A stretch of 64,000 bases of DNA, from NCBI RefSeq assembly GCF_009177095.1, contig NZ_AP021861.1:248001-312000 (forward strand), written 5' to 3'. Source of the stretch: Lacipirellula parvula (GTDB lineage Bacteria; Planctomycetota; Planctomycetia; Pirellulales; Lacipirellulaceae). The first letter of the stretch is position 1. Every line of letters starts with the position of its first letter. The position numbers and the translations under genes are program-made. The notes below the pieces were generated by a model. It searched no databases, had not been told where the DNA came from, and saw nothing but the letters and a program-made list of their open reading frames with translations. Shown in pieces: positions 1 to 64,000 of this stretch.

Positions 1-1
1 G

Positions 2-199
2 TGGGAGAACGGCATGAGCCGCATCTACCTCGGCGTCCACTGGATCTTCGACGCCGAGGATGGCATCACGCTCGGCAACAATATCGCCGATTGGGTCGGC
101 GCCAACATGTTCCAAGCAGTGCCCGAACCCGGGGCAGCAACAATGCTAACAATGGCGCTGGCAGCGACGACGTTATCGACCCGCCGTCGAGCCAAGTAG
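2..199 (+). CDS. C-terminal end of a vanadium haloperoxidase/PAP2-like protein with PEP-CTERM tail (partial)
   Basis: The frame is open to the window edge, so the start is missing. The visible part contains SRIYLGVHW followed by FDAEDG, which resembles the last active-site histidine motif of vanadium-dependent haloperoxidases and related PAP2 phosphatases. After a short linker it ends with VPEPG, a hydrophobic stretch and RRRAK, the three-part PEP-CTERM sorting signal recognised by exosortase. The protein is therefore inferred to be exported and processed at the cell envelope. The TAG stop is also the first three bases of a palindromic repeat. The family call rests on about 65 residues. Confidence 0.65.
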   Translation, partial: WENGMSRIYLGVHWIFDAEDGITLGNNIADWVGANMFQAVPEPGAATMLTMALAATTLSTRRRAK

Positions 200-345
200 C
201 CGCGGGTCAACGACCCGCCGGAGCAGCGCTCAAATGGAGAATGCTGAATGGGGAATGGGGGCAGAGAATGCCAATTTTCCCCATTCAGCCTTCCCCATTC
301 GGCATTGTTTTTCGCCCCGCTCCGGCGGCTCGTTGAGCCGCGGCT
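197..345. repeat. Nested inverted repeat between the haloperoxidase tail and dnaE
   Basis: The outer pair is a GC-rich palindromic unit at 197-224 (GCCGCGGGTC, loop, GACCCGC, then CGGAGC) and its reverse complement variant at 319-345. Inside lies a second inverted pair made of AATG/GGGAATGGGG-type short-period words at 236-261 and 279-306. The order is outer, inner, inner-inverted, outer-inverted. The first unit begins with the stop codon of the upstream gene. Confidence 0.8.
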
Positions 346-389
346 GCCTGCGGCGGTACAATGGCTTCCCGTTCTTCGCTTGAGACTGC

Positions 390-395
390 AGGAGG
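390..395 (+). promoter_or_regulatory. Ribosome binding site fixing a TTG start for dnaE
   Basis: AGGAGG lies six bases before the TTG at 402. No in-frame ATG lies near the conserved PHP-domain start, so this site supports a TTG start. Confidence 0.7.
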
Positions 396-401
396 CTCCC
401 T

Positions 402-3400
402 TTGTCCGCACCGTCGTTCGTCCATCTTCATTGCCATAGCCATTACAGCCTCCTCGACGGCGCCAGCCCGATCAAAGGGCTCGTCAATCGGGCCAAAGAG
501 CTGGGGATGAACGCCCTCGCGCTCACTGACCACGGCAATCTCTACGGGGCGCTCGAGTTCTACAAAGCGTCAAAGGAAGCGGGCATCAATCCGGTGCTTG
601 GCTACGAAGCCTACGTCGCCCCCGGCAGCCGGTTCAACAAGGGGGGCGGACTCACCAGCAAGGAAGCGACCTACCACCTCACGCTGCTCGCGAAGAACAA
701 AACGGGCTTCCAGAACCTCGTGAAGATGGCGAGTCGCGCCTATCTCGAGGGCTTCTATCACAAGCCTCGCATCGATCGCGCGCTCCTCGAAGAATTTTCC
801 GAAGGGATCATCTGCCTCAGCGGTTGCGTCAGCGGCGAGTTCAGCCGCGCGCTGCTCGCCAGCAGCTCCGGCAAAGTCGGCGGCGGACTCGTTGAAGAGC
901 AAATCGAAAAGGCCCGCGGCATTGCTTCGTGGTTCCATAACGTTTTCGGCGATCGCTACTTCATCGAGATCCAGGACAACGGCCTGGAGATTCAGCGGCT
1001 CGCCAAAGAGGCGGCCATCGAAGTTGCCAACCGCATGGGCCTGCCGCTCGTGGCCACCAGCGACGCCCACTACGTGCGGCAAGACGACGCCGTCGCGCAA
1101 GACGTGCTCCTCTGCATCAACACGGGCAAGTTCCGCACCGACACGAATCGCATGAAGATGGAGGGAGACCAGTTCTTCCTTCGCAGTGCGGACGAAATGT
1201 TTGCCGCGCTTTCCGATCAGTCGGAAGCCCTCGCCCGTTCGCAGCAGATCGCCGACTCGGTCGACATCGACCTTGAACTCGGCAAGCGGTACTTCCCGAC
1301 GTTCGAAGTTCCCAAAGAAACCAACTCGCAAGATTATCTGCGGCAACTCGTCCTCGACGGTCTGAAAGAGCGTTACGCCAACAAGCCCGAGCGCTGGGCG
1401 GTCGCAGGCCAGCTCTCGCAAGTCGTGATGGACCGCGTCGACCGTGAACTCGGCGTCATCAACAAGCTCGGCTTCTACGATTACTTCCTCATCGTGTGGG
1501 ACTTCGTTCGCTTCGCCGTCGAAAGCGACATCCCCTGCACGGCGAGAGGTTCGGGCGTCGGTTCGCTCGTCTGCTACGCGCTGAAACTGAGTCACGTCTG
1601 CCCGCTCGACTACGACTTGCTGTTCGAGCGGTTCCTCGACGAAAGTCGACTTGAGGCGCCCGATATCGACATCGACTTCTGCAAGGAACGCCGCAGCGAA
1701 GTCATCGACTACGTCAAACGGAAGTACGGCGACGCCAACGTGGCGCAGATTGGCACGTTCGGCACGCTCGCCGCGCGGGCCGCGATCCGCGACGTCGGCC
1801 GTACGCTCGGCATGCCGATTTTCCGCGTCGACCAGGTCGTCGGCATGGTGCCCGACCAGCTCGGCATTTCGATCAAGAAAGCGCTCGAAACGAGCGACGA
1901 GCTTAAGAAGACCTACGACGGCGATCACGAAGTTCGCGAGCTGATCGATCTCGCGCAAAAGATCGAAGGCCTCGCCCGCAACGTCGGCACCCATGCCGCG
2001 GCGGTGGTGATCGCGGCGCGGCCGGTCGACGAGTTCGTCCCGCTGCAGCACGTGAAAGGCAAGACCGACGTCATCACCCAATGGGCGATGGGCGACGTCG
2101 AAGCGGCCGGCCTGCTAAAGATGGACTTCCTCGGCCTCCGCAACCTGACGATCCTCGCGAGCAGCGTGAAGTTGATCGAAAAAGCCCGCGGCGTGCGGAT
2201 CGATCCGTACGCCTTCCCGCTCGACGACAAGCCGACCTTCCAGTTGCTCTGTCGCGGCGAAACGAAGGGCATCTTCCAGCTCGAATCCGGCGGCATTCGC
2301 GACTTGCTTCAGCGGATGAAGCCCGACCACTTCCGCGACATCATCGCCACGAATGCCCTCTATCGCCCAGGTCCGCTCGAAGGCGGCATGGTCGATCAGT
2401 ACATCGAGGTGAAGCATGGCCGCAAGCCGGCCGAGTATCCGCACGAGGTGACCGAAGAGATTCTCGCCGAAACGCACGGCGTGATGGTCTACCAAGAACA
2501 GGTCATGCGGATTCTCAACAAGCTGGGCGGCATCCAGCTCTCCAACGCATACACCTGCATTAAGGCGATCAGCAAGAAAAAGCTGCCGATGATCGCCAAG
2601 TACAAACAAGAGTTCATCGACGGCGCCAAGTCGCTCGGCCTCGATACGAAGAAGTCGGATGAACTCTTCAGCATGATCGAGAAGTTCGCCGGCTACGGTT
2701 TTAACAAGAGCCATTCGACCGCGTACGCACTCATCGCGTACATGACGGCGTACCTGAAGGCGCACTATCCGGTCGAGTTCATGGCGGCGCTATTGTCGTG
2801 CGATATCTCCGGCCGCAATTTCAAGAGCAAGGATCCGCTCGTCGAACATATCGAAGATTGTCGGCGGATGAACATCGACGTGCTGCCGCCAAACGTGAAC
2901 CAGGGCGATCCCGAGTTTACTGTCGAGGATGGCAAGATCATCTTCGGCCTCAGCGCAATCAAGTCATGTGGCGGCGCCGCGGCGGAAGGGATCGCCGCCG
3001 AGCGGAAGAAGAACGGCCCCTACACGAGCATTTTCGATTTTTGCGAACGGGTCGACGGCTCGCTTTGCAATCGTGCGGCGATCGAATCGCTCATCAAGGC
3101 GGGCGCCTTCGACAAGCTCGGCGGCCACCGCGCCCAGTACATGGCAGTGCTCGACAAGGCGCTGCAAGCCGGGGCGTCAATCGCTGCGGACCGTAAGGCG
3201 GGACAAAAGGGGTTCAGCTTTGACGATGACGACGAAGAAGAGCAAGCCGCGACGGTGGCGTCGCTCCCCGAAGTAAACGTCTGGACCGAGAAGGAGCAGC
3301 TCACACAAGAGAAGGAAGTGCTGGGTTACTATCTCTCCAGCCACCCGCTCGCGGAATTCGAGCAAACGCTCAAAACCTTCTGCACCCATTCGAGCAAAAC

Positions 3401-4010
3401 GATCGGCGCCCTCGCTCACCGCGACGAGGTGCTGCTTGGCGGCATGATCGCGGCGATCAAGTTCTCGCACACGAAGAACCCGCGGCCCGGCAGCGTCAAC
3501 ACGAAGTACGCGATGTGGGATCTTGAGGACATGGACGGCATCACCCGCTGCATCCTCTGGCCCGAACAGTTCGCCATCTGCGGCGAGCATGTCGTCGCCG
3601 ATGCGATCCTCGGCGTCCGCGGCAAGATCGATCGCCGTCCCGGCGCCGAAGAAGTGAACCTCATCGTCGACGAACTCATCCCGCTCAGCGAACTGTCGGA
3701 GCGCTACGCCACCGGCGTGATGATCCGCGTTCGCGAAGCCGAGCACGGCCAGCGCGGGCTGGAACAACTCCGCGAAATCCTCCGCGGCTATCCCGGCAAT
3801 AAGAAGCTGAAGCTGCGGCTCGACCTCGCCGCCGGCGGGCAGGTGTGGCTCGACAGCAAATGGCCGGGGCTCGACCTTAATCCCGAGTTACGCGAGCGGG
3901 TCGAAGGCTTGCTCGGTCCCGGTAGCCTCGCACTGCAAGCGACGCGGCCAAAGATGCAAACGGGCGCCGAGCAAGGCCGCGGCCGGCAACGCCAACCAGC
4001 GCGGACGTAG
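402..4010 (+). CDS. dnaE: DNA polymerase III alpha subunit
   Basis: Replicative DNA polymerase catalytic subunit of 1202 residues, a normal length for DnaE. The N-terminal PHP domain starts at once with HLHCHSHYSLLDG (residues 8-20) and contains TDHGN and SDAHYV. The His-x-His metal ligands lost in Escherichia coli are kept, so the PHP domain may still bind metal and proofread. The catalytic palm has PDIDIDF at 420-426, with D421 and D423 as expected metal-binding aspartates. A tail with an OB-fold-like segment (LLGGMI) follows an acidic linker near residue 945. Start is TTG with AGGAGG upstream. The last dozen residues are Arg/Gln-rich and probably unstructured. Confidence 0.97.
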   Translation: MSAPSFVHLHCHSHYSLLDGASPIKGLVNRAKELGMNALALTDHGNLYGALEFYKASKEAGINPVLGYEAYVAPGSRFNKGGGLTSKEATYHLTLLAKNKTGFQNLVKMASRAYLEGFYHKPRIDRALLEEFSEGIICLSGCVSGEFSRALLASSSGKVGGGLVEEQIEKARGIASWFHNVFGDRYFIEIQDNGLEIQRLAKEAAIEVANRMGLPLVATSDAHYVRQDDAVAQDVLLCINTGKFRTDTNRMKMEGDQFFLRSADEMFAALSDQSEALARSQQIADSVDIDLELGKRYFPTFEVPKETNSQDYLRQLVLDGLKERYANKPERWAVAGQLSQVVMDRVDRELGVINKLGFYDYFLIVWDFVRFAVESDIPCTARGSGVGSLVCYALKLSHVCPLDYDLLFERFLDESRLEAPDIDIDFCKERRSEVIDYVKRKYGDANVAQIGTFGTLAARAAIRDVGRTLGMPIFRVDQVVGMVPDQLGISIKKALETSDELKKTYDGDHEVRELIDLAQKIEGLARNVGTHAAAVVIAARPVDEFVPLQHVKGKTDVITQWAMGDVEAAGLLKMDFLGLRNLTILASSVKLIEKARGVRIDPYAFPLDDKPTFQLLCRGETKGIFQLESGGIRDLLQRMKPDHFRDIIATNALYRPGPLEGGMVDQYIEVKHGRKPAEYPHEVTEEILAETHGVMVYQEQVMRILNKLGGIQLSNAYTCIKAISKKKLPMIAKYKQEFIDGAKSLGLDTKKSDELFSMIEKFAGYGFNKSHSTAYALIAYMTAYLKAHYPVEFMAALLSCDISGRNFKSKDPLVEHIEDCRRMNIDVLPPNVNQGDPEFTVEDGKIIFGLSAIKSCGGAAAEGIAAERKKNGPYTSIFDFCERVDGSLCNRAAIESLIKAGAFDKLGGHRAQYMAVLDKALQAGASIAADRKAGQKGFSFDDDDEEEQAATVASLPEVNVWTEKEQLTQEKEVLGYYLSSHPLAEFEQTLKTFCTHSSKTIGALAHRDEVLLGGMIAAIKFSHTKNPRPGSVNTKYAMWDLEDMDGITRCILWPEQFAICGEHVVADAILGVRGKIDRRPGAEEVNLIVDELIPLSELSERYATGVMIRVREAEHGQRGLEQLREILRGYPGNKKLKLRLDLAAGGQVWLDSKWPGLDLNPELRERVEGLLGPGSLALQATRPKMQTGAEQGRGRQRQPART

Positions 4011-4025
4011 CGGCGTAAAGAAGAG

Positions 4026-4104
4026 TAGCCACGAAGAGGCGCAAGATTCGCAAAGAAGAACGGCAGCAATCCTTTTTTGCGGCTTCTGTGCTTCTTCGCG
4101 GCTA
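4026..4104. repeat. Inverted short-period repeat after dnaE
   Basis: Arms at 4026-4058 (TAGCCACGAAGAGGCGCAAG and on) and 4073-4104 (ending CTTCTTCGCGGCTA) are imperfect reverse complements around a 14-base loop. The unit is a relative of the CGCAAAG-type hairpins at 18502, 47776 and 53659. It begins 16 bases after the dnaE stop. Confidence 0.7.
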
Positions 4105-4123
4105 AAAAATCGAGACAGTTACC

Positions 4124-4438
4124 ATGGCAAACGACTACCTTAATCCCGGCCCCTCGCGTGAGGAAATCGACGCCGCTGCCGGCCTCGTGCTGCTCGAGTT
4201 CGGCGCCCCCTGGTGCGGGCACTGCCAAGGCGCCGCTCCCGCGGTCGCCGAAGCGATCGCTCAGTTTCCCGGCATCGAGCACGTCAAAGTCGAAGACGGC
4301 CCTGGTCGCCCGCTCGGTCGTTCGTTCCGCGTGAAGCTTTGGCCGACGCTGATCGGCCTCCGCGACGGGCAAGAAGTCGCTCGCAGCGTCCGTCCCGAGT
4401 CGGTCGAATCTGTACAGGAACTGCTCGGCCAGCTTTGA
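4124..4438 (+). CDS. Thioredoxin-family protein
   Basis: A 104-residue cytoplasmic thioredoxin-fold protein with no signal peptide. The redox motif is W30-C-G-H-C34, a variant of WCGPC with His that resembles PDI-type sites and tends to be more oxidising. A WPT segment near residue 76 supplies the cis-proline loop. It is likely a thiol-disulfide oxidoreductase with unknown partners. The gene stands alone between dnaE and a sugar-nucleotide gene. Confidence 0.85.
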   Translation: MANDYLNPGPSREEIDAAAGLVLLEFGAPWCGHCQGAAPAVAEAIAQFPGIEHVKVEDGPGRPLGRSFRVKLWPTLIGLRDGQEVARSVRPESVESVQELLGQL

Positions 4439-4580
4439 GTCCCGCCAACCAGGCCAGTTTTCGCGGCCATTCCAGCCCTAAACGGCGGAGCAGTCGTCCA
4501 TTAAGATGGTGGCGTCGTCAGCGGAGCAATTCCGCCCGCTCGGCGCGCAGTCAACTCACCATCGAACAGCGTCCCCCTGC

Positions 4581-5555
4581 ATGGCTCTGATTAAACGCAT
4601 CCTCGTCACCGGCGGCGCCGGGTTTCTTGGCTCCCACCTCTGCGAACGCCTCGTCGGCGAAGGTCACGACGTTCTCTGCCTCGATAACTTCTTCACGAGC
4701 CAGAAGAGCAACGTCACTCACTTGCTCGCGAAGCCGAACTTCGAGCTGATCCGCCACGACGTCACAGTGCCGATCAACCTGGAAGTCGACGAGATCTACA
4801 ACCTCGCCTGCCCCGCTGCGCCGGGCCACTACCAGTACAACCCGATCAAGACGATGAAGACGTCGGTGATCGGATCGATCAATATGCTCGGCATGGCCAA
4901 ACGCTGCCGCGCGAAAATCTTGCAGGCGTCGACCAGCGAAGTCTACGGCGATCCTGAAATTCATCCGCAGGTCGAAAGCTACCGTGGCTCCGTCAATCCG
5001 ATCGGTCCGCGGGCCTGTTACGACGAAGGCAAGCGCGCCGCCGAGACGCTGTTCGTCGACTATCACCGCATGAACAAAGTGAACGTCCGCATCGTGCGGA
5101 TCTTCAACACCTACGGCCCGCGGATGCATCCGTACGACGGCCGCGTGGTATCGAACTTCATCCGCCAGGCGCTCGCCGGCGAAGACATCACGATCTTTGG
5201 CGACGGCGAGCAAACCCGCAGCTTCTGCTACCGCGACGATCTGATCGAAGGCTTCATCCGCATGATGGCGGCGCCCGACGACTTCATCGGCCCGGTGAAC
5301 ATCGGCAACCCGGGCGAGTTCACGATTCGCGAACTGGCGGAACTCGTGATCGAACTGACTGGCGCCAAATCGAAGCTCGTGCAACGCCCGTTGCCGGCCG
5401 ATGACCCGACCCGCCGCCGTCCCGACATCACGCTGGCGAAAGCGAAGCTGAAGTGGGAGCCGAAGGTACCGCTCCGCGAAGGCTTGGCGGAGACGATCAA
5501 GTGGTTCAAGTCAATCAACATCGCCGACTACCGCGCGCCGACGCCGAACTACTAG
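4581..5555 (+). CDS. UDP-glucuronate decarboxylase (UDP-xylose synthase)
   Basis: Extended short-chain dehydrogenase of 324 residues. The NAD-binding motif TGGAGFLG is at residues 10-17, the catalytic Y147-x3-K151 pair is present, and S/T-rich STSEVYGDP precedes it. The signature is closer to UXS ([25 protein letters not shown]) than to dTDP-glucose dehydratase. Expected reaction: UDP-glucuronate to UDP-xylose plus CO2, feeding polysaccharide synthesis. The frame is open further upstream, but ATG 4581 places the Rossmann motif at the usual distance. The stop overlaps the convergent VanZ-like stop by four bases (CTAG). Confidence 0.9.
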
Positions 5556-6052
5556 TCCCGTTTATCGAGGTCTTCCTCGCTAACGCTGACGACCGCGAAC
5601 AGCATCGGCCGGAAGAGTTGATAGAGAATAATGCCGCTGAGGACGCCCATCGCATCCGCGGCCCAGTCGTTCATATCGCACGTCCGCCCCACGGGGATTT
5701 GCGTCCATTCGTCGAAGGCGCCGTACACTACGCCCGCCAACCAGACGGCGAAGTAGTGCCGAGCGTGCAGTCGACCGATCGTCAATTCCCAGCCGGCGAG
5801 GATGCAGAGAGTTAAAACGAGGTAGCCGCCGAAGTGGGCCCACTTGTCGTTGAACGACGGGCCACTGTGGCCGACCGAAGGGATGTGCGTTCCGGCGAAG
5901 AGCAGCAGAAAGTAAAAGATCGCCAGCGTGCGAGCGCGCGACGCGATTCGACGGAACCGGCTCTCCCGCGGCGAGCGATCGTTCGGCGGAGGCGAGGAGT
6001 CGTGCATCTTGAAGTTGGCGAGCTGGGACAAGTCGCTGAGCGGGTTAGCCAT
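5552..6052 (-). CDS. VanZ-like membrane protein
   Basis: About 166 residues with hydrophobic segments, including [15 protein letters not shown], and the VanZ-type motifs [10 protein letters not shown] and [24 protein letters not shown]. VanZ-like proteins are small integral membrane proteins of poorly known function, first noted in teicoplanin resistance. The reading frame extends upstream to about 6499, but that part overlaps tadA on the other strand. ATG 6052 is therefore the chosen start; MHDSS at 6007 is an alternative. It overlaps the convergent UXS stop. Confidence 0.8.
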
Positions 6053-6130
6053 TAGTTTAGTAGGCGAAGCAGCGAGCGGATAGGAAGCTCGCGGCGGCTG
6101 CCAAACAGTAGATGAAGCGTTGAGAGATTG

Positions 6131-6592
6131 ATGGACGACGAACGTTACATGCAACTGGCGCTGGAGCAAGCTCTCGAGGCCGCCACCGCCGATGAAGCGC
6201 CGGTTGGCGCGATCATCGTGGCCGACGACCGCGTCATCGCGGTGGCGCGCAATGAACGCGAAGCCCTCCGCGATCCCACGGCACACGCCGAAATGATCGC
6301 CATCACGCAGGCCGCCGCCGCCCTCAGCAATTGGCGGTTGGAGAACTGTACCCTGTACGTGACGCTCGAGCCGTGTCCCATGTGCGCCGGCGCGATTGTC
6401 CAGGCCCGCATCCCACGCGTCGTCTTCGGCGCCCTCGACCCCAAAGGGGGAGCGGTACGCAGTTTGTATCGATTGTTGGAGGACGAGCGGTTGAACCACC
6501 GCGTCGCGGTCGTCGAAGGGGTGCTCCGCGAGCCGTGCGGGCAGGTACTGACCGACTTTTTTGCGGCGAAACGGCGGGCCAAGCGGCCGTAA
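6131..6592 (+). CDS. tadA: tRNA-specific adenosine deaminase
   Basis: Zinc deaminase of 153 residues that converts A34 to inosine in the tRNA-Arg anticodon. The catalytic motif H52-A-E54 and the zinc cysteines in P-C82-P-M-C85 are all present, together with APVGAIIV and the C-terminal [10 protein letters not shown] that fits TadA. A TTG lies directly before the ATG at 6131; I use the ATG. It is divergent from the VanZ-like gene. Confidence 0.95.
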
Positions 6593-6879
6593 CCAGGCGG
6601 ATCGCAGCGAATTCGCGAACGGCGACCGGCGGTTGCGATTGCAGCGACGGAAGCGGCGCCATACGCGGGAATTCGTCCCAAACCCAGCGAATTGGTCGCT
6701 GGGGCTCGGGGCGCCGGCGACTAGAGTGGAAGTTAGCCAGCCGGGGGACCGGGCCGATTGCTAGAAGTTTGTCCCCCCCGCAGGCTCCGCGTAGAATTGG
6801 AATCAACATTCCACTCGATCTTTTCTTGCCATGGACTGCCGATCGCCGGCAGCCGCCGTCGTTGCCGGGAGTATTCGCG

Positions 6880-7467
6880 ATGAAGAAAATCATGATGGCT
6901 CTGACGCTCGTTGCCTGCGGCGCCCTCCAGGCCAATGCCCAGCAAAGCATGCCTAACTACGGCAAAGTTCAGTCGAGCGCGATGCGAGGAAGAACTTCCG
7001 CATCGAACTTCACGAGCAACCGCTTTCGCACCGGCGTCTACAATTCGGCTGTACCGCGATTTAATTACTCCAACGTGAACCGTAACTTGTTCCAGGGAGC
7101 GATGGCAACGCAGCCTAGCGCTGCTCGCTCGAAGCCCTTCTCGCAGGTGCAACGCGGACCCAACACGAGCCCTTACATGGGCCTCGTCGCCGACAATCCC
7201 TTCACCTCGACGACGACGAACTATTTCAAGAACGTCCGCCCGCAGATCGAACAGCAGCAGGCGAATGACAAGTTGATGGCTCAAAACATCAAGATGCAGC
7301 AGCAATTGCAGCAACTGGCCGCCAAGCCGCCGTACGATCCGACGGGCGATGAAGACCGCGCCCCCACTGGTCACTCGGCCGTCTTCCAAGAGCAGGGCGG
7401 AATGTACGGCAACCCCGGCGGTTACTACCAGCACGTCCCGATTCGCAGCGTTCGTCAGGGGCGGTGA
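6880..7467 (+). CDS. Small secreted protein of unknown function
   Basis: A 195-residue protein starting with a signal peptide (MKKIMMALTLVACGALQANA, cleavage after ANA). The mature part is rich in Asn, Gln and Ser. It has a NPFTSTTTNYF segment, then a Gln-rich probable coiled coil (IEQQQANDKLMAQNIKMQQQ) around residues 120-145, and a Gly/Tyr-rich tail. No family recognised. The frame is open far upstream, but that stretch overlaps tadA and lacks a signal peptide, so ATG 6880 is preferred. A strong terminator follows at 7487. Confidence 0.75.
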   Translation: MKKIMMALTLVACGALQANAQQSMPNYGKVQSSAMRGRTSASNFTSNRFRTGVYNSAVPRFNYSNVNRNLFQGAMATQPSAARSKPFSQVQRGPNTSPYMGLVADNPFTSTTTNYFKNVRPQIEQQQANDKLMAQNIKMQQQLQQLAAKPPYDPTGDEDRAPTGHSAVFQEQGGMYGNPGGYYQHVPIRSVRQGR

Positions 7468-7486
7468 TCTTTTTTACTCACGCGAA

Positions 7487-7523
7487 GCCGGGCGCCAGCG
7501 AACGTTGGCGTCCGGCTTTTTTT
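7487..7523 (+). terminator. Intrinsic terminator after the small secreted protein gene
   Basis: A GC-rich stem GCCGGGCGCCA pairs with TTGGCGTCCGGC around a short loop and is followed by seven T. It lies 20 bases after the stop. Confidence 0.85.
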
Positions 7524-7703
7524 ATTCGCCGATCCGTTTGCTTGATCCGCCGTCGTTAAAAAATCTTAAAACTGCTCTTGGCGCAGTCTCTCCGACTCTG
7601 ATAAAAGCCCCGCCGCTTTTCGCGCACTCTCCGTGCAGTCATTTATCCAACGATGCCGCGGGGCCGAACCTTGGCCTGGCGTCGCCTAAGGGATTGAACC
7701 CTC

Positions 7704-9689
7704 ATGAATCAGGGAAGTCATTCCGCGCGCCGCGGCCGTTGGGCCGGGTGTTGCGGCTGGAGCGTTTTCGCTGCGCTGTGCGTTACGCTGACGGCTAGTT
7801 CCGCCAGTGCGCAATCGGCTGCGCCCCGTCGAACGGCGCGCGGCGGCGACCTGGCGGCGGGAGCGGCGATCGATTCGCTCTTCGATTCCGCCGCCGAAGG
7901 GAGCCGCTCCGACGCTCCCGTGAAAAAGGCGCTCAACGGCCAAACGAGCAAGGCTTCGGTCCGTCCGCAGTGGACGGCCCGGCTCGCTCGTAACCCGAAG
8001 CCTGACGACGGCAATCCGCCGTACGTGCTGATCGACCGCTACGGCGGCATTCAGCGCTACGTCGAGCCGACGCCGACGGTCAATCTCGATCACTACCTCG
8101 GGCAAACGATCACGGTCCGCCGTGATACGGGCCACACGCTGCTGGCAAGCCAACTCGAACTGCCGAAGGTCGCGCGCCCAGCCGGCGCCATCGTCGGCGG
8201 GAGCGGCGGCGACGTTCGCCTGGCCGCTGCCGAGATTCCGCTGGAAGCGACGCCGACGCTCGCCGACGCCCCTGAAGGCGCCGACGCTGCGAAGCCCGCG
8301 GTGGAAACGCTCCCCGATCCCATTCCCGATCCGCAAACGATGGTCGACGGCGACTCGGGCAACTGGGTCGACGAGCATGGCAACCCCGTCAACATGTCGG
8401 AAGGCGCCGATCCGCTCTACCTCGACGAAGGCGCCGGCCCGCACCTGCAAGGTTGTTCCACGTGCGGCAGCGCCGTCTGCCAGGCGCAAGGCGGCTGCGG
8501 GTATGGCTCGCGCCCCGTTCTGTACGTCCGCGGCGAATACCTCGCTTGGTGGACTGAAGGTATGGACCTGCCGCCGCTCGTCGTGCGCGGCGAGGTGGGC
8601 AACAACGGCACGCCGAGCGATCCAACTGATGACTTCTTCACGAATGCGTTCGTCGTCTATGGCAATCAAAGCGTTCTGGACGGCGTCCGCAGCGGCGGTC
8701 GCGTTCGCGTCGGGTATTGGCTAGACGACTATGGTCAAACCGCGATCGAAGGCGAGTATTTCGGCTTCGGCCAAATCGACGAAAAATTTACCGACGGAGG
8801 CAACGGCACCTTCCCCATCGTCGGGCGACCCTTTATCGACGCCACCACCGGTTATGACGCGGTCGAAGACGTTTCCTTCCCTGGCATCCGCGGAACCGTA
8901 GCGGTCGACATCGATAGCAAGTTCCAATCGGCAGGCATCGGCCTGCGTCGCAACCTCTGCTGTGCGAGCGGGAACACCTGCTGCGGCGATCCGGTCACGT
9001 GCGGCAGCCAAGTCGGCGGCTGCGGCGCCGGCGTTAGCAACGGCCCCTGCGCGACGCTCTTCGGCAAAGGAACGCGTCACACCGACGTCTACTTTGGCTT
9101 CCGCTGGGCGCAGCTGCAGGAAGGCCTCGCTGTTCAAGAGAATCTTGAAGTCATCGCCCCGTCGGTCGACGTCGGCACGACGTTCCAAGTGAACGATATC
9201 TTCCAGACGAGCAACGAGTTCGTCGGCGGCGAACTAGGCTTCATTTGGGATTGGGATTACCGTCGCTGGTCGCTCGAATTGTTGTCGAAGCTCGGCATTG
9301 GTTCGACCCGTCAGCGGGTGAACATCAACGGCTACACCGTGCGGACGGAACCAGGCGGCGCTCCGGAAACCGGCAGCGGCGGTTTGCTCGCTCAGGACAG
9401 CAACATCGGCCAGTATGAACGCAACGAACTGAGCGTCCTGCCGCAGTTGGGCATGACGCTCGGCTACAAGCTGACCGACCGGCTCAAGCTGACCGGCGGC
9501 TACACGTTCCTCTACTGGAGCAACGTCGTCCGCCCTGGCGATCAGATCGACCTCGAAGTCAACCCGGGCAATCTGCCGTTCGCGAATCCGCCTGATCCGG
9601 ACGGACTGCCGGCTCGCCCGCAGTTCACCTATCGCCAGAACGATTTCTGGGCGCACGGATTGAGCGCGGGGCTTGAGTATCAGTGGTAG
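7704..9689 (+). CDS. BBP7-family outer membrane beta-barrel protein
   Basis: A 661-residue exported protein. A signal peptide ends near ASAQS (residue 37). A low-complexity region spans residues 40-240, with a Cys cluster near 250-270 (CSTCGSAVCQAQGGCGYG). The barrel domain begins with VRGEYLAWWTEGMDLPPLV, the hallmark of the planctomycete BBP7 family, and includes a second Cys-rich insert near 420-450. It ends in an amphipathic strand with a final aromatic (GLEYQW), as expected for an outer-membrane barrel. Likely an abundant envelope protein or porin-like barrel; substrate unknown. Confidence 0.88.
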   Translation: MNQGSHSARRGRWAGCCGWSVFAALCVTLTASSASAQSAAPRRTARGGDLAAGAAIDSLFDSAAEGSRSDAPVKKALNGQTSKASVRPQWTARLARNPKPDDGNPPYVLIDRYGGIQRYVEPTPTVNLDHYLGQTITVRRDTGHTLLASQLELPKVARPAGAIVGGSGGDVRLAAAEIPLEATPTLADAPEGADAAKPAVETLPDPIPDPQTMVDGDSGNWVDEHGNPVNMSEGADPLYLDEGAGPHLQGCSTCGSAVCQAQGGCGYGSRPVLYVRGEYLAWWTEGMDLPPLVVRGEVGNNGTPSDPTDDFFTNAFVVYGNQSVLDGVRSGGRVRVGYWLDDYGQTAIEGEYFGFGQIDEKFTDGGNGTFPIVGRPFIDATTGYDAVEDVSFPGIRGTVAVDIDSKFQSAGIGLRRNLCCASGNTCCGDPVTCGSQVGGCGAGVSNGPCATLFGKGTRHTDVYFGFRWAQLQEGLAVQENLEVIAPSVDVGTTFQVNDIFQTSNEFVGGELGFIWDWDYRRWSLELLSKLGIGSTRQRVNINGYTVRTEPGGAPETGSGGLLAQDSNIGQYERNELSVLPQLGMTLGYKLTDRLKLTGGYTFLYWSNVVRPGDQIDLEVNPGNLPFANPPDPDGLPARPQFTYRQNDFWAHGLSAGLEYQW

Positions 9690-9726
9690 TCGGCTGCAGC
9701 TGACGCCCGACAAAGGAAGAACTTAG

Positions 9727-9760
9727 TCGCCACGGCGCGCCAGCAGACGCGCCGTGGCGA
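9727..9760. terminator. GC-rich hairpin between convergent genes
   Basis: TCGCCACGGCGCG pairs with CGCGCCGTGGCGA around a seven-base loop. There is no clean T-run, so it may be a weak or factor-dependent terminator shared by the BBP7 gene and the convergent gene at 9780. Confidence 0.5.
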
Positions 9761-9779
9761 TTGTCGTTGGGGAGCGGGG

Positions 9780-10607
9780 CTATTTGAGCCATGATTTGAA
9801 CTCCGGCGTCACTTCGCCTTCCTTTGCCCAAATGGCCCATTGGTTGCCGTAGCGGTTGCGCGCCCACAGTACCCAGGCCCGCACAATCGCCTCGCGCACC
9901 GGCTTCTCGCCATCTTTGCCGACGGTTACGGGGCGGAGCTGCGGGACGCTCGGCACGCCGGCGGCTTCCAGCGCCGCTGCTTTGCGCTCGCAGGTGATGA
10001 GAAACTTCTGCAACCCCCACGTGTCGTTGTTCCAGCCTTCCGGCACGTAGTTGCTCGTCCAGTTGACGCCGCCCAGGTCTTTGAGCTGATCGCGGATCGT
10101 CTCGCCGGGCGCGACCTGCAAACGGGCCGTTGCCTGGACGTTGTCAAAGTACTCCTGCGGATGCGTGAGGATGAAGTCGCCGTTGGCGGGCGTGTGTTCG
10201 AACCAACTGTAGATTCCGATCCGCGTCTTCTCGCGTTTGGCTTGAGGGCGAATGGCTTCGAGCGCGTCGTGCAGTTCGCGATGCGCTTTGGCGATATCGT
10301 GCAGCGAGGCTTCGCGCGGATCGAGCGGCTGTCGCCGGTCGCCTGCCAGCACCGTCGGCTCGTAATCGAGCGCGACGATCTTTCCGCGATGCCCCAGCGC
10401 CTCGACTTCATACTTTGCGGGCGTCCAGGGATAGGCATGGTAGACGACCTCCACCGGGACGCTTCCCGGTACGTCTGCCAGCTGCCGGCCGATCGTCGCG
10501 TCGTAGCACTGTGCGATGCTATCAGCGGCGGCGGTCGCCAGTATGCTGAGCGCCAGAAACGCTAGCAGAAGCCGGCGGCTGCGATGGTTATTGACTGCAC
10601 GGAGCAC
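9780..10607 (-). CDS. Secreted protein of unknown function
   Basis: A 275-residue protein with an N-terminal signal peptide (LLLAFLALSILATAAADSIAQ). The mature part has segments such as GKIVALDYEPT, TRIGIYSWFEHTP and an Ala/Lys-rich helical C-terminus (WVLWARNRYGNQWAIWAK). The alternating strand/helix pattern and IGIYSW would fit a TIM-barrel-like fold, but I recognise no family and claim no activity. The gene is divergent from the large SdrD/DUF11 surface-protein gene. Confidence 0.7.
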   Translation of the reverse strand: MLRAVNNHRSRRLLLAFLALSILATAAADSIAQCYDATIGRQLADVPGSVPVEVVYHAYPWTPAKYEVEALGHRGKIVALDYEPTVLAGDRRQPLDPREASLHDIAKAHRELHDALEAIRPQAKREKTRIGIYSWFEHTPANGDFILTHPQEYFDNVQATARLQVAPGETIRDQLKDLGGVNWTSNYVPEGWNNDTWGLQKFLITCERKAAALEAAGVPSVPQLRPVTVGKDGEKPVREAIVRAWVLWARNRYGNQWAIWAKEGEVTPEFKSWLK

Positions 10608-10968
10608 TCGTTGCCTCTCGCGTTGCTTGCTGAAGGTGATCGGTCTCCCTCCAGCCTACTCAAATTCGCTCGCGGTTTCGCCCGTGATGCACGCGGAGCG
10701 GCAGCAACTCGTTGGGAAACGGCCGCTTCGCGAGGCCGCGGAGGCGAGCGCCTGTCACGCTGCGTCCGCGCACGAAGTTGCAGTTTCTCGTGCAGCGACG
10801 CCTGTTTCTGCCGCTTCCGCATGCGCGGCCGACTGGGAGTGCTGGCGCGGTGCGCGGAAATCGTCCGTCTGTTGGGAATCTGTGCGGATTGTGTCGGCCT
10901 CTCTGGCCGATAACACACCAAAGTCGTCCTCCCTGGAATTCGCTGAACTCGTTGTTGAGGGTGCTCGC
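10608..10968. other. Divergent intergenic region
   Basis: The 361 bases must hold the promoters for both flanking genes. The plus-strand frame of the downstream gene stays open here, but its translation is Arg/Ala/Cys-rich, unlike the mature protein, and the signature N-terminus begins at 10969. I see no clear promoter box, repeat or RNA structure. Confidence 0.5.
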
Positions 10969-13647
10969 ATGGCGCCATTCCGTTTCAGTCCGCAGTCGCT
11001 GTTCCGCAAGTTTGCCCCGGCTCGCGCTGCCAAGCCGCTCGCCAAGGGCCTTCGCCGCAAGCAGGGCTTCGGCTTCGAGTCGCTTGAATCGCGGCAGATG
11101 ATGGCGGCCGACATGGCCGAAATCGTCGGCACCGTGCGGCTCGACGTGCAGAACGACGGCAACGCGGCGAATGACACGCTCGTCGCTGGGGCCACGGTTC
11201 AGCTCTACCGCGACAACGGCAACGGCACGTTCGACGCGAGCGACGTGGCCATCGGCGGCGTCGCGACGACCGACGCCTTCGGCCAATATCGTTTCAGCGG
11301 CCTCGGCGCCGGCAAGTACTTTGCCAAGCTGACGCTGCCCTCGGCTTACCAAACGAAGTCGGGCGGCGGGCTGCAAGAAATCAACATCACGGCCGACGAG
11401 TCGAACGGTACCATTGGCCAGACGATCGACGACTTCGAGTCGAACCAAATCGCCGGCGCCGCGCCTCCGCTGCCGTCGAGCGACAATTCAACGAAGGCCG
11501 ACCCCGGCGTCATGGGCGGCGAGCGCGACCTGCACGTTGTTCTCACCGAAGGGACCGATATCTACTCGTCGGTCTCGCTGATCAGCGGCGGCGGCTTCTT
11601 GCGGCTCGCCAGCGGTAGCATGGTGAAGGGCAATGCCAAGGTCGTTTGGGACGGCCAAGACAATAGCGCCACCTCGCTCAACCCGACCGGTCTCGGCGGG
11701 CTCGACTTCCGGTCGTTCAACGGCAACACGATGACCGGCATCGTGCTGAAGGTGGGCGCCGATCATCCGAACAGCGTCGTCAAGCTGAAGGTTTACACGA
11801 ACGCCGGCAAGTGGACCGAGTTCACCGCCACCGTGCCGGAAACGAACGGCGGCGCCGCAACGGCCCAACTCACGTTCAACTTCTCCGGCCCAGCCAGCAG
11901 CAGCTCGGGCGGCGGCGTCGATTGGAGCAACGTCGGCGCCATCGAGCTCACCTTCGAAGGCGTCACCGCCGTCGACGGCATGGTCTCGCTGGTCGGCGTC
12001 ATCGGCCTCACGACGAAGACCGCCGACTTCACCGCTTACGAGCGGATCAACCTTGGCGATCGCGTCTGGAACGATGCGAACAACAACGGTACGCTCGACG
12101 GCAGCGAACAAGGGATCGGCAACGTCAAGCTGAACCTGTTCATCGACGCCGACAACAACAACCAATTCACGCCTGGCGTCGACACCTTCGTGGCGACGAC
12201 GACGACCAACGGCACGGGCCATTACCAGTTCACCGATCTGCTGCCCGGCAAGTACATCGTGCAGGTCGACGCGGCGAACTTCGGCGCCGGCCAGGCTCTT
12301 GAAGGCCTCAAACCAAGCTCGGGCGTTGCGGCTGATCCCGACAACGGCGTCGACAACGATAACAACGGCGCCCTGCTCGCCGGCCAAGGAGTCGTCAGCC
12401 AGGGCCTGTCGCTGATCGCCGCCAACATGACGGTCGACTTCGGTTTCTTCGGCTTCGACCTGGTGCTCGACAAGTCGATCGATCAAACCAGCGCCTCGCC
12501 GACCGAGACGCTGGACTACACGGTTCGCATCGTCAACGACGGTCCCTCGACCGCGATGAACGTGTCGTTCCTCGATACGCTCCCCGATGGCGTGACCTAC
12601 AAGTCGCTCACCATCGATAAGGCTGGCATCAGCCTCACGCACTCGAACGGCAAGATCACCGGCAACCTCGGCAACATGGCCGCGGGCGAGGTGATCATCA
12701 TCAAGATCAAGGTCGACGTGAAGGCCAACGCCACCGGTTCGCTGCTCAATAAGGCCGAAGTCAGCGCCCCGAACGAAGAATACACGCTGAATAACAAGGA
12801 CGAGGTCGAGATCCCGGTGATCCCGAAGATCGACCTCGCCATCGACAAGATCGATAGCCGCGATCCGGTTGCGCCGGGCGAAATCTTCTACTACACGGTG
12901 ACGGTCACGAACAACGGTCCGTCGATCGCCACGGGCGTGAAGGTCGTCGACACGCTCCCAGCGAGCGGCGTGGCCTACATGTCGACGTCGCGGGCGTTGG
13001 AGTCGCACCTGGGGCGCGAGCTGACTTACAACCTCGGCACGATGGCGCCGGGCGACGTCGTCACGTTTACGATCTACGTGCAAGTGGATCAAGGGTTCAG
13101 CGGCACGCTGTTGAACGAGATCACGGTCGCGGGCAACGAGATCGAAATCACCTACGCCAATAACAAGGACACTGAGCCGACGGTCGTGAAGGTCGATCCG
13201 GCGAGCCTGAATGGCTACGTCTATGTCGACAAGAACAACAACGGCGTCAAGGAAGCGGGCGAGCAACCGATTGCCGGCGTGCTGATGACGCTTAACGGCA
13301 TCGATATCTTCGGCACGTCGGTGTCGCGTACGACGTACACCAATGCGAGCGGTTACTACAGCTTCGACAATCTGACGCCTGGCACCTACAACGTCCTGCA
13401 GACGCAGCCGACGAAGTACAAGGACGGCAAGGATGCAGTAGGTAACACGTTCAATCAGCTCGGCGAAATGCTGATCGGTCAGAACGGCTTTTTGGGGCTT
13501 GATATGAATGATCAAGACACTGCCGACGCCGATTCCATCCAGCAGATCACGCTCAATGGCGGCCACGCGGCGAAGGACTACAACTTCGGCGAGCTCGCCG
13601 TCTCGACGAGCAAAGTCGATTTCATCCGTCCGATTTTCTACCGCTAA
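10969..13647 (+). CDS. Large surface protein with LEPR-like motif, SdrD B-like and DUF11 domains
   Basis: An 892-residue protein. The N-terminus is basic and then carries FGFESLESRQMMAAD (residues 34-48), the LEPR-XLL-type motif of giant planctomycete surface proteins. Domains in order: an SdrD/CnaB-like repeat (about 52-140), a Ser/Gly-rich beta region (150-360), a second SdrD-like repeat (about 365-465), two DUF11 modules (from about 500 and 625), and a third SdrD-like repeat (about 745-850). The acidic Asp/Asn runs probably bind calcium. It is likely an exported adhesin or cell-surface scaffold. The frame is open upstream; ATG 10969 is chosen from the motif position. Confidence 0.85.
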   Translation: MAPFRFSPQSLFRKFAPARAAKPLAKGLRRKQGFGFESLESRQMMAADMAEIVGTVRLDVQNDGNAANDTLVAGATVQLYRDNGNGTFDASDVAIGGVATTDAFGQYRFSGLGAGKYFAKLTLPSAYQTKSGGGLQEINITADESNGTIGQTIDDFESNQIAGAAPPLPSSDNSTKADPGVMGGERDLHVVLTEGTDIYSSVSLISGGGFLRLASGSMVKGNAKVVWDGQDNSATSLNPTGLGGLDFRSFNGNTMTGIVLKVGADHPNSVVKLKVYTNAGKWTEFTATVPETNGGAATAQLTFNFSGPASSSSGGGVDWSNVGAIELTFEGVTAVDGMVSLVGVIGLTTKTADFTAYERINLGDRVWNDANNNGTLDGSEQGIGNVKLNLFIDADNNNQFTPGVDTFVATTTTNGTGHYQFTDLLPGKYIVQVDAANFGAGQALEGLKPSSGVAADPDNGVDNDNNGALLAGQGVVSQGLSLIAANMTVDFGFFGFDLVLDKSIDQTSASPTETLDYTVRIVNDGPSTAMNVSFLDTLPDGVTYKSLTIDKAGISLTHSNGKITGNLGNMAAGEVIIIKIKVDVKANATGSLLNKAEVSAPNEEYTLNNKDEVEIPVIPKIDLAIDKIDSRDPVAPGEIFYYTVTVTNNGPSIATGVKVVDTLPASGVAYMSTSRALESHLGRELTYNLGTMAPGDVVTFTIYVQVDQGFSGTLLNEITVAGNEIEITYANNKDTEPTVVKVDPASLNGYVYVDKNNNGVKEAGEQPIAGVLMTLNGIDIFGTSVSRTTYTNASGYYSFDNLTPGTYNVLQTQPTKYKDGKDAVGNTFNQLGEMLIGQNGFLGLDMNDQDTADADSIQQITLNGGHAAKDYNFGELAVSTSKVDFIRPIFYR

Positions 13648-13681
13648 GCGGTTGATCGTCGGCGACAATTCGAAATGGCAT

Positions 13682-13717
13682 GCGAGCCGCTCCATCGGGG
13701 GCGGCTCGCGGCGTTTT
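13682..13717 (+). terminator. Probable intrinsic terminator after the surface-protein gene
   Basis: GCGAGCCGC pairs with GCGGCTCGC around a ten-base loop and is followed by GGCGTTTT. It lies 35 bases after the stop. Confidence 0.6.
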
Positions 13718-13735
13718 GAGACGGTGCTGCGTCCC

Positions 13736-13822
13736 TAGCCCCGGGCTCCGCCCGGGGGTGACGTGACGTTGGGGTGACCCTTGCCGGGGTGGAGACCGAC
13801 CCCCGGGCGGAGCCCGGGGCTA
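13736..13822. repeat. Inverted pair of CCCCGGGC palindromes
   Basis: A 24-base unit at 13736-13759 (TAGCCCCGGGCTCCGCCCGG and on) recurs in reverse orientation at 13799-13822. The same pair is found at 49869-49954, and a single copy at 14459. Confidence 0.85.
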
Positions 13823-13975
13823 GGCGTCGCGTCGCGTCGCCATGCGACGCGACGTCGATTTTAGGCGACACTAAGGCATTGCTCTAAAGTGTTGGTTTGA
13901 AACGCGTTGCGGCGAATCGTGCTTGTCGCGTGCTGTCGTGAGGCGACATTAAGGGGCTCCAGGCGACATCTAACT
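13823..13975. repeat. Diverged dispersed repeat with GGCGACAYTAAG motifs
   Basis: It contains three direct motifs resembling AGGCGACATTAAGG at 13863, 13941 and 13961 and a GACGCGACG-rich block at 13823-13860. Read on the minus strand, the part running from TTAGTGTCGCC through AAAATCG to the GCGACGC block aligns with 60935-61000 on the plus strand, with clear but imperfect identity. It may be the remains of a mobile-element end. Confidence 0.55.
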
Positions 13976-14194
13976 TGCCCGCTTGGGCGCCCGCTCGGCG
14001 CTGCAGGGTTCGTGAAGGCGGCGGGTTGTCAAAGATCGGCTCCGCGCGCGGCGTCGCCTCGGAGAGCTTCACCATAGCAAATTGGGGCTCGTTTGTCCGT
14101 TACGATTTTCGGCCACCCTGGCGGATTGGTTGGCGGAGGACTCGGCGGGCTCGAAACAACGAGAGCGCTTCTCAACGAGTCGCATGCATGGCCC

Positions 14195-14402
14195 TCAGCC
14201 TCGGAGGGGCGATAGGTTGTAGCCAGGGTCGCTAGCCCCTGGTTTCTGGACAGAATAGTCATTTCAGCCCCGTCAGGGGCGACACTGCTTGGATTGAGTA
14301 GCGGGATCAATGTCGCCCCTCCGGGGCTTGAGTTCATCGCAACGGTTCTGACCAGGGGCTGACGCCCCTGGCTACACTCTGTCGCCCCCTCCGGGGGCTG
14401 AG
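14195..14402. repeat. Triple nested inverted repeat
   Basis: Six units lie in mirror order. A 14195-14213 (CTCAGCCTCGGAGGGGCGA), B 14218-14248 (TGTAGCCAGGGTCGCTAGCC and on), C 14264-14286 (TCAGCCCCGTCAGGGGCGAC), then inverted C at 14310-14333, inverted B at 14345-14376 and inverted A at 14379-14402. Each unit is itself a small palindrome around GGGGC/GCCCC. No gene is visible here. Confidence 0.85.
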
Positions 14403-14458
14403 AGCCGCTTTGTCCGTCGGAGCGTGACGAACTGCTATATCCACCGGGATGGACGCTG

Positions 14459-14482
14459 ACCCCCGGGCGGAGCCCGGGGCTA
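14459..14482. repeat. Single CCCCGGGC palindrome
   Basis: Same unit as at 13799-13822 in the same orientation; no inverted partner nearby. Between it and the tadE-like gene at 14768 I see no further gene or structure. Confidence 0.75.
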
Positions 14483-14767
14483 GTTCGGCGGCGGGCCTTC
14501 TAGCCGGCAAAAAAGTTCGAATCTTTTCCACCCCGATCCGGCGCCTTTCCCATTCGTGACCTAGGGTTGTAATGCCCGGCCATGCGCCTGCCGAGAAATC
14601 GGCGACGCGGGGCCGCGGCAGGGCTTTCGGCCCTCCTTTTCGTTGACTTATCCCCTGCCCCTTTTCGTTTCGCTCCGCTCTTTCACGCGTGCTCGCACGG
14701 CGTTCGACGCTGCGCGCCGCACACACCGACAGACTCGCGAGACGGACCCGCCAGTCGAGACGCCATC

Positions 14768-15241
14768 ATGCGGCACCTCAGGAAACGTCCGGCGCAACGC
14801 CGCGGCACCGCCGTCGTCGAAACGGCGGTCGTGCTTCCCGTCTATGTGCTGCTGCTATTGGGGATCATCGAGTTCGGCCATGCGACGATGGTGATCAACC
14901 TGCTGCAAAGCGGTTGCCGCACCGCCGCTCGCATGGGCTCGATGCAGGGGCCGAACACGGATCAAGTCGTCGCGAGGGTTCGCCAGACGCTCGGATCCGC
15001 GATTGATGCGAACAAGGTGAACGTTTTCGTGCAGGACGCCAGTTCGCTTGATTCGGGCGCCGTCTGGCCGACCACGGACGCCGAAGTCCAAGCGTTGCCC
15101 CCCATGGAATTAACCGAGGCCGAGCCTCGGCAGATGTTCGTCGTCCGCGCCAGCGTCAACTACAACGACGTATCGGTGCTTCCAATGCCTTTCCTGGCCG
15201 GCGTCACCCTCGACGCTCAAGCCTTTATGCGACACGAGTGA
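14768..15241 (+). CDS. TadE-like pilus assembly protein
   Basis: A 157-residue protein with a TadE signature: a short basic N-terminus, then RRGTAVVETAVVLPVYVLLLLGIIEFGHA (split here as RRGTAVVETA plus one transmembrane helix, residues 11-38). The rest is predicted outside the membrane. TadE-like pseudopilins work with Tad/Flp type IV secretion and pilus systems and are cleaved before a hydrophobic helix containing a conserved Glu. First of three adjacent genes (TadE, TadE, TadG-like). ATG 14768 was chosen over upstream starts because it precedes the basic segment directly. Confidence 0.85.
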   Translation: MRHLRKRPAQRRGTAVVETAVVLPVYVLLLLGIIEFGHATMVINLLQSGCRTAARMGSMQGPNTDQVVARVRQTLGSAIDANKVNVFVQDASSLDSGAVWPTTDAEVQALPPMELTEAEPRQMFVVRASVNYNDVSVLPMPFLAGVTLDAQAFMRHE

Positions 15242-15267
15242 TGTCCACTACATAGGAAGCCCATGCC

Positions 15268-15771
15268 ATGTCTCCCGCCACCCCTCAGCGACGTTGGAAT
15301 CGTCGCTCCCTAAAGCCAGCCGCACGACGCGGCGCCGTTGCCGTCGAATTCGCCGCAGTCGCCCCGCTGCTGCTTGCCGTGATCGTCGGGCTCGTTGAGC
15401 TCTCGCGAGTTTATAGCGTTCAAAACTGCCTCGAAACCGCCGCTCGCGAGGGAGCCCGCTTCGCCGCGCTCGATCGCTCCGGCATGATGCTCGGCGGCAA
15501 GACCGCGAATCAAAAGCTGATCGACGACGTCAAAAACTATCTTGCCTCGAACAACATCAATCCCGACAAGGTCACGGTGAAGGTGACCGCCGCCGACAAC
15601 CCGGACCACGAATTTAATCTCGATGATCGGGCCAACGACATGCAACTGTTCCAAGTTCGCGTCGAGGTTCCTTATTCCGACGTCAGCTACACCCCGGTGA
15701 GCGACGCCAACGACTACACCCTGAATTCCGCGCTGACGTTCCGCAACGGTCGAGCGGTCGTCGCCAACTAA
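15268..15771 (+). CDS. TadE-like pilus assembly protein (second copy)
   Basis: A 167-residue paralogue of the preceding gene. The N-terminal ARRGAVAVEFAAVAPLLLAVI helix (from residue 19) carries the conserved Glu, followed by VELSRVYSVQNCLETAAREGAR as in TadE. The remainder is a small extracytoplasmic domain with strands (VTVKVTAAD, FQVRVEVPYSDV). It lies 26 bases downstream of the first copy and is probably co-transcribed with it and the TadG-like gene. Confidence 0.85.
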   Translation: MSPATPQRRWNRRSLKPAARRGAVAVEFAAVAPLLLAVIVGLVELSRVYSVQNCLETAAREGARFAALDRSGMMLGGKTANQKLIDDVKNYLASNNINPDKVTVKVTAADNPDHEFNLDDRANDMQLFQVRVEVPYSDVSYTPVSDANDYTLNSALTFRNGRAVVAN

Positions 15772-15852
15772 TCGCCTGCTACTCCTGCCTGCTTCCTGCT
15801 CCTGCCCCGCCGCACGCCCCCGCGGCCCCTCGTGCTTCTCGGAGATCCTGCC

Positions 15853-17634
15853 ATGAAACTCGAACCCGACATCCAGCGCCCCTCCGCGCCACGGCAATCG
15901 CGCCGTGCCACGCCGCCGCGACGCGGCGTGATCCTGGTCCTCACTGGATTCTGCCTGGTCGCGCTCTTCGCCTTCGTCGCCCTGTCGGTCGACGCCGGGC
16001 GAATGGTGCTCACCAGCACCAAGATGCAGAACGCGGTCGACGCGTCGGCCCTTGCGGCGGCGCAAGAAATCTCGGCCGCCATTCACGCCGCCGGTCAGGG
16101 CCAAGGCTCGGCCAACGTCGACGCCAACTCGATTGCCGTCGAGCAGGCCCGCTCCATGGCGGCTCAAGTCGCCGAAGCCAACGGCCTCTACATCGATCCC
16201 GCGCAGGACGTGAAGTTCGGCAAGCGGGTGTTCGACGATGCGACCGGCACATGGCCCATTCATTGGGGCGCGTCGCCGTTCAACGTCGTGAAGGTCGTCG
16301 GCCGGCGTACTGACGAAAACGTCGACGCTCCGGACGGACAGTTGCCGTTGGCCTTTGGTTGGGCCGTCGGCCGTTCGAAGGTGCCGATCACCGCGTCGGC
16401 CACGGCGTTCGTCGAAGCCCGCGACTTGGTCGTCGTGCTCGACTTCTCGGCGTCGATGAACGACGACAGCACGCTCGGCGATAGTGCCTTGTCGCAAGCT
16501 CAGGTTGAAGCCCAACTCGATGCGATGTGGGCTTCGCTGCAAGCGGCCAATCCGAAATGGCCCAATACGACGGTGAGCAAGTTTCCCGCGGCCGGCTTCG
16601 GTCAGGTGAAATCGGCGGCCGGCACTTCCGTAGCCAGTACCGACGTGAACACCATTTTCACGACGTTGCAGCTCAACGCCCGCAATAGCGACGGCTCGGC
16701 GAAGTACCCGTTCCCGCAGTCGGGTCGCGCTAGCAACGGCAAGCCGAACGCGAAGCTCAGCGCGACTGCCAGCGACACGGCGTGGAAGGCGTACATCACC
16801 TACGTGAAAGGCCTGAGCGGAACGTACAAACAAAAGTACGGCTACCGCACGCTGCTCAGCTACCTGCAGAACAGCAAGAACGGCTGGTACGAATCGGAAG
16901 ACTTGTGGCGGACCCCGCACTACCCGTTCCACGCGGTGAAGCAGGGGACGTCGCTGTTCTTCAACTTTCTGTCTGATCTCGACTTCGGCGACGAGGTCGG
17001 CGTCGTCAGCTACGGTTCGTACGCCGTCAAAGAATGGGACCATCACGACGGCGAGGTCGACATCGACATCAGCAGCGATCCGATCACGGCGGATTACGCG
17101 ACGCTCGATAACATCCAGCGTCGGCACCAGGCCGGTCACTACGACGACTACACCGGCATGGGCGACGGCATCTTGAAAGGTCGCGAGCTGCTGCTCGGCG
17201 TCGACAGCGATCCCAACGACGACGGCTTCTCGCGCTACGGCGCCCGGCCGACGATGATCGTGATGACCGACGGTCAGGCCAATCGCTGCCCGGCGAATTG
17301 GAGCTTGCCCGCCAGCTTCAAGTGGAAAGACTGGACCGATTACGACGGTAACGGGACGGCTAATTACACGACGACGGACAAGTACAAGCAGTACGCCTTC
17401 TACGAAGCGACGAAGGCGATCGACCGCGGCACGACGGTCCATACGTTTGCGGTTGGCGCCGACGCGGATCGAGCCCTCATGCAAGCCATCGCCTACGCTG
17501 GCGGCGGCATTTACATGAACGTTCCCGGCGGCAGCACGGTCTCTGCGATGGAGACTCAGCTAACCGAGGCCTATCGACAGATTGCTTCGAAAGTGCCGCC
17601 GGCGAAGTTGGTCTACGAGTTCCCGAACAACTGA
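15853..17634 (+). CDS. TadG-like protein with von Willebrand factor A domain
   Basis: A 593-residue protein. The N-terminus RRGVILVLTGFCLVALFAFV is a TadG-type helix followed by SVDAGRMVLTSTKMQNAVDA. A von Willebrand A domain begins near residue 193 with the metal-site motif D197-F-S-A-S201 and has MIVMTDGQAN later. The domain is interrupted by a long insert (about 210-400) rich in Ser, Lys and Tyr. Such proteins sit at the membrane and bind ligands through a metal-dependent site. A GGAG eight bases before ATG 15853 supports this start over an upstream GTG. Confidence 0.85.
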   Translation: MKLEPDIQRPSAPRQSRRATPPRRGVILVLTGFCLVALFAFVALSVDAGRMVLTSTKMQNAVDASALAAAQEISAAIHAAGQGQGSANVDANSIAVEQARSMAAQVAEANGLYIDPAQDVKFGKRVFDDATGTWPIHWGASPFNVVKVVGRRTDENVDAPDGQLPLAFGWAVGRSKVPITASATAFVEARDLVVVLDFSASMNDDSTLGDSALSQAQVEAQLDAMWASLQAANPKWPNTTVSKFPAAGFGQVKSAAGTSVASTDVNTIFTTLQLNARNSDGSAKYPFPQSGRASNGKPNAKLSATASDTAWKAYITYVKGLSGTYKQKYGYRTLLSYLQNSKNGWYESEDLWRTPHYPFHAVKQGTSLFFNFLSDLDFGDEVGVVSYGSYAVKEWDHHDGEVDIDISSDPITADYATLDNIQRRHQAGHYDDYTGMGDGILKGRELLLGVDSDPNDDGFSRYGARPTMIVMTDGQANRCPANWSLPASFKWKDWTDYDGNGTANYTTTDKYKQYAFYEATKAIDRGTTVHTFAVGADADRALMQAIAYAGGGIYMNVPGGSTVSAMETQLTEAYRQIASKVPPAKLVYEFPNN

Positions 17635-17672
17635 GGCTAACGCCGCCGCAGTCGTTTGGTTTGACGCGATGC

Positions 17673-17710
17673 AGCCCCGGCCTGCCGATCCAGGTCGGGG
17701 CTCTTCGTTT
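17673..17710 (+). terminator. Probable terminator after the tad-like cluster
   Basis: AGCCCCGGCCTG pairs with CAGGTCGGGGCT around a six-base loop and is followed by CTTCGTTT. It lies 38 bases after the TadG-like stop. Confidence 0.6.
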
Positions 17711-17845
17711 GACGGAGAACTACAGGGGCGTTCGCCTCACGGCGGTTTCCCCTGCCCAGGCAGCCGGCAGTGCTCGGTCGAGATGCTCGGTGTCCAAATC
17801 TCGGTCGCAGCCTGCCGGTTGCCGCTTTGGATAATTGTCAGGGGG

Positions 17846-17935
17846 CCGTCGTCAGTTGTCAGTTGCTAAATGCGGGGATGTTGAATCCTGCGACAGCAGC
17901 AACGGACCACGGACCACGGACCACTGACAACGGAC
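17846..17935. repeat. Hairpin repeat with GTCAGTT/GGACCAC words (copy 1)
   Basis: Arm 17846-17867 (CCGTCGTCAGTTGTCAGTTG) pairs with 17898-17935, built of ACGGACC and ACTGACA words. The 30-base loop is the reverse complement of the loop in the copy at 18991-19080. The element ends seven bases from the stop of the convergent GlsB-like gene. Confidence 0.8.
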
Positions 17936-17941
17936 AAAACC

Positions 17942-18346
17942 TCAATCCTCATACGTCGCCGCGCTACGGCGTCGCTTCGAGTAGCCGAGCCGCATCCGCG
18001 TGGCGCGCGTCTGGTAGTCGCCTTCGAGGAAGTAGTAGCCGCTGAGCAGCTTGTAGAAGAACAGAATCAGCAGCGTGCCGCCGACGCCGACGAGCATGCC
18101 GAGCGGGCTGATGGGGACGATGCGTTCGCCTTCGGTGAAGTGGCTGACGACGCCGCAGCCCATGATCGTGCCGCCAATGCCCATGAGAACGGTGGCGATG
18201 GCGCCGCCCGGATCGCGGCCTGGCATGATCCCCTTGGCGACGAGTCCGATGACCGTGCCGAAGCCGATCCAGACGAGCACGTCGTTGATCAACTGGTGGG
18301 CGGAGTCGTTGAGCACGACTCCCTGAGCTGTGTCGAAGCCTTCCAT
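17942..18346 (-). CDS. GlsB/YeaQ/YmgE-like small membrane protein
   Basis: A 134-residue integral membrane protein. Segments VLVWIGFGTVIGLVAKGIMPG and GGAIATVLMGIGGTIMGC match the transglycosylase-associated (GlsB/YeaQ) family, with a third helix MLVGVGGTLLILFFYKLL. The basic C-terminus is cytoplasmic. Family members are stress-associated with no proven enzyme activity. AGGTGA just before ATG 18346 supports the start; the frame is open to 18439. Confidence 0.8.
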   Translation of the reverse strand: MEGFDTAQGVVLNDSAHQLINDVLVWIGFGTVIGLVAKGIMPGRDPGGAIATVLMGIGGTIMGCGVVSHFTEGERIVPISPLGMLVGVGGTLLILFFYKLLSGYYFLEGDYQTRATRMRLGYSKRRRSAATYED

Positions 18347-18501
18347 GGCGTCACCTGTGTCGCTAACGGTCGCAAGGCGAGTGCGGTGCAACGATTGCGC
18401 ACCGGCCCCTATCAGTAAGCTCGGTCGATTGACGGGCAAACTGTAGCGTTTGCCGCCGCGAGCGAATAGACGAGCCGCCGCTGCTAGCAGTGCTTCGCTG
18501 A

Positions 18502-18578
18502 TTTCTTTGCGTCTTCGCGCCTTTGCGTGAAATCAGCAAATGCATGTTTCTCGCAAAGGCGCGAAGGCGCAAAGAGAA
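18502..18578. repeat. CGCAAAG-type hairpin repeat (copy 1)
   Basis: Arm 18502-18532 (TTTGCGTCTTCGCGCCTTTG) pairs with 18550-18578 (TCGCAAAGGCGCGAAGGCGC) around a short loop ending in GCATGT. Similar hairpins with the same loop end are at 47776-47856 and 53659-53741. Confidence 0.8.
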
Positions 18579-18605
18579 GAGCAAAAATACGTTCGTGAAA
18601 TAAAA

Positions 18606-18648
18606 TAAAAAAGGTCGCGAGCGGCGATTGCCGACTCGCGACCTTTTT
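18606..18648. terminator. Strong bidirectional intrinsic terminator
   Basis: GGTCGCGAG (18613-18621) pairs perfectly with CTCGCGACC (18635-18643), flanked by A-rich sequence on one side and TTTTT on the other, so it can act on both strands. It lies about 440 bases downstream of the nearest minus-strand stop (19084). Confidence 0.8.
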
Positions 18649-18990
18649 CGTGTAACAAACTTCCGGCCTGATTGCGACTGGGTGGAGTCGCTGGAAGAAA
18701 GACGTGCGTCGAACAGCGCTGCGCGCTGCCATGTTACCGATGCAGGCCTAATCCGATTAAATGGTCCTCCCGCCGAAATCTTGACCAGAAGCTTGATTCG
18801 TTAATCTCCATGGCCGCGAGCAACTCGCTAGCCTGGAGTTCTTGTTACGGTGCAGCAAACCTATCGGTTCGCTCCGCTCGCAGGCGTGATTGTTTCTCCC
18901 GCGAGGGACGGACATTACACCGTAATTTTAGTTCGCGGAATAGCGGTCGGGAGGATTTTTTCCTGACCGCAAAGCGTGTGCCGATGGAAG
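18649..18990. other. Intergenic region without recognised gene
   Basis: No credible reading frame. On the minus strand it would be transcribed just before the 18606 terminator. It can form a long-range stem (GGCCTG with CAGGCC) and a GCAGCGC hairpin, so a small RNA is possible. I could not match SRP RNA, tmRNA or RNase P signatures. Confidence 0.35.
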
Positions 18991-19080
18991 TCAGTTGTCC
19001 GTCGTCAGTGGTCAGTTGCTGCTGTCGCCGGGTTCTTTTTCCCGCATTTCAGCAACTGACCACGGACCACTGACAACTGA
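18991..19080. repeat. Hairpin repeat with GTCAGTT/GGACCAC words (copy 2)
   Basis: Arms 18991-19020 and 19051-19080 are near-perfect reverse complements, 30 bases each, around a 30-base loop containing CGGG-CTTTTT-CCCG. The element ends three bases from the DUF1501 stop codon. Confidence 0.85.
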
Positions 19081-19083
19081 CAT

Positions 19084-20565
<1,482 letters not shown>

Positions 20566-20824
20566 GGCAATCCGCCTCAATCTAATGCCGTTGCAAAACG
20601 CTCAAAGCGAGCCGGGGCGTCCTCGCCCCCGGCCGTCGAACCTCACCCCTCCATTATGACCATCGGCGCCCCCTCGGGGGCAAGCATTCGGCCCCGGCTC
20701 GCCCCGCAAACGCCCGGCAACGGCGGTTTCGGCCCTCCCAGCCCCGCAAATCGGCCTTGCCGGCCCCCTGCCCCGTCCAGTACAAGTCGCCGCGCGAAAA
20801 TCGGCTTCCGCTGCGCGCCGCCCT

Positions 20825-20874
20825 TAGCCGGAGGGCCACGCCCTCCGGGACCGGAAGGCGTGGCCCTCCGGCTA
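20825..20874. repeat. Fifty-base palindrome of the CCGGAGG type
   Basis: Perfect 18-base arms (TAGCCGGAGGGCCACGCC and its reverse complement) enclose a 14-base centre. A related unit follows the M56-fusion gene at 41266. It lies in the 384-base gap between the divergent DUF1501 gene and the next gene; the remainder is GC-rich repeat debris. Confidence 0.85.
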
Positions 20875-20949
20875 ATGCCGCAGCGAAATGCAAGCGAGCA
20901 GAACACGCAGTCCGACGCACCCTTCCTAACGCGACGGAGGATATCTCTT

Positions 20950-21363
20950 ATGCAATTCAGACCAACCGTGCGCGTCCTCGGCCTGATCGCCCTGGCGGCG
21001 CTGATTGCCAACGCCGTCGTCGATGCGCCGGGCCGCGCAATCGAAATCCAGAACCTTCCCCGGCCGGTCACGCCTTCCGATCGTTTGAAGGAAGGGGGCC
21101 GCCAGGTCAATCTCTACGACATGCTGCGCGTGGGCTTGAAAGCGAAGACGAAAGCCGACTTCGAGTACATCGCCGAGGTCGTCGCGAAGGTCGATCAAGG
21201 GAAGTTGCCGCGCGACATGGTCGAGTCGAGTTTCCTTTACGCTCGTTACCGTTACCGGACTCATCCGGGGAGTCACCAATTGCGACCGATGGTCTACTTT
21301 CAACCGTCGCTTACCGCACGAGCGAAGAGTATTGGCGTGATCCTGGAAGGAAGCGTGTTGTAA
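20950..21363 (+). CDS. Small secreted protein of unknown function
   Basis: A 137-residue protein with an N-terminal hydrophobic signal or anchor (VLGLIALAALIANAVVDAPG). The mature part includes LKAKTKADFEYIAEVVAKVDQGKLPRDMV, a helical segment, then SSFLYARYRYR and a beta-rich end. I do not recognise the family. GGAGG nine bases before ATG 20950 fixes the start; the longer upstream frame runs through repeats and is not credible. It is divergent from DUF1501. Confidence 0.7.
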   Translation: MQFRPTVRVLGLIALAALIANAVVDAPGRAIEIQNLPRPVTPSDRLKEGGRQVNLYDMLRVGLKAKTKADFEYIAEVVAKVDQGKLPRDMVESSFLYARYRYRTHPGSHQLRPMVYFQPSLTARAKSIGVILEGSVL

Positions 21364-21382
21364 GCCTCTGCGTCGTTCGTTT

Positions 21383-21567
21383 GAACCGCCAAGGACGCCA
21401 AGAGCGCCAAGGAATACGGGGAGAATTGAACCACGACGGCACGACGAGCACGACGGAATACGGAACCGCAGATAAACGCCGATTGTTTTCATTGGCGTCG
21501 ATCTGCGTTCATCGGCGGTTCCAATGAGCGACTGAATTTCTTGGCGCTCTTGGCGTCCTTGGCGGTT
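21383..21567. repeat. Composite nested repeat X-Z-Y-y-x
   Basis: Outer arms X at 21383-21413 (AACCGCCAAGGACGCCAAGA and on) and 21538-21567 are inverted. Inside lie an unpaired Z word (GAACCACGACGGCACGACGA at 21427) and an inner inverted pair Y at 21462-21483 and 21501-21522 (GGAACCGC, AACGC, GAT words). The same X-Z-inner-x arrangement recurs at 53549-53788. It begins 20 bases after a stop codon. Confidence 0.85.
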
Positions 21568-21689
21568 AAGTATTCGGAGGTTTGTCGTCCTAGCGGAGGC
21601 TGGTCCGGGGCCGCTAGGCAATCGATTGTCAATAGGTTACATTTCGGGAGCTAGCTGACTGCCTTTATACCGACGGGATGTGCGGGTCT

Positions 21690-22148
21690 ATGGCCAAGAA
21701 ACCAGCGAAGAAAGCTGCTCCAGCTAAAAAGAAGACGCCCCCTAAGAAGGTGGCTAAACCTGTCGCCAAATCGGCGCCAGTGAAGAAGAAAGCCGCCAAG
21801 AAGGCGGTCAAGAAAGCACCTGCACCTGTGAAGAAAACTGTCGTGAAGAAGGCTGCCCCGAAGGCGGCGGCCGCTGGTAAAGTCAAAAAGGTCGTCAAGA
21901 AGAAGGTCGCCAAAAAGGCCGCCGCTTCGAAGGACGGCGCGGTCGAAAAGAAGAAGGTCGTCAAGCGCGTCCGCACGAAGGAAGTCCGTCTGAAGGCTTT
22001 CTGGGGCGTCTTCAATCAGACGATGCGTCGCGTCGCCGTCTACGAGTTCGGCGATCGCACCGGGGCCGACAAGAAGGCCGACGAACTGACGAAGTCGGGA
22101 AAGTCGCCCCACTTTGTCCAGCTCGTCAAAGAGCAGATCGTCGAGTAG
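21690..22148 (+). CDS. Histone H1-like Lys/Ala-rich DNA-binding protein
   Basis: A 152-residue protein. Residues 1-95 are almost entirely Lys, Ala, Pro and Val in KKAxKK and PAKK repeats, like bacterial H1-type tails, and should bind DNA without sequence preference. Residues 98-152 form a separate small domain (VRLKAFWGVFNQTMRRVAVYEF, then GADKKADEL and SPHFVQLVKEQIVE). ATG 21690 (MAKKPAKK) is preferred to ATG 21678. Likely a nucleoid-compaction protein, in keeping with condensed planctomycete nucleoids; the C-terminal domain may give specificity. Confidence 0.8.
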   Translation: MAKKPAKKAAPAKKKTPPKKVAKPVAKSAPVKKKAAKKAVKKAPAPVKKTVVKKAAPKAAAAGKVKKVVKKKVAKKAAASKDGAVEKKKVVKRVRTKEVRLKAFWGVFNQTMRRVAVYEFGDRTGADKKADELTKSGKSPHFVQLVKEQIVE

Positions 22149-22173
22149 CTTCGGTCGTTTGCGGGTTCTGAAT

Positions 22174-22280
22174 TTGAACCACGAAGACACGACGGGCACG
22201 AAGGATAGGCAAGCGCGCAGATGTGCGCGCTCATTCGGACGCTTCGTGCGTTCTTTGAGTCTTCGACGCTTGGTGGTTTA
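22174..22280. repeat. Inverted Z-type repeat reaching a stop codon
   Basis: Arm 22174-22204 (GAACCACGAAGACACGACGG) pairs imperfectly with 22241-22280 (CTTCGTGCG ... TTGGTGGTTTA). The outer edge of the second arm coincides with the stop codon of the minus-strand receiver gene. Confidence 0.65.
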
Positions 22281-22661
22281 GGCTTTCGCCTTGCCGAGGA
22301 TTGGCTGCAACTTTGCCACCGTTTCGGGCTTCGCCAGTTCCAGCTTGCCGAAGCCGCGGAGGGCGCCGATTTCCATCGCCGCCTGCTGATGCTCGTCGTA
22401 GTTGGTGATCAGCATCGCCGGCACCTTGGCCAAGTCGGCGTCGGCTTTGATCTGACGGATAATCTCGATGCCGTCGGAGTAATCCATGTCGAGCTTGCGG
22501 TTCACGAGCACTAGGTCGACCGGGCCCGACCGCAGCGCCGCGAGCGCATCCTCGGCCCCGTCCGCCTGCATTACTTCGCAGTCGAAGTGCTTGCCGAGGA
22601 AATGCTTGATCGACGAGTGATCGGGCACGCAGTTGCCGACGTCGAGCACGCGTTTTTTCAT
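22278..22661 (-). CDS. Degenerate response-regulator receiver domain protein
   Basis: A stand-alone 127-residue receiver-like domain. The fold pattern is clear (VDLVLVN, DGIEIIRQIKAD, VPAMLITNYDE, LAKPE). The phosphoacceptor Asp is replaced by N54 and the acidic pair in the first loop is V-G-N instead of V-D-D, while the Lys of KP is kept. It is probably not phosphorylated and may act as a constitutive protein-interaction module. It lies 10 bases downstream of a secreted PQQ-propeller gene on the same strand, probably in one transcript. Confidence 0.8.
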   Translation of the reverse strand: MKKRVLDVGNCVPDHSSIKHFLGKHFDCEVMQADGAEDALAALRSGPVDLVLVNRKLDMDYSDGIEIIRQIKADADLAKVPAMLITNYDEHQQAAMEIGALRGFGKLELAKPETVAKLQPILGKAKA

Positions 22662-22671
22662 GGTCTTCGCC

Positions 22672-24579
22672 TTATTTCCCGTCCGGCGTGATCGCGAACA
22701 GGTGCGTTTGATTGCTGATGTACAGCACGTTCCCCGCGACGACGGGCGTGCTGTAGACGCTCGCGCCCATGTTGCGGGTTCCGTAGAACGGGACCATCTC
22801 GCCGTCCTCTTCCCGCATCGCTTCCGACGGGTCGGCCGAGTGCTTGAAGACCGAGATCTCGCCGTCTTCGTCGCCCATGTAGACCTTGTCCTCGACGATC
22901 AGCGGCGAGCCCCATGCCGCCGACAGCATGTCGTAGGCCCAGTTCACCTTGCCCGTTTGGGCGTCGAGACAATGGAACATGCCGCTGAAGTCGGCGATGT
23001 ACAAAATGTCGTCGCGAATGGCCACCGTGCCGATGCTGCGGTGGAACGTCTCTTCGAAGGCCATCTCCCCGTCGCCGTCGCGGTCGACGGCGTTGTATTC
23101 CCAGATGACGGCCGAATTCGGATTCGGACGGGCGAAGTCGCCGTCCTTCTCCACGACCGCTTGGACGCGCTTGTGCGGGATCGGCGTCTTCGGATCCGAG
23201 GCGTTGAACGCGAGTTCCTTGCTGACGTCGCCGCGCTTCGTCGGATCGAGACACCAGAGCGTGCCGATGCCTTCGCCGTGCTCGGGATCTTGCCCAGTGG
23301 CGAAGTAAACTTTGTTGTCGTATACGACCGGCGTCGAAATGATGTCGTTGCGGGTTCCCTTGCCCATCAGCTCGAGCTTCGAGGTCTTGGGGTTCGAGTC
23401 GAACTTCCACAGCAATTTACTTTTGCCGTTCTCGCCCGCGGGGTCGAAGCTGTAGAGGTAACCGTCGCCGCCGCCGAACAGCACCTGCGGCTGGCCGTCG
23501 ATCACCGCGTACGTCGGCGACGACCACTGGCCGTGGTGGATGTTGAGCCCCGGCGAGTTGTCGGTCCACAACACCTTGCCGGTGTTCTTGTCGATCGCGA
23601 AGAAGCTCGGCGCGTCGGGCGCCGGAATGTAGTTGTGTTCAACGTCGACGCCGTTGGACGTGCAGACAAACAGCACGTCGCCGGCCGAGGTGATGGAGCA
23701 ACTGCACATGTTGTGCTGCGAGATGCCCATCTCCTTCATCATGTCGTAGATCCAGACGACGTCGGCTTCCATCTTCAGGTCGGACGAGATCGTGTTCGCC
23801 TGAGCGGTGAGAGCCTTGATCTTGTCTTGCGTTTTCTGATCCGGATTCGGCGTCGCTTGCAACTGCTTGATCTGGCCGGCGATCGAGGCCTTCCGTTGGG
23901 CGATTTGCGCGTCGATGACCTTCTGCTCGTCGACGTACGGGCCGTCGTTCTCGCCGTCGTGGAAGCCTTCAACGTCGAGGCAGCGGATTTCGCCCATGTT
24001 CGTCACGAACCAGATGCGATCGCCCTCGGCGTACGCCGCGCTGCAGACTCCCTGCAGCGGCCAGTCGTACACGCGGCCGGCGGGGTGCTTCTCGTTCGAA
24101 TGCTGCCACAGGAACTTGCCGTCCTTGATGTCGAAGCAGAGCATGCAGCCGAGGTCGGTGCCGGCGCCGAAACGCTTGATCCACTCGCCGCCGTTGTTCG
24201 TGCCGACGAAGACTTTGCCGTTGTGGACGACCGGGTTGCCGTAGGTTTGCGAGCCGAGCTTGGCGACCCACTTGATGTTCTTCGCTTCCGCGGGATCCCA
24301 GGCGCCGGTCTTGTAGTCGAACTCGCCGATTTCCCACTCGGTGGGGATGTTTTTGCCGACCGGCGTGTTGTTGCGGGCCGACGAACCACCCCACTGCGAC
24401 CAGTTGACGTTCGGTTCGCCTGCCGGCGCGGCTTGCGCGGCAGCCGGCGCCGCAGCGGCGGGCTTGGGCGCTTCCTTCGCCGGCGGCACGTCGGCGGCAA
24501 CGGCCAGTCCGATCGCGCCCACCCCGCTCATTCCCACGGCGGCAAACAGCCCCGCCAGACGCAGAATTCGTGTACTCAT
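22672..24579 (-). CDS. Secreted PQQ-type beta-propeller protein
   Basis: A 635-residue protein with a signal peptide (LAGLFAAVGMSGVGAIGLAVAA) and an Ala/Pro-rich linker. The body has repeated PQQ/BamB-like blades: WSQWGGSSARNN, NGKVFVGTNN, DIKDGKFLWQHS, DKNTGKVLWTD, DAQTGKVNWAYD, VVAGNVLYISNQ. A predicted helical insert at about 225-265 (IDAQIAQRKASIAGQIKQL) interrupts the propeller. No heme motif. Many planctomycete homologues have no known substrate. The next gene upstream on the same strand is another propeller protein. Confidence 0.9.
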   Translation of the reverse strand: MSTRILRLAGLFAAVGMSGVGAIGLAVAADVPPAKEAPKPAAAAPAAAQAAPAGEPNVNWSQWGGSSARNNTPVGKNIPTEWEIGEFDYKTGAWDPAEAKNIKWVAKLGSQTYGNPVVHNGKVFVGTNNGGEWIKRFGAGTDLGCMLCFDIKDGKFLWQHSNEKHPAGRVYDWPLQGVCSAAYAEGDRIWFVTNMGEIRCLDVEGFHDGENDGPYVDEQKVIDAQIAQRKASIAGQIKQLQATPNPDQKTQDKIKALTAQANTISSDLKMEADVVWIYDMMKEMGISQHNMCSCSITSAGDVLFVCTSNGVDVEHNYIPAPDAPSFFAIDKNTGKVLWTDNSPGLNIHHGQWSSPTYAVIDGQPQVLFGGGDGYLYSFDPAGENGKSKLLWKFDSNPKTSKLELMGKGTRNDIISTPVVYDNKVYFATGQDPEHGEGIGTLWCLDPTKRGDVSKELAFNASDPKTPIPHKRVQAVVEKDGDFARPNPNSAVIWEYNAVDRDGDGEMAFEETFHRSIGTVAIRDDILYIADFSGMFHCLDAQTGKVNWAYDMLSAAWGSPLIVEDKVYMGDEDGEISVFKHSADPSEAMREEDGEMVPFYGTRNMGASVYSTPVVAGNVLYISNQTHLFAITPDGK

Positions 24580-24623
24580 GAAAACGCTCGATTTATTCGC
24601 GTTGGTTGATGAATCAAAACAGC

Positions 24624-24651
24624 GAGCCGCAGGGCTAGTCCCCGCGGTCTT
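24624..24651. repeat. Single GAGCCGC palindromic unit
   Basis: A diverged copy of the unit seen at 28840, 31199 and 58202 (GAGCCGC, GGG, loop, CCCCGCGGTCTT). It lies in the gap between the two propeller genes. Confidence 0.6.
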
Positions 24652-24687
24652 GTGCGGGCGTATCCAGTTCCCTACGCACGCCCCGCC

Positions 24688-27075
24688 CTACTCGTTTGCC
24701 GTGATTGAAATATTGTCCATGTAAAATTCGGCTTCTTGCGCCTGACCGTAAATACCGGGACTACCGGCCTTGATCGGCGACTTGTCGACCATTTGCACCG
24801 ACCAGTCCTTCGGTTCGTCCTGGTCGCGGAGCCAAACTTTGGCCTTCACGTCGGCCGTGCCATCCTTCTGCTCCACGCGGAGCTTCAGGCGGTACCAGAC
24901 GCCCGGCTGCGGGTCGAAGTCGATCTCCGCCGCCGTCCGGTGGTCGTGAGCCAGCCAGCTGTAGAGCCGCAGCTTCCGGTCGCCCGCGCGGAGCGAGGCG
25001 GTATAGCCGCTATTATTGACGCCCACGTCGGGCATGCGGCCGTTCTTTTCCGTCAGGCGGAAGTCGGCCTGGATGGTGTAATCCTGCATGCTGCTCGGGC
25101 CCATGAAGAGCTGGCTCCGCGTGCCGAGCTGATTCTTCGGATTCGTGGGCGTCGGTAGAACGTCGAGCTTCTTGGCGACCTTGTTCCCTTCCAAATCCTC
25201 AATCACGTAACGAATGCGGCCGCCAACCCAACTGAGCGGCATGTCCTTCTCTTTTTCAAAGTCGAACTGCCACGGCAGCGGCGGCACGAGGCGGACGCGG
25301 GCCTTCGCTTTCAACGTGCCGACGGTCGCGAGCACGAGTGAACCGGTGTGGCCGTCGCGCTTCGACGCGGTGTAGGTTCCGTCCGCGGCGACCTCGCCCG
25401 GACCCTGCACCGTGAACTTCACTTCTTCCGGCGTGGCGATCTTCAGGAACTGGCCGCGGGCGTTGTAGAGCCGCGCGGTAAACTTCTGCGTTCCTTCCGG
25501 GGCCAAGGTGGCGTCGTAGGGAGAGAGGAGAACCGTTGCCGGCTTTTCGTCGGCCGTCACGGGCGGTTCCTGCTCGGGCGTTGGCAGCGGGTCGGCCGAC
25601 GGCTCGACGTTTTTGTTGCCAATGCAGTAGAGGCCTTCGGAGGTCGGCAGGTAGATCCGGCCGTGCGAAACGATCGGCGAGCCGTCGTTCTGGTCGGCCT
25701 GGCTGAGCCGCAGCTTCAGCAGGACGTCGGCGCCGTCCGGTTTCGGTTTCAGCGTGTACCAGATACCCGAGTTGGTGCAGAGGTAAACTTTGCCGTCAGC
25801 GTAAATCGGGGTGCTTCGCATCACGGTGCCGAGCGCCTTCTTCCCGACCAATTCGCCCGTCGCGGGGTCGAGGACCTGCAGCTTGGCGCCGTCGGTGACG
25901 ATCCACAGGCGATCGTCCACCATCACCGGCGAGCTCTTGCCTGCCATCAGCGTGTATTGAATCCATTTTTCCTTGCCGGCAATGTCGCCGCGGAGCGTCG
26001 CGTCGAGCGCGACGACGGCGCCCTGCGTACTGCCGACGAGATTCTCTTCGCTGTGCCCGATGTAGACCGTCTTGTCGATCACGATCGGCGAGGCGTTGAT
26101 GCTGCGCTGGCTGAGCGGGAAGTTCCAAAGTTGCTTGCCGGTGCGGGGCTGCAGGCTCCAGACTTTGCCGTCGGCGCCGCCGAAAATCAGCTGCGCTTCG
26201 CCGCCGACGACCTTGGCGACCGGCGTGCTGTAGTTCGTGTCCGGCGGCGAAATCGTCGTTCCGGCGAGCCAGCGGAGCTCGCCAGTCTTCTTCTCAAACG
26301 CCATGAAGCGGTGAGCGGGACGGGCCAGGCCGTCAAAGTCGGGCGTGTCTCCCCAGCTCACCAGAATGGCGCTGATCAGCACCATGTCGTCGAACATGAT
26401 GGGATTGTTGGTGCGACCGCCGTAGGTGGTGATCGTGCCGAACTCCTCGACTAGGTTGCGCGACCAGACGATCTTGCCCGTCTCGCCGTCGATGCAGGCG
26501 AACAGGCCGCCGACGCCTTGGGCGTAAATCAAACCAGTCTCGGGATCGCCGACGACGTTCGACCAGCCGAGGCGGGTGTCGGGGACGTCGCTGAGGTAAA
26601 CGTCGAGGCGACACTCCCAGATGCGTTCGCCGGTGGCTGCGTCGACGCAAACGACCTTCTCGCCCTCGTCGGCGGTGCCGGGCTTATCGCGAACGGTGAC
26701 GTACAGCTTCCCGCGTAGGACGATCGGCGTGGAGCGCGTGCCGAGGTCGGAACGCTTCCACAGCAGGTTCGACTTCTCGCCCCCTTTGGGGTTCCATTTC
26801 TCGATGAGGTTTTTTTCCGTCGAGATGGAGTCTTGTTGCGGTCCGCGCCAGTTTGCCCAATCCATTGGGTCGATCGGCGCCGCCGTTCCGATTTCTTTGG
26901 GCGGTTCTGGTTTGGGTTCTTGATCAGCGGCCGGCGCTGCGGCTGGCTTCGCGGCCGCGTCTTGAGCGCGGCTGGCATTGCTCGCTGCGAGCAGAGCCGA
27001 CGCCGTCAACAGGGCAGCCAACGGGCGAGTGAACGTCCACGAGGTCGCAGCGAAACCGAACGGTCGGAGCGTCAT
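24688..27075 (-). CDS. Secreted PQQ-type beta-propeller protein with C-terminal lectin-like domain
   Basis: A 795-residue protein. Signal peptide LAALLTASALLAASNASRAQ, then an Ala/Pro linker and a PQQ/BamB-like propeller from about residue 75 to 490 (WANWRGPQQDS, DAATGERIWEC, DGETGKIVWSR, RTGKQLWNF, DPATGELVG). A Pro-rich hinge is followed by a beta domain (515-620) and a concanavalin-like domain (DYTIQADFRLTEKNGRMPDVG ... GVWYRLKLRVE ... EFYMDNISIT). It may bind a carbohydrate at the envelope. ATG 27075 was chosen over upstream starts because it directly precedes the signal peptide. Confidence 0.88.
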   Translation of the reverse strand: MTLRPFGFAATSWTFTRPLAALLTASALLAASNASRAQDAAAKPAAAPAADQEPKPEPPKEIGTAAPIDPMDWANWRGPQQDSISTEKNLIEKWNPKGGEKSNLLWKRSDLGTRSTPIVLRGKLYVTVRDKPGTADEGEKVVCVDAATGERIWECRLDVYLSDVPDTRLGWSNVVGDPETGLIYAQGVGGLFACIDGETGKIVWSRNLVEEFGTITTYGGRTNNPIMFDDMVLISAILVSWGDTPDFDGLARPAHRFMAFEKKTGELRWLAGTTISPPDTNYSTPVAKVVGGEAQLIFGGADGKVWSLQPRTGKQLWNFPLSQRSINASPIVIDKTVYIGHSEENLVGSTQGAVVALDATLRGDIAGKEKWIQYTLMAGKSSPVMVDDRLWIVTDGAKLQVLDPATGELVGKKALGTVMRSTPIYADGKVYLCTNSGIWYTLKPKPDGADVLLKLRLSQADQNDGSPIVSHGRIYLPTSEGLYCIGNKNVEPSADPLPTPEQEPPVTADEKPATVLLSPYDATLAPEGTQKFTARLYNARGQFLKIATPEEVKFTVQGPGEVAADGTYTASKRDGHTGSLVLATVGTLKAKARVRLVPPLPWQFDFEKEKDMPLSWVGGRIRYVIEDLEGNKVAKKLDVLPTPTNPKNQLGTRSQLFMGPSSMQDYTIQADFRLTEKNGRMPDVGVNNSGYTASLRAGDRKLRLYSWLAHDHRTAAEIDFDPQPGVWYRLKLRVEQKDGTADVKAKVWLRDQDEPKDWSVQMVDKSPIKAGSPGIYGQAQEAEFYMDNISITANE

Positions 27076-27882
27076 GTAGATTCTCTTGCAATTCAATGCG
27101 GGCATGCAGGGCCGGAGAGCGCCGGGGCCTTGCCTGGTAAACCCCGGACGAGCGATGAAGGGCAGGATATGGTCGGAAGGCACTGTCTTTCGGAAACATG
27201 GCTTTCGGAAACGGGGCTCCGGGGAGCCGCGATCTTACGGCGCAGCGGGGGGTGAAGTCCCCGCTCTCAATCCAGTGCTCGCCGTCGATCTGTTCCTGGT
27301 AGACCTTGCCGGTTGCGTGGCTGTCGAGGGGTGCGTCGACCATGCCGCCTTGGCAGTGCGCCGCGCCAGCAACCTAGGGTGCGAGCTTGTTAAACCATAG
27401 CAGATTTTCCGGCTGTGAACCACGTCCCGGCAAGTCTTTGGGGCCTACAACCGGACCCCCGGGAAGGCCTTTCGTAGGCGGCAAAGTTTGCCTAACAGTC
27501 GACGTAAGCCACTTGCTGAAAATTACTTCCGCACTGCTCAAGCCTTGTTCTTGGAGCGGCCGATATCTCCGGTGTCGCAAGCAAAGCACTAACGTGTCAC
27601 TGCGACACAAGCATAGAGCGACGGCAACCGGTAGTTACTAAAACGAGCCATGGACTGGCTCGACCGGAGCCGCCGCCCACCAGTGGGGATGACCCCGCGA
27701 CAACCCGCCTTGCCGACCTCGGCCCCGCCTCGGCTTAGCTCCCGCCCCGTACATTCCCGCCCCCCGGCCGCCTCGGCCGAAACCTGTCGCCACGACAGTC
27801 ACAGGGAGTGATCCGCCGCGCGAACGCCGTGACGACAAGATGTCGCAGTGGTTGCCCCTCACGCAAAAGGAGACGTGGATCG
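27076..27882. other. Intergenic region without recognised gene
   Basis: An 807-base gap between divergent genes. It has small local palindromes (GGCAAAGTTTGCC near 27480; GTGTCACTGCGACAC near 27594) but none of the paired repeat families found elsewhere. No credible coding frame. It must hold promoters for both neighbours. Confidence 0.4.
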
Positions 27883-28689
27883 ATGAAAGGTAACTTGTTG
27901 GGTGCGCTGTTGGTGAGCGTGTGCCTGGCAGGCCAGAGCTTCGGCGCTGGCATGCTGGACCGGATGCTCGGCGGCGGCTGCGGCTGCGACTCGTGCGAGC
28001 CGTCTTGTTGCTGCGAAAAGTCGTGTGGTTGCCCGAGCGATTCGTGCTGCGAAGATCCGTGCTGCAGCGACAGCTGCTGCGGCAAGCAACGCTGCTGCTT
28101 GCTCGGACGCCTGTTCGCCAAGCACAAGTGCTGCAAGAGCAGCTGCTGCGAAGCCAGCTGCTGTGCGACTGACAGCTGCTGCGAAGATCCTTGCTGCGAA
28201 GCCAGCTGCGGTTGCCCGGACGACTCGTGCTGCGACAGCGGTTGCGGCTGCAAGAAGCGTTGCTGCTTGCTGAACCTGTTCGCCAAGCACAAGTGCTGCA
28301 AGTCGAGCTGCTGCGAAGCCAGCTGCTGTGCTGCTGACTCGTGCTGCGAAGACCCGTGCTGCGAAGCCAGCTGCGGTTGCCCGGACGACTCGTGCTGCGA
28401 ACCGGCTTGCGGTTGTGCCGCCAAGAGCTGCTGCAAGAAGGGTTGCTTCCTGAGCCGCTTGTTCGCTCGTAAGCACTGCTGCAAGAGCAGCTGCTGCGAA
28501 GCCAGCTGCGGTTGCGAAGCGAGCTGCGGTTGCGACAGCGGTTGCACCAGCGGTTGCTCGTCGTGTGCTCCGGCCACTGGCGAAGCTGCTGCCCCGGAAG
28601 CCGCTCCGATTCCGCCGGCCCCGGTCGCTGACCCGGCTGCTCGGATTGCCCAGCCCCGTAAGGTCGTCTCGGCCAGCTTCGTCCGCTAA
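27883..28689 (+). CDS. Secreted protein with extreme cysteine content and internal repeats
   Basis: A 268-residue protein with about 65 Cys. A signal peptide (LLGALLVSVCLAGQSFGAG) precedes clusters of CC and CxC. The module LFAKHKCCKSSCCEAS begins near residues 77, 132 and 193, separated by DSCCEDPCCEAS and CGCPDDSCC blocks, so the gene grew by internal duplication. The tail (residues 225-268) is Pro/Ala-rich. AAGGAGA lies ten bases before ATG 27883. Possible roles are a disulfide-crosslinked envelope layer or metal binding; neither is shown. A terminator follows. Confidence 0.8.
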   Translation: MKGNLLGALLVSVCLAGQSFGAGMLDRMLGGGCGCDSCEPSCCCEKSCGCPSDSCCEDPCCSDSCCGKQRCCLLGRLFAKHKCCKSSCCEASCCATDSCCEDPCCEASCGCPDDSCCDSGCGCKKRCCLLNLFAKHKCCKSSCCEASCCAADSCCEDPCCEASCGCPDDSCCEPACGCAAKSCCKKGCFLSRLFARKHCCKSSCCEASCGCEASCGCDSGCTSGCSSCAPATGEAAAPEAAPIPPAPVADPAARIAQPRKVVSASFVR

Positions 28690-28729
28690 GACTTAGCTAA
28701 CCGACCGACAATTGAGACCCCCTCTGAGG

Positions 28730-28767
28730 ACCTGTCTCGAGCCACCTGGCTCGGGGCAGGTTCTTTT
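28730..28767 (+). terminator. Intrinsic terminator after the Cys-rich gene
   Basis: ACCTGTCTCGAGCC pairs with GGCTCGGGGCAGGT around a four-base loop, followed by TTCTTTT. It lies 40 bases after the stop. Confidence 0.85.
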
Positions 28768-28789
28768 CGTTGGTAGATGAAAAAGTACG

Positions 28790-29054
28790 AACGTCCGTGG
28801 TCAGTAGTCCGTAGTCAGTAGCGAGCAGCGAGTGAAGGCGAGCCGCGGGGTTCATCCCCGCGGTCTTCCCGCGGACTTTTCCCCCGCGCCACAAACGGCA
28901 ACCCGCATCCCGCAATCGCCCCAACCGATAAGTGTTCAAGCTTTCGACCCCCATCGAGAGCCATGCCAGCACTTGCCGATAAAACCCTAGTGAATCCCGC
29001 GGGATTAGTGCCCGGCGACGATGCAACTGACGACTGACAACTGAACACGGACGT
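28790..29054. repeat. Long inverted repeat of GTCAGTAGTCC words enclosing a GAGCCGC palindrome
   Basis: Outer arms at 28790-28821 (ACGTCCGTGGTCAGTAGTCC) and 29022-29054 (ACTGACGACTGACAACTGAA and on, ending GGACGTT). Inside is a GAGCCGCGGGG-loop-CCCCGCGG unit at 28840-28867 and a CCCGCGGG palindrome near 28996. It is the same word family as at 17846 and 18991 with extra material inserted between the arms. Confidence 0.7.
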
Positions 29055-29061
29055 TTCCCAG

Positions 29062-29847
29062 ATGTTCCCCCGGCTCGCCCCAGCCGCCGTCGCCTTCGCC
29101 CTCGCGGCGTTGTTGGCGTCTTCTTCCTGGGCGGAGTCGATCGTGGCGACCTCGATCGACCCCTCGCGGCAGAAGCTCGCCGCCTCGATCAGCCAACTCC
29201 TCGAAGACGCGATCCCCGTCAACTACGACAAGCGCCAGGACTGGGACGCCCAAACCGAAATGGTCGTCGGCCTCCGCACCGAGGGCCATGGCTTCCATAC
29301 CGAAATCCACCGCCGCAAGAAGATGGTGGATCACGGCGTTTGGAAACATTACCGCGTTCGCGTCGTCGAGCCGGAGCGGAATCTCTCGCTGCAACTGACG
29401 CGGCTCGAACCAATCGCCCCCGGCCGCATCGGCTTCACGCTGCGGCTTGATGCCAAGCTCGACGCCTGGGCCCGCGCGAAGGTCTACCAGTACGGCGTCC
29501 ACATCATCGCTCTGGAAGTCGAAGGCGACACGCGGATGATTCTCGACTTGTCGGGCGAGATCGGTCTGCAAATGACCACGGTGGATGGTTCGCCTGGCAT
29601 GAAGGTCGACCCACGGATCACCGACGCCCGCCTACAGCTGGAAGATTTCCACATCCGCCGCGTCAGCCAGGCCCGCGGCCCGCTCGTTAAAGAGCTGAGC
29701 GGCGGCGTGCGGCGAGTGATCGAAGAAGAAGCGAACGGCCCGCAGCTGGTGGAGAAGCTGAATCGCGCGATCGACAAAAAACGGGATCGCCTGGTCTTCA
29801 GCACCGCCGACTGGCTAAAGTCCCCCTGGTCGACAGCGCAACAGTAG
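29062..29847 (+). CDS. Secreted protein of unknown function
   Basis: A 261-residue protein with a signal peptide (AAVAFALAALLASSSWAES). The mature part is beta-rich with alternating charged strands (TEIHRRKKMVDHGVWKHYRV, LSLQLTRLEPIAPGRIGFTL, VHIIALEVEGDTRMILDLSG), which could suit a lipid- or envelope-binding sheet. It ends with a helix (KLNRAIDKKRDRLVF). I recognise no family. The TAG stop is the first three bases of a palindromic repeat. Confidence 0.72.
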   Translation: MFPRLAPAAVAFALAALLASSSWAESIVATSIDPSRQKLAASISQLLEDAIPVNYDKRQDWDAQTEMVVGLRTEGHGFHTEIHRRKKMVDHGVWKHYRVRVVEPERNLSLQLTRLEPIAPGRIGFTLRLDAKLDAWARAKVYQYGVHIIALEVEGDTRMILDLSGEIGLQMTTVDGSPGMKVDPRITDARLQLEDFHIRRVSQARGPLVKELSGGVRRVIEEEANGPQLVEKLNRAIDKKRDRLVFSTADWLKSPWSTAQQ

Positions 29848-30082
29848 CCGCGGGGCAACGCCCCCGCCGGAGCGCCATTCCAGCAGGCGCACCACGCAAC
29901 CCACCGCCACCACGCAACCCACCGCCATTTTTTAGCCCCCGGTTCTTCAAACCGGGGGGAGCATGGCGTCGCGTCCCACCCCCGATTTGAAGAACCGGGG
30001 GCGAAGCAGTTCTCTTGTTCGCGGAAACGTCGCAGGCGATGATGCCGATTGGTTCGCTCCGGCGGGTCATTGACCCGCGGCT
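29845..30082. repeat. Nested inverted repeat P2-P1-p1-p2
   Basis: Outer P2 units at 29845-29873 (TAGCCGCGGGGCAACGCCCC) and, inverted, 30056-30082. Inner P1 palindromes at 29933-29960 (CCCCCGG-TTCTTCAAA-CCGGGGG) and, inverted, 29978-30002. The first unit overlaps the stop codon of the preceding gene, and the last ends 18 bases before the next start. Confidence 0.88.
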
Positions 30083-30100
30083 CGTCTGGCTTCTCCGCAC

Positions 30101-31183
30101 ATGCAATTCCGCATCGCCGACGTAGTCTATCTCTTCACGTTATATGCGACAAGCTTTGCTGCCTTTGGGCCGTTAGGGTTCTTGGTTGGCACGATCGTCG
30201 GACTCTTTTGGTTGGGCGTTTTTAAAACGTTCAGGATGAAGCTCGTTGAGTTCCTGATTGTCGTCATGATCGTTGGAACGTTGGTCGGATTGATTTTTTC
30301 GGCCCAGATGGGCTCGCGAGAGCCATACCGAGTTGCCGGTTGTCGGCACAATCTCACTAATCTTGCGAAAGCATTGCTCGCCTTCGACGCCGGTCATGGC
30401 CATCTGCCGCAAGCGATCGTTCCGGATTCCCAGGACCGGCCGATGCACAGTTGGCGGACCTCGATTCTTCCCCAACTCGACCAACAGTCGCTCGCAAGCG
30501 CCTACGATCTCTCGCAGCCTTGGGATAGCCCGAAGAACTCAGCAACGCTCAGCGCTGGCATCGAGCTATTCGAATGCCTCAGCGATCCGCCTAGCCAAGC
30601 GAATGCACCGCATACCAGCTACTTCGCGATCGTCGGCTCGCAAACGGCGTGGCCGAAGGACCGCGGGCTTGCACCCAACGAGATTACCGATGGCCGCGAA
30701 GCGACGCTGCTATTATTGGAAGTCGCCGGGTGGGACGTCCCTTGGGGAAAGCCGCGCGATCTCACTTACGACGAAGCCCTCAACGTGCTGCTGGGCAAGT
30801 CGCCCCCATCAAGCCGATTTGCGGCGTCCGCGTACGGGCCAGTGACTCACCGTTACTACAGCAAGCCGGGGCACTTCTACAAAGGGCACGGAACGCCCAG
30901 GCCCGGCTTCCATGCCGCGTTTGCCGACGGAAAGGTTCGCTTTCTACCAGTGCCGCTGCCAGAAGAAATAGCCAAGGCGCTCCTCACCGCGAACGCCGGC
31001 GACCACGTGGATTGGGAGGAGTTCGAGCGTCTCACCGCGTCGCAGCTCGATTACGCGAAGATTTACGCGACGATCGCATTTGCCATCGTTGCGTTATGGC
31101 CCGTGCGGCGAGTGTTTCGCAAGCGATCCGTTTTAGCCCCCGGTTTGAAGAACCGGGGGCTAAGCGGGGGAATGTCGAAATGA
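30101..31183 (+). CDS. DUF1559-like protein with extra N-terminal membrane helices
   Basis: A 360-residue protein. Two N-terminal helices (YLFTLYATSFAAFGPL, FLVGTIVGLFWLGVF) precede MKLVEFLIVVMIVGTLVGLI, which looks like a decayed pilin-type helix. The DUF1559 body follows (CRHNLTNLAKALLAFDAGHG, HSWRTSILPQLDQQSL, FECLSDPP, GFHAAFADGKVRFLP). A last hydrophobic segment is YAKIYATIAFAIVALWPV. The final 16 or so residues (SVLAPGLKNRGLSGGMSK) are encoded by an inserted palindromic repeat. Probably a membrane protein and no longer a cleaved pseudopilin. Confidence 0.8.
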   Translation: MQFRIADVVYLFTLYATSFAAFGPLGFLVGTIVGLFWLGVFKTFRMKLVEFLIVVMIVGTLVGLIFSAQMGSREPYRVAGCRHNLTNLAKALLAFDAGHGHLPQAIVPDSQDRPMHSWRTSILPQLDQQSLASAYDLSQPWDSPKNSATLSAGIELFECLSDPPSQANAPHTSYFAIVGSQTAWPKDRGLAPNEITDGREATLLLLEVAGWDVPWGKPRDLTYDEALNVLLGKSPPSSRFAASAYGPVTHRYYSKPGHFYKGHGTPRPGFHAAFADGKVRFLPVPLPEEIAKALLTANAGDHVDWEEFERLTASQLDYAKIYATIAFAIVALWPVRRVFRKRSVLAPGLKNRGLSGGMSK

Positions 31184-31226
31184 CCTTCACGCCAACAGCG
31201 AGCCGCGGGGTTCATCCCCGCGGTCC
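31134..31226. repeat. P1 palindrome inside the DUF1559 reading frame, plus a GAGCCGC unit
   Basis: A 29-base P1 palindrome (31134-31162) lies in frame at the 3' end of the DUF1559 gene. A GAGCCGCGGGG-loop-CCCCGCGG unit follows at 31199-31226, seven bases from the stop of the convergent fliN. Confidence 0.85.
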
Positions 31227-31232
31227 TGGCCG

Positions 31233-32135
31233 CTACGCCGAGCGGCGCTTCGCCGTCACAAAATGCTCCGGCGGCAACAACATCGCGGTAACGCGGAAGC
31301 CGAACTTCTCGCCGACTTTCACCGCTTCGCCTTCGGCGACGGCGTTCTCGCCGACGACCAGCCGCAACAACTCCTCGCACCCCTTCTCGAACTTGATGAT
31401 CGAACCGGGCGCGAGCGAGATCACTTCTTGCAGCGTCTCCTTCTTGCTGGCGAGTTCGACGCTCACCGGGACGCTAATCTTCAGCAAGCTGCGCGAGTAG
31501 CCCGGCAGACCGCTGAAGTCGGGCGGCTGGGCGCTGCGGGCGGCAGGTGCGGCCGCCGGCTTGGGCGGCGCGGCTGGCTTCGGCGCTGGTTTCGGTTCGG
31601 GCGCTGGCGCGGCGGCGGCTGGCGGAGCCGCGACGGCGAGCAGAGCGGCCGGCGCGGTCAGCGGCCAAACGATCCGCAGGACGCCCGACTTGTCGCCCGC
31701 GGCGACCTTGAGCGCCACCTGCGTTGCGTCGCCGGCGACTCCGGCTGCGGCGAGCGCGCTCTTCAAGTTGGCGACGTAGCTGGTCTTCGTCTCGCCGACA
31801 GGCAACGCCTCCGGCAAGACGATCATGCTGAACTCTTGCGCTAGCGTTGCTAGCTTGCTCGTGCCGGTGGCGTCAGGCTTTTGATACCACGCGGGGAGCA
31901 GGCCCGACGCTTCGGGCAAGATGGCGACAAGCGCCGCTGCGCCGACGTTGAACAGCACCGCGAGACCGGGGCCGTCGAGTTCCGCGGCGTTGACTTCTGC
32001 AAACGGCGCCGAGTCGCCGACTTCCGCGGTGAACGTCCCATCGAGCGCTCGGCTGAGCGCTTCCGCGGCGTCGCCTGTGCCGCTGCGGCACATCTCAAGG
32101 AGCGAAGACGCGAGTTCTGGGTTGAGTTCACTCAT
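31233..32135 (-). CDS. fliN: Flagellar motor switch protein FliN family (SpoA domain)
   Basis: A 300-residue protein. The C-terminal 75 residues are a SpoA domain (LLKISVPVSVELASKKETLQ, then LAPGSIIKFEK, LLRLVVGENAVAEGEAVKVG, FGFRVTAM), the C-ring core of FliN. The N-terminal half is an alpha/beta domain of unknown type, joined by an Ala/Pro/Lys linker at about 175-210. FliN forms the torque-generating switch at the flagellar base. No other flagellar gene is in the window, and the protein is longer than usual FliN (about 130 residues). Confidence 0.88.
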   Translation of the reverse strand: MSELNPELASSLLEMCRSGTGDAAEALSRALDGTFTAEVGDSAPFAEVNAAELDGPGLAVLFNVGAAALVAILPEASGLLPAWYQKPDATGTSKLATLAQEFSMIVLPEALPVGETKTSYVANLKSALAAAGVAGDATQVALKVAAGDKSGVLRIVWPLTAPAALLAVAAPPAAAAPAPEPKPAPKPAAPPKPAAAPAARSAQPPDFSGLPGYSRSLLKISVPVSVELASKKETLQEVISLAPGSIIKFEKGCEELLRLVVGENAVAEGEAVKVGEKFGFRVTAMLLPPEHFVTAKRRSA

Positions 32136-32636
32136 GACGCGGCGATGCCGAGATCTCGATGCATGCAGACAAGTGGGCGCAATCGCTGACGATGCGCTTT
32201 CGCATAGTCGTTATCGGCGTGCTAACCGTCAAACTTGATCGGTCCCGAAGTTTGGTCATCTGGGTATTTGTGGGAGGGGTCTCTGACCCCGAAGCGGCGT
32301 CGAGGCGCAGTAGCCGCTAGCGGTGGTGGCCGGCATCGGCGTCGGAGACGCCTCCCACAGGTGATTTTTCGACGACGCCTTTTTGGTCGGCAATCGTCCA
32401 ACTCGGCTGAGCGGCGGCAGGCCACTGGGCCCCGTTCGGCACGCCATCCAATCGGGGGGAGAAACTCGTTTCACCCCGGATTTCTCCGCGGTAAACCGTA
32501 CTTCGGTCCAGCGGCGGTCGCCCTTTGGCACAACGCTTGCGGTTCAAATTTCACGGAGAGGGACGACTTCCATCAGCAACTGTCCACGGTATTTGGACGC
32601 TTCGAAACAGAATTGTTTGTACGAGGAGATGTAACG
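32136..32636. other. Intergenic region with one inverted repeat
   Basis: A 501-base gap between divergent genes. An inverted pair lies at 32269-32300 and 32329-32360 (TGTGGGAGG ... CCTCCCACA), each arm holding a smaller palindrome (GGGGTC/GACCCC and GGCGTC/GACGCC). The remainder shows no gene or structure I recognise. Confidence 0.6.
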
Positions 32637-33521
32637 ATGACACGCTACACGAAACGAGCCGGCGCGCTGCTTGGCGCCGCCGCATTGTTCTTCACGCCGG
32701 CGGCCTACGCCCAAGACCTTGGAGGCGCGCTGGGCGGCGCTACTGAGGCTGTGACAGGCGGCACGGGAGCAAGCGTCGAATCGGCGGCGGGCGTCGCGAC
32801 CGACGCCACGAACGCCGGCGCTGGCGCCACCGTCGCGTCGCAGGCGAACTCCGGCGCGGCCAACATCGCCGCCTCGACTTCGCAACCTGCAGCCAGTGTC
32901 GGTGGGCAGACCGCCGTTGGCGCACCGGTCGCCGCACCGCCAATTCCTGCGACTCCCGGACGAGCGGCTGCTCAAGTCGGCGTTGGGGTCGCCCCAGGCC
33001 AAACGAACGTCAACGTCGGAGCGAACGCGGCGACTCAACCCGGCGCGGCGGCCGCTGCGCTCGGAGCCAATGTCGGAGCCAACGCCAACGCCACGGCCGG
33101 CAACGACCGCAATGCTCGCTGGCGCTTTAAGCAACACAACGGCGAGTGGTGGTATTGGAATCCTGGCAACTACTGGCAGTATCACCGCGATGGTAACTGG
33201 AGTCGCTACGATCAGGCGAACTACAACTACCCGCGTGGCTACCGTGCGAATGTCGGCGGCGTCTACCAAGGTCGCGGCTACGGCCAGCAGTACAACGGCG
33301 GCTACCGTTACGGCGCCGGCTACCGTGGGTACAACGATGGCTACGGCTACGGGAACCCTGGCTACGGTAATGGTTACGGCCCCGGCTACGGCGGTCAGTA
33401 CAACGGCAACCAGGGCTACCGCGCTGGCGCCAATGTCGGCGGAGCGATTGGCGGGGCCGTCGGCGGCAACCAAGGCGCGAATATCGGCGCCGCCATCGGT
33501 GGAGCGCTCGGAGCCGACTAA
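32637..33521 (+). CDS. Secreted Ala/Gly-rich protein with Gly/Tyr-rich repeats and glycine zipper
   Basis: A 294-residue protein. Signal peptide MTRYTKRAGALLGAAALFFT then PAAYAQ. Residues 25-160 are Ala/Gly/Thr-rich and low complexity. A compact segment (WRFKQHNGEWWYWNPGNYWQ) sits near 163-182. Then GYGYGNPGY-type repeats, and a final glycine zipper (GGAIGGAVGGNQGANIGAAI) that may insert in a membrane. GAGGAG eight bases before ATG 32637 supports the start. Possibly an envelope structural protein; no family assigned. Confidence 0.75.
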   Translation: MTRYTKRAGALLGAAALFFTPAAYAQDLGGALGGATEAVTGGTGASVESAAGVATDATNAGAGATVASQANSGAANIAASTSQPAASVGGQTAVGAPVAAPPIPATPGRAAAQVGVGVAPGQTNVNVGANAATQPGAAAAALGANVGANANATAGNDRNARWRFKQHNGEWWYWNPGNYWQYHRDGNWSRYDQANYNYPRGYRANVGGVYQGRGYGQQYNGGYRYGAGYRGYNDGYGYGNPGYGNGYGPGYGGQYNGNQGYRAGANVGGAIGGAVGGNQGANIGAAIGGALGAD

Positions 33522-33610
33522 ACGTCGCTTAGGTCGGTAGGGTTGGGCCGGCAGCACAAGCCGCTGAAGCCAATCTTACCACTGAAACATGCGGAGAATC
33601 TCTCTCCGGC

Positions 33611-33645
33611 GGGTGGATCGTCATCGACGGTCCGCCCGTTTTTTT
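33611..33645 (+). terminator. Intrinsic terminator after the Gly/Tyr-rich gene
   Basis: GGGTGGATCG pairs, with G-T pairs, with CGACGGTCCGCCC around TCAT and is followed by GTTTTTTT. It lies 90 bases after the stop. Confidence 0.7.
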
Positions 33646-33805
33646 ATGCGCCGAGGCCGCGAACGTGGCCGGTCCCTGTGAACCTGGCCGCTGCCGCCCG
33701 CCACCATTTCTCATATAATGGGACGACGGCCATAGCCGCCGCTCCCGCACAGACCGTCCGCTAGCCCATCGCCAGCCCGCACGCCCCGGCGACCCATCGA
33801 CGCCC

Positions 33806-34945
33806 ATGACCATCGCCGCTCCCCCTGCCCCGCAGTTCGCACTGCAACCCTACAAGTCGCTCTCGAACGACGAACTGCAGCAGCGGATCGACAAGGTCCG
33901 CCAGCAGCTCGGCTCGCGGCTGCTAATCCTCGGGCATCACTACCAGCAGGACGAGGTGATCGCGCTCGCCGACCTCAGCGGCGACAGCTACCAGCTGAGC
34001 CAGATGGCCGCCGCCAGCGCCGACTGCCGCTACATCGCATTTTGCGGCGTCCACTTCATGGCCGAGACTGCCGACATCTTGGCAAACCGGCCGGAGAAAC
34101 TTGCCGAACGCCACGGCGAGCGTGTGCAAGTGGTGCTACCCGATCTCGCCGCCGGCTGCTCGATGGCCGACATGGCCGGCATCCGGCAAATCGAATCGGC
34201 GTGGGATCAACTCGCCGAGGTCATCGACACCGAAGACATCACCCCCGTCACCTACATCAACTCGGCCGCGAGTTTGAAGGCGTTCGTCGGCCGGCACGGC
34301 GGCATCGTTTGCACGAGCAGCAACGCAAAGGCGGCGCTCGAATGGGCCTTCGCCCGCACGAGCCGCGTGATGTTCTTCCCCGACCAACACCTCGGCCGCA
34401 ACACGGCGACGGGGATGGGCATCCCGCTCGAGCAGATGCCGGTGTGGGATCCGTACGCCGACGAACTCGGCGGCAGCACCGAAGAGCAAATCCAGACCAG
34501 CCGCGTCATCCTGTGGAAGGGGCACTGCAGCGTTCACCAAATGTTCCGGCCGGAGCACGTTGCACTCGCGCGGAAGAATCACCCCGGCATCAAGATTCTC
34601 GTCCATCCCGAGTGTCCGCGCGAGGTCTTCGAACTCGCCGACGAATCGGGGAGCACCGGCAAGATCATCAAGACGGTCGAAGCGGCGCCGCCGGGGACGA
34701 AGTGGTCGATCGGCACCGAACTGCACTTAGTGAACCGCCTCAAGCAGCAGCACCCCGAGCAAGAGATTCACTTCCTCTCGCCGGTCGTCTGCATGTGCGC
34801 CACGATGTACCGCATCGACCTCGCCCACTTGGCGTGGAGCCTCGAGAACCTCGCCGTCGGCACGCCGGTGAACATCATCGAAGTCGATGAGGAAACGTCA
34901 AAGTGGTCGCTCGTCGCGTTGGAGCGGATGTTGGAAGTGCAGTAG
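33806..34945 (+). CDS. nadA: Quinolinate synthase
   Basis: A 379-residue enzyme that condenses iminoaspartate with dihydroxyacetone phosphate to quinolinate in NAD synthesis. It needs a [4Fe-4S] cluster; the expected Cys ligands lie in AAGCSMADM, VHPECPREVFE and VVCMCATMYR. Further family motifs are LGHHYQQDEV, FCGVHFMAETA, TYINSAASLKAF and CTSSNA. The length and long C-terminal part match the bacterial form. No nadB or nadC is adjacent. Confidence 0.96.
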   Translation: MTIAAPPAPQFALQPYKSLSNDELQQRIDKVRQQLGSRLLILGHHYQQDEVIALADLSGDSYQLSQMAAASADCRYIAFCGVHFMAETADILANRPEKLAERHGERVQVVLPDLAAGCSMADMAGIRQIESAWDQLAEVIDTEDITPVTYINSAASLKAFVGRHGGIVCTSSNAKAALEWAFARTSRVMFFPDQHLGRNTATGMGIPLEQMPVWDPYADELGGSTEEQIQTSRVILWKGHCSVHQMFRPEHVALARKNHPGIKILVHPECPREVFELADESGSTGKIIKTVEAAPPGTKWSIGTELHLVNRLKQQHPEQEIHFLSPVVCMCATMYRIDLAHLAWSLENLAVGTPVNIIEVDEETSKWSLVALERMLEVQ

Positions 34946-34961
34946 CGCCAAGTCACGTCAG

Positions 34962-35083
34962 TAGCCGCGGGTCAACGACCCGCCGGAGCGGTGCGTTTTG
35001 GCGTTGCCCCAATTAGCCCCCGGTTCTTCAAACCGGGGGCTCTAACGCCGCCGCCTCTCCCCCCGGTTTGAAGAACCGGGGGC
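34962..35083. repeat. P2 unit followed by an opposed P1 palindrome pair
   Basis: P2 at 34962-34989 (TAGCCGCGGGTCAACGACCC), then P1 palindromes in opposite orientation at 35014-35041 and 35059-35083. It starts 17 bases after the nadA stop and ends 18 bases before the convergent wrbA stop. Compared with 29845-30082, the closing P2 unit is missing. Confidence 0.85.
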
Positions 35084-35100
35084 AAAAACGCCGCCACCGC

Positions 35101-35715
35101 TTACTTACCCACAAGCTTCGCGGTAATCTCCGCCACATGCCGCCCCTGGAACCGGGCGATCGCGAGCTCATTCTCGCTCGGCTGCCGCGAACCATCCGCC
35201 CCCGCCAGCGTCCCCGCGCCATACGGCGAGCCGCCGGTGATCTCGTTCATGTTCGTCAGCTCCGCGCAGCTGTACGGCACGCCGACGATGATCATGCCGT
35301 GATGGAGCAGCGTCGAGTGAAAGCTAGTGATCGTCGTCTCCTGACCGCCATGTTGCGTGCCGGTGCTGGTGAAGACGCTACCGACTTTGCCAATCAGCCC
35401 CCCCTTGGCCCACAGGCCGCCGGTTTGGTCGAGGAAGTTTCGCATCTGGGCCGCCATGTTGCCGAACCGCGTCGGCGTGCCGAAGATGATCGCATCGGCC
35501 TCGGCGAGTTGTGCCGCGGTGGCGACCGGCACGTTGGCGAAGCCATCGCGAACTTTCTTGGCGCCGGTTCGTTCGAGCGCCGCATCCGGTACGAGCTCGG
35601 CCACCTGGTAGAGCGACACCTCGGCCCCCGCCACTTCCTTGGCCCCTGCCGCGACCGCTTCGGCCATCTGATGGATGTGGCCGTACATGCTGTAGAAAAT
35701 GACCTGAATCTTCAC
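35101..35715 (-). CDS. wrbA: NAD(P)H:quinone oxidoreductase, WrbA type
   Basis: A 204-residue flavodoxin-like protein that reduces quinones by two electrons using FMN. Motifs [16 protein letters not shown] (phosphate-binding loop, residues 7-22), [12 protein letters not shown] and [12 protein letters not shown] match WrbA. Cytoplasmic, normal length, complete. It is convergent with nadA and divergent from the spermidine-synthase-like gene. Confidence 0.94.
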
Positions 35716-35867
35716 GGCAGCGCTCCTTTGTTTCCTTTGCCTTCTCGGTTCTTTGAACCTGAGGCCAATTCATTCAACCCCGGCAATCGGGCGAACCATC
35801 GCCACCGATCTTACCACTCTCCGCCCCCGCATCTAGCCGCCTGCGTCCCAGCAACGAGAATAGGAGG

Positions 35868-37991
35868 ATGAACCCAGACAATGCCGCTCCGCTCGCTGCT
35901 CGCCCCTCGCGAGCGATCGACTTCGCCCTCGCCGCGACGGCCGCGCTCAGCGCGTGGTTGATCTTCCAAGTCCAGCCGATGGTCGCTAAGCGAATCCTGC
36001 CATGGTTCGGCGGCGGCACGGCCGTGTGGACGACGGTGATGCTGTTTTTTCAAGCGGCTCTGTTCTTCGGCTACCTCTACGCGCACCTCGCGACGAAGTG
36101 GTTTACGCCGCGCCGGCAGGTTCACCTGCACGTCGCCCTGTTGGCCGCCGCAGCGATGCTCGCCGCGATCGTCGGCGTGCTGCCGAGCGACGAGTGGCGG
36201 CCCAGTGGCAGCGGCCCGCCGGCCCTGCACATTTTGGTGATGCTCGCCGCCGCGGTCGGGCTTCCCTATCTCTCGCTTTCCGCAACGGCTCCCCTCACGC
36301 AGGTCTGGTTCGCCCGCATCCATCCCGGGCGTTCCCCCTATCGGCTCTATGCCCTGTCGAACGCCGGATCGCTCGCGGCGCTTCTCAGCTATCCATTCCT
36401 CGTGGAGCCGAATCTTGGCGTCTCCGCACAGGGAGTTTCGTGGTCTGGGCTCTTCGTCGTCTTCGCGCTACTGTGCGCCTGGAGCGCCTTAGCCTCGCTG
36501 AAGTCCCGCGACAAATCGATCGCGCCGTCAAGCGCCGACGCCCCCGATGTCTCCGCTCCAAGCAAGTTGCAACGATTCTTCTGGCTCGCGTTGCCGGCGA
36601 CGGCTTCGGCTACGCTCTTGGCGATCACGACCTATCTCTGCCAAGACGTGCCGTCGATGCCGCTGTTGTGGATCGCGCCGATGGTCGTCTACCTGCTCAG
36701 CTTCATCCTGACGTTCGACAGCGACCGCTGGTATCGCCGCGACGTCTGGTTTTCGATCGGCGCGCTCGCTTCATTCGCCGCCGTCATTTCATGGTTTCAG
36801 AAAAACGCGGCGCCGTTGCCGACGATGCTCGGCGTGCATCTCACGCTGCTGGCGGCGATCTGCATGATCTGCCACGGCGAACTCGTTCGTCGGCGTCCTG
36901 GCGCGAGCCGGCTCACAGCATTTTACCTGAGCATCGCGGCCGGCGGCGCGATCGGCGGGCTGCTCGTCGGCATCGTCGCGCCGCTCGTGCTCAGCGACTA
37001 CTACGAATTGCAACTAAGCGTGCTGGCGACGTGGGGACTCGCGCTGCTCGCTCTTGTCACCGACCCCGCGTCGCCCTACTTCGACGGCGGCAAACGCGAA
37101 CGCTACGCCGGTACCTTGGGAATGGTCGCGCTGCTCGTCTTGCTCGCGATCTGCATGGGAATCAACGTCGTCAAGCTGCGGGAAGGCGTCGTGCAGCGGG
37201 CGCGCAACTTCTACGGCGTGCTCACCGTGCGGCACATGAATCAAAACTCTCCCGATGAGTTTGTTGAACTCTCCAACGGCCGTACCACGCACGGCGGGCA
37301 ATTTATTGCGGAAGCGAATCGCCGCGTTCCCATGTGGTACTACCACGCCGACAGCGGCGTCGGCATCCTCATGCGCGAAACGTCCGGCGACGCTCCGCGC
37401 CGCGTCGGCGTCATCGGCCTGGGCGTCGGGACGCTCGCCGCCTATGCGGAGCCCGGAGAAACATTCCGCTTCTACGACATCAATCCGCAAGTTATCGATC
37501 TGGCCGCCGATTTTTTTCACTACCTGGGCGAAGCGAACGGTCGCGGCGCGACGATCGAACTGATCGAGGGGGATGCTCGGATCGCACTCGAGAATGAACC
37601 GCCGCAAAACTTCGACATCCTGGTGCTCGACGCCTTCAACAGCGACTCGATTCCCGCCCACCTGCTCACGCTCGAAGCGTTCGAACTTTACCTGAAGCAT
37701 TTGAAGGAGCCGAACGGCTTCCTGGCAGTCCACGTTTCCAGCGTCCACCTCGATCTGATTCCGGTCGTCAAAGCCGCGGCCGAGAAATTCGGCCTGCACG
37801 GCGCCATTATCGAAGTGCCGCCCGACGACACCCCTTCCACCGCGGGATGCACTTGGGTGCTGCTGAGCCGTCAGCCGAACCCGTTCGTCGACCTCGACGT
37901 CGCGATTCCGCTCGGCGAAGGCGCCGGCGCCGTGCCGTCGGTCACCTGGACCGACGATTACAGCTCGCTGCTCGACGTGCTGAAGGATTAA
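35868..37991 (+). CDS. Multi-pass membrane protein fused to a spermidine-synthase-like domain
   Basis: A 707-residue protein. Residues 15-440 contain about a dozen predicted membrane helices with family segments (IFQVQPMVAKRILPWFGG, LFFGYLYAH, YALSNAGSLAALLSYP). The C-terminal domain is a SAM-fold like spermidine synthase: VGVIGLGVGT at residues 513-522, then FYDINPQVIDLA and DILVLDAFNSDSIPAHLLT. It lacks an obvious putrescine site that I could confirm, so the true substrate is uncertain. Such fused spermidine synthases are common in planctomycetes and other bacteria. Confidence 0.85.
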   Translation: MNPDNAAPLAARPSRAIDFALAATAALSAWLIFQVQPMVAKRILPWFGGGTAVWTTVMLFFQAALFFGYLYAHLATKWFTPRRQVHLHVALLAAAAMLAAIVGVLPSDEWRPSGSGPPALHILVMLAAAVGLPYLSLSATAPLTQVWFARIHPGRSPYRLYALSNAGSLAALLSYPFLVEPNLGVSAQGVSWSGLFVVFALLCAWSALASLKSRDKSIAPSSADAPDVSAPSKLQRFFWLALPATASATLLAITTYLCQDVPSMPLLWIAPMVVYLLSFILTFDSDRWYRRDVWFSIGALASFAAVISWFQKNAAPLPTMLGVHLTLLAAICMICHGELVRRRPGASRLTAFYLSIAAGGAIGGLLVGIVAPLVLSDYYELQLSVLATWGLALLALVTDPASPYFDGGKRERYAGTLGMVALLVLLAICMGINVVKLREGVVQRARNFYGVLTVRHMNQNSPDEFVELSNGRTTHGGQFIAEANRRVPMWYYHADSGVGILMRETSGDAPRRVGVIGLGVGTLAAYAEPGETFRFYDINPQVIDLAADFFHYLGEANGRGATIELIEGDARIALENEPPQNFDILVLDAFNSDSIPAHLLTLEAFELYLKHLKEPNGFLAVHVSSVHLDLIPVVKAAAEKFGLHGAIIEVPPDDTPSTAGCTWVLLSRQPNPFVDLDVAIPLGEGAGAVPSVTWTDDYSSLLDVLKD

Positions 37992-38043
37992 GACGCTTTT
38001 TGACGCTTGCGTTTACGGCTCGCGAAAAACTCCACTTGCCAAC

Positions 38044-38076
38044 TATGACTCGTGTCGTAATACTACCGCAGTCGTA
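38044..38076. promoter_or_regulatory. Tandem dyads, probable BlaI operators
   Basis: Two adjacent 16-base imperfect dyads share the right half-site GTCGTA: TATGAC-TCGT-GTCGTA (38044-38059) and TACTAC-CGCA-GTCGTA (38061-38076). They end 38 bases before the blaI start. BlaI/MecI dimers bind TAC/GTA-type dyads, usually two per operator region, and repress their own operon. Confidence 0.55.
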
Positions 38077-38114
38077 ATTAAGGGTTCTTCGCCGCGGCCA
38101 CGGATGTGCTCGCC

Positions 38115-38510
38115 ATGCCTCGTAAATCGCCTCTCCCCCGGCTCGCCGCCGGCGAACTCGAAATGCTGCAAATGCTGTGGCGCGAGGGGAGCGTCACCAT
38201 CAGCGAAGCCCAGCAGGCCCTCGGCCTGCCGATCGGCTACACGACCGTGCAAACGCGGCTCAATCGCCTCGTGAAGAAGGGCGCCGCCGCCCGCACGCCC
38301 GAACGGCCGGCTAAGTATTCCGCCGCCATCTCCGCCGCCGACGTCGGGCAGACCGATCTCGACACGCTCGTCGAGCGCGTCACCGCCGGCCGCGTCACGC
38401 CGCTGGTCGCCCATTTGCTTGAGCGGCACAAGCTCTCCGCCGCCGAGATCAAAGAGTTGAAAGCACTCGTCGCCGCGGCGGAACGCAAGTCCCGCGGCCG
38501 CCAATCGTAG
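38115..38510 (+). CDS. BlaI/MecI/CopY-family transcriptional repressor
   Basis: A 131-residue winged-helix repressor. The DNA-binding part has LAAGELEMLQMLWREGSVTI, SEAQQALG and the recognition region YTTVQTRLNRLVKKGAAAR, all typical of BlaI. The C-terminal helices (LVERVTAGRVTPLVAHLLER) form the dimer. ATG 38115 is used; a GTG nine bases upstream is possible. It lies 10 bases before the M56 gene, the usual blaI-blaR order. In the known systems the M56 protein triggers cleavage of the repressor. Confidence 0.92.
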   Translation: MPRKSPLPRLAAGELEMLQMLWREGSVTISEAQQALGLPIGYTTVQTRLNRLVKKGAAARTPERPAKYSAAISAADVGQTDLDTLVERVTAGRVTPLVAHLLERHKLSAAEIKELKALVAAAERKSRGRQS

Positions 38511-38520
38511 CGAGGTCCGC

Positions 38521-41268
38521 ATGACGCTCGTCGACATCGCCGTTGCTTTGGTTCGCACGACGCTGGCCACGTCGCTTGCCGCGCTCGTCGCGTGGGCGTT
38601 GCTCGCAGCGCTGCGCGTGAGTTCCCCCCGCATTCACCGCGTTGCGTGGCTGTTAGTCATCGCGCAAGGCTGGCTATTCTTCCCCTTTACCATCCAAATC
38701 GAATCCCCCGCCCCGCCAACTCCAAAGCGAGCCGCTGGCTTTATGCCAGCGGTAATTCCGGAGCCAGAAGTTATCTCCTTCGAGAACGGATCTGAATGGG
38801 TCCAAGACCCGTTGACGACTGGCGCCTCAACAATCGTTGAAGTCCCGCCGTCACAAGCATTCCCCGACCCCTTACCGTTCGCTATCGGCGCATGGCTACT
38901 CGGCGCGATCACGCTCGTCACCATCGCCGCCTATCGCTACCTGCGAGTCCTCCGCACGTTCCCGCTCGGCTCACCGCCCGACGATCCGCAGTGGCAAGCC
39001 GAATGGGACTCGGCGCGCAGCAGTGCGAAGCTTCGCCGCCATCAAACCGTGACGCTCCGCATCACCGCCGCGCTCGGCCCGCTTCTCCACTGGGCGCCCT
39101 GGGCCTACTTCATCCTCGTGCCGCGATCGCTCTGGAGTAGCTTGCAGGCCGCCGAACGCTCGGCAATCCTCCGCCACGAATTCGCTCACCTCCGTCGCAA
39201 CGATCTTTGGAAGTCGCTGGCGATCCGCGTCCTCGCGCTGCCGCAGTGGTTCAACCCACTCGCCTGGCTCGCGGTCCGCCGGTTCGACGAAGCCGCCGAA
39301 TGGGCCTGCGACGACGCCGCAGCCCGCAACGCCAACGACCGCCTCGCGTTCGCCAACTCGCTGCTCCAGTCGGCCGAATACGCCCTCGCCCCCTACCCCG
39401 CCAGCGCCCCCGCCGCCCGCGGCACGCTGACGCGCAGAATCCGTCGCCTCGTCAGTCCGAGATTCAAGGAGGAATCGAAGATGAAACTGTTGCTTGTCCC
39501 AACCCTGCTTGTAGTGGCCGCCGCTGCCCAGACGATTCGCATCGAGCGCGTTGCCGCAGAGCTGCCTCAGCAACCGTCCAACTCCCACAGCTGGTCGCTC
39601 GCAGAGGAATTTTCCGTTCCGCTCGCAGAACGCTTGGAGAATACCAAGCGACGGCACGCGCAACTGCTCGCCGAAAGGCAGCGCGCTGTGGATGCTGCCG
39701 AGAGTTCGAACAATGCCGCGACGCAGGATGGGCGGCACTCGGGCCCGCCGGCAAGCATCGAGCAAATGAACTTCGATCAGCTGGCGAAAGAGTTTGAACA
39801 ATTCGCTCACATGAATTACGTGATCGAACCGCCGGACATACTATCGATTCGCGTCACTCCCCGACTTTCAAATGCCGTAAGAGGAAACGGACCGATTGCG
39901 AACGTCGGCCCCCCGCGTTTGAAAGTTGCCGTCGCGCCGAGCGGCGCGACGAAACGTTTTCTCGTCGAGATGGATGGCAGGATTTCTCTTAAGCCATATG
40001 CATCAGTCTACGTGGCAGGCATGACGCTCGACGAAGCGAAGCACGCGATCCAAGTCGCGTTAGATAGTCGCGGCATCGAGAACGACGTGCAAGTGAGCGT
40101 CGACCAGTTCAACAGCAAAGTTTACTACGTGATCACTGAGGGAGCAGCCGAAGGCGACGACGTGACGCGACTCCCGATTCCATACCCAGTCGATGGGAAG
40201 GAGACTGTCGGCGCCGCGATTGCTCGGATCTACGCCCACCCGGAGGATCTCGCGAATCCCAAGGGGCTCATCGCGAATGCGACGATCACGCTGCATCGCG
40301 TTGCTCTCAAGCATCCGGGGGCCTCGCGAATCTACGCCATCGAGTGGGATCCGGCGCTACAGGCTCCTACGCCGCTCACGAATTATTGCCTCCTGCCCGG
40401 CGATCGCATTTTCATCCGTTCGAAGGAGTCTATTGAACGGGGAGCTGTTTCCCGCGCGAAGGCGCCGTCGGCTCCCCAAGAGGTTAATCCCCAGGAACTG
40501 CCAAGAGATGGCGATTACTACAAACCGGAGAGGGCTGAGATGCGGCAATCGACTTACCGCCTGCAGCCTCACGACACGATCAAACTGCGCGTCGAACGTC
40601 CTCATCGGCCTGCCTACACGCTCACTTGGGGCGATTTCGAAGGAGATTTCACCGTCAATCACGACGGCGACGTCAAGCTAGGTCGCGCCGCAGCAGGTGC
40701 TGCCGTTGTCGTCGCCGGCTTAACCGCCAATGAAGCTCGCGAAGCGATCGAGCAAGAACTTCGCAAGGAATCGCCTGGTTGCGAACTGCAACTCACCCTC
40801 AGCACGCTCGCCACAGAGAAGTATGTCATTTCGATTCAGCGTGCCGACGGAACGGAACTGGCCGTTGGCGCGCTCCGCTCCGATTGTCTTTCCAAGTCAG
40901 ACTTCTCGGAGTGGACTTATTTTCGCTCGTTTATTGCCGAACTCGCGCCGATCACCGAAGTGAAGCTCGAACGCACCGACCGTCATGGCAAGACCGAGTC
41001 AATCAAACTTGCGACGATTTGGGACGCTATTCAGGCCCCTCAAATGCTGGCCAATGATCATCCGGTTCGCCCCGGGGATCGACTCGTCGTCACCGTCGCC
41101 GATGATTGGCAGCCGCGTGTCTTTCCTGCCTGGCTTGAGCCACGCGACATCCAACGAAAGCGTGGTCAAACGCTTTTCCGAATCGTGGAAGGATGGAGCC
41201 AAGTCGGTGGCGTCAAATTCGACCACCCCGACGTCCAGCGCCCCGCCGGCCCGAAGTACAGCCGCTAG
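38521..41268 (+). CDS. M56 (BlaR1-like) metalloprotease fused to two polysaccharide-export-like modules
   Basis: A 915-residue protein. Residues 1-320 are a BlaR1/MecR1-type membrane protease: N-terminal helices, zinc motif H219-E-F-A-H223 in ILRHEFAHLRRND, and EAAEWACDDAAA as third-ligand region. A further helix follows (MKLLLVPTLLVVAAAA, from 321). The C-terminal part, where BlaR1 has a penicillin sensor, instead has two Wza-like units: YVIEPPDILSIRV (from 433) to LPGDRIFI, and TYRLQPHDTIKLRV (from 678) to RPGDRLVV, each with an SLBB-like stretch. It is probably a sensor for envelope polysaccharide, coupled to the BlaI gene 10 bases upstream. Confidence 0.85.
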   Translation: MTLVDIAVALVRTTLATSLAALVAWALLAALRVSSPRIHRVAWLLVIAQGWLFFPFTIQIESPAPPTPKRAAGFMPAVIPEPEVISFENGSEWVQDPLTTGASTIVEVPPSQAFPDPLPFAIGAWLLGAITLVTIAAYRYLRVLRTFPLGSPPDDPQWQAEWDSARSSAKLRRHQTVTLRITAALGPLLHWAPWAYFILVPRSLWSSLQAAERSAILRHEFAHLRRNDLWKSLAIRVLALPQWFNPLAWLAVRRFDEAAEWACDDAAARNANDRLAFANSLLQSAEYALAPYPASAPAARGTLTRRIRRLVSPRFKEESKMKLLLVPTLLVVAAAAQTIRIERVAAELPQQPSNSHSWSLAEEFSVPLAERLENTKRRHAQLLAERQRAVDAAESSNNAATQDGRHSGPPASIEQMNFDQLAKEFEQFAHMNYVIEPPDILSIRVTPRLSNAVRGNGPIANVGPPRLKVAVAPSGATKRFLVEMDGRISLKPYASVYVAGMTLDEAKHAIQVALDSRGIENDVQVSVDQFNSKVYYVITEGAAEGDDVTRLPIPYPVDGKETVGAAIARIYAHPEDLANPKGLIANATITLHRVALKHPGASRIYAIEWDPALQAPTPLTNYCLLPGDRIFIRSKESIERGAVSRAKAPSAPQEVNPQELPRDGDYYKPERAEMRQSTYRLQPHDTIKLRVERPHRPAYTLTWGDFEGDFTVNHDGDVKLGRAAAGAAVVVAGLTANEAREAIEQELRKESPGCELQLTLSTLATEKYVISIQRADGTELAVGALRSDCLSKSDFSEWTYFRSFIAELAPITEVKLERTDRHGKTESIKLATIWDAIQAPQMLANDHPVRPGDRLVVTVADDWQPRVFPAWLEPRDIQRKRGQTLFRIVEGWSQVGGVKFDHPDVQRPAGPKYSR
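39466..39472 (+). promoter_or_regulatory. Strong internal ribosome binding site in the M56 fusion gene
   Basis: AAGGAGG lies eight bases before an in-frame ATG at 39481. That ATG would begin MKLLLVPTLLVVAAAAQ, which reads as a signal peptide, giving a free exported protein of 595 residues with only the polysaccharide-export-like modules. Confidence 0.5.
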
Positions 41269-41380
41269 CCGGAGGCCCACGGCCTCCGGGCGGCGCCAAC
41301 AATTGGCGTCGATTCCCGCCAAGCCCATTTAGCCGCGGGCGATAGCCCGCGAACCCGCCGCAAGCGGCGGGCCTAAATGG
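41266..41380. repeat. CCGGAGG palindrome and TTTAGCCGCGGG inverted unit
   Basis: The first palindrome (TAGCCGGAGGCCCACGGCCT and on, 41266-41290) begins with the stop codon of the M56 fusion gene. A second unit spans 41325-41380, where CCATTTAGCCGCGGGC is mirrored by GCGGGCCTAAATGG with CCCGCGAACCCGCCGC in the middle. Confidence 0.8.
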
Positions 41381-41453
41381 CCGCTGCGTGATGGCGAACG
41401 AATCGGCTTTGCCGCGAATCGGGATCACCATTCACGGCTCGCCGATCACCGCA

Positions 41454-42317
41454 TTACGAATCAAACCACTTCGTGAACATCCGCACCGTCGTCTGCCGCC
41501 CGGCGCGGGCGATCGACTTAGTCAGCGGGATCGATTTCGGACAAACGGCGACGCAATTTTGGGCGTTGCCGCAGACTTGGATGCCGCCCGGTTCCATGAG
41601 GGCGTCGAGGCGTTCAGCCTTCTTCATGGCGCCCGTTTGGTTGTCGTTGAACAGCATCGCCTGGCTAATCGCCGCGGCGCCGACGAAGCCGTCTTGGAAG
41701 GCTTCGTTCTCGCGCTTCGTGAAGTCGGCGTCGCTCTCGCCCGGCAGGCGTTCGACTTCGATCTTCGTGTACTGCGGGCACGCCTCGACGCAGCAGCCGC
41801 AGGTCATGCACTCGCTGAGCGGGTAGCGCGTCCCTTGCATCTGCGGCGACTCGCGCGGGCCGGCGCCGCGATCGAAGTAGTCGTCCACTTCGATCCACGC
41901 CTGGACCTTCTCGAGGGCCTGGAACATTCGCCGACGGTCGACGCACAGGTCGCGCAGCACGGGGAACTTGCTCATCGGCCGCAGTTCGATCGCTTCGTTG
42001 TCTTCGAGCAGACGGTCGACCAGCGCCGAGCAGGCTTGGCGGGTCTTACCGTTGATCAGCATCGTGCAGGCGCCGCAGACCTCTTCCAGGCAGTTGCAGT
42101 CCCACGCGACGGGCGTCGTCGAGGCGCCGTCGGCCGTGGTGGCCTGGGCGGCGATCTTCTGCAGCACGCTGATGACGTTGAGGTTCGGCTCGTAGGTGAC
42201 GCGATGGCGTTCCCAGCGGCTCCCCTCGCCCGGGGCCTCCTGGCGCAACACGCGAACTTCGAACGAGTTCGGCTTCTTCGATTCGTGACCGGTCGTAGAC
42301 GTAGCGTGGGAAGACAT
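41454..42317 (-). CDS. sdhB: Succinate dehydrogenase/fumarate reductase iron-sulfur subunit
   Basis: A 287-residue electron-transfer subunit. The [2Fe-2S] ligands are C76, C81, C84 and C96 (CLEEVCGACTMLING). The C-terminal ferredoxin domain has CMTCGCCVEACP and CGNAQNCVAVCPKSIPL for the [4Fe-4S] and [3Fe-4S] clusters. It passes electrons from SdhA to the membrane quinone site. ATG 42317 is chosen as the start; a longer frame reaches 42359. It is separated from sdhCA by two unrelated secreted-protein genes and a 28-base inverted repeat. Confidence 0.95.
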   Translation of the reverse strand: MSSHATSTTGHESKKPNSFEVRVLRQEAPGEGSRWERHRVTYEPNLNVISVLQKIAAQATTADGASTTPVAWDCNCLEEVCGACTMLINGKTRQACSALVDRLLEDNEAIELRPMSKFPVLRDLCVDRRRMFQALEKVQAWIEVDDYFDRGAGPRESPQMQGTRYPLSECMTCGCCVEACPQYTKIEVERLPGESDADFTKRENEAFQDGFVGAAAISQAMLFNDNQTGAMKKAERLDALMEPGGIQVCGNAQNCVAVCPKSIPLTKSIARAGRQTTVRMFTKWFDS

Positions 42318-42397
42318 CGAAGGTTCCACAAACTGGGCGATTTTCGAGCGTTCTTGCAATTGTAGGAGAATCAGTTCCCCTCGCCAACCGAGGTAGT

Positions 42398-42479
42398 TGG
42401 CAGGGTTCGGGGTTCAGGGTTCAGATTTTTGGAACTCGGTTACGGGCATTTTCTGAACCCTGAACCCCGAACCCTGCCA
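42398..42479. repeat. Perfect 28-base inverted repeat of GGGTTCAG words
   Basis: Arm 42398-42425 (TGGCAGGGTTCGGGGTTCAG and on) is the exact reverse complement of 42452-42479 with a 26-base loop. It lies between sdhB and the upstream propeller gene and would form a very stable RNA hairpin. Related words build the element at 51045-51239. Confidence 0.92.
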
Positions 42480-42501
42480 TCCGCGCCCTCCGTCGATCTT
42501 T

Positions 42502-43812
42502 TCACTTCTTAAGATCCACCCGGATCAGTTCCTTATCGTTCCGGGCAAACACGCTCTGCATGGCGAACGCCGGGTGCGACCAGACCGTCATCCGCCGCTG
42601 GATAGGCTGCAGCGGCTCGATCAGTTCAGCCCGGCTAATTTCGCGATAGCCTTCGGGCGAAAGCTCGGCGGTGATCAGTTCCCCCTGCTCGTTGGCGATG
42701 TAGACCCGCCGGCCACTCATTTCGCCGTGCGGGATGAGGAAGGCGTTCCACCAGCGACCCTTGCCGGTCGCGTCGAGCGTTTCCCACACCATCTCGCCGT
42801 TGTCGGCTTTCAGGCACCGCAGCTGGCCGTAGCTGCTGATGCCGTAGACGTAATCTTCGGTGAAGATCGGCGTCGGCATGATCGAGTGGATGCTGTCGTT
42901 CTTCAGGTCGTTGTTCCCCTTGCCCGTGGTCCACAGCACGGTCGGCGTGACGCCGTCGGCGCCGAGGTCGAGCATCATCGGCCCTTCGTAGAACGCCGTG
43001 ACGAACAGCCGATTGCCAACTTGCCGCGGCGTGGCGACGCAGAGCGCCGCCTGCAGCGGGAACGGAACTTCCCACAAGAGGGTGCCGGTGGCGGGATTGA
43101 GCGACGACACGTGCGAGGCGTGCCAAATGATGAGTTGCCGTCGGCCGCCGAACTCCATGATCACCGGCGGGCAGTAGCCGACTTCGGGGTCGTCGAGCGC
43201 TCGCCAGAGTTCCTGGCCGGTTCGTTTGTCGAAGCTGACGACAAGCGCCCCGTTCTCGCCGCCGGCGAGGACGATCACCTGGTCCCCGTCGATGAGCGGC
43301 GCCGCGGCGAGGCCCCACGTTGGGAGCTTCGTCCCCACGGCATCGACGAGGTATTTTTCCCACACGACGTCGCCGGTCGCCGCCCTCAAGCAAAGCAAGT
43401 GGCCAACGGCGCCGAGAGTGTAGACCAATTCGCCGTCGACCGTCGGCGTCGCACGCGGGCCGAGCGGGTAGCTGATGCCGTACGAGGCGTCGTAGGAGTG
43501 CTGCCACAGTGGCTTGCCGTCGGCGGCGTCGAAGCAGAGGACGCGCTCCAGATTCTTCTCGGCGATGCGATCGGTGACGAACACGCGACCATCGGCCACC
43601 GCCGGGCCGGCGTAGCCTGCACCGATCGGCGCCGACCAAACGCGCGGCAGTTTGCCCTCGGGAAGCTTTTCGACGACGTTAGCTTCCCGCCATACGATGT
43701 CGCGTTGCGGGCCGCCCCATTGCGGCCAGTCGTCGGCGCGAAGCACGGCCGTGGATATCGACGCGAACGCCGCCAAAGCAATGAATGCCGCGCGTGAGCA
43801 AGCCTTGGCCAT
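42502..43812 (-). CDS. Secreted PQQ-type beta-propeller protein
   Basis: A 436-residue protein with signal peptide (AAFIALAAFASISTAVLRA, cleaved before DDWPQWGG). BamB/PQQ blades are seen: WPQWGGPQRD, VADGRVFVTDR, DAADGKPLWQHS, RAATGDVVWEKY, DKRTGQELWRA, NPATGTLLWEV, KADNGEMVWETL. No heme or metal motif. It lies between sdhA and sdhB on the same strand, 22 bases downstream of a lectin-like secreted protein gene, so it may be co-transcribed with the sdh genes. Confidence 0.9.
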   Translation of the reverse strand: MAKACSRAAFIALAAFASISTAVLRADDWPQWGGPQRDIVWREANVVEKLPEGKLPRVWSAPIGAGYAGPAVADGRVFVTDRIAEKNLERVLCFDAADGKPLWQHSYDASYGISYPLGPRATPTVDGELVYTLGAVGHLLCLRAATGDVVWEKYLVDAVGTKLPTWGLAAAPLIDGDQVIVLAGGENGALVVSFDKRTGQELWRALDDPEVGYCPPVIMEFGGRRQLIIWHASHVSSLNPATGTLLWEVPFPLQAALCVATPRQVGNRLFVTAFYEGPMMLDLGADGVTPTVLWTTGKGNNDLKNDSIHSIMPTPIFTEDYVYGISSYGQLRCLKADNGEMVWETLDATGKGRWWNAFLIPHGEMSGRRVYIANEQGELITAELSPEGYREISRAELIEPLQPIQRRMTVWSHPAFAMQSVFARNDKELIRVDLKK

Positions 43813-43834
43813 GATGCGTTCTCCGAAGACGCGG

Positions 43835-44557
43835 CTACTTCGTCGGTGCGGTAGCCTTAACTTCCTTCGCCGGCTTCGCCTCGACGCCGTTCAACTGAAA
43901 ATCGTCCCAGTTGCCGTTGTCGTCGAACGTCCCCAGCCCGACTTGGCCCCAAGTGAACGTCTTGTCCTTCGCGGCCATCAGCGGCTCGTCCATGTCGTCG
44001 AAGTAAACCTCGATCGTCCCGTCAACGGCGTTGCGGATGACGCGGACCTCATGCCAGCCGGTGGTCCACGGCGTTCCCTCGGCCGTCTTTGTGGTGATCG
44101 GCGTGCGGGCCGCGCCGTTCACAATGAAGATTTGGCAGGCGTTGGGATCGGAGACGGCGCCGAAATGGACGTAATAGTAGTGCGTCGGATCTTGGTAGCC
44201 CCAGAAGATGCACATGTCGCGATGCGGGCCGGCGTCGACGTTGGTGCTTTGCACCTTGGCCGTCAGTTCGAAATCGCCGACGGTGACGTCTTTCAGCAGA
44301 GCGATGTTCGGCGGGCTGCGAAATTTCGGCTGGTAGGCGCTCTTGCCGGTGGTGCGAAACACCTTGGTCGGCTTGCCGGCGGCGTTCTTCAGGTCGACGA
44401 CTTGCCACGTCGGCTTCGCCGGATCGACGTCGGTCGTCTGCCAGCTCTCGATGCCGTTTTCGAAATCGTCGGCAAAGAGGAGCGGGTAAGTATCGGCGGC
44501 CCGCGCTACGGGGAACGCCAGCAAGCACCAGATCGCCAGAGTCGACAATGTTCGCAT
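43835..44557 (-). CDS. Secreted concanavalin-like domain protein
   Basis: A 240-residue protein with signal peptide (LAIWCLLAFPVARA). The mature part has the strand pattern of laminin-G/DUF1080-like jelly rolls: LFADDFENGIESWQ, VGDFELTAKVQSTN, HYYYVHFG, GWHEVRVIRN, GTIEVYFDD, WGQVGLGTFDDNGNWDDFQL. It may bind a sugar. The C-terminal Ala/Lys/Pro tail is disordered. It lies between sdhA and the propeller gene on the same strand. Confidence 0.8.
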   Translation of the reverse strand: MRTLSTLAIWCLLAFPVARAADTYPLLFADDFENGIESWQTTDVDPAKPTWQVVDLKNAAGKPTKVFRTTGKSAYQPKFRSPPNIALLKDVTVGDFELTAKVQSTNVDAGPHRDMCIFWGYQDPTHYYYVHFGAVSDPNACQIFIVNGAARTPITTKTAEGTPWTTGWHEVRVIRNAVDGTIEVYFDDMDEPLMAAKDKTFTWGQVGLGTFDDNGNWDDFQLNGVEAKPAKEVKATAPTK

Positions 44558-44635
44558 GAGATCCTCGTTGAAAAGTCGTTGCTCAGTGCGTCGTCGCTCG
44601 TTCAGTTCGAAGCTCGCGAACTGCGGTCGGCGACC

Positions 44636-46636
44636 TTACGCCACGGGCTGCGGAGCATTCGCCGCCTTGGCGCCGTTGTTCTTATGCTTCGCTTGCCGCT
44701 CCCGCCAAGCTTCTTCGATCATTTCGGCGCCGACCAACCCGTACAGCCGCGGCCGTGGCGTGACGAGCGTCGTGTCGACGTCTTCGTACCGCAGGTGAGG
44801 CTCGCCGTTGGCGTCGACTTCCGCGATCGTCGTCTTCAGCCACTTGCGATTCTTCTCTTCGAACTTGTCGCACCATTCTTCGGCTTGGCGGTGCTTTTCG
44901 GGCGGCGAGGCGTCGGCGTCGATGCCCGGCATGTCGAACGCCGGCTTGTAGTGGGCGCCGCGGCATTCGTCGCGGGCGAGGGCGCCCTTCAGAATCGCCT
45001 TGGCGATCGGGAACATATCCCGCAGCGACTTGGTGAAGATGACGTTCTGGTTGGTCCAGTTGCCGGTGTCGGAGAGCGAGCAGTTCTTTACCCGCTCGGC
45101 GAGGTCGTTCACCTTCTCGATCGCGTCGCGCAGCTGGCCGTTCTCGCGGACCACCGTGGCGGCCTTCGTCATCACGTCGCCAAGCTGCTGGTGAATGAGA
45201 TACGGGTTCTCGCGACCACCCTGGCGATTGAGCAGGTCGTCGTGCTCAAGCTGCTTCACGGCCCGTTGGCCGCGGAGGAGTTGGTCGTACTTCTCGTCGC
45301 TGGCAGAATCCTTCAGCGAGGCGATCGATTTCTGGATGCCAGGCGCGGCGAACAATCCGCTGAAGATGCACGACAGCAGCGAGTTGGCGCCGAGCCGATT
45401 GGCGCCGTGATACTGATAATCGCACTCGCCCATGGCGTACAGGCCCGGGATGTTTGTCTGCTGGTTGCGCGGCGAACCGGGAACCAGGCCGCCGGCCGCG
45501 GTCCGCTCGTAGTCGGCCCACAGGCCGCCCATCGAGTAGTGGACCGCTGGGAAGATCTTCATCGGGACTTCGCGGGGATCGACGCCCTGGAACTTCTCGT
45601 AAATGTGGAGAATGCCCCCCAATTTGCGATCGAGTTCCGCCCGCGAGATATGCGTCAGATCGAGGTAGACGCACTGGCGATCGGCGTCGACGCTTAGGCC
45701 GTCGTTCACGCAAACACTGAAGATCTCGCGGGTGGCGATGTCCCGCGGCACGAGGTTGCCGTACTTCGGGTAGCGCTCTTCGAGGAAGTAGTAGCGTTCG
45801 TTCTCCGGAATCTGCTTTGGATCGCGCGGGTCGTGCGGCTTCCGCGGCACCCAGACGCGGCCGCCCTCGCCACGGGCCGATTCGCTCATCAACCGCAGCT
45901 TGTCGGCTCCGGGGATCGCGGTGGGGTGAACTTGAATGAACTCGGCGTTGCCGTAGAGGGCGCCGGCTTGCGTGGCGCGGCTCGCGGCGGCGCCGGTGCA
46001 GGCCATCGACATCGTGCTGCGGCCGAAGATCAACCCGCAACCACCTACCGCCAACACCACCGCATCGGCAGGGAAGGCGCGGATCTCCATGTTCACCAAA
46101 TTCTGCCCGATGGCGCCGCGGCAACGGCCATCGTCATCGAGCACGGGGCTCAGGAAGTCCCAGCCCTCGTAGAAGGTGATCTTGCCCGCCGCGTGCCAAC
46201 GGCGAACCTGTTCGTCGAGGGCGTACAGCAGCTGCTGGCCAGTGGTGGCGCCAGAAAACGCCGTCCGCTTGAACAGCGTGCCGCCGAAGCGACGTTGATC
46301 GCGGAAGCCTTCGGCGGTGCGGTTGAACGGCACGCCGAGCCGGTCCATCAGGTCGATGATCCGCGGCCCCCAGTCGGTCATTTCTTTGACCGGCGGCTGG
46401 TGCTGCAAGAAGTCGCCGCCGTAGACGGTGTCATCGAGATGCTTCGACTCGTTGTCGCCCTGCTGGCGAGTCAGCTCGTTAACGCTGTTGATGCCGCCCT
46501 GGGCGCACACGCTGTGCGAGCGCTTCACCGGCGTGAGGCTCATCACGTCGACGTCGACGCCACCCTCGGCGAGTTGCATCGCCGCGGCCAATCCCGCCAA
46601 ACCGCCGCCGACTACCAATACGCGTTGCTTTGCCAT
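44636..46636 (-). CDS. sdhA: Succinate dehydrogenase/fumarate reductase flavoprotein subunit
   Basis: A 666-residue FAD protein that oxidises succinate to fumarate. The dinucleotide motif GGGLAG is at 10-15, and H41 in KRSHSVCAQGG is the expected covalent FAD attachment. Further motifs: MGGLWADY, ALYGNAEFIQVHPTA and ESARGEGGRVW. The long C-terminus (RHYKPAFDMPG-like region near 575, then RLRYEDVDTTL-like end) is the non-classical form that goes with a five-helix cytochrome b558-type SdhC. It lies 83 bases after sdhC. Confidence 0.96.
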   Translation of the reverse strand: MAKQRVLVVGGGLAGLAAAMQLAEGGVDVDVMSLTPVKRSHSVCAQGGINSVNELTRQQGDNESKHLDDTVYGGDFLQHQPPVKEMTDWGPRIIDLMDRLGVPFNRTAEGFRDQRRFGGTLFKRTAFSGATTGQQLLYALDEQVRRWHAAGKITFYEGWDFLSPVLDDDGRCRGAIGQNLVNMEIRAFPADAVVLAVGGCGLIFGRSTMSMACTGAAASRATQAGALYGNAEFIQVHPTAIPGADKLRLMSESARGEGGRVWVPRKPHDPRDPKQIPENERYYFLEERYPKYGNLVPRDIATREIFSVCVNDGLSVDADRQCVYLDLTHISRAELDRKLGGILHIYEKFQGVDPREVPMKIFPAVHYSMGGLWADYERTAAGGLVPGSPRNQQTNIPGLYAMGECDYQYHGANRLGANSLLSCIFSGLFAAPGIQKSIASLKDSASDEKYDQLLRGQRAVKQLEHDDLLNRQGGRENPYLIHQQLGDVMTKAATVVRENGQLRDAIEKVNDLAERVKNCSLSDTGNWTNQNVIFTKSLRDMFPIAKAILKGALARDECRGAHYKPAFDMPGIDADASPPEKHRQAEEWCDKFEEKNRKWLKTTIAEVDANGEPHLRYEDVDTTLVTPRPRLYGLVGAEMIEEAWRERQAKHKNNGAKAANAPQPVA

Positions 46637-46719
46637 GTTCGCTTGTTTCCGTCGAGATAGGCCAGCCAGGTCGCAGCGAGTCGCCGGCGGCGTCGGATCG
46701 TTTGAGTCAGTGCGGTGGA

Positions 46720-47580
46720 CTAGTTGCCGGCGGCGGCCGCAGCCGCTTCGGCCTCGGGCGTTTCGTCGTCGCCCTCTTCGTCGAGCGGGGCGGCTTCCTT
46801 GTGTTCGTTCGGCTGGATGTCGCCGGTGGCGATCTTCAGTTCGACGATGCGATCTTCCTGAGCGCGGACTTCACGCAGCTTCTCCGGCGTGTCGACGGCG
46901 GCTCGCAATCCGAAGAGCGCCGTGCCGCTGACGACCATCATCAGCACGCCAAAGGCCGAGCAGACGTACGACGCGCGGCGTTGTGCCGTCGGGCTGGTCC
47001 AGACGCCCCAGGTGATCCCCATCGTCCAGATGCCGTTGGCCAGGTGATAAACGCAGGCCGTGACGCCGATGACGTACAACGCGACAACCCAGATCTGCTG
47101 CAGCGCCATGCCGGCGGTGCTGGTGGCGTTGTACGGACGGAACTGGGCGCCCCCCATCGGTCGGACGACGTAGTGGAGCCACGATTCGTTGTGAATCCAC
47201 CCGTGCATATGCAGCACGTGCAGCATGATGAAGAAGAAGGCGATCACGCCCGTGGCCCGCTGCAGCGTGTAGCGGTAGTTGGCGGCGTACGGGTAGTTGT
47301 GATTGTTGGGCATGCCCCCCGCGATGATGAAGAAGCCAAAAATCGCGTGGAACAAAATCGGAATGAAGATGAATCCCCATTCCAGGATCGGCAACAGGTC
47401 GCCGAACTTGTGGATGTTCAGCACGTTGTTCTGGAACGTCGCGTCGCCGTTGACGACGCTGGCGTTCACCAACAGGTGAACCACCATGTAGGCGCCCACG
47501 GGAATCAAACCGCAGAGCGAGTGGAGGCGGCGAATCAGAAAGTCGTTGCGAACCAAAAACGATTGTCGCGAGCTATCCAC
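46720..47580 (-). CDS. sdhC: Succinate dehydrogenase cytochrome b558 subunit
   Basis: About 286 residues with five membrane helices and conserved heme histidines (RRLHSLCGLIPVGAYMVVHLL, FHAIFGFFIIAGG, MLHVLHMHGWIH, VYHLANGIWTMGITWG). It anchors SdhAB and passes electrons to quinone using two b hemes. The frame is open to 47835, but that extension is low-complexity and runs into a CGCAAAG repeat. I prefer GTG 47580 (giving MDSSRQSFLVRNDFLIRRL), preceded by GGAAAG; GTG 47673 is possible. The C-terminus is acidic and Ala-rich. Confidence 0.85.
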   Translation of the reverse strand: MDSSRQSFLVRNDFLIRRLHSLCGLIPVGAYMVVHLLVNASVVNGDATFQNNVLNIHKFGDLLPILEWGFIFIPILFHAIFGFFIIAGGMPNNHNYPYAANYRYTLQRATGVIAFFFIMLHVLHMHGWIHNESWLHYVVRPMGGAQFRPYNATSTAGMALQQIWVVALYVIGVTACVYHLANGIWTMGITWGVWTSPTAQRRASYVCSAFGVLMMVVSGTALFGLRAAVDTPEKLREVRAQEDRIVELKIATGDIQPNEHKEAAPLDEEGDDETPEAEAAAAAAGN

Positions 47581-47775
47581 GGCGGCGTACTTTCCACGCG
47601 AGCGGGGCTGAGGCGCATCGGGCGAGGCGCGCAGGCCTCTGGGGGCGCCCTGCCCTGCGGGCGACCCTGCCACAAGCGGTTCAGTATAGGGGACCAGGGT
47701 AGAGTGACAAGGCGGCGAACGGGGCCGTTGGAGAGGCCGATCGGGCGGAAGCGAAGCGATTTTCTCTGAAATGTC

Positions 47776-47856
47776 TTTCCTTTGCGCCTCTGCGCCTTTG
47801 CGAGAGATCTTTTGGGAAAGGCATGTCTCTCGCAAAGGCGCGAAGGCGCAAAGAAA
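47776..47856. repeat. CGCAAAG-type hairpin repeat (copy 2)
   Basis: Arm 47776-47807 (TTTGCGCCTCTGCGCCTTTG) pairs with 47827-47856 (CGCAAAGGCGCGAAGGCGCA). The loop TCTTTTGGGAAAGGCATGT is nearly the same as in the copy at 53659-53741. Confidence 0.88.
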
Positions 47857-47920
47857 GCCGGTGAAAACCTTGGCCTTGCTCAGCGCACTTGGCGGCTCAT
47901 TAAAGAAAACTTAGCGCAAC

Positions 47921-47957
47921 AAAAAAGGGGCGGGTCGCCATGACCCGCCCCTTTTCT
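47921..47957. terminator. Bidirectional intrinsic terminator after the TPR gene
   Basis: AAAAGGGGCGGGTC pairs perfectly with GACCCGCCCCTTTT around GCCAT. It lies 27 bases beyond the stop of the minus-strand TPR gene. Confidence 0.88.
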
Positions 47958-47983
47958 ATTTCAACTTTTCAAACAACCAGCGA

Positions 47984-49585
47984 TCAGTTGCTGGAAGCTT
48001 GCTTTTCATTCGCTTCGTCGGCCTTCTTTTGATATTCATCGGCCAGGTCGTTCTTGCCCATCTTGCGCAACGCCTCGGCCATCTTGCTGAACATCTTCGG
48101 CTGCGGATTGTCTTGCAGCAGCGCGAGCCGGAAGAAGTCGGCTGCCTTCTTGTATTCCTTCATCTGCAGGTAGGCGTAGCCGACGTTGTAGTAGTTGTCG
48201 CCGACGTCCGGCTCGGAGCGGATCGCGTCGTTGAAGGCCTCGATCGCCCGCTTGTATTCCTTCAGGTCCATATACGCGCGGCCCTTGTTGACGTGGGCGA
48301 GAGCGTAGTTCGGGGCCTTGGCGATTGCTTCGCCGTAGGAGTTGATTGCGTCGCGATGGTTGCCTTGCTGGTGGTGGGTAAACCCGATCCACAAGAAAAT
48401 GCGCGGATCTTGGTAACCGCTGCCGGTTGACGACGCTTGCTCGAAGTCGCCGCGCGCCAGATCGGCCTCGCCCATGTAGTACCAGCAAATGCCGCGGTAC
48501 ATCAGCGCGTCGGCCACATACGGCACGTCTTGTCCGGCGGGAACGTCGCTAATAGCGCGTGTGAACGAGTTCACCGCATCGCTATAGCGTTCGAGCATCC
48601 GTTCAGCGCGGCCCTTGCGGAAATAGGCTTGGCCTTGTTCGGCGCGGCCTTCGAACTTGTCGATGACCACGTTCATGTCCTCGATCGCTGCATTGAGCTG
48701 CTCTTCGGCCTTCTTCGCGTCCTTTTCCTTCTCCGCGAGCTTCAGGCGAGCGTCGGCGCGAAGCAGGTAACCCGTCACGAAGATTTCCGGATCGCCGCCC
48801 TTTTCAGGCTTGTAGGCGTCGATCGCCTTCGTCAGCGCATCCACGGCCTTCGCAAAGTCGTCCTGAAAGAGGTAGACGTTGGCCAGCACCGCGAAGTTCT
48901 CGTGATCGCCCGGCTCCAGTTCGGCCGCCTTCTTGATGTCGGTTTCCGCCTTGTCGAACTGACGCATCAACGCTTGGGCGTAGCCGCGATTGCGGTACGA
49001 ACGGGCGTCTTCTGGGTTGCCGGCGATGGCGTCGTCCAGGCGGCGAATCGCCGTCGCCATGCCAGCCGCGTCGCCGCGGCTGAAGTTGACCAGGATGTGG
49101 CCGATGTTCGAGAGAATTTTGGGGTTCGACGGCGCGAGTTCCAAGGCGTTGTTGAAGTCGTTCGCCGCGAGATCGATTTGCTGCGTTTCGAGGTAGCACT
49201 CGCCGCGGCCGGTCAGTGCGGCGGCCGAACGGGCGTCGAGGTTCAGCGCCTGCGAATAGGCGGTGGCGGCGGCGCCGTAGTCCTCAAGGCCCTTCATCGC
49301 GTCGCCTTTGCCGACGAAAGCTTCCGGGAACGTGCCGTCGGCCTGGATGGCGGTGTTGAACTGCACGAGCGCCGCTTTGTAAGCGGTAGCCTTCGCCTCT
49401 TTTTCTTTCGCGGCCTCGGCTTCAGCCAGCGACTTGGCGCCCTGCTCGTAGGCGGTGATCGCTTCTTGCGGACGCATGAGCGCCGGCTGTTCCTCGGTCG
49501 CCTCTTGAGCGAACGCGGGGACTTGAGAAACAACGACGGCGCAAACAGTGCACGCCGCCCAGAACGATCGCTTAAAACGACTCAT
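47984..49585 (-). CDS. Secreted tetratricopeptide-repeat protein
   Basis: A 533-residue protein with signal peptide (FWAACTVCAVVVSQVPAFAQ). About ten TPR units follow, for example AFVGKGDAMKGLEDYGAAAT, ALTGRGECYLETQQIDLA, SYRNRGYAQALMRQFDKAE, AHVNKGRAYMDLKEYKRAIE and NYYNVGYAYLQMKEYKKAAD. A Lys/Glu-rich coiled segment sits near residues 45-65. It is probably a periplasmic protein scaffold. GAGGGA just before ATG 49585 supports the start. Confidence 0.9.
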   Translation of the reverse strand: MSRFKRSFWAACTVCAVVVSQVPAFAQEATEEQPALMRPQEAITAYEQGAKSLAEAEAAKEKEAKATAYKAALVQFNTAIQADGTFPEAFVGKGDAMKGLEDYGAAATAYSQALNLDARSAAALTGRGECYLETQQIDLAANDFNNALELAPSNPKILSNIGHILVNFSRGDAAGMATAIRRLDDAIAGNPEDARSYRNRGYAQALMRQFDKAETDIKKAAELEPGDHENFAVLANVYLFQDDFAKAVDALTKAIDAYKPEKGGDPEIFVTGYLLRADARLKLAEKEKDAKKAEEQLNAAIEDMNVVIDKFEGRAEQGQAYFRKGRAERMLERYSDAVNSFTRAISDVPAGQDVPYVADALMYRGICWYYMGEADLARGDFEQASSTGSGYQDPRIFLWIGFTHHQQGNHRDAINSYGEAIAKAPNYALAHVNKGRAYMDLKEYKRAIEAFNDAIRSEPDVGDNYYNVGYAYLQMKEYKKAADFFRLALLQDNPQPKMFSKMAEALRKMGKNDLADEYQKKADEANEKQASSN

Positions 49586-49868
49586 GAAAAGTCCCTCGAG
49601 GCGAGGAAAAAACAATGGAGCTAGTTGAGAATCAGTGGGAATCGTAGGCTTGGCCATCCCGAAAGAGTAGCCTGCGAATGCGTCCCAGGTCGGTTCATGG
49701 TAAACGGCCCCAGAATCCGCCGCACGCATTTTGAGCCTGCCGCGGCGGCGATTTGGCCGAATCGGCGCGGTCTGCGCAGAGGGCGAGGATTGTGACGGAG
49801 CGAGCCTCCGCGGCAGCGATGGCAGACGGAGTCGCATGGCGCCGGTCGTGTCGACTATGCCGCGCGTC

Positions 49869-49954
49869 TAGCCCCGGGCTCCGCCCGGGGGTCGGCAACC
49901 ATTTCGCAACGCGTTCCCTAACGCAACGCCACCCCCGGGCGGAGCCCGGGGCTA
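49869..49954. repeat. Inverted pair of CCCCGGGC palindromes
   Basis: Units at 49869-49892 and, inverted, 49931-49954. Same unit and similar spacing as the pair at 13736-13822. Confidence 0.88.
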
Positions 49955-49971
49955 GAACTGAACCGCCAAAC

Positions 49972-50001
49972 AAAAAAAGCCCCCGGCAGAACCGGGGGCT
50001 T
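49972..50001 (-). terminator. Intrinsic terminator for the charged-protein gene
   Basis: Read on the minus strand, AAGCCCCCGG and CCGGGGGCTT pair around TTCTG and are followed by seven T. It lies about 145 bases past the stop at 50147. The stem resembles the P1 palindromes. Confidence 0.7.
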
Positions 50002-50019
50002 CGGAAAACTGAACCTTGA

Positions 50020-50122
50020 GGTCCCCTCCCCTTGAGGGGGAGGGTTAGGGAGGGGTGAAAGCAGCGGGTGCCAGAGTTCCACCCCCTCCCCAGCCCTCCC
50101 CTCAAGGGGGAGGGAGCCAGAA
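50020..50122. repeat. CCCCTCCCC/GGGGAGGG inverted element (copy 1)
   Basis: About 103 bases, nearly identical to 54971-55074. Each half contains CCCCTCCCC and GGGGGAGGG blocks, and the halves are inverted relative to one another around a GCAGCGGGT/CCAG centre. Confidence 0.9.
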
Positions 50123-50146
50123 AATTCGGGGTGGTCGGCAGCAGTG

Positions 50147-50908
50147 CTACTTCTTCGCCGCCCCGTGGAACGTGTGCGACGGCTCTTCGTCGTCCGGCGT
50201 GGCGACCGCGTAGCGGCCATACGCTTTGTTCGTCCGCGTGTACTCTTCGGCGAAGCCGACCGCCTGCTCGTCGGTGAACTTGCGGCCGATCGTCCGTTTC
50301 AGGACGCCGAACTCGTAGACGTGAACCACATGGTCCGCCGGCGGACCGGCAGGAACTGGCGGAGCCTCGGGGGCGGGCGCTTCGGCCTCGGCTTCTTCAG
50401 CCGCCGGCTCGCGCACCTCACGCGGCTCACGCACTTCCTTCACCTCTCGCGGTTCCCTTGCCTCGCGAACTTCCCGCGCCTCGCGGGCTGGCTTCGGCGC
50501 GGCTGCTGGCTCGTCCTTGAACGGCAGATCGTCGTCTTCCTCGTCATCGAGGCCGTCGGCGAAGCTGAGGTAACCTTTCGGCGCCGCCTCAATCGGGCCT
50601 TTGTCGGCCGGGGGCTTCGAGCCTGGACCAGCGGGCTTGGCCGGACGCTTCCCGGCGCCTTCGTCACGGCGAGATTCCCGCTTCGCGGCAGGCTTCTCCG
50701 CCGGCTTGTCGGTGCTGCGAGCGCGCTTCGGAGCGCGCGACGCCGGCTTGTCGGCCTTTTCCTTCGATTCCTTCCCCTTCGGCGCCGCCTTCTTCTTGGC
50801 CGGCTTCGCCTTTGGCTTCTCTTCTAGCTCGGAATCATCATCTGCGTCATCGTCGTCGACGAAGTCGAACTCCTCGCCAAACAAATCGTCATCGTCGTCG
50901 TACGGCAT
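50147..50908 (-). CDS. Low-complexity charged protein of unknown function
   Basis: A 253-residue protein without signal peptide. The N-terminus is an acidic run (PYDDDDDLFGEEFDFVDDDD), followed by a Lys/Ala/Pro-rich basic stretch (30-110), a second acidic patch, then REVREAREPREVKEVREP repeats (about 145-170). The last 65 residues look folded (HVVHVYEFGVLKRTIGRKFT, GFAEEYTRTNKAYGRYAV). The charge-patterned tail resembles nucleic-acid-binding or chaperone-like disordered proteins. I recognise no family. Confidence 0.7.
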   Translation of the reverse strand: MPYDDDDDLFGEEFDFVDDDDADDDSELEEKPKAKPAKKKAAPKGKESKEKADKPASRAPKRARSTDKPAEKPAAKRESRRDEGAGKRPAKPAGPGSKPPADKGPIEAAPKGYLSFADGLDDEEDDDLPFKDEPAAAPKPAREAREVREAREPREVKEVREPREVREPAAEEAEAEAPAPEAPPVPAGPPADHVVHVYEFGVLKRTIGRKFTDEQAVGFAEEYTRTNKAYGRYAVATPDDEEPSHTFHGAAKK

Positions 50909-51044
50909 GGTCCGGGTCGTCCCAGCATCAGGACGCGGATAGAGGAAACGGCACGCGAAGCGACCGCTCAGACGGCGGCCAATCGTGCGGAAAGGTGAAC
51001 CGAACAGTATCGCCCGGAACGGCCTGAGGCGTCAACCACGTGAG

Positions 51045-51239
51045 GGTTCAGCGGTTACGGGAGGGTTCAGTGGTTGGGGTTCAGGGTTCAGGAAAAACGG
51101 GGACTTGGCTTCGGGGTTTTGCTGAACCCTGAACCCTGCCACCTGAACCCTTCAGCGCAAGCGGCCAGGGCCCGGAGTTCAGGAATGGCCGTGGCGGCCC
51201 TATTGCCTGAACCCCGAACCCTGATGCCTGAACCCTCTA
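51045..51239. repeat. Multi-copy GGGTTCAG repeat with inverted arms
   Basis: Forward words (GAGGGTTCAG, GGGGTTCAGGGTTCAGG) at 51045-51093 are mirrored by GCTGAACCCTGAACCCTG from 51121 and again by GCCTGAACCCCGAACCCTG to 51236. The outer edge touches the TAG stop of the S41 protease gene. Upstream bases 50909-51044 show nothing recognisable. Confidence 0.8.
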
Positions 51240-53069
51240 CTTGACCGCCCCGTCAGCCGCCGGAGCGGCGACCCGGTTGCGGGATTGGTCGACGGCTGCC
51301 TGAATTCCCGCTTCCAACGCCCGGTCGCCCACGATCTTCAATTCGCTGATGCCAGCGGCCGGCTTCGCGGCCGTGTACCCGCCGGGGGCGACGTTCGCGG
51401 CAATCGTCGCCGGTTGTTGAATCGGCTTGGCGGCCGTGCGGTGAGATTCGACTGGGATGGTCGGCGTGACGCCGTTCTTGCTGATCTTCAAACCGTTCGG
51501 CGAATAGAACAAAGCGGTCGTCAGGCGAATCCCCGCCCCGGCGTAACCGAGCGGGAAGATCCCCTGCACCGAGCCCTTGCCGTACGACTTCTGGCCGACG
51601 ATGTCGCCGCGTTCGTTGTCCTTGATGGCGGCCGCAAAAATCTCGCTGGCGCTGGCGCTGTCGCCGTCGACCAGCACCACCAACGGCACCCGCCAGGTTC
51701 CACCGTAGTGGGCCTGGTAGTTAAAGTCTTCCTGAGCACTGCGGCCGCGGGTCGAAACGATCCCGCCCTGTTGCAGGAACTTGTCGGCGACTTCAACGGC
51801 AGCCGTCAGCAACCCGCCCGGATTGCCGCGGAGGTCGAGCACCAACGTCCGCATCCCCTTGGCGTGCAAATCCCACAGGGCGGCGTCGAGGTCGCGGCTC
51901 GTCGTCTTTTGGAACGCCGGGATCCGAATGTACGCAACGCCGGCGGCCAATTGCTCGGCAGAGACGGCGAGTTGCTTCTCTTCGGCGAACTTCGCGTCGA
52001 CGATGCGAACATCTTCCAGACTCGGCACTTCGACATGCTCGCGGCGAACGGTCAACTCGCGACGTTGGCCGGCTGTTTCGGCGACGACGCGGACGACGCT
52101 TCCCTCTTCGCCGGTCAGCATCGAAGCGGCTTCGTCGGTCGACAGCTCTTCGGTCGAACGGCCGTCAACGGCCACGATGCGGTCGCCGTCCTTGATGCCG
52201 GCCCGTTCGGCGGGGCTGCCGGGGATGACGTGCACGATCAACAAGGCGCCCTTGTCGGCCTTCAACTCGACGCCCAAGCCGACGAAGTTGCCTTCGATCT
52301 GCGAGTACACGTCACGCAGCTGATCCGAGGTGAGGAACGCCGAGTATTCGTCCAACCCGCCAGCAGCGGCGGCGGTGAATTCCAGGAACGTCGCCGACGG
52401 ACGCAAATTGCCGCGAGCTTCGACCAACCGAGCGATGTCGGCGGCGAACGCAGCCAGATCATCGGGGCCAGCGAGCGGCCGGGTCGTCAGGGCTTCGGTC
52501 CGCTGGTAGAGCTCGTTGAGCAGCGTGGCTCGTTGTTCGTTCGACAGGTTCAGGCCGTTGGTCGCACAGAACGTCTTTTCGCCCAAACCAATCGCCACGG
52601 CGTTGGCGCCCCGCTTGGCGAGGTTCTGCCACGGCGGCGCGGTGACGTAATGAGTGTTGATTTTGCGGGCCAGCTCCAGATACAGAGCGGCGGCTTGCTG
52701 CGGCGTCAGCGTTTGCAGCGACTGAACGAAGCTGCGGTCGGCGTAACGGCGTTCGAGGCTGAAGTGCAGCTTCGCCAGGTCGCTCCGCTGTTGCAGCGCG
52801 ACGTTCTCGGGCGTTTCACGCAGGGCATGTTCGTAGTGCGAAACAGCTTCGCCCCACCGGCCGAGCGATTCCAACCGTGCGCCTTCCGCCAACACGCCGT
52901 CGAGCGAATTGGCCGGCAGTTCCGGGGCGATGAAGACCGGCGGCGCCGATCGCGTAAACTGTTCTTGCGCGGCAAGCGGCGCCGTCTGTAGCAAGCAAGT
53001 CGGCAGACAACAGATCGCCAGGGCAAGTGGCAGCCAGGAGCGTCGATGCCGGAAGACCCAGAAGTGCAT
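51237..53069 (-). CDS. S41-family C-terminal processing protease with PDZ domain
   Basis: A 610-residue exported protease. Signal peptide WLPLALAICCLPTCLLQTAP; residues 45-100 resemble a TPR helix pair (WGEAVSHYEHALRETPENVA). A PDZ domain follows (GNFVGLGVELKAD, VIPGSPAERAGIKDGDRIVA), then the S41 core with LRGNPGGLL, nucleophile region DGDSASASEIFAAA and catalytic Lys region QKSYGKGSVQG. A Pro/Ala tail ends the protein. ATG 53069 places the signal peptide at once; starts at 53159 or 53222 would add an unrelated N-terminus. It probably trims or degrades envelope proteins. Confidence 0.9.
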   Translation of the reverse strand: MHFWVFRHRRSWLPLALAICCLPTCLLQTAPLAAQEQFTRSAPPVFIAPELPANSLDGVLAEGARLESLGRWGEAVSHYEHALRETPENVALQQRSDLAKLHFSLERRYADRSFVQSLQTLTPQQAAALYLELARKINTHYVTAPPWQNLAKRGANAVAIGLGEKTFCATNGLNLSNEQRATLLNELYQRTEALTTRPLAGPDDLAAFAADIARLVEARGNLRPSATFLEFTAAAAGGLDEYSAFLTSDQLRDVYSQIEGNFVGLGVELKADKGALLIVHVIPGSPAERAGIKDGDRIVAVDGRSTEELSTDEAASMLTGEEGSVVRVVAETAGQRRELTVRREHVEVPSLEDVRIVDAKFAEEKQLAVSAEQLAAGVAYIRIPAFQKTTSRDLDAALWDLHAKGMRTLVLDLRGNPGGLLTAAVEVADKFLQQGGIVSTRGRSAQEDFNYQAHYGGTWRVPLVVLVDGDSASASEIFAAAIKDNERGDIVGQKSYGKGSVQGIFPLGYAGAGIRLTTALFYSPNGLKISKNGVTPTIPVESHRTAAKPIQQPATIAANVAPGGYTAAKPAAGISELKIVGDRALEAGIQAAVDQSRNRVAAPAADGAVK

Positions 53070-53548
53070 GTGTTGCTCGATCCGTGCGTTGGGGAGGGTC
53101 GCTAGCGCCTCGTTGAGCAAACGAATCCGCGTCGGCGTGCGGAAGATTGCTCGAGGCATAGGGTGAGCATCCATGCGGTGGGAAGCTTGGCGAAAGGGGT
53201 CGCTATCGCCAGCCACCAGCAATATAGGTCACAGCTAGCAACCGGTCAAAAAACCACGCTAGCGGAACTCAACTTTTCTGCGATCGCGGCGCGGCGCCAT
53301 CGTCAAAGGCGTTGCGGCAATCCCCAGCCGAAGGGCCGAAGAGGACGCTCGCGAAGACAAGGCAAACCTTAGCGGTTGGCGGCGATCGCGGACTCGAGAA
53401 GAGCGTCCGCGCAGTTCTTGCTGAGCGTCATGCCAGAGAAGCCCGCCGCTTCATGTGCAACGGGAGAACTGCACCCCACTACGCGACCTCGAACAACGAG
53501 GTTCAGTGCTAGCGTCGCGGATGATTTGCTCCGCTGCTAGCATCTAAA
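53070..53548. other. Intergenic region without recognised gene
   Basis: Roughly 480 bases upstream of the S41 gene. I see no credible frame, paired repeat or promoter motif. It should hold the S41 promoter. Confidence 0.4.
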
Positions 53549-53788
53549 TTGCCTAACCGCCAAGGACGCCAAGAGCGCCAAGGAAATGCGTGGAGAAGGG
53601 AACCACGACGGCACAACGCACAAGACGAAGAGCATGCGTATTTCACTCTGCCTTGTCTTCTCCTTTGCGCCTCTGCGCCTTTGCGAGAGATCTTTCTGGG
53701 GAAGGCATGTCTCACGCAAAGGCGCGAAGGCGCAAAGGAGATTTGGGAGAACCTTCGTTTCCCTTGGCGCTCTTGGCATCTTTGGCGG
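53549..53788. repeat. Composite nested repeat X-Z-V-v-x
   Basis: Outer X arms at 53549-53580 (AACCGCCAAGGACGCCAAGA) and, inverted, 53758-53788. Inside are an unpaired Z word (GAACCACGACGGCACAACGC at 53599) and a CGCAAAG hairpin (53659-53690 with 53711-53741). It has the same plan and junctions as 21383-21567, but a different inner hairpin. Confidence 0.85.
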
Positions 53789-53875
53789 ACGCCTTTCTTT
53801 CGTTAGTGGTTTCTGTCTATTCCGTAATGTTGCTCTAGCTGCGGCAAGCCGGATGTCGCATATTACCGACGCGGT

Positions 53876-54943
53876 TTGCCTACTCCCTCCGTTCCTCGGG
53901 TTTCCCTTACCCTCGTGGTCGACTGGCTCGTCATCACGGCGGATTGCACGGAAGCTGGTCGCGGCGTTCGCGGCTACACGCTCGCCGGCTTTCTGCGCAC
54001 CTATTTTGGCCGCCGCGCCGTGGCGATGCAGTCGCCTGAAGAATGGCGGCACGCCCCGATAAAAGCCGCCACGGCCTTCGTCGGACTCCCCAGTTCCCTC
54101 ACGCCCGAAGAACTCCAGCGACTCCGTACGGACTCACGCCAGGTCGTCCCGTTCGACTACCTCGACCAGCAAGAACTCGCCTGGAACATCGAGCAAGAAA
54201 CTACGCTCCGCCGCACGAGCGATCGCTATTTGAAGCCTTGGTTCGAACGCGCCTGGCGCCACGATTTGCAGATGGGCATGCTTCCCATCCGCCGCTACAG
54301 CCGCTTCACCGCCGCCGTCGTTTGCGACCGCTGCTCGCGACGCCTTGGCAGCCGGCCTGAAGCCATTCACGACGTCGCTTTTCTCGGTCGGCCGAACGAA
54401 ACCCGCATGTATGTGGATGGCCAGGTCGAAATGGTCGACCAGCGGTTCCACTGGATCCGCGACGTTAAACGCGACGCTCCGCAGCTGAAGTTCTGGGGCG
54501 GGCTCGTCGAGGTTTACCCCGACTCCCGCGAGCGGCTCCACGCCACTTACGGCCAGTTCGACGACCTGATGCACACGGAGAAGAAAGTCGGCTTTGCCGC
54601 TTACTATCGCGCGATCCGCAGCAGCCGCGTCGCCCTCGCGCCTGGCGGCAATGTTCCGTGGACCTACCGCCACTACGAATCGCTTTACGCCGGCGCAGTC
54701 CTCGCGACGATCGACTACCGCGAGCGCGACATGCTGATCCCGCTGCCGAGCGAAGGCGTGGTCCACGTCCCCGATGGCGCCCCGGTCCTGCCGGCGGTGC
54801 ACAAGGCGCTCGAACTCAGCCGCCGCACCCCGCGACTCGGCGAGCAGCACTTCACCCACTTGGAGCAGTACCTCCGCTTCGGCGCCTACTCCAGCCGCCG
54901 CCCGGCGCTCTTAAACCGCTTCACCGCCCAACTAGCGTCCTAG
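53876..54943 (+). CDS. Exostosin-like or family 1-like glycosyltransferase
   Basis: A 355-residue protein without signal peptide. The second half has DVAFLGRPNETRMYVDG, then SRVALAPGGNVPWTYRHYES and LYAGAVLATIDY, a pattern typical of the sugar-nucleotide site of exostosin-like and related GT-B enzymes. It would add a sugar to a surface glycan. The start is uncertain: TTG 53876 gives the length shown, GTG 53915 is also possible. The next gene, convergent, is a heptosyltransferase-like GT9. Confidence 0.6.
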   Translation: MPTPSVPRVSLTLVVDWLVITADCTEAGRGVRGYTLAGFLRTYFGRRAVAMQSPEEWRHAPIKAATAFVGLPSSLTPEELQRLRTDSRQVVPFDYLDQQELAWNIEQETTLRRTSDRYLKPWFERAWRHDLQMGMLPIRRYSRFTAAVVCDRCSRRLGSRPEAIHDVAFLGRPNETRMYVDGQVEMVDQRFHWIRDVKRDAPQLKFWGGLVEVYPDSRERLHATYGQFDDLMHTEKKVGFAAYYRAIRSSRVALAPGGNVPWTYRHYESLYAGAVLATIDYRERDMLIPLPSEGVVHVPDGAPVLPAVHKALELSRRTPRLGEQHFTHLEQYLRFGAYSSRRPALLNRFTAQLAS

Positions 54944-54970
54944 CCCAGGGCTTTGCGCATTGAATGTTGT

Positions 54971-55074
54971 GGTCCCCTCCCCTTGAGGGGGAGGGTTAGG
55001 GAGGGGTGAGTGCAGCGGGTACCAGGGTTCTTCCCCCCTCCCCAGCCCTCCCCTCCGGGGGGAGGGAGCCAGAA
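54971..55074. repeat. CCCCTCCCC/GGGGAGGG inverted element (copy 2)
   Basis: Matches 50020-50122 over its whole length with few differences. It starts 27 bases after the glycosyltransferase stop and ends 26 bases before the convergent GT9 stop. Confidence 0.9.
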
Positions 55075-55100
55075 GTGGGATTACTAACTGGGGCTCCGTA

Positions 55101-56162
55101 TTAAGCCGCCATGCGCACGCGCCGCGCTTCCGCCAGTGCCACGCCCACCGCATTCCACACCCGCTCCACCGAAAGATCTTGCATGCACCGATGATGCCCC
55201 AACGGGCACGTCCGCGCCATGCACGGCTGGCAATCGAGCCCCAGCGACAGCCCCACATCGTGGGCTGCCCCGGTTCGCGTGTAGGCCACGCTCGTCGGCC
55301 CGAACAGCGCCACCGTCGGCACGCCGAACGCCACGCCAAAAAACCGCGGCCCGCTATCAGTCGTCACCAACAGCCGCGAGCGGCGGATCATCGCCTTCGT
55401 CAGCCCCAGCGGCAGCGATTCCTCTTCGGCCAAACTCACAATCCGCTCATCGCGGGCCTCGGCCACAATGTTCCGCACCGCCTGCCGTTCGGCGGGCCCG
55501 CAGTTCAGCACCACATGCAGCCCCTGCTCCCTCGCGAGCCGCAACGCCAGCTGCGTGAAGTGGGCCGCCGGCCAATCCTTCGCGGCGCCAAACGCGCCGC
55601 CCGTGTTCAGCACCGCCACCCGGTCGCCGCTCGGCAGCCGCAACCGCTTCCACACGGCATCGGCCAATTGCTCGTCCGCGGGCGTGGTGAAGAGTTCCAG
55701 CGTCGGCGCTTCGGGCGAGGCGCCGGCCGCGTAAGCGATCTGCAAGTAGCCCGCCGTCGGCGGCAGCGTGAGCGATCGCCGCCCCTGCCGCGGCGCGTAA
55801 ACCCGCGTCGTGAGCAGCGGACTCCGCAGATTGCCGATCATCCCAATCCGCTGCCGCGCCCCGCTGCGATACGCCATCCACGCCGTCCGCAGCGAGTTAG
55901 TCAGCAGCACCACCGCATCGAACCGGGCGTCACGCAGCTTTTGTCGCACGGCCGGCGGCTGCAATTCCGCCGCGGCCGACGACTTTTTGTCGTACAAAAT
56001 CTGCCCGTCAAACCAGGGATTCCCCCCCAGCGCCTCGGCCACGTACGGCCGCATGACGGCGATCAGCTCGCCCCCCGCCACATGCTTGCGCAGGGCGCGA
56101 ATGGCCGGCGTCGCCATCGCGACGTCGCCGATCCAATTGGGCAGAAAAATCCCGAGGCGCAT
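55101..56162 (-). CDS. Glycosyltransferase family 9 (heptosyltransferase II-like)
   Basis: A 353-residue GT-B enzyme. N-terminal MRLGIFLPNWIGDVAMATPAIR matches WaaF/RfaF, which adds heptose to the lipopolysaccharide inner core. The C-terminal half has LNTGGAFGAAKDWP, LVTTDSGPRFFGVAFGVP and ALFGPTSVAYT, the nucleotide-sugar site. A CQPCMARTCPLGHHRCM stretch is normal in this family. ATG 56162 is preceded by GGAG at suitable distance; ATG 56174 is an alternative. This suggests a Gram-negative-type outer membrane with LPS-like glycan. Confidence 0.9.
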   Translation of the reverse strand: MRLGIFLPNWIGDVAMATPAIRALRKHVAGGELIAVMRPYVAEALGGNPWFDGQILYDKKSSAAAELQPPAVRQKLRDARFDAVVLLTNSLRTAWMAYRSGARQRIGMIGNLRSPLLTTRVYAPRQGRRSLTLPPTAGYLQIAYAAGASPEAPTLELFTTPADEQLADAVWKRLRLPSGDRVAVLNTGGAFGAAKDWPAAHFTQLALRLAREQGLHVVLNCGPAERQAVRNIVAEARDERIVSLAEEESLPLGLTKAMIRRSRLLVTTDSGPRFFGVAFGVPTVALFGPTSVAYTRTGAAHDVGLSLGLDCQPCMARTCPLGHHRCMQDLSVERVWNAVGVALAEARRVRMAA

Positions 56163-56248
56163 CCTTCGCTCCATCGTTGGGCGCCAAATAGCTAGAAGCG
56201 GCCGAAGTGTATCGCCAGCGGGCGCTAGCGACAATCGAAGTTGGGGGA

Positions 56249-56332
56249 AATGACGAATGACGAAGCCCGAATGACGAATGAAAAACGCTTGCGTCCGCCA
56301 TTCGTCATTCGTCATTCGGATTTCGTCATTCC
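56249..56332. repeat. Inverted repeat of GAATGAC words
   Basis: Arm 56249-56284 (AATGACGAATGACGAAGCCC) pairs with 56297-56332 (ATTCGTCATTCGTCATTCGG). It lies upstream of both divergent genes (GT9 and purH). A separate run of TTCAGCATTCC words (56431-56460) directly abuts the purH start. Confidence 0.85.
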
Positions 56333-56460
56333 CCTCTCCCACCGCTCCGGCGGCCCGTGTACTCGCGGCAGAAGACTCGTTGACCCGCGACTAAATCGAG
56401 TGCTATCGTGACCGACCCCACTCCCCCTTCAGCATTCCGCCTTCCCCCTTCAGCATTCCC

Positions 56461-58081
<1,621 letters not shown>

Positions 58082-58085
58082 CGCT

Positions 58086-58229
58086 TAGCCCCCGGTTCTT
58101 CAAACCGGGGGCTCTATCGACGCCCCATCTCACAAGTTCACCGCCCCACAACCCCCGGCATCAAGTGCCGGGGGCTAAAAATCGCACGGTGTCCTTACTG
58201 CGAGCCGCGGGGTTCACCCCCGCGGTCTT
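58086..58229. repeat. Opposed P1 pair followed by a GAGCCGC unit
   Basis: P1 at 58086-58113 (CCCCCGG-TTCTTCAAA-CCGGGGG), a variant P1 in opposite sense at 58151-58177 (CCCCCGGCATCAAGTGCCGG), then GAGCCGCGGGG-loop-CCCCGCGG at 58202-58229. It starts six bases after the purH stop. The rest of the gap to 58441 shows no gene. Confidence 0.85.
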
Positions 58230-58441
58230 CGCATCGCCCCCCGCCGTAAAATCCCCTCCCCAAAAACGTTTGCTGGCATTTTCCCCCGGTTTCGGCGATA
58301 ATTACTCGGCCACGGCGATCGCGCCCGCCGGGCCGGATTCTGACTTATCTACCGGCCCCAACGGACCATCGCGCCACCGCCGCGCCGCAGCCAGGGCAAT
58401 CGTGCAGGGGAACACTGCTGTACACAGAGGAGAGAAGCGTC

Positions 58442-59530
58442 ATGTCCACATCGTCCCGCCGCGGCTTCACGCTCGTTGAGCTGTTGGTCGTCATTGCGAT
58501 CATCGGCACGCTTGTCGGGTTGTTGCTGCCAGCTATTCAAGCGGCGCGGGCTCGCGCTGCGATGACCCAGTGCCAGAACAACATTCGCCAGTTGGCGATT
58601 GCAACGAAGGGGTACACGACAAAGTCTGGCGGCGCTTACCCTGGGTGGATGCAACTGCAGCAGGTTCTCACCAACCCGACGCGTGATTACTACGCGGGTA
58701 CTCCGGCAAATGATATTGAGGTCAGTTGGGCGGCAAAGCTGTTGCCCGATCTTGATGCTCAAGCCACATGGGAATCCCTTCAGCAAGGGACGTTGGGGGC
58801 GGTCCAGAATTTCTCGACCAGCAATCCCGATCAAATTCCAATGTTGTCGGTCTTCCTGTGCCCCGCGGACAGCCACTCGAATTCTGAATTCCCTGGGCTC
58901 TCCTACGTCGCCAACACCGGCGGGCAGGATGTCGTTCCGAACTCGACGTTTGACGCCAGCGACAGCAAAGCCAATGGTATTTTTCACAACCTGCTGCCGG
59001 GTTACAAAGGTCCGACCGTGCGTGACGGAACGAGCGACATCAAGGATGGCTCGGATCGAACGCTGCTCTTCTCGGAAAACATTAATAAGGACGAGACGGG
59101 CGCCCCAGCAACGAAATACGCCGTCTCTTGGCTTCGCTCATCGGCTTTGTTCGAAACCTCGAATCCATCGATTGGCGAGCAACCGTACGGCATGGTTTGG
59201 GTTGTTCAGCAAAATTATCCGCAGCCCCCGAACGACCAGGCATTGCCCGGACGCGAATTAGCGACAGGTATTCCGATAACGGGTGCGACGTCGGAAGGTT
59301 ACAAGTACGCTCGCCCGAATGGTGCTCACAGCGGATCCTTCAACGCTGCCTTCTGTGGCGGCAACGTGAAGGAGATGAACCAGAGCATCGACTATCGCGT
59401 CTACCAGCAATTGATGACGCCGAACGGCGCGAAGTGCGTTTGGACGACGAATCCCAACAACTCGAACACGATGCCGACGGCTTACTTCAATGCCGATCCC
59501 ACGGCTCAGTTGAAGGAATCGGAGTACTAA
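58442..59530 (+). CDS. DUF1559 pilin-like protein
   Basis: A 362-residue protein of the large planctomycete DUF1559 family. The N-terminus SRRGFTLVELLVVIAIIGTL is a textbook type IV pilin/pseudopilin signal, cleaved by prepilin peptidase between G and F. Family segments follow: CQNNIRQLAIATKGY, WAAKLLPDLDAQ, LFSENINKD, YGMVWVVQQNYPQPPN and a C-terminal GAHSGSFNAAFCGGNVKEMN, IDYRVYQQLMTPNG. Likely part of the abundant secreted pseudopilin set. A terminator follows, then a related gene. Confidence 0.93.
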   Translation: MSTSSRRGFTLVELLVVIAIIGTLVGLLLPAIQAARARAAMTQCQNNIRQLAIATKGYTTKSGGAYPGWMQLQQVLTNPTRDYYAGTPANDIEVSWAAKLLPDLDAQATWESLQQGTLGAVQNFSTSNPDQIPMLSVFLCPADSHSNSEFPGLSYVANTGGQDVVPNSTFDASDSKANGIFHNLLPGYKGPTVRDGTSDIKDGSDRTLLFSENINKDETGAPATKYAVSWLRSSALFETSNPSIGEQPYGMVWVVQQNYPQPPNDQALPGRELATGIPITGATSEGYKYARPNGAHSGSFNAAFCGGNVKEMNQSIDYRVYQQLMTPNGAKCVWTTNPNNSNTMPTAYFNADPTAQLKESEY

Positions 59531-59560
59531 GCCGCTACCCATCGTTGGTTTGACAATTCA

Positions 59561-59600
59561 GCCGGCTCGAATTCACGCAATTCGAGCCGGCTTTTTCTTT
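59561..59600 (+). terminator. Intrinsic terminator between the two DUF1559 genes
   Basis: GCCGGCTCGAATT pairs perfectly with AATTCGAGCCGGC around CACGC and is followed by TTTTTCTTT. Confidence 0.92.
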
Positions 59601-59637
59601 AGGCGAGTGTTTGCTGAAGTGAGTTGTGAGGTCGGCC

Positions 59638-60693
59638 ATGTCAGACGAAAACCGTCGCCGGATAACGCTCGTTGAAGTGCTAGTTGTCGCTTGCACGCTT
59701 TTCTTGCTCGCGGCGCTTCTTCTGCCGACCACTCAGCCTGCCGTCGGCGCTGCCAGAAGGCAGGCGTGCTTGAACAATCTCCGGCAGTTGGCGATCGCCC
59801 ACGCGATCAATGCGACCAGTCGCAGTGCCGCGTTCGGCGGATACCTCGTGCCGCAAGTCGTCTTCGACGACGCGCGGGGTCATGATGACGCCGCTTCGCC
59901 CTCTAGCTCGGAGTTGTTGGTAGCCTGGCCGACGAAGTTGCTGCCGGCGTTAGATTCGCAAACGCTTCACGAGCAAATTGTTGGCGGCGACCAAAGCCTC
60001 GACCTCGACGCGCCGCCGCGGATCGACGTCTTTTTCTGTCCGAGCGATCCGCTGGTCGCCCCAGCTGCCGCCGCACTGAGCTACGTCGTCAACAGCGGCA
60101 TGCCAGACTTGGCCGCCGCAAGCGCGACGCAGCCCAGCGACCTGGCTGCCAACGGCGTCTGTCACGACCAGCGTCCCGGCCGCTTCGGACCGCAGGTTGG
60201 TATGCGCCACATCAGAGACGGCCAGAGTTACACGATCTTGCTCTCTGAAAACATCCACCGCGATCCCGCCGGTTCGACGAAGCAGCCCGGCAACACCTGG
60301 CTCCGCCCTGCCCTGGGCGCCGCGAACCCCGAGCAGTGGTACGGCATGGTGTGGGTCGTCGATCCGCAAAACCCCCGCTCGCCGCGAGCTGACCTGATGG
60401 AGCGGTTCAATCGCGACACGCGTGCGGGAGACGAACGCGAACAACCCTACGCCGCCAGCGGCACGCGCTTCGCCCGCCCGTCGAGCAACCATCCCGGCGT
60501 GTTCAACGTCGCCTTCTGCGGCGGCAACGTGAAGGAGATCAGCGAAGACATCGACTACGCCGTCTACCAGCAGTTGATGACCCCCGACGGCCGCAAAGCC
60601 GCGCCCGCCGACGCCCCCGGTCAGCCCTTCGAAAAATCGCTCCCCAACGACCAGCGGTTCATGAACCCGCCGATCACCGACGCCGACTTCTGA
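59638..60693 (+). CDS. DUF1559 protein with altered pilin signal
   Basis: A 351-residue tandem relative of the previous gene; the shared tail (FNVAFCGGNVKEISEDIDYA, VYQQLMTPDGRKA) shows duplication. The N-terminus RRRITLVEVLVVACTLFLLA keeps the pilin-like Glu and helix but lacks the Gly-Phe cleavage pair, so processing by prepilin peptidase is doubtful. GAGG six bases before ATG 59638 sets the start. It may stay membrane-anchored. Confidence 0.88.
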   Translation: MSDENRRRITLVEVLVVACTLFLLAALLLPTTQPAVGAARRQACLNNLRQLAIAHAINATSRSAAFGGYLVPQVVFDDARGHDDAASPSSSELLVAWPTKLLPALDSQTLHEQIVGGDQSLDLDAPPRIDVFFCPSDPLVAPAAAALSYVVNSGMPDLAAASATQPSDLAANGVCHDQRPGRFGPQVGMRHIRDGQSYTILLSENIHRDPAGSTKQPGNTWLRPALGAANPEQWYGMVWVVDPQNPRSPRADLMERFNRDTRAGDEREQPYAASGTRFARPSSNHPGVFNVAFCGGNVKEISEDIDYAVYQQLMTPDGRKAAPADAPGQPFEKSLPNDQRFMNPPITDADF

Positions 60694-60849
60694 CGAGCGT
60701 TGCAGCATTCGCCAAACCACCGTCTTGCTTTCGGCCACTCAATCTGAGATGGTGAACATACGTTCATTCTGTAGGAGTGCTGCGCGCCGACTAAACGCAT
60801 GTGGTCGCTCAGCCGATTCGAGCGCATGCCGCCATGCCGCCATGCCGCG

Positions 60850-60995
60850 AAGAGGAGGCGACATCAAATGGCGAAACGCGACATTAAGCGAATGGCCATT
60901 TGGCGCAACGCATTACGGTGATGGGCGTTACGGAAAAACTTTAGTGGCGCCAAAAATCGCATCGCGACTTCCACGCGACGCGACACGACGCCCCG
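60850..60995. repeat. Diverged dispersed repeat with GGCGACAT motifs
   Basis: AGGCGACATCAAAT at 60856 and ACGCGACATTAAGC at 60876, then a block TTTAGTGGCGCC-AAAAATCGC-GCGACGCGACACGACGCC that aligns to the minus strand of 13823-13875. The surrounding gap (60694-61076) has no gene; a run of CATTC words (61040-61076) abuts the next start. Confidence 0.55.
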
Positions 60996-61076
60996 CCGGT
61001 GTCCCGCCGCAGCGCCAGCGAGTAGCATGACTCACGGCTACAGCATTCCGCATTCATCCTTCAGCATTACTACCGC

Positions 61077-61748
61077 ATGTCCGAAGCCGAAACCATCGAC
61101 GCCTCCCTCCTGCCCCCGCGGCAGTTCTTTCGCTTCTCGGCCGACGTCAAACGCGCCGACGGCATCGAATCGCCCAAAGGGTTTACGCTCGACGAAACCT
61201 ACACGCTCCCCGCGCTCGGCGAGCTCGATGGCCGGCCGGCGTTCGCCGAGGTGCGGATGGCATGGAGCCCCAAAGGACTTGCTTGGCAGGTGACGGTCGA
61301 AGGCAAAACGCAGCTCCCTTGGTGCCGCGATTCGCGCCTCGAAGATAGCGACGGGCTGCAGGTCTGGATCGACACCCGCGCGACGCTCAACGTCCACCGT
61401 GCGGGCCGCTTCTCGCACCGATTCATTTACCTGGCCCGCGGCGGCGGTTCGGCCGGCGATCAGCCGATTGCGGAGCAGCTGCTCATCAATCGCGCCCGCG
61501 AGAACGCCCGCCCGGCCCGCGCTCGCGAACTGACGGCCCGCGCCAAGACGAGCGGCAGCGGCTACACCCTGTGGGCCTTCGCTCCCGCCGACGCCCTCGG
61601 CGGCTACGACCCGTCGCAGCAACCGCGGCTAGGCTTCACCTACGCCCTGCTCGACCGCGAGCGCGGCCAACAAACCTTCTCCACCGGCCCCGAGTTCCCC
61701 TACGAAGAAGACCCCAGCTGCTGGGCCGAATTGCGTTTAGCCGAGTAG
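61077..61748 (+). CDS. Conserved-looking protein of unknown function, possibly carbohydrate-binding fold
   Basis: A 223-residue protein without signal peptide. Strand-rich segments (FTLDETYTLPALGELDGRPA, AWSPKGLAWQVTVEGKTQLP, DGLQVWIDTRATLNVHRAGRF, RFIYLARGGG, PRLGFTYALLDRERGQQTFS) resemble family 9 carbohydrate-binding or DOMON-like sandwiches; the match is only by eye. The TAG stop is part of the palindrome TAGCCGCGGCTA shared with the convergent small gene. Confidence 0.6.
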   Translation: MSEAETIDASLLPPRQFFRFSADVKRADGIESPKGFTLDETYTLPALGELDGRPAFAEVRMAWSPKGLAWQVTVEGKTQLPWCRDSRLEDSDGLQVWIDTRATLNVHRAGRFSHRFIYLARGGGSAGDQPIAEQLLINRARENARPARARELTARAKTSGSGYTLWAFAPADALGGYDPSQQPRLGFTYALLDRERGQQTFSTGPEFPYEEDPSCWAELRLAE

Positions 61749-61754
61749 CCGCGG

Positions 61755-61916
61755 CTACTTCAGTTCGCAGAAGTCGCCAAGCGGTCCGCAAGCACTGCAG
61801 GCCTTTGCCTTGGCATCACCCGCCGCAGGCTGCGAAGAGAACGCTCCCACCCCGGCTTGCACCACGGCAGCGAGCAGAACGACGAGCGACAGCAGTAAGA
61901 ATGGTCGGCGAGGCAT
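61755..61916 (-). CDS. Short secreted Cys-containing peptide
   Basis: A 53-residue reading frame starting MPRRPFLLLSLVVLLAAVVQ, a clear signal peptide, followed by a short mature part with CSACGPLGDFC near the end (three Cys in a compact loop). It could be a small metal- or disulfide-containing envelope peptide. It lies downstream of purK on the same strand and ends on the palindrome that also holds the stop of the convergent gene. Short length limits certainty. Confidence 0.6.
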   Translation of the reverse strand: MPRRPFLLLSLVVLLAAVVQAGVGAFSSQPAAGDAKAKACSACGPLGDFCELK

Positions 61917-61949
61917 AGCTACATTCTACGCACAACAGTCGCTCGCGGC

Positions 61950-63119
61950 TTAGCGGCCCATGAGCGCCTCGCGCCCCTCGCGAACCAGCGCCACTGCTTC
62001 CTCCGCGGAACCGGCAATTGCCGTGAGGTGCCCCATCTTCCGCCCCGGCCGAGCCTCGGCCTTGCCGTACAAATGCAGCCGCAGCTGCGGATCGGCCAGC
62101 ACTTTTTCCCACCGCGGCTCGCCGTTCGACCAAACATCACCCAGCAGGTTGGCCATCGCGGCGGCAGGAACGATCGTCTCGAACGACCCCAACGGCAGAC
62201 CGCAGACGGCCCGCACCTGCTGTTCGAACTGCGAGCAATTGCAGGCGTCGATCGTGAGGTGCCCCGAGTTGTGCGGCCGCGGAGCGATCTCGTTCACCAG
62301 CAGCCGGCCGTCGCGCGTGAGGAAGAACTCAACGCACAATAGGCCCACAACGTCGAGCTCCCGCACGACCGCCTGAGCGATCTTGCTGGCGTCCTCGAAC
62401 AGCCGGGCGACCCGCGGTTGCGGATAGACAGAGACGTCGAGAATGTGGTGAGCGTGATCATTGGCGATCGGCCCGAAGAAGGCTTCTTCGCCATTGGCCG
62501 AACGAGCCGCAAGCATCGAGACTTCGCACTCAAAGTCGACCCAGCCTTCGAGGATCGCGGCGGCGCTGTTGAGCGCGGCGTGGGCTGCTTCCGCTTCGGA
62601 CGCGCTGCGGACGAGCGCCTGCCCCTTGCCGTCGTAGCCCCAGGCGGCGGTCTTCAGCACGGCGGGGAGGCCGAGTTCCGCGAGGGCCGCGGTGAGCTGT
62701 TCCTTGGTAGTCGCCTCGGCAAATGGCGTGCACGGGATGCCCGCCGCGCGGAGAAAGCCCTTCTCGCGGAGCCGTTCTTGCGTGGTGTGGAGGACGCGGC
62801 CGCCAGGCCGGACGGGAGCGAACTTGGCGGCCGTCTCGATCGCCGCTGCCGAGATGTTCTCGAACTCTAGCGTCACCACGTCGACCGACTGGGCGAACTC
62901 CGCCACCGCCGCCTCATCGTCGAACGAACCGACCGTTTGCCGATAGGCGACGTCGGCCGCGGGGGCGTCATGTTCGGGGGCGTAGACGTGGACGCGATAG
63001 CCGAGCCGCGCGGCGGCCATGGCGAACATCTTGCCAAGTTGCCCGCTGCCGAGCACGCCGAGCGTGGCGCCAGGAAGAATGGGAGCGGCGGCGGGATTCG
63101 TCGCAGCAGAAGCCGCCAT
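61950..63119 (-). CDS. purK: 5-(carboxyamino)imidazole ribonucleotide synthase
   Basis: A 389-residue ATP-grasp enzyme that carboxylates AIR with bicarbonate and ATP in purine synthesis. Motifs: TLGVLGSGQLGKMFAMAAA (from residue 19), VVTLEFENIS, LKTAAWGYDGKGQ, ECEVSMLAARS, LCVEFFLTRDGRLLVNEIAP, RPHNSGHLTIDAC. AAGGAT before ATG 63119 supports the start. It lies 10 bases after purE, forming a purEK pair. Confidence 0.96.
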   Translation of the reverse strand: MAASAATNPAAAPILPGATLGVLGSGQLGKMFAMAAARLGYRVHVYAPEHDAPAADVAYRQTVGSFDDEAAVAEFAQSVDVVTLEFENISAAAIETAAKFAPVRPGGRVLHTTQERLREKGFLRAAGIPCTPFAEATTKEQLTAALAELGLPAVLKTAAWGYDGKGQALVRSASEAEAAHAALNSAAAILEGWVDFECEVSMLAARSANGEEAFFGPIANDHAHHILDVSVYPQPRVARLFEDASKIAQAVVRELDVVGLLCVEFFLTRDGRLLVNEIAPRPHNSGHLTIDACNCSQFEQQVRAVCGLPLGSFETIVPAAAMANLLGDVWSNGEPRWEKVLADPQLRLHLYGKAEARPGRKMGHLTAIAGSAEEAVALVREGREALMGR

Positions 63120-63129
63120 AGCAATATCC

Positions 63130-63633
<504 letters not shown>

Positions 63634-63662
63634 CTTCAGGGTTTGAGGACGGATGTCAACGA

Positions 63663-64000
63663 CTATCGCGGCTTCACGGCCCGGCCGTCGACGACGTTAT
63701 CGCCGGGGTGCATCACGACGACGTCCCCTTCGGCCAATCCTCCGCGGATCTCGGCCTCTAGCCCGTTTTCCAGGCCGAGCTTCACCGTTTGCTGGCGGGC
63801 GACTCCGTTCTCGACGCGGAAGGTCGCCCAGTCGTCGCCGACGCGGAACAGGGCGCTCGAAGGGATTTTCAGCACATCGTCCGCCTCGGCGATCACAATC
63901 CGGGCTTCGACGCGAAACCCGTCGCCCAGATCGTCGCGCTGTTGGGGGGGATCGATCAGGTCGACGATCACGTTGACGCGCTGTTCCTCGACGCCGAGCG
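63663..64000 (-). CDS. C-terminal part of an efflux RND periplasmic adaptor (HlyD-like), partial
   Basis: The frame is open to the window edge, so the N-terminus is missing. The visible 112 residues show [57 protein letters not shown], then [20 protein letters not shown] and [11 protein letters not shown]. This is the beta-barrel and membrane-proximal part of an RND-type membrane fusion protein. It lies 29 bases upstream of purE on the same strand. Confidence 0.85.

Follow-up and report, generated by a model that had tools for sequence, protein, structure and literature searches.

The nest of palindromes at positions 14195-14402 of the window, which is the whole stretch of 64,000 nucleotides of Lacipirellula parvula DNA analysed here, is very probably a non-autonomous, gene-less copy, of MITE or REPIN-like character, of a small transposon that we infer to be moved by a Y1 transposase, an HUH enzyme with a single tyrosine. 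The complete element would read A-B-C-[tnpA]-c-b-a, with an array of three small hairpins at each end, and its gene-less form would have kept both ends around a loop of about 26 nt between C and c. The Russian-doll order of the units follows from the right end being an inverted copy of the left, and nothing more is needed to explain it. The transposase, for which a gene-bearing copy is found in the same genome, would bind single-stranded DNA at the local hairpins of each end, which are set at a fixed spacing, and would then cut and either copy or move the element in trans, gene-less copies included, in a similar manner as in IS200/IS605 and REP/REPIN systems. The element would add a new variant to the REPIN/TIRtron systems, a family of six-hairpin Y1 transposons of which the nest is a gene-less member, and a strange-looking nest thereby becomes a testable transposon.

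Architecture and dispersal of the six-hairpin block

The first-pass annotation had described six palindromic units in the mirror order A-B-C-c-b-a, those of the right arm being inverted and diverged copies of those of the left, and both descriptions hold: six hairpins in this order occupy 14195-14402, and the arms are 84% complementary between 14206-14243 and 14351-14388 and 75% complementary between 14264-14287 and 14308-14331. The left arm begins with the outer hairpin A (14197..14214), followed by hairpin B with a 5' GTAG tag (14219..14243; pattern match C1:262219-262242 on the plus strand with 1 mismatch), a spacer (14244..14264) whose letters are little conserved among copies and whose length in the family is 21 (IQR 21-21), and the inner hairpin C (14265..14284). 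The C-c loop (14285..14310) marks the spot at which the autonomous copy carries its transposase gene (L034:6169-6618). In the right arm, the inner hairpin c (14311..14332) is followed by a spacer of equally little conserved letters (14333..14350), which measures 18 nt here versus 21-22 (IQR) in the family, by hairpin b with a 3' GGCTAC (14351..14376; pattern match C1:262352-262375 on the minus strand with 0 mismatches) and by the outer hairpin a (14380..14402). Hairpins b and a together form a match to the Rfam family RF01687, Acido-Lenti-1 (14352..14399, plus strand), which scores 42.3 bits at a gathering threshold of 37. The proposed distinction of separate unit families stands for B and b, which are characterised by the GTAG tag and GTAGCCAGGGGC...GCCCCTGG, but not for A and C, which by reading belong together with c and a to a single family (AGCCCC..GGGGCGACA). 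The strand folds with an energy of -67.1 kcal/mol compared to -35.9 +/- 3.45 for its shuffles (z -9.04), none of which (n=200) reached so low a value, and its energy optimum approximates the long A-a/B-b/C-c hairpin and not the local hairpins. The nest is flanked on one side by an ORF of 1043 aa (10516-13647) with SdrD_B and DUF11 domains and on the other by TadE-like ORFs at 14582-15241 and 15268-15771.

The nest is not a singular structure, as a block of about 200 bp is found at at least 40 places of the 6.9-Mb genome, which consists of one contig of 6,922,258 bp (208-bp query; 40 of 59 candidates scored, with 93 matches merged into 40 places). With the query itself excluded, identity is 68-79% in the longer matches, many of which appear on both strands since the element mirrors itself. 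The copies are full-length at 37 of the 40 aligned places, all with the order A-B-C-c-b-a, and partial at 3. Among the 37 copies, the mean pairwise identity amounts to 0.74-0.95 in the six hairpins versus 0.33-0.43 in the three spacers. The lengths of the latter are narrowly distributed, with medians of 21 for B-C (IQR 21-21), 26 for C-c (25-26) and 22 for c-b (21-22). Hairpins and their spacing are thus kept among copies and the letters in between are not, and since the spacers are on average only 33-43% identical, most copies are probably old. This combination of conserved hairpins with poorly conserved spacers of a fixed length of about 21 nt invites structural work on a small HUH enzyme that would read three consecutive hairpins.

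A scan of the whole genome with the B pattern, which yielded 110 matches at up to three mismatches, leads to the same picture. We used the 92 matches with up to two mismatches, a complete set at that level, and left out the other 18, because at three mismatches the hairpin matches its own complement. When tabulated by orientation, 76 of the 92 units fall into 38 neighbouring pairs, every one of which is inverted and, in a crude text check, contains the marks of the inner hairpins; the spacing is 120-147 bp in 37 pairs and 579 bp in one. The 16 unpaired units comprise 7 with a diverged partner, 8 truncated at one end and 1 that has collapsed to A-[B/b]-a. The element loci defined by this pattern (n=54) consist of 45 complete blocks, 8 that lack one end and the collapsed one, and none of the 54 lacks only the C-c pair. 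An outer layer D (AATAGCCCAGCA..TTCACAGGAT) has 4 matches in the genome at up to three mismatches, and as all 4 adjoin copies of the element we rejected it as a second step of nesting and regard it as additional end sequence that some copies carry.

Where flanks could be aligned, the element is absent from the orthologous sites of the sister species G003 at 7 of 7 testable loci and of G004 at 4 of 4; an eighth locus (5487014) is located at the edge of the stretch that was compared and was left unscored. At the site of the nest, 146 bp separate the aligned flanks in G003 versus 906 bp in the own genome (G000). A clean empty site is seen at one locus, G000:C1:1331642, where G003 and G004 are contiguous and G000 contains 277 extra bp composed of 44, a core of 201 bp and 32. 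At the other six, the relative is not aligned up to the element on both sides, and the absence there is compatible with loss as well as gain and leaves the ends loosely defined. The true ends are also unsure because the 277 bp exceed the core of about 200 bp and because some copies carry an outer layer. G003 does harbour elements of its own, but the only transposase detected there at E <= 1e-15 is 33% identical.

The gene-bearing copy and its transposase

The annotation had pointed to a Y1/RAYT-type gene as a candidate mobiliser and had seen no transposase in the window. The first proposal is now well supported by a Y1 tnpA located between C and c, although its protein is not of the RAYT type, and the second observation is no objection, as Y1 genes are found elsewhere in the genome. 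Four matches to the Y1 model (PF01797) are present in the own genome, the best of them in L034 (G000:C1:2341000-2353500), outside the window. When read by eye, this locus shows A-B-C followed by an ORF of 149 aa (6169-6618) and then c-b-a; it is the copy with the B pair spaced by 579 bp, and it is placed between dnaK and clpB (L034:4117-9491 for the dnaK-transposase-clpB stretch). The protein has a single Pfam match to PF01797 Y1_Tnp, at residues 5-118 with 95.6 bits, and scores 79.9 bits against NF033573, the model of the IS200/IS605 transposase (cut-off 55), with no match to the RAYT model NF047646. A profile built from 29 relatives, for which one of 30 was left out due to an internal stop, matches 8 solved sequences including the ISHp608 transposase 2a6m (E 9.9e-16), and His 55, His 57 and Tyr 114 are invariant in the 29 aligned rows.

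The remaining Y1 genes of the genome were rejected by eye as mobilisers of the element. Those in L036 (5583-6089, minus strand; a RAYT by NF047646 with 119.9 bits) and L037 (6011-6508, minus strand) are flanked by inverted palindromes of their own, which differ from those of the element (TGTGGGAGGCGTCTCCGACGCCGATT and AAAGCCGCGACCGGYGGTCGCGG, respectively), and the one in L035 is decayed. In L103, a broken element directly adjoins one copy of the palindrome found at L036.

Related transposases were collected in two sets: a family set, containing the best locus in each of 30 genomes (31 of 43 genomes had a match), and a named set, containing the best 80 of at least 580 loci found via one conserved peptide pattern. 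At least three family loci recur in the named set (L071/L140, L074/L145, L082/L162), which applies to all counts over the combined 110 loci, among them the 107 that carry the signature Y---Q--HH. To score inverted ends, the 300-nt upstream flank was compared with the reverse complement of the downstream flank at 102 loci, 8 of the 110 being dropped for short flanks, and the threshold was placed at the 99th percentile of 2000 mismatched flank pairs. It is exceeded at 70 of the 102 loci and missed at 32, versus 0 of 90 above it for displaced windows. Hairpins are dense next to the gene, with 1.84 and 1.67 per 200 nt in the adjoining stretches versus 0.41 and 0.46 at a distance of 800-1000 nt. 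The letters of the end hairpins vary between species (22 loci compared) while their stems remain paired.

We have compared both arms at 15 of the 18 loci where two were found (L139, L171 and L205 were dropped due to match length). All 360 stem pairs are Watson-Crick pairs (312 of 312 at the 13 distinct loci, as two are listed twice), and wherever the two arms differ (18 pairs), pairing is preserved in each arm (14 of 14 at distinct loci). The former count is biased, because the covariance model that picked the matches rewards local stems, an effect that does not extend to the differences between arms, and intact stems are thus support rather than proof for what appear to be conserved local hairpins. 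Since the arms match each other in only 324 of the 360 stem columns, we rejected the long nested hairpin as the conserved form despite its near-optimal energy. Covariation within the own genome does not discriminate between the two forms: for A, local pairing (85.6%) and pairing with a (80.0%) both beat all 300 shuffles, and there is next to no variation in B, C, c and b.

The location of the transposase is shared among some relatives. It is found near dnaK at 6 loci of the family set from 5 genera (G000, G007, G008, G053, G035 and, at 1.5 kb, G034), with clpB on the opposite side in G000, G007, G035 and G034, in an analysis where wider stretches covered 14 loci. At the 80 named loci, neither dnaK nor clpB was detected in flanks of up to 1.5 kb. 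On the transposase tree, four of the dnaK-adjacent loci fall into one clade (100/94) and the label requires 3 changes, a distribution that is compatible with an old address followed by later losses and that is at most suggestive of vertical inheritance of the transposase beside dnaK.

Acido-Lenti-1, known systems and alternative readings

The match of hairpins b and a to RF01687 is not confined to the nest. Matches to this model were found in 14 of 19 genomes among the relatives, own genome included (13 above the cut-off), and in 0 of 14 control genomes, with 150 candidates scored per genome in both cases. In a scan of all 110 transposase loci, 81 of 92 matches are located within 300 bp of the gene (18 of 18 in the family set and 63 of 74 in the named set). 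Counted by locus, a match within this distance is present at 14 of 30 family and 33 of 80 named loci and absent at 16 and 47, respectively. The orientation expected for inverted ends, minus strand upstream and plus strand downstream, is observed for 57 of the 63 near matches in the named and for 12 of the 18 in the family set, the remaining 6 of the latter being opposite; at least one of these exceptions (L077, L078) has a whole or partial element just upstream of the gene. Hosts of near matches include Planctomycetota, Acidobacteriota (Terriglobus albidus, L205), Verrucomicrobiota, Zixibacteriota, Nitrospirae, Calditrichaceae and Bacteroidetes, and among 58 distinct 46-mers all four types of Watson-Crick pairs are found at some stem positions. 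At L159 and L173 several Acido-Lenti-1 units stand in a row beside the transposase; the row in L173 comprises four units of the same strand at intervals of 86-90 bp.

Acido-Lenti-1 has been observed in the vicinity of group II introns. It was listed among candidate RNAs, from Acidobacteria and Lentisphaerae (Weinberg et al., 2010, PMC2864571), and a paper from 2026 describes its function as little known and proposes that it may regulate neighbouring genes (PMC13298647). No link to a transposase was found in the accessible portions of the open-licence literature, and the word Acido-Lenti is absent from the main text of Di Nocera et al. (2013, PMC3733652). The motif, matched here above its gathering threshold and listed as a candidate RNA, is in the nest part of a putative transposon end. 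On balance we favour the view that Acido-Lenti-1 is not primarily an RNA but a DNA end module of the widespread Y---Q--HH ('subclass 1.2') Y1 transposases, that the six-hairpin elements would constitute populations resident in several phyla, among them Planctomycetota, Acidobacteriota and Verrucomicrobiota, and that the transposase, inherited largely vertically, would have kept a single address next to dnaK in several genera of the same planctomycete family. This would offer an explanation at the level of DNA for an Rfam family whose members continue to be interpreted as RNA and, if true, would lead annotators to relabel many such 'ncRNAs' as transposon ends.

Among known systems, the element shares with REPINs and the REPtron with its RAYT a small Y1 transposase flanked by inverted palindromes that are also dispersed as inverted pairs (PMC3116915, PMC2817692). 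Both features are found here, the former at L034 and the latter in 38 of 38 B pairs. The GTAG tag and the conserved palindromes separated by a less conserved spacer of set length are likewise REPIN-like, and the single gene-bearing copy resembles the usual one full-length RAYT gene per REP type (Quentin et al., 2018, PMC6006769). The differences concern the ends, with three hairpins per arm (six per unit of about 200 bp) instead of the one of a REPIN, and the protein, which is IS200-like (Y---Q--HH, NF033573) and not a RAYT (Y---NP, NF047646). TIRtrons with their TIRYT are similar in combining a Y1 transposase with long terminal inverted repeats and, in some families, with dispersal, also in Acidobacteria (Di Nocera et al., 2013), and such repeats are found at L034 by reading and at the 70 of 102 related loci by score. 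In contrast, subclass 2.1, whose proteins have a C-terminal HTH domain, accounts for 20 of the 26 examples of TIRYT (Quentin et al., 2018), whereas the 149-aa protein contains PF01797 only.

By sequence, the protein is a TnpA of the IS200/IS605 group that includes IS608 and its relatives (2a6m and seven other solved sequences), with HUH motif, tyrosine and hairpin ends in common, but the known members are described as devoid of terminal inverted repeats (Nunvar et al., 2010, PMC2817692), whereas the ends found here are inverted copies. A further counterpart is TnpAY1 subclass 1.2, an assignment made by signature alone, which shares Y---Q--HH, a low copy number and proximity to IS200 TnpA. In the available description of this subclass its members are mostly from Cyanobacteria and Bacteroidetes and generally without typical terminal structures or insertion-sequence properties (PMC6006769). 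The loci studied here are, in contrast, mainly from Planctomycetota, Acidobacteriota and Verrucomicrobiota and display inverted multi-hairpin ends, not of the IS200 kind, as well as dispersed copies. Our results suggest a DNA partner for the Y---Q--HH group, at least for its members in Planctomycetota and neighbours, and they offer candidate substrates for transposases that were reported without typical ends.

The mirror order at the site could also have originated from true nesting, in which paired palindromes were inserted successively into the spacer of an earlier pair, as the annotation had proposed. Such a process would have a precedent in REPINs, which were suggested to insert into, or next to, REPINs (Bertels and Rainey, 2011, PMC3116915), and different families do enclose each other elsewhere in this genome (five inverted GTAGCCGCGGG pairs in the sample discussed below). 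For the nest at 14195-14402 we regard it as highly improbable: its six hairpins recur as a single block with a nearly fixed spacing of the B pairs, A and C are of one family, the transposase gene of L034 is placed within a mirror-ordered frame as well, no copy examined lacks the inner pair alone, and the 9 element loci that are not complete blocks are broken or collapsed. The annotation had itself named a whole nest that behaves as one fixed block as evidence against insertion into older pairs, and this is what is found within the own genome. A single foldback, an inverted duplication which later spread via an unrelated transposase or recombination, would equally produce arms that are inverted copies of each other and a strand capable of forming one long hairpin. 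The position of the transposase gene between C and c, together with related transposases in other species whose inverted ends are of a different hairpin sequence, makes it the most remote of the readings considered.

A structured RNA of the kind implied by the Acido-Lenti-1 label, whether an sRNA, a terminator or a regulatory leader, that was dispersed for a host function would agree with the RF01687 match, with the conserved stems separated by free spacers of set length and with the compensatory changes across species. It is difficult to reconcile with the location of RF01687 next to transposase genes, where most matches are oriented as inverted ends would be, with the conservation of the mirror copy, with the existence of a gene-bearing copy and with the absence of the element at orthologous loci of the sister species, and we thus consider it unlikely as an account of the family, while some copies may have acquired a role for the host. 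A gene-less copy of a Y1 transposon is the reading that we prefer.

Other nests and repeats of the genome

The further nests listed in the annotation, at 197-345, 29845-30082, 21383-21567 and 53549-53788, all exist. Two of them recur as blocks: the nest at 197-345 recurs in L026 and L001 with its interior unchanged in kind, and the one at 21383-21567, a block of about 185 bp in which CGCCAAGG-type arms surround CACGACGG and GATAAACGCC units, accounts for 3 full-length matches among 31 in the sample of the own genome (one being itself) and for 3 among 29 in relatives (two being one place of G003). The latter nest is absent at the orthologous site, where G003 has 31 bp and G004 about 27 bp versus 250. 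In a sample of 582 kb of the own genome that includes the window, the nests at 29845-30082 and 53549-53788 have full-length matches only to themselves. Within the former, an 18-bp unit (CACCACGCAACCCACCGC) is present as a perfect tandem duplicate at 29890-29925.

Some of the other nests look genuinely composite. Of the 29 units of the GTAGCCGCGGG family in the own sample, 17 are solitary, and the others form 5 inverted pairs and 1 direct pair. Three of the inverted pairs enclose a GAATGGGG pair, and two enclose a CACAAAG..CACGACGG pair and a further element. Real Russian dolls are encountered in L068 (6323-6698 and 8151-8626), where a GTAGCCGCGGG pair encloses an inverted CACAAAG..CACGACGG pair, which in turn encloses a further hairpin element, in one case a broken copy of the six-hairpin element. 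Among the Y1 genes of the own genome, none could be assigned to the GTAGCCGCGGG family as its transposase. The proposal of nested insertion, which is not supported for the single block at 14195-14402, may apply better to these GTAGCCGCGGG composites, those in L068 included.

Two smaller repeats were also encountered. At 42398-42479, the 28-nt arms of a GGGTTCAGGGTTCAG inverted pair are 100% complementary, and as the aligned flanks are separated by 6 bp in G003 versus 122, such hairpins also come and go. A near-palindromic repeat of about 115 bp (CCCCTCCCCTTGAGGGGGAGGG) is located at 50006-50126 of the window and at L003:1407-1521 and 12304-12427, and is found at about 30 places among the matches listed for the own genome, which are mostly 90-98% identical and thus apparently the product of a recent spread.
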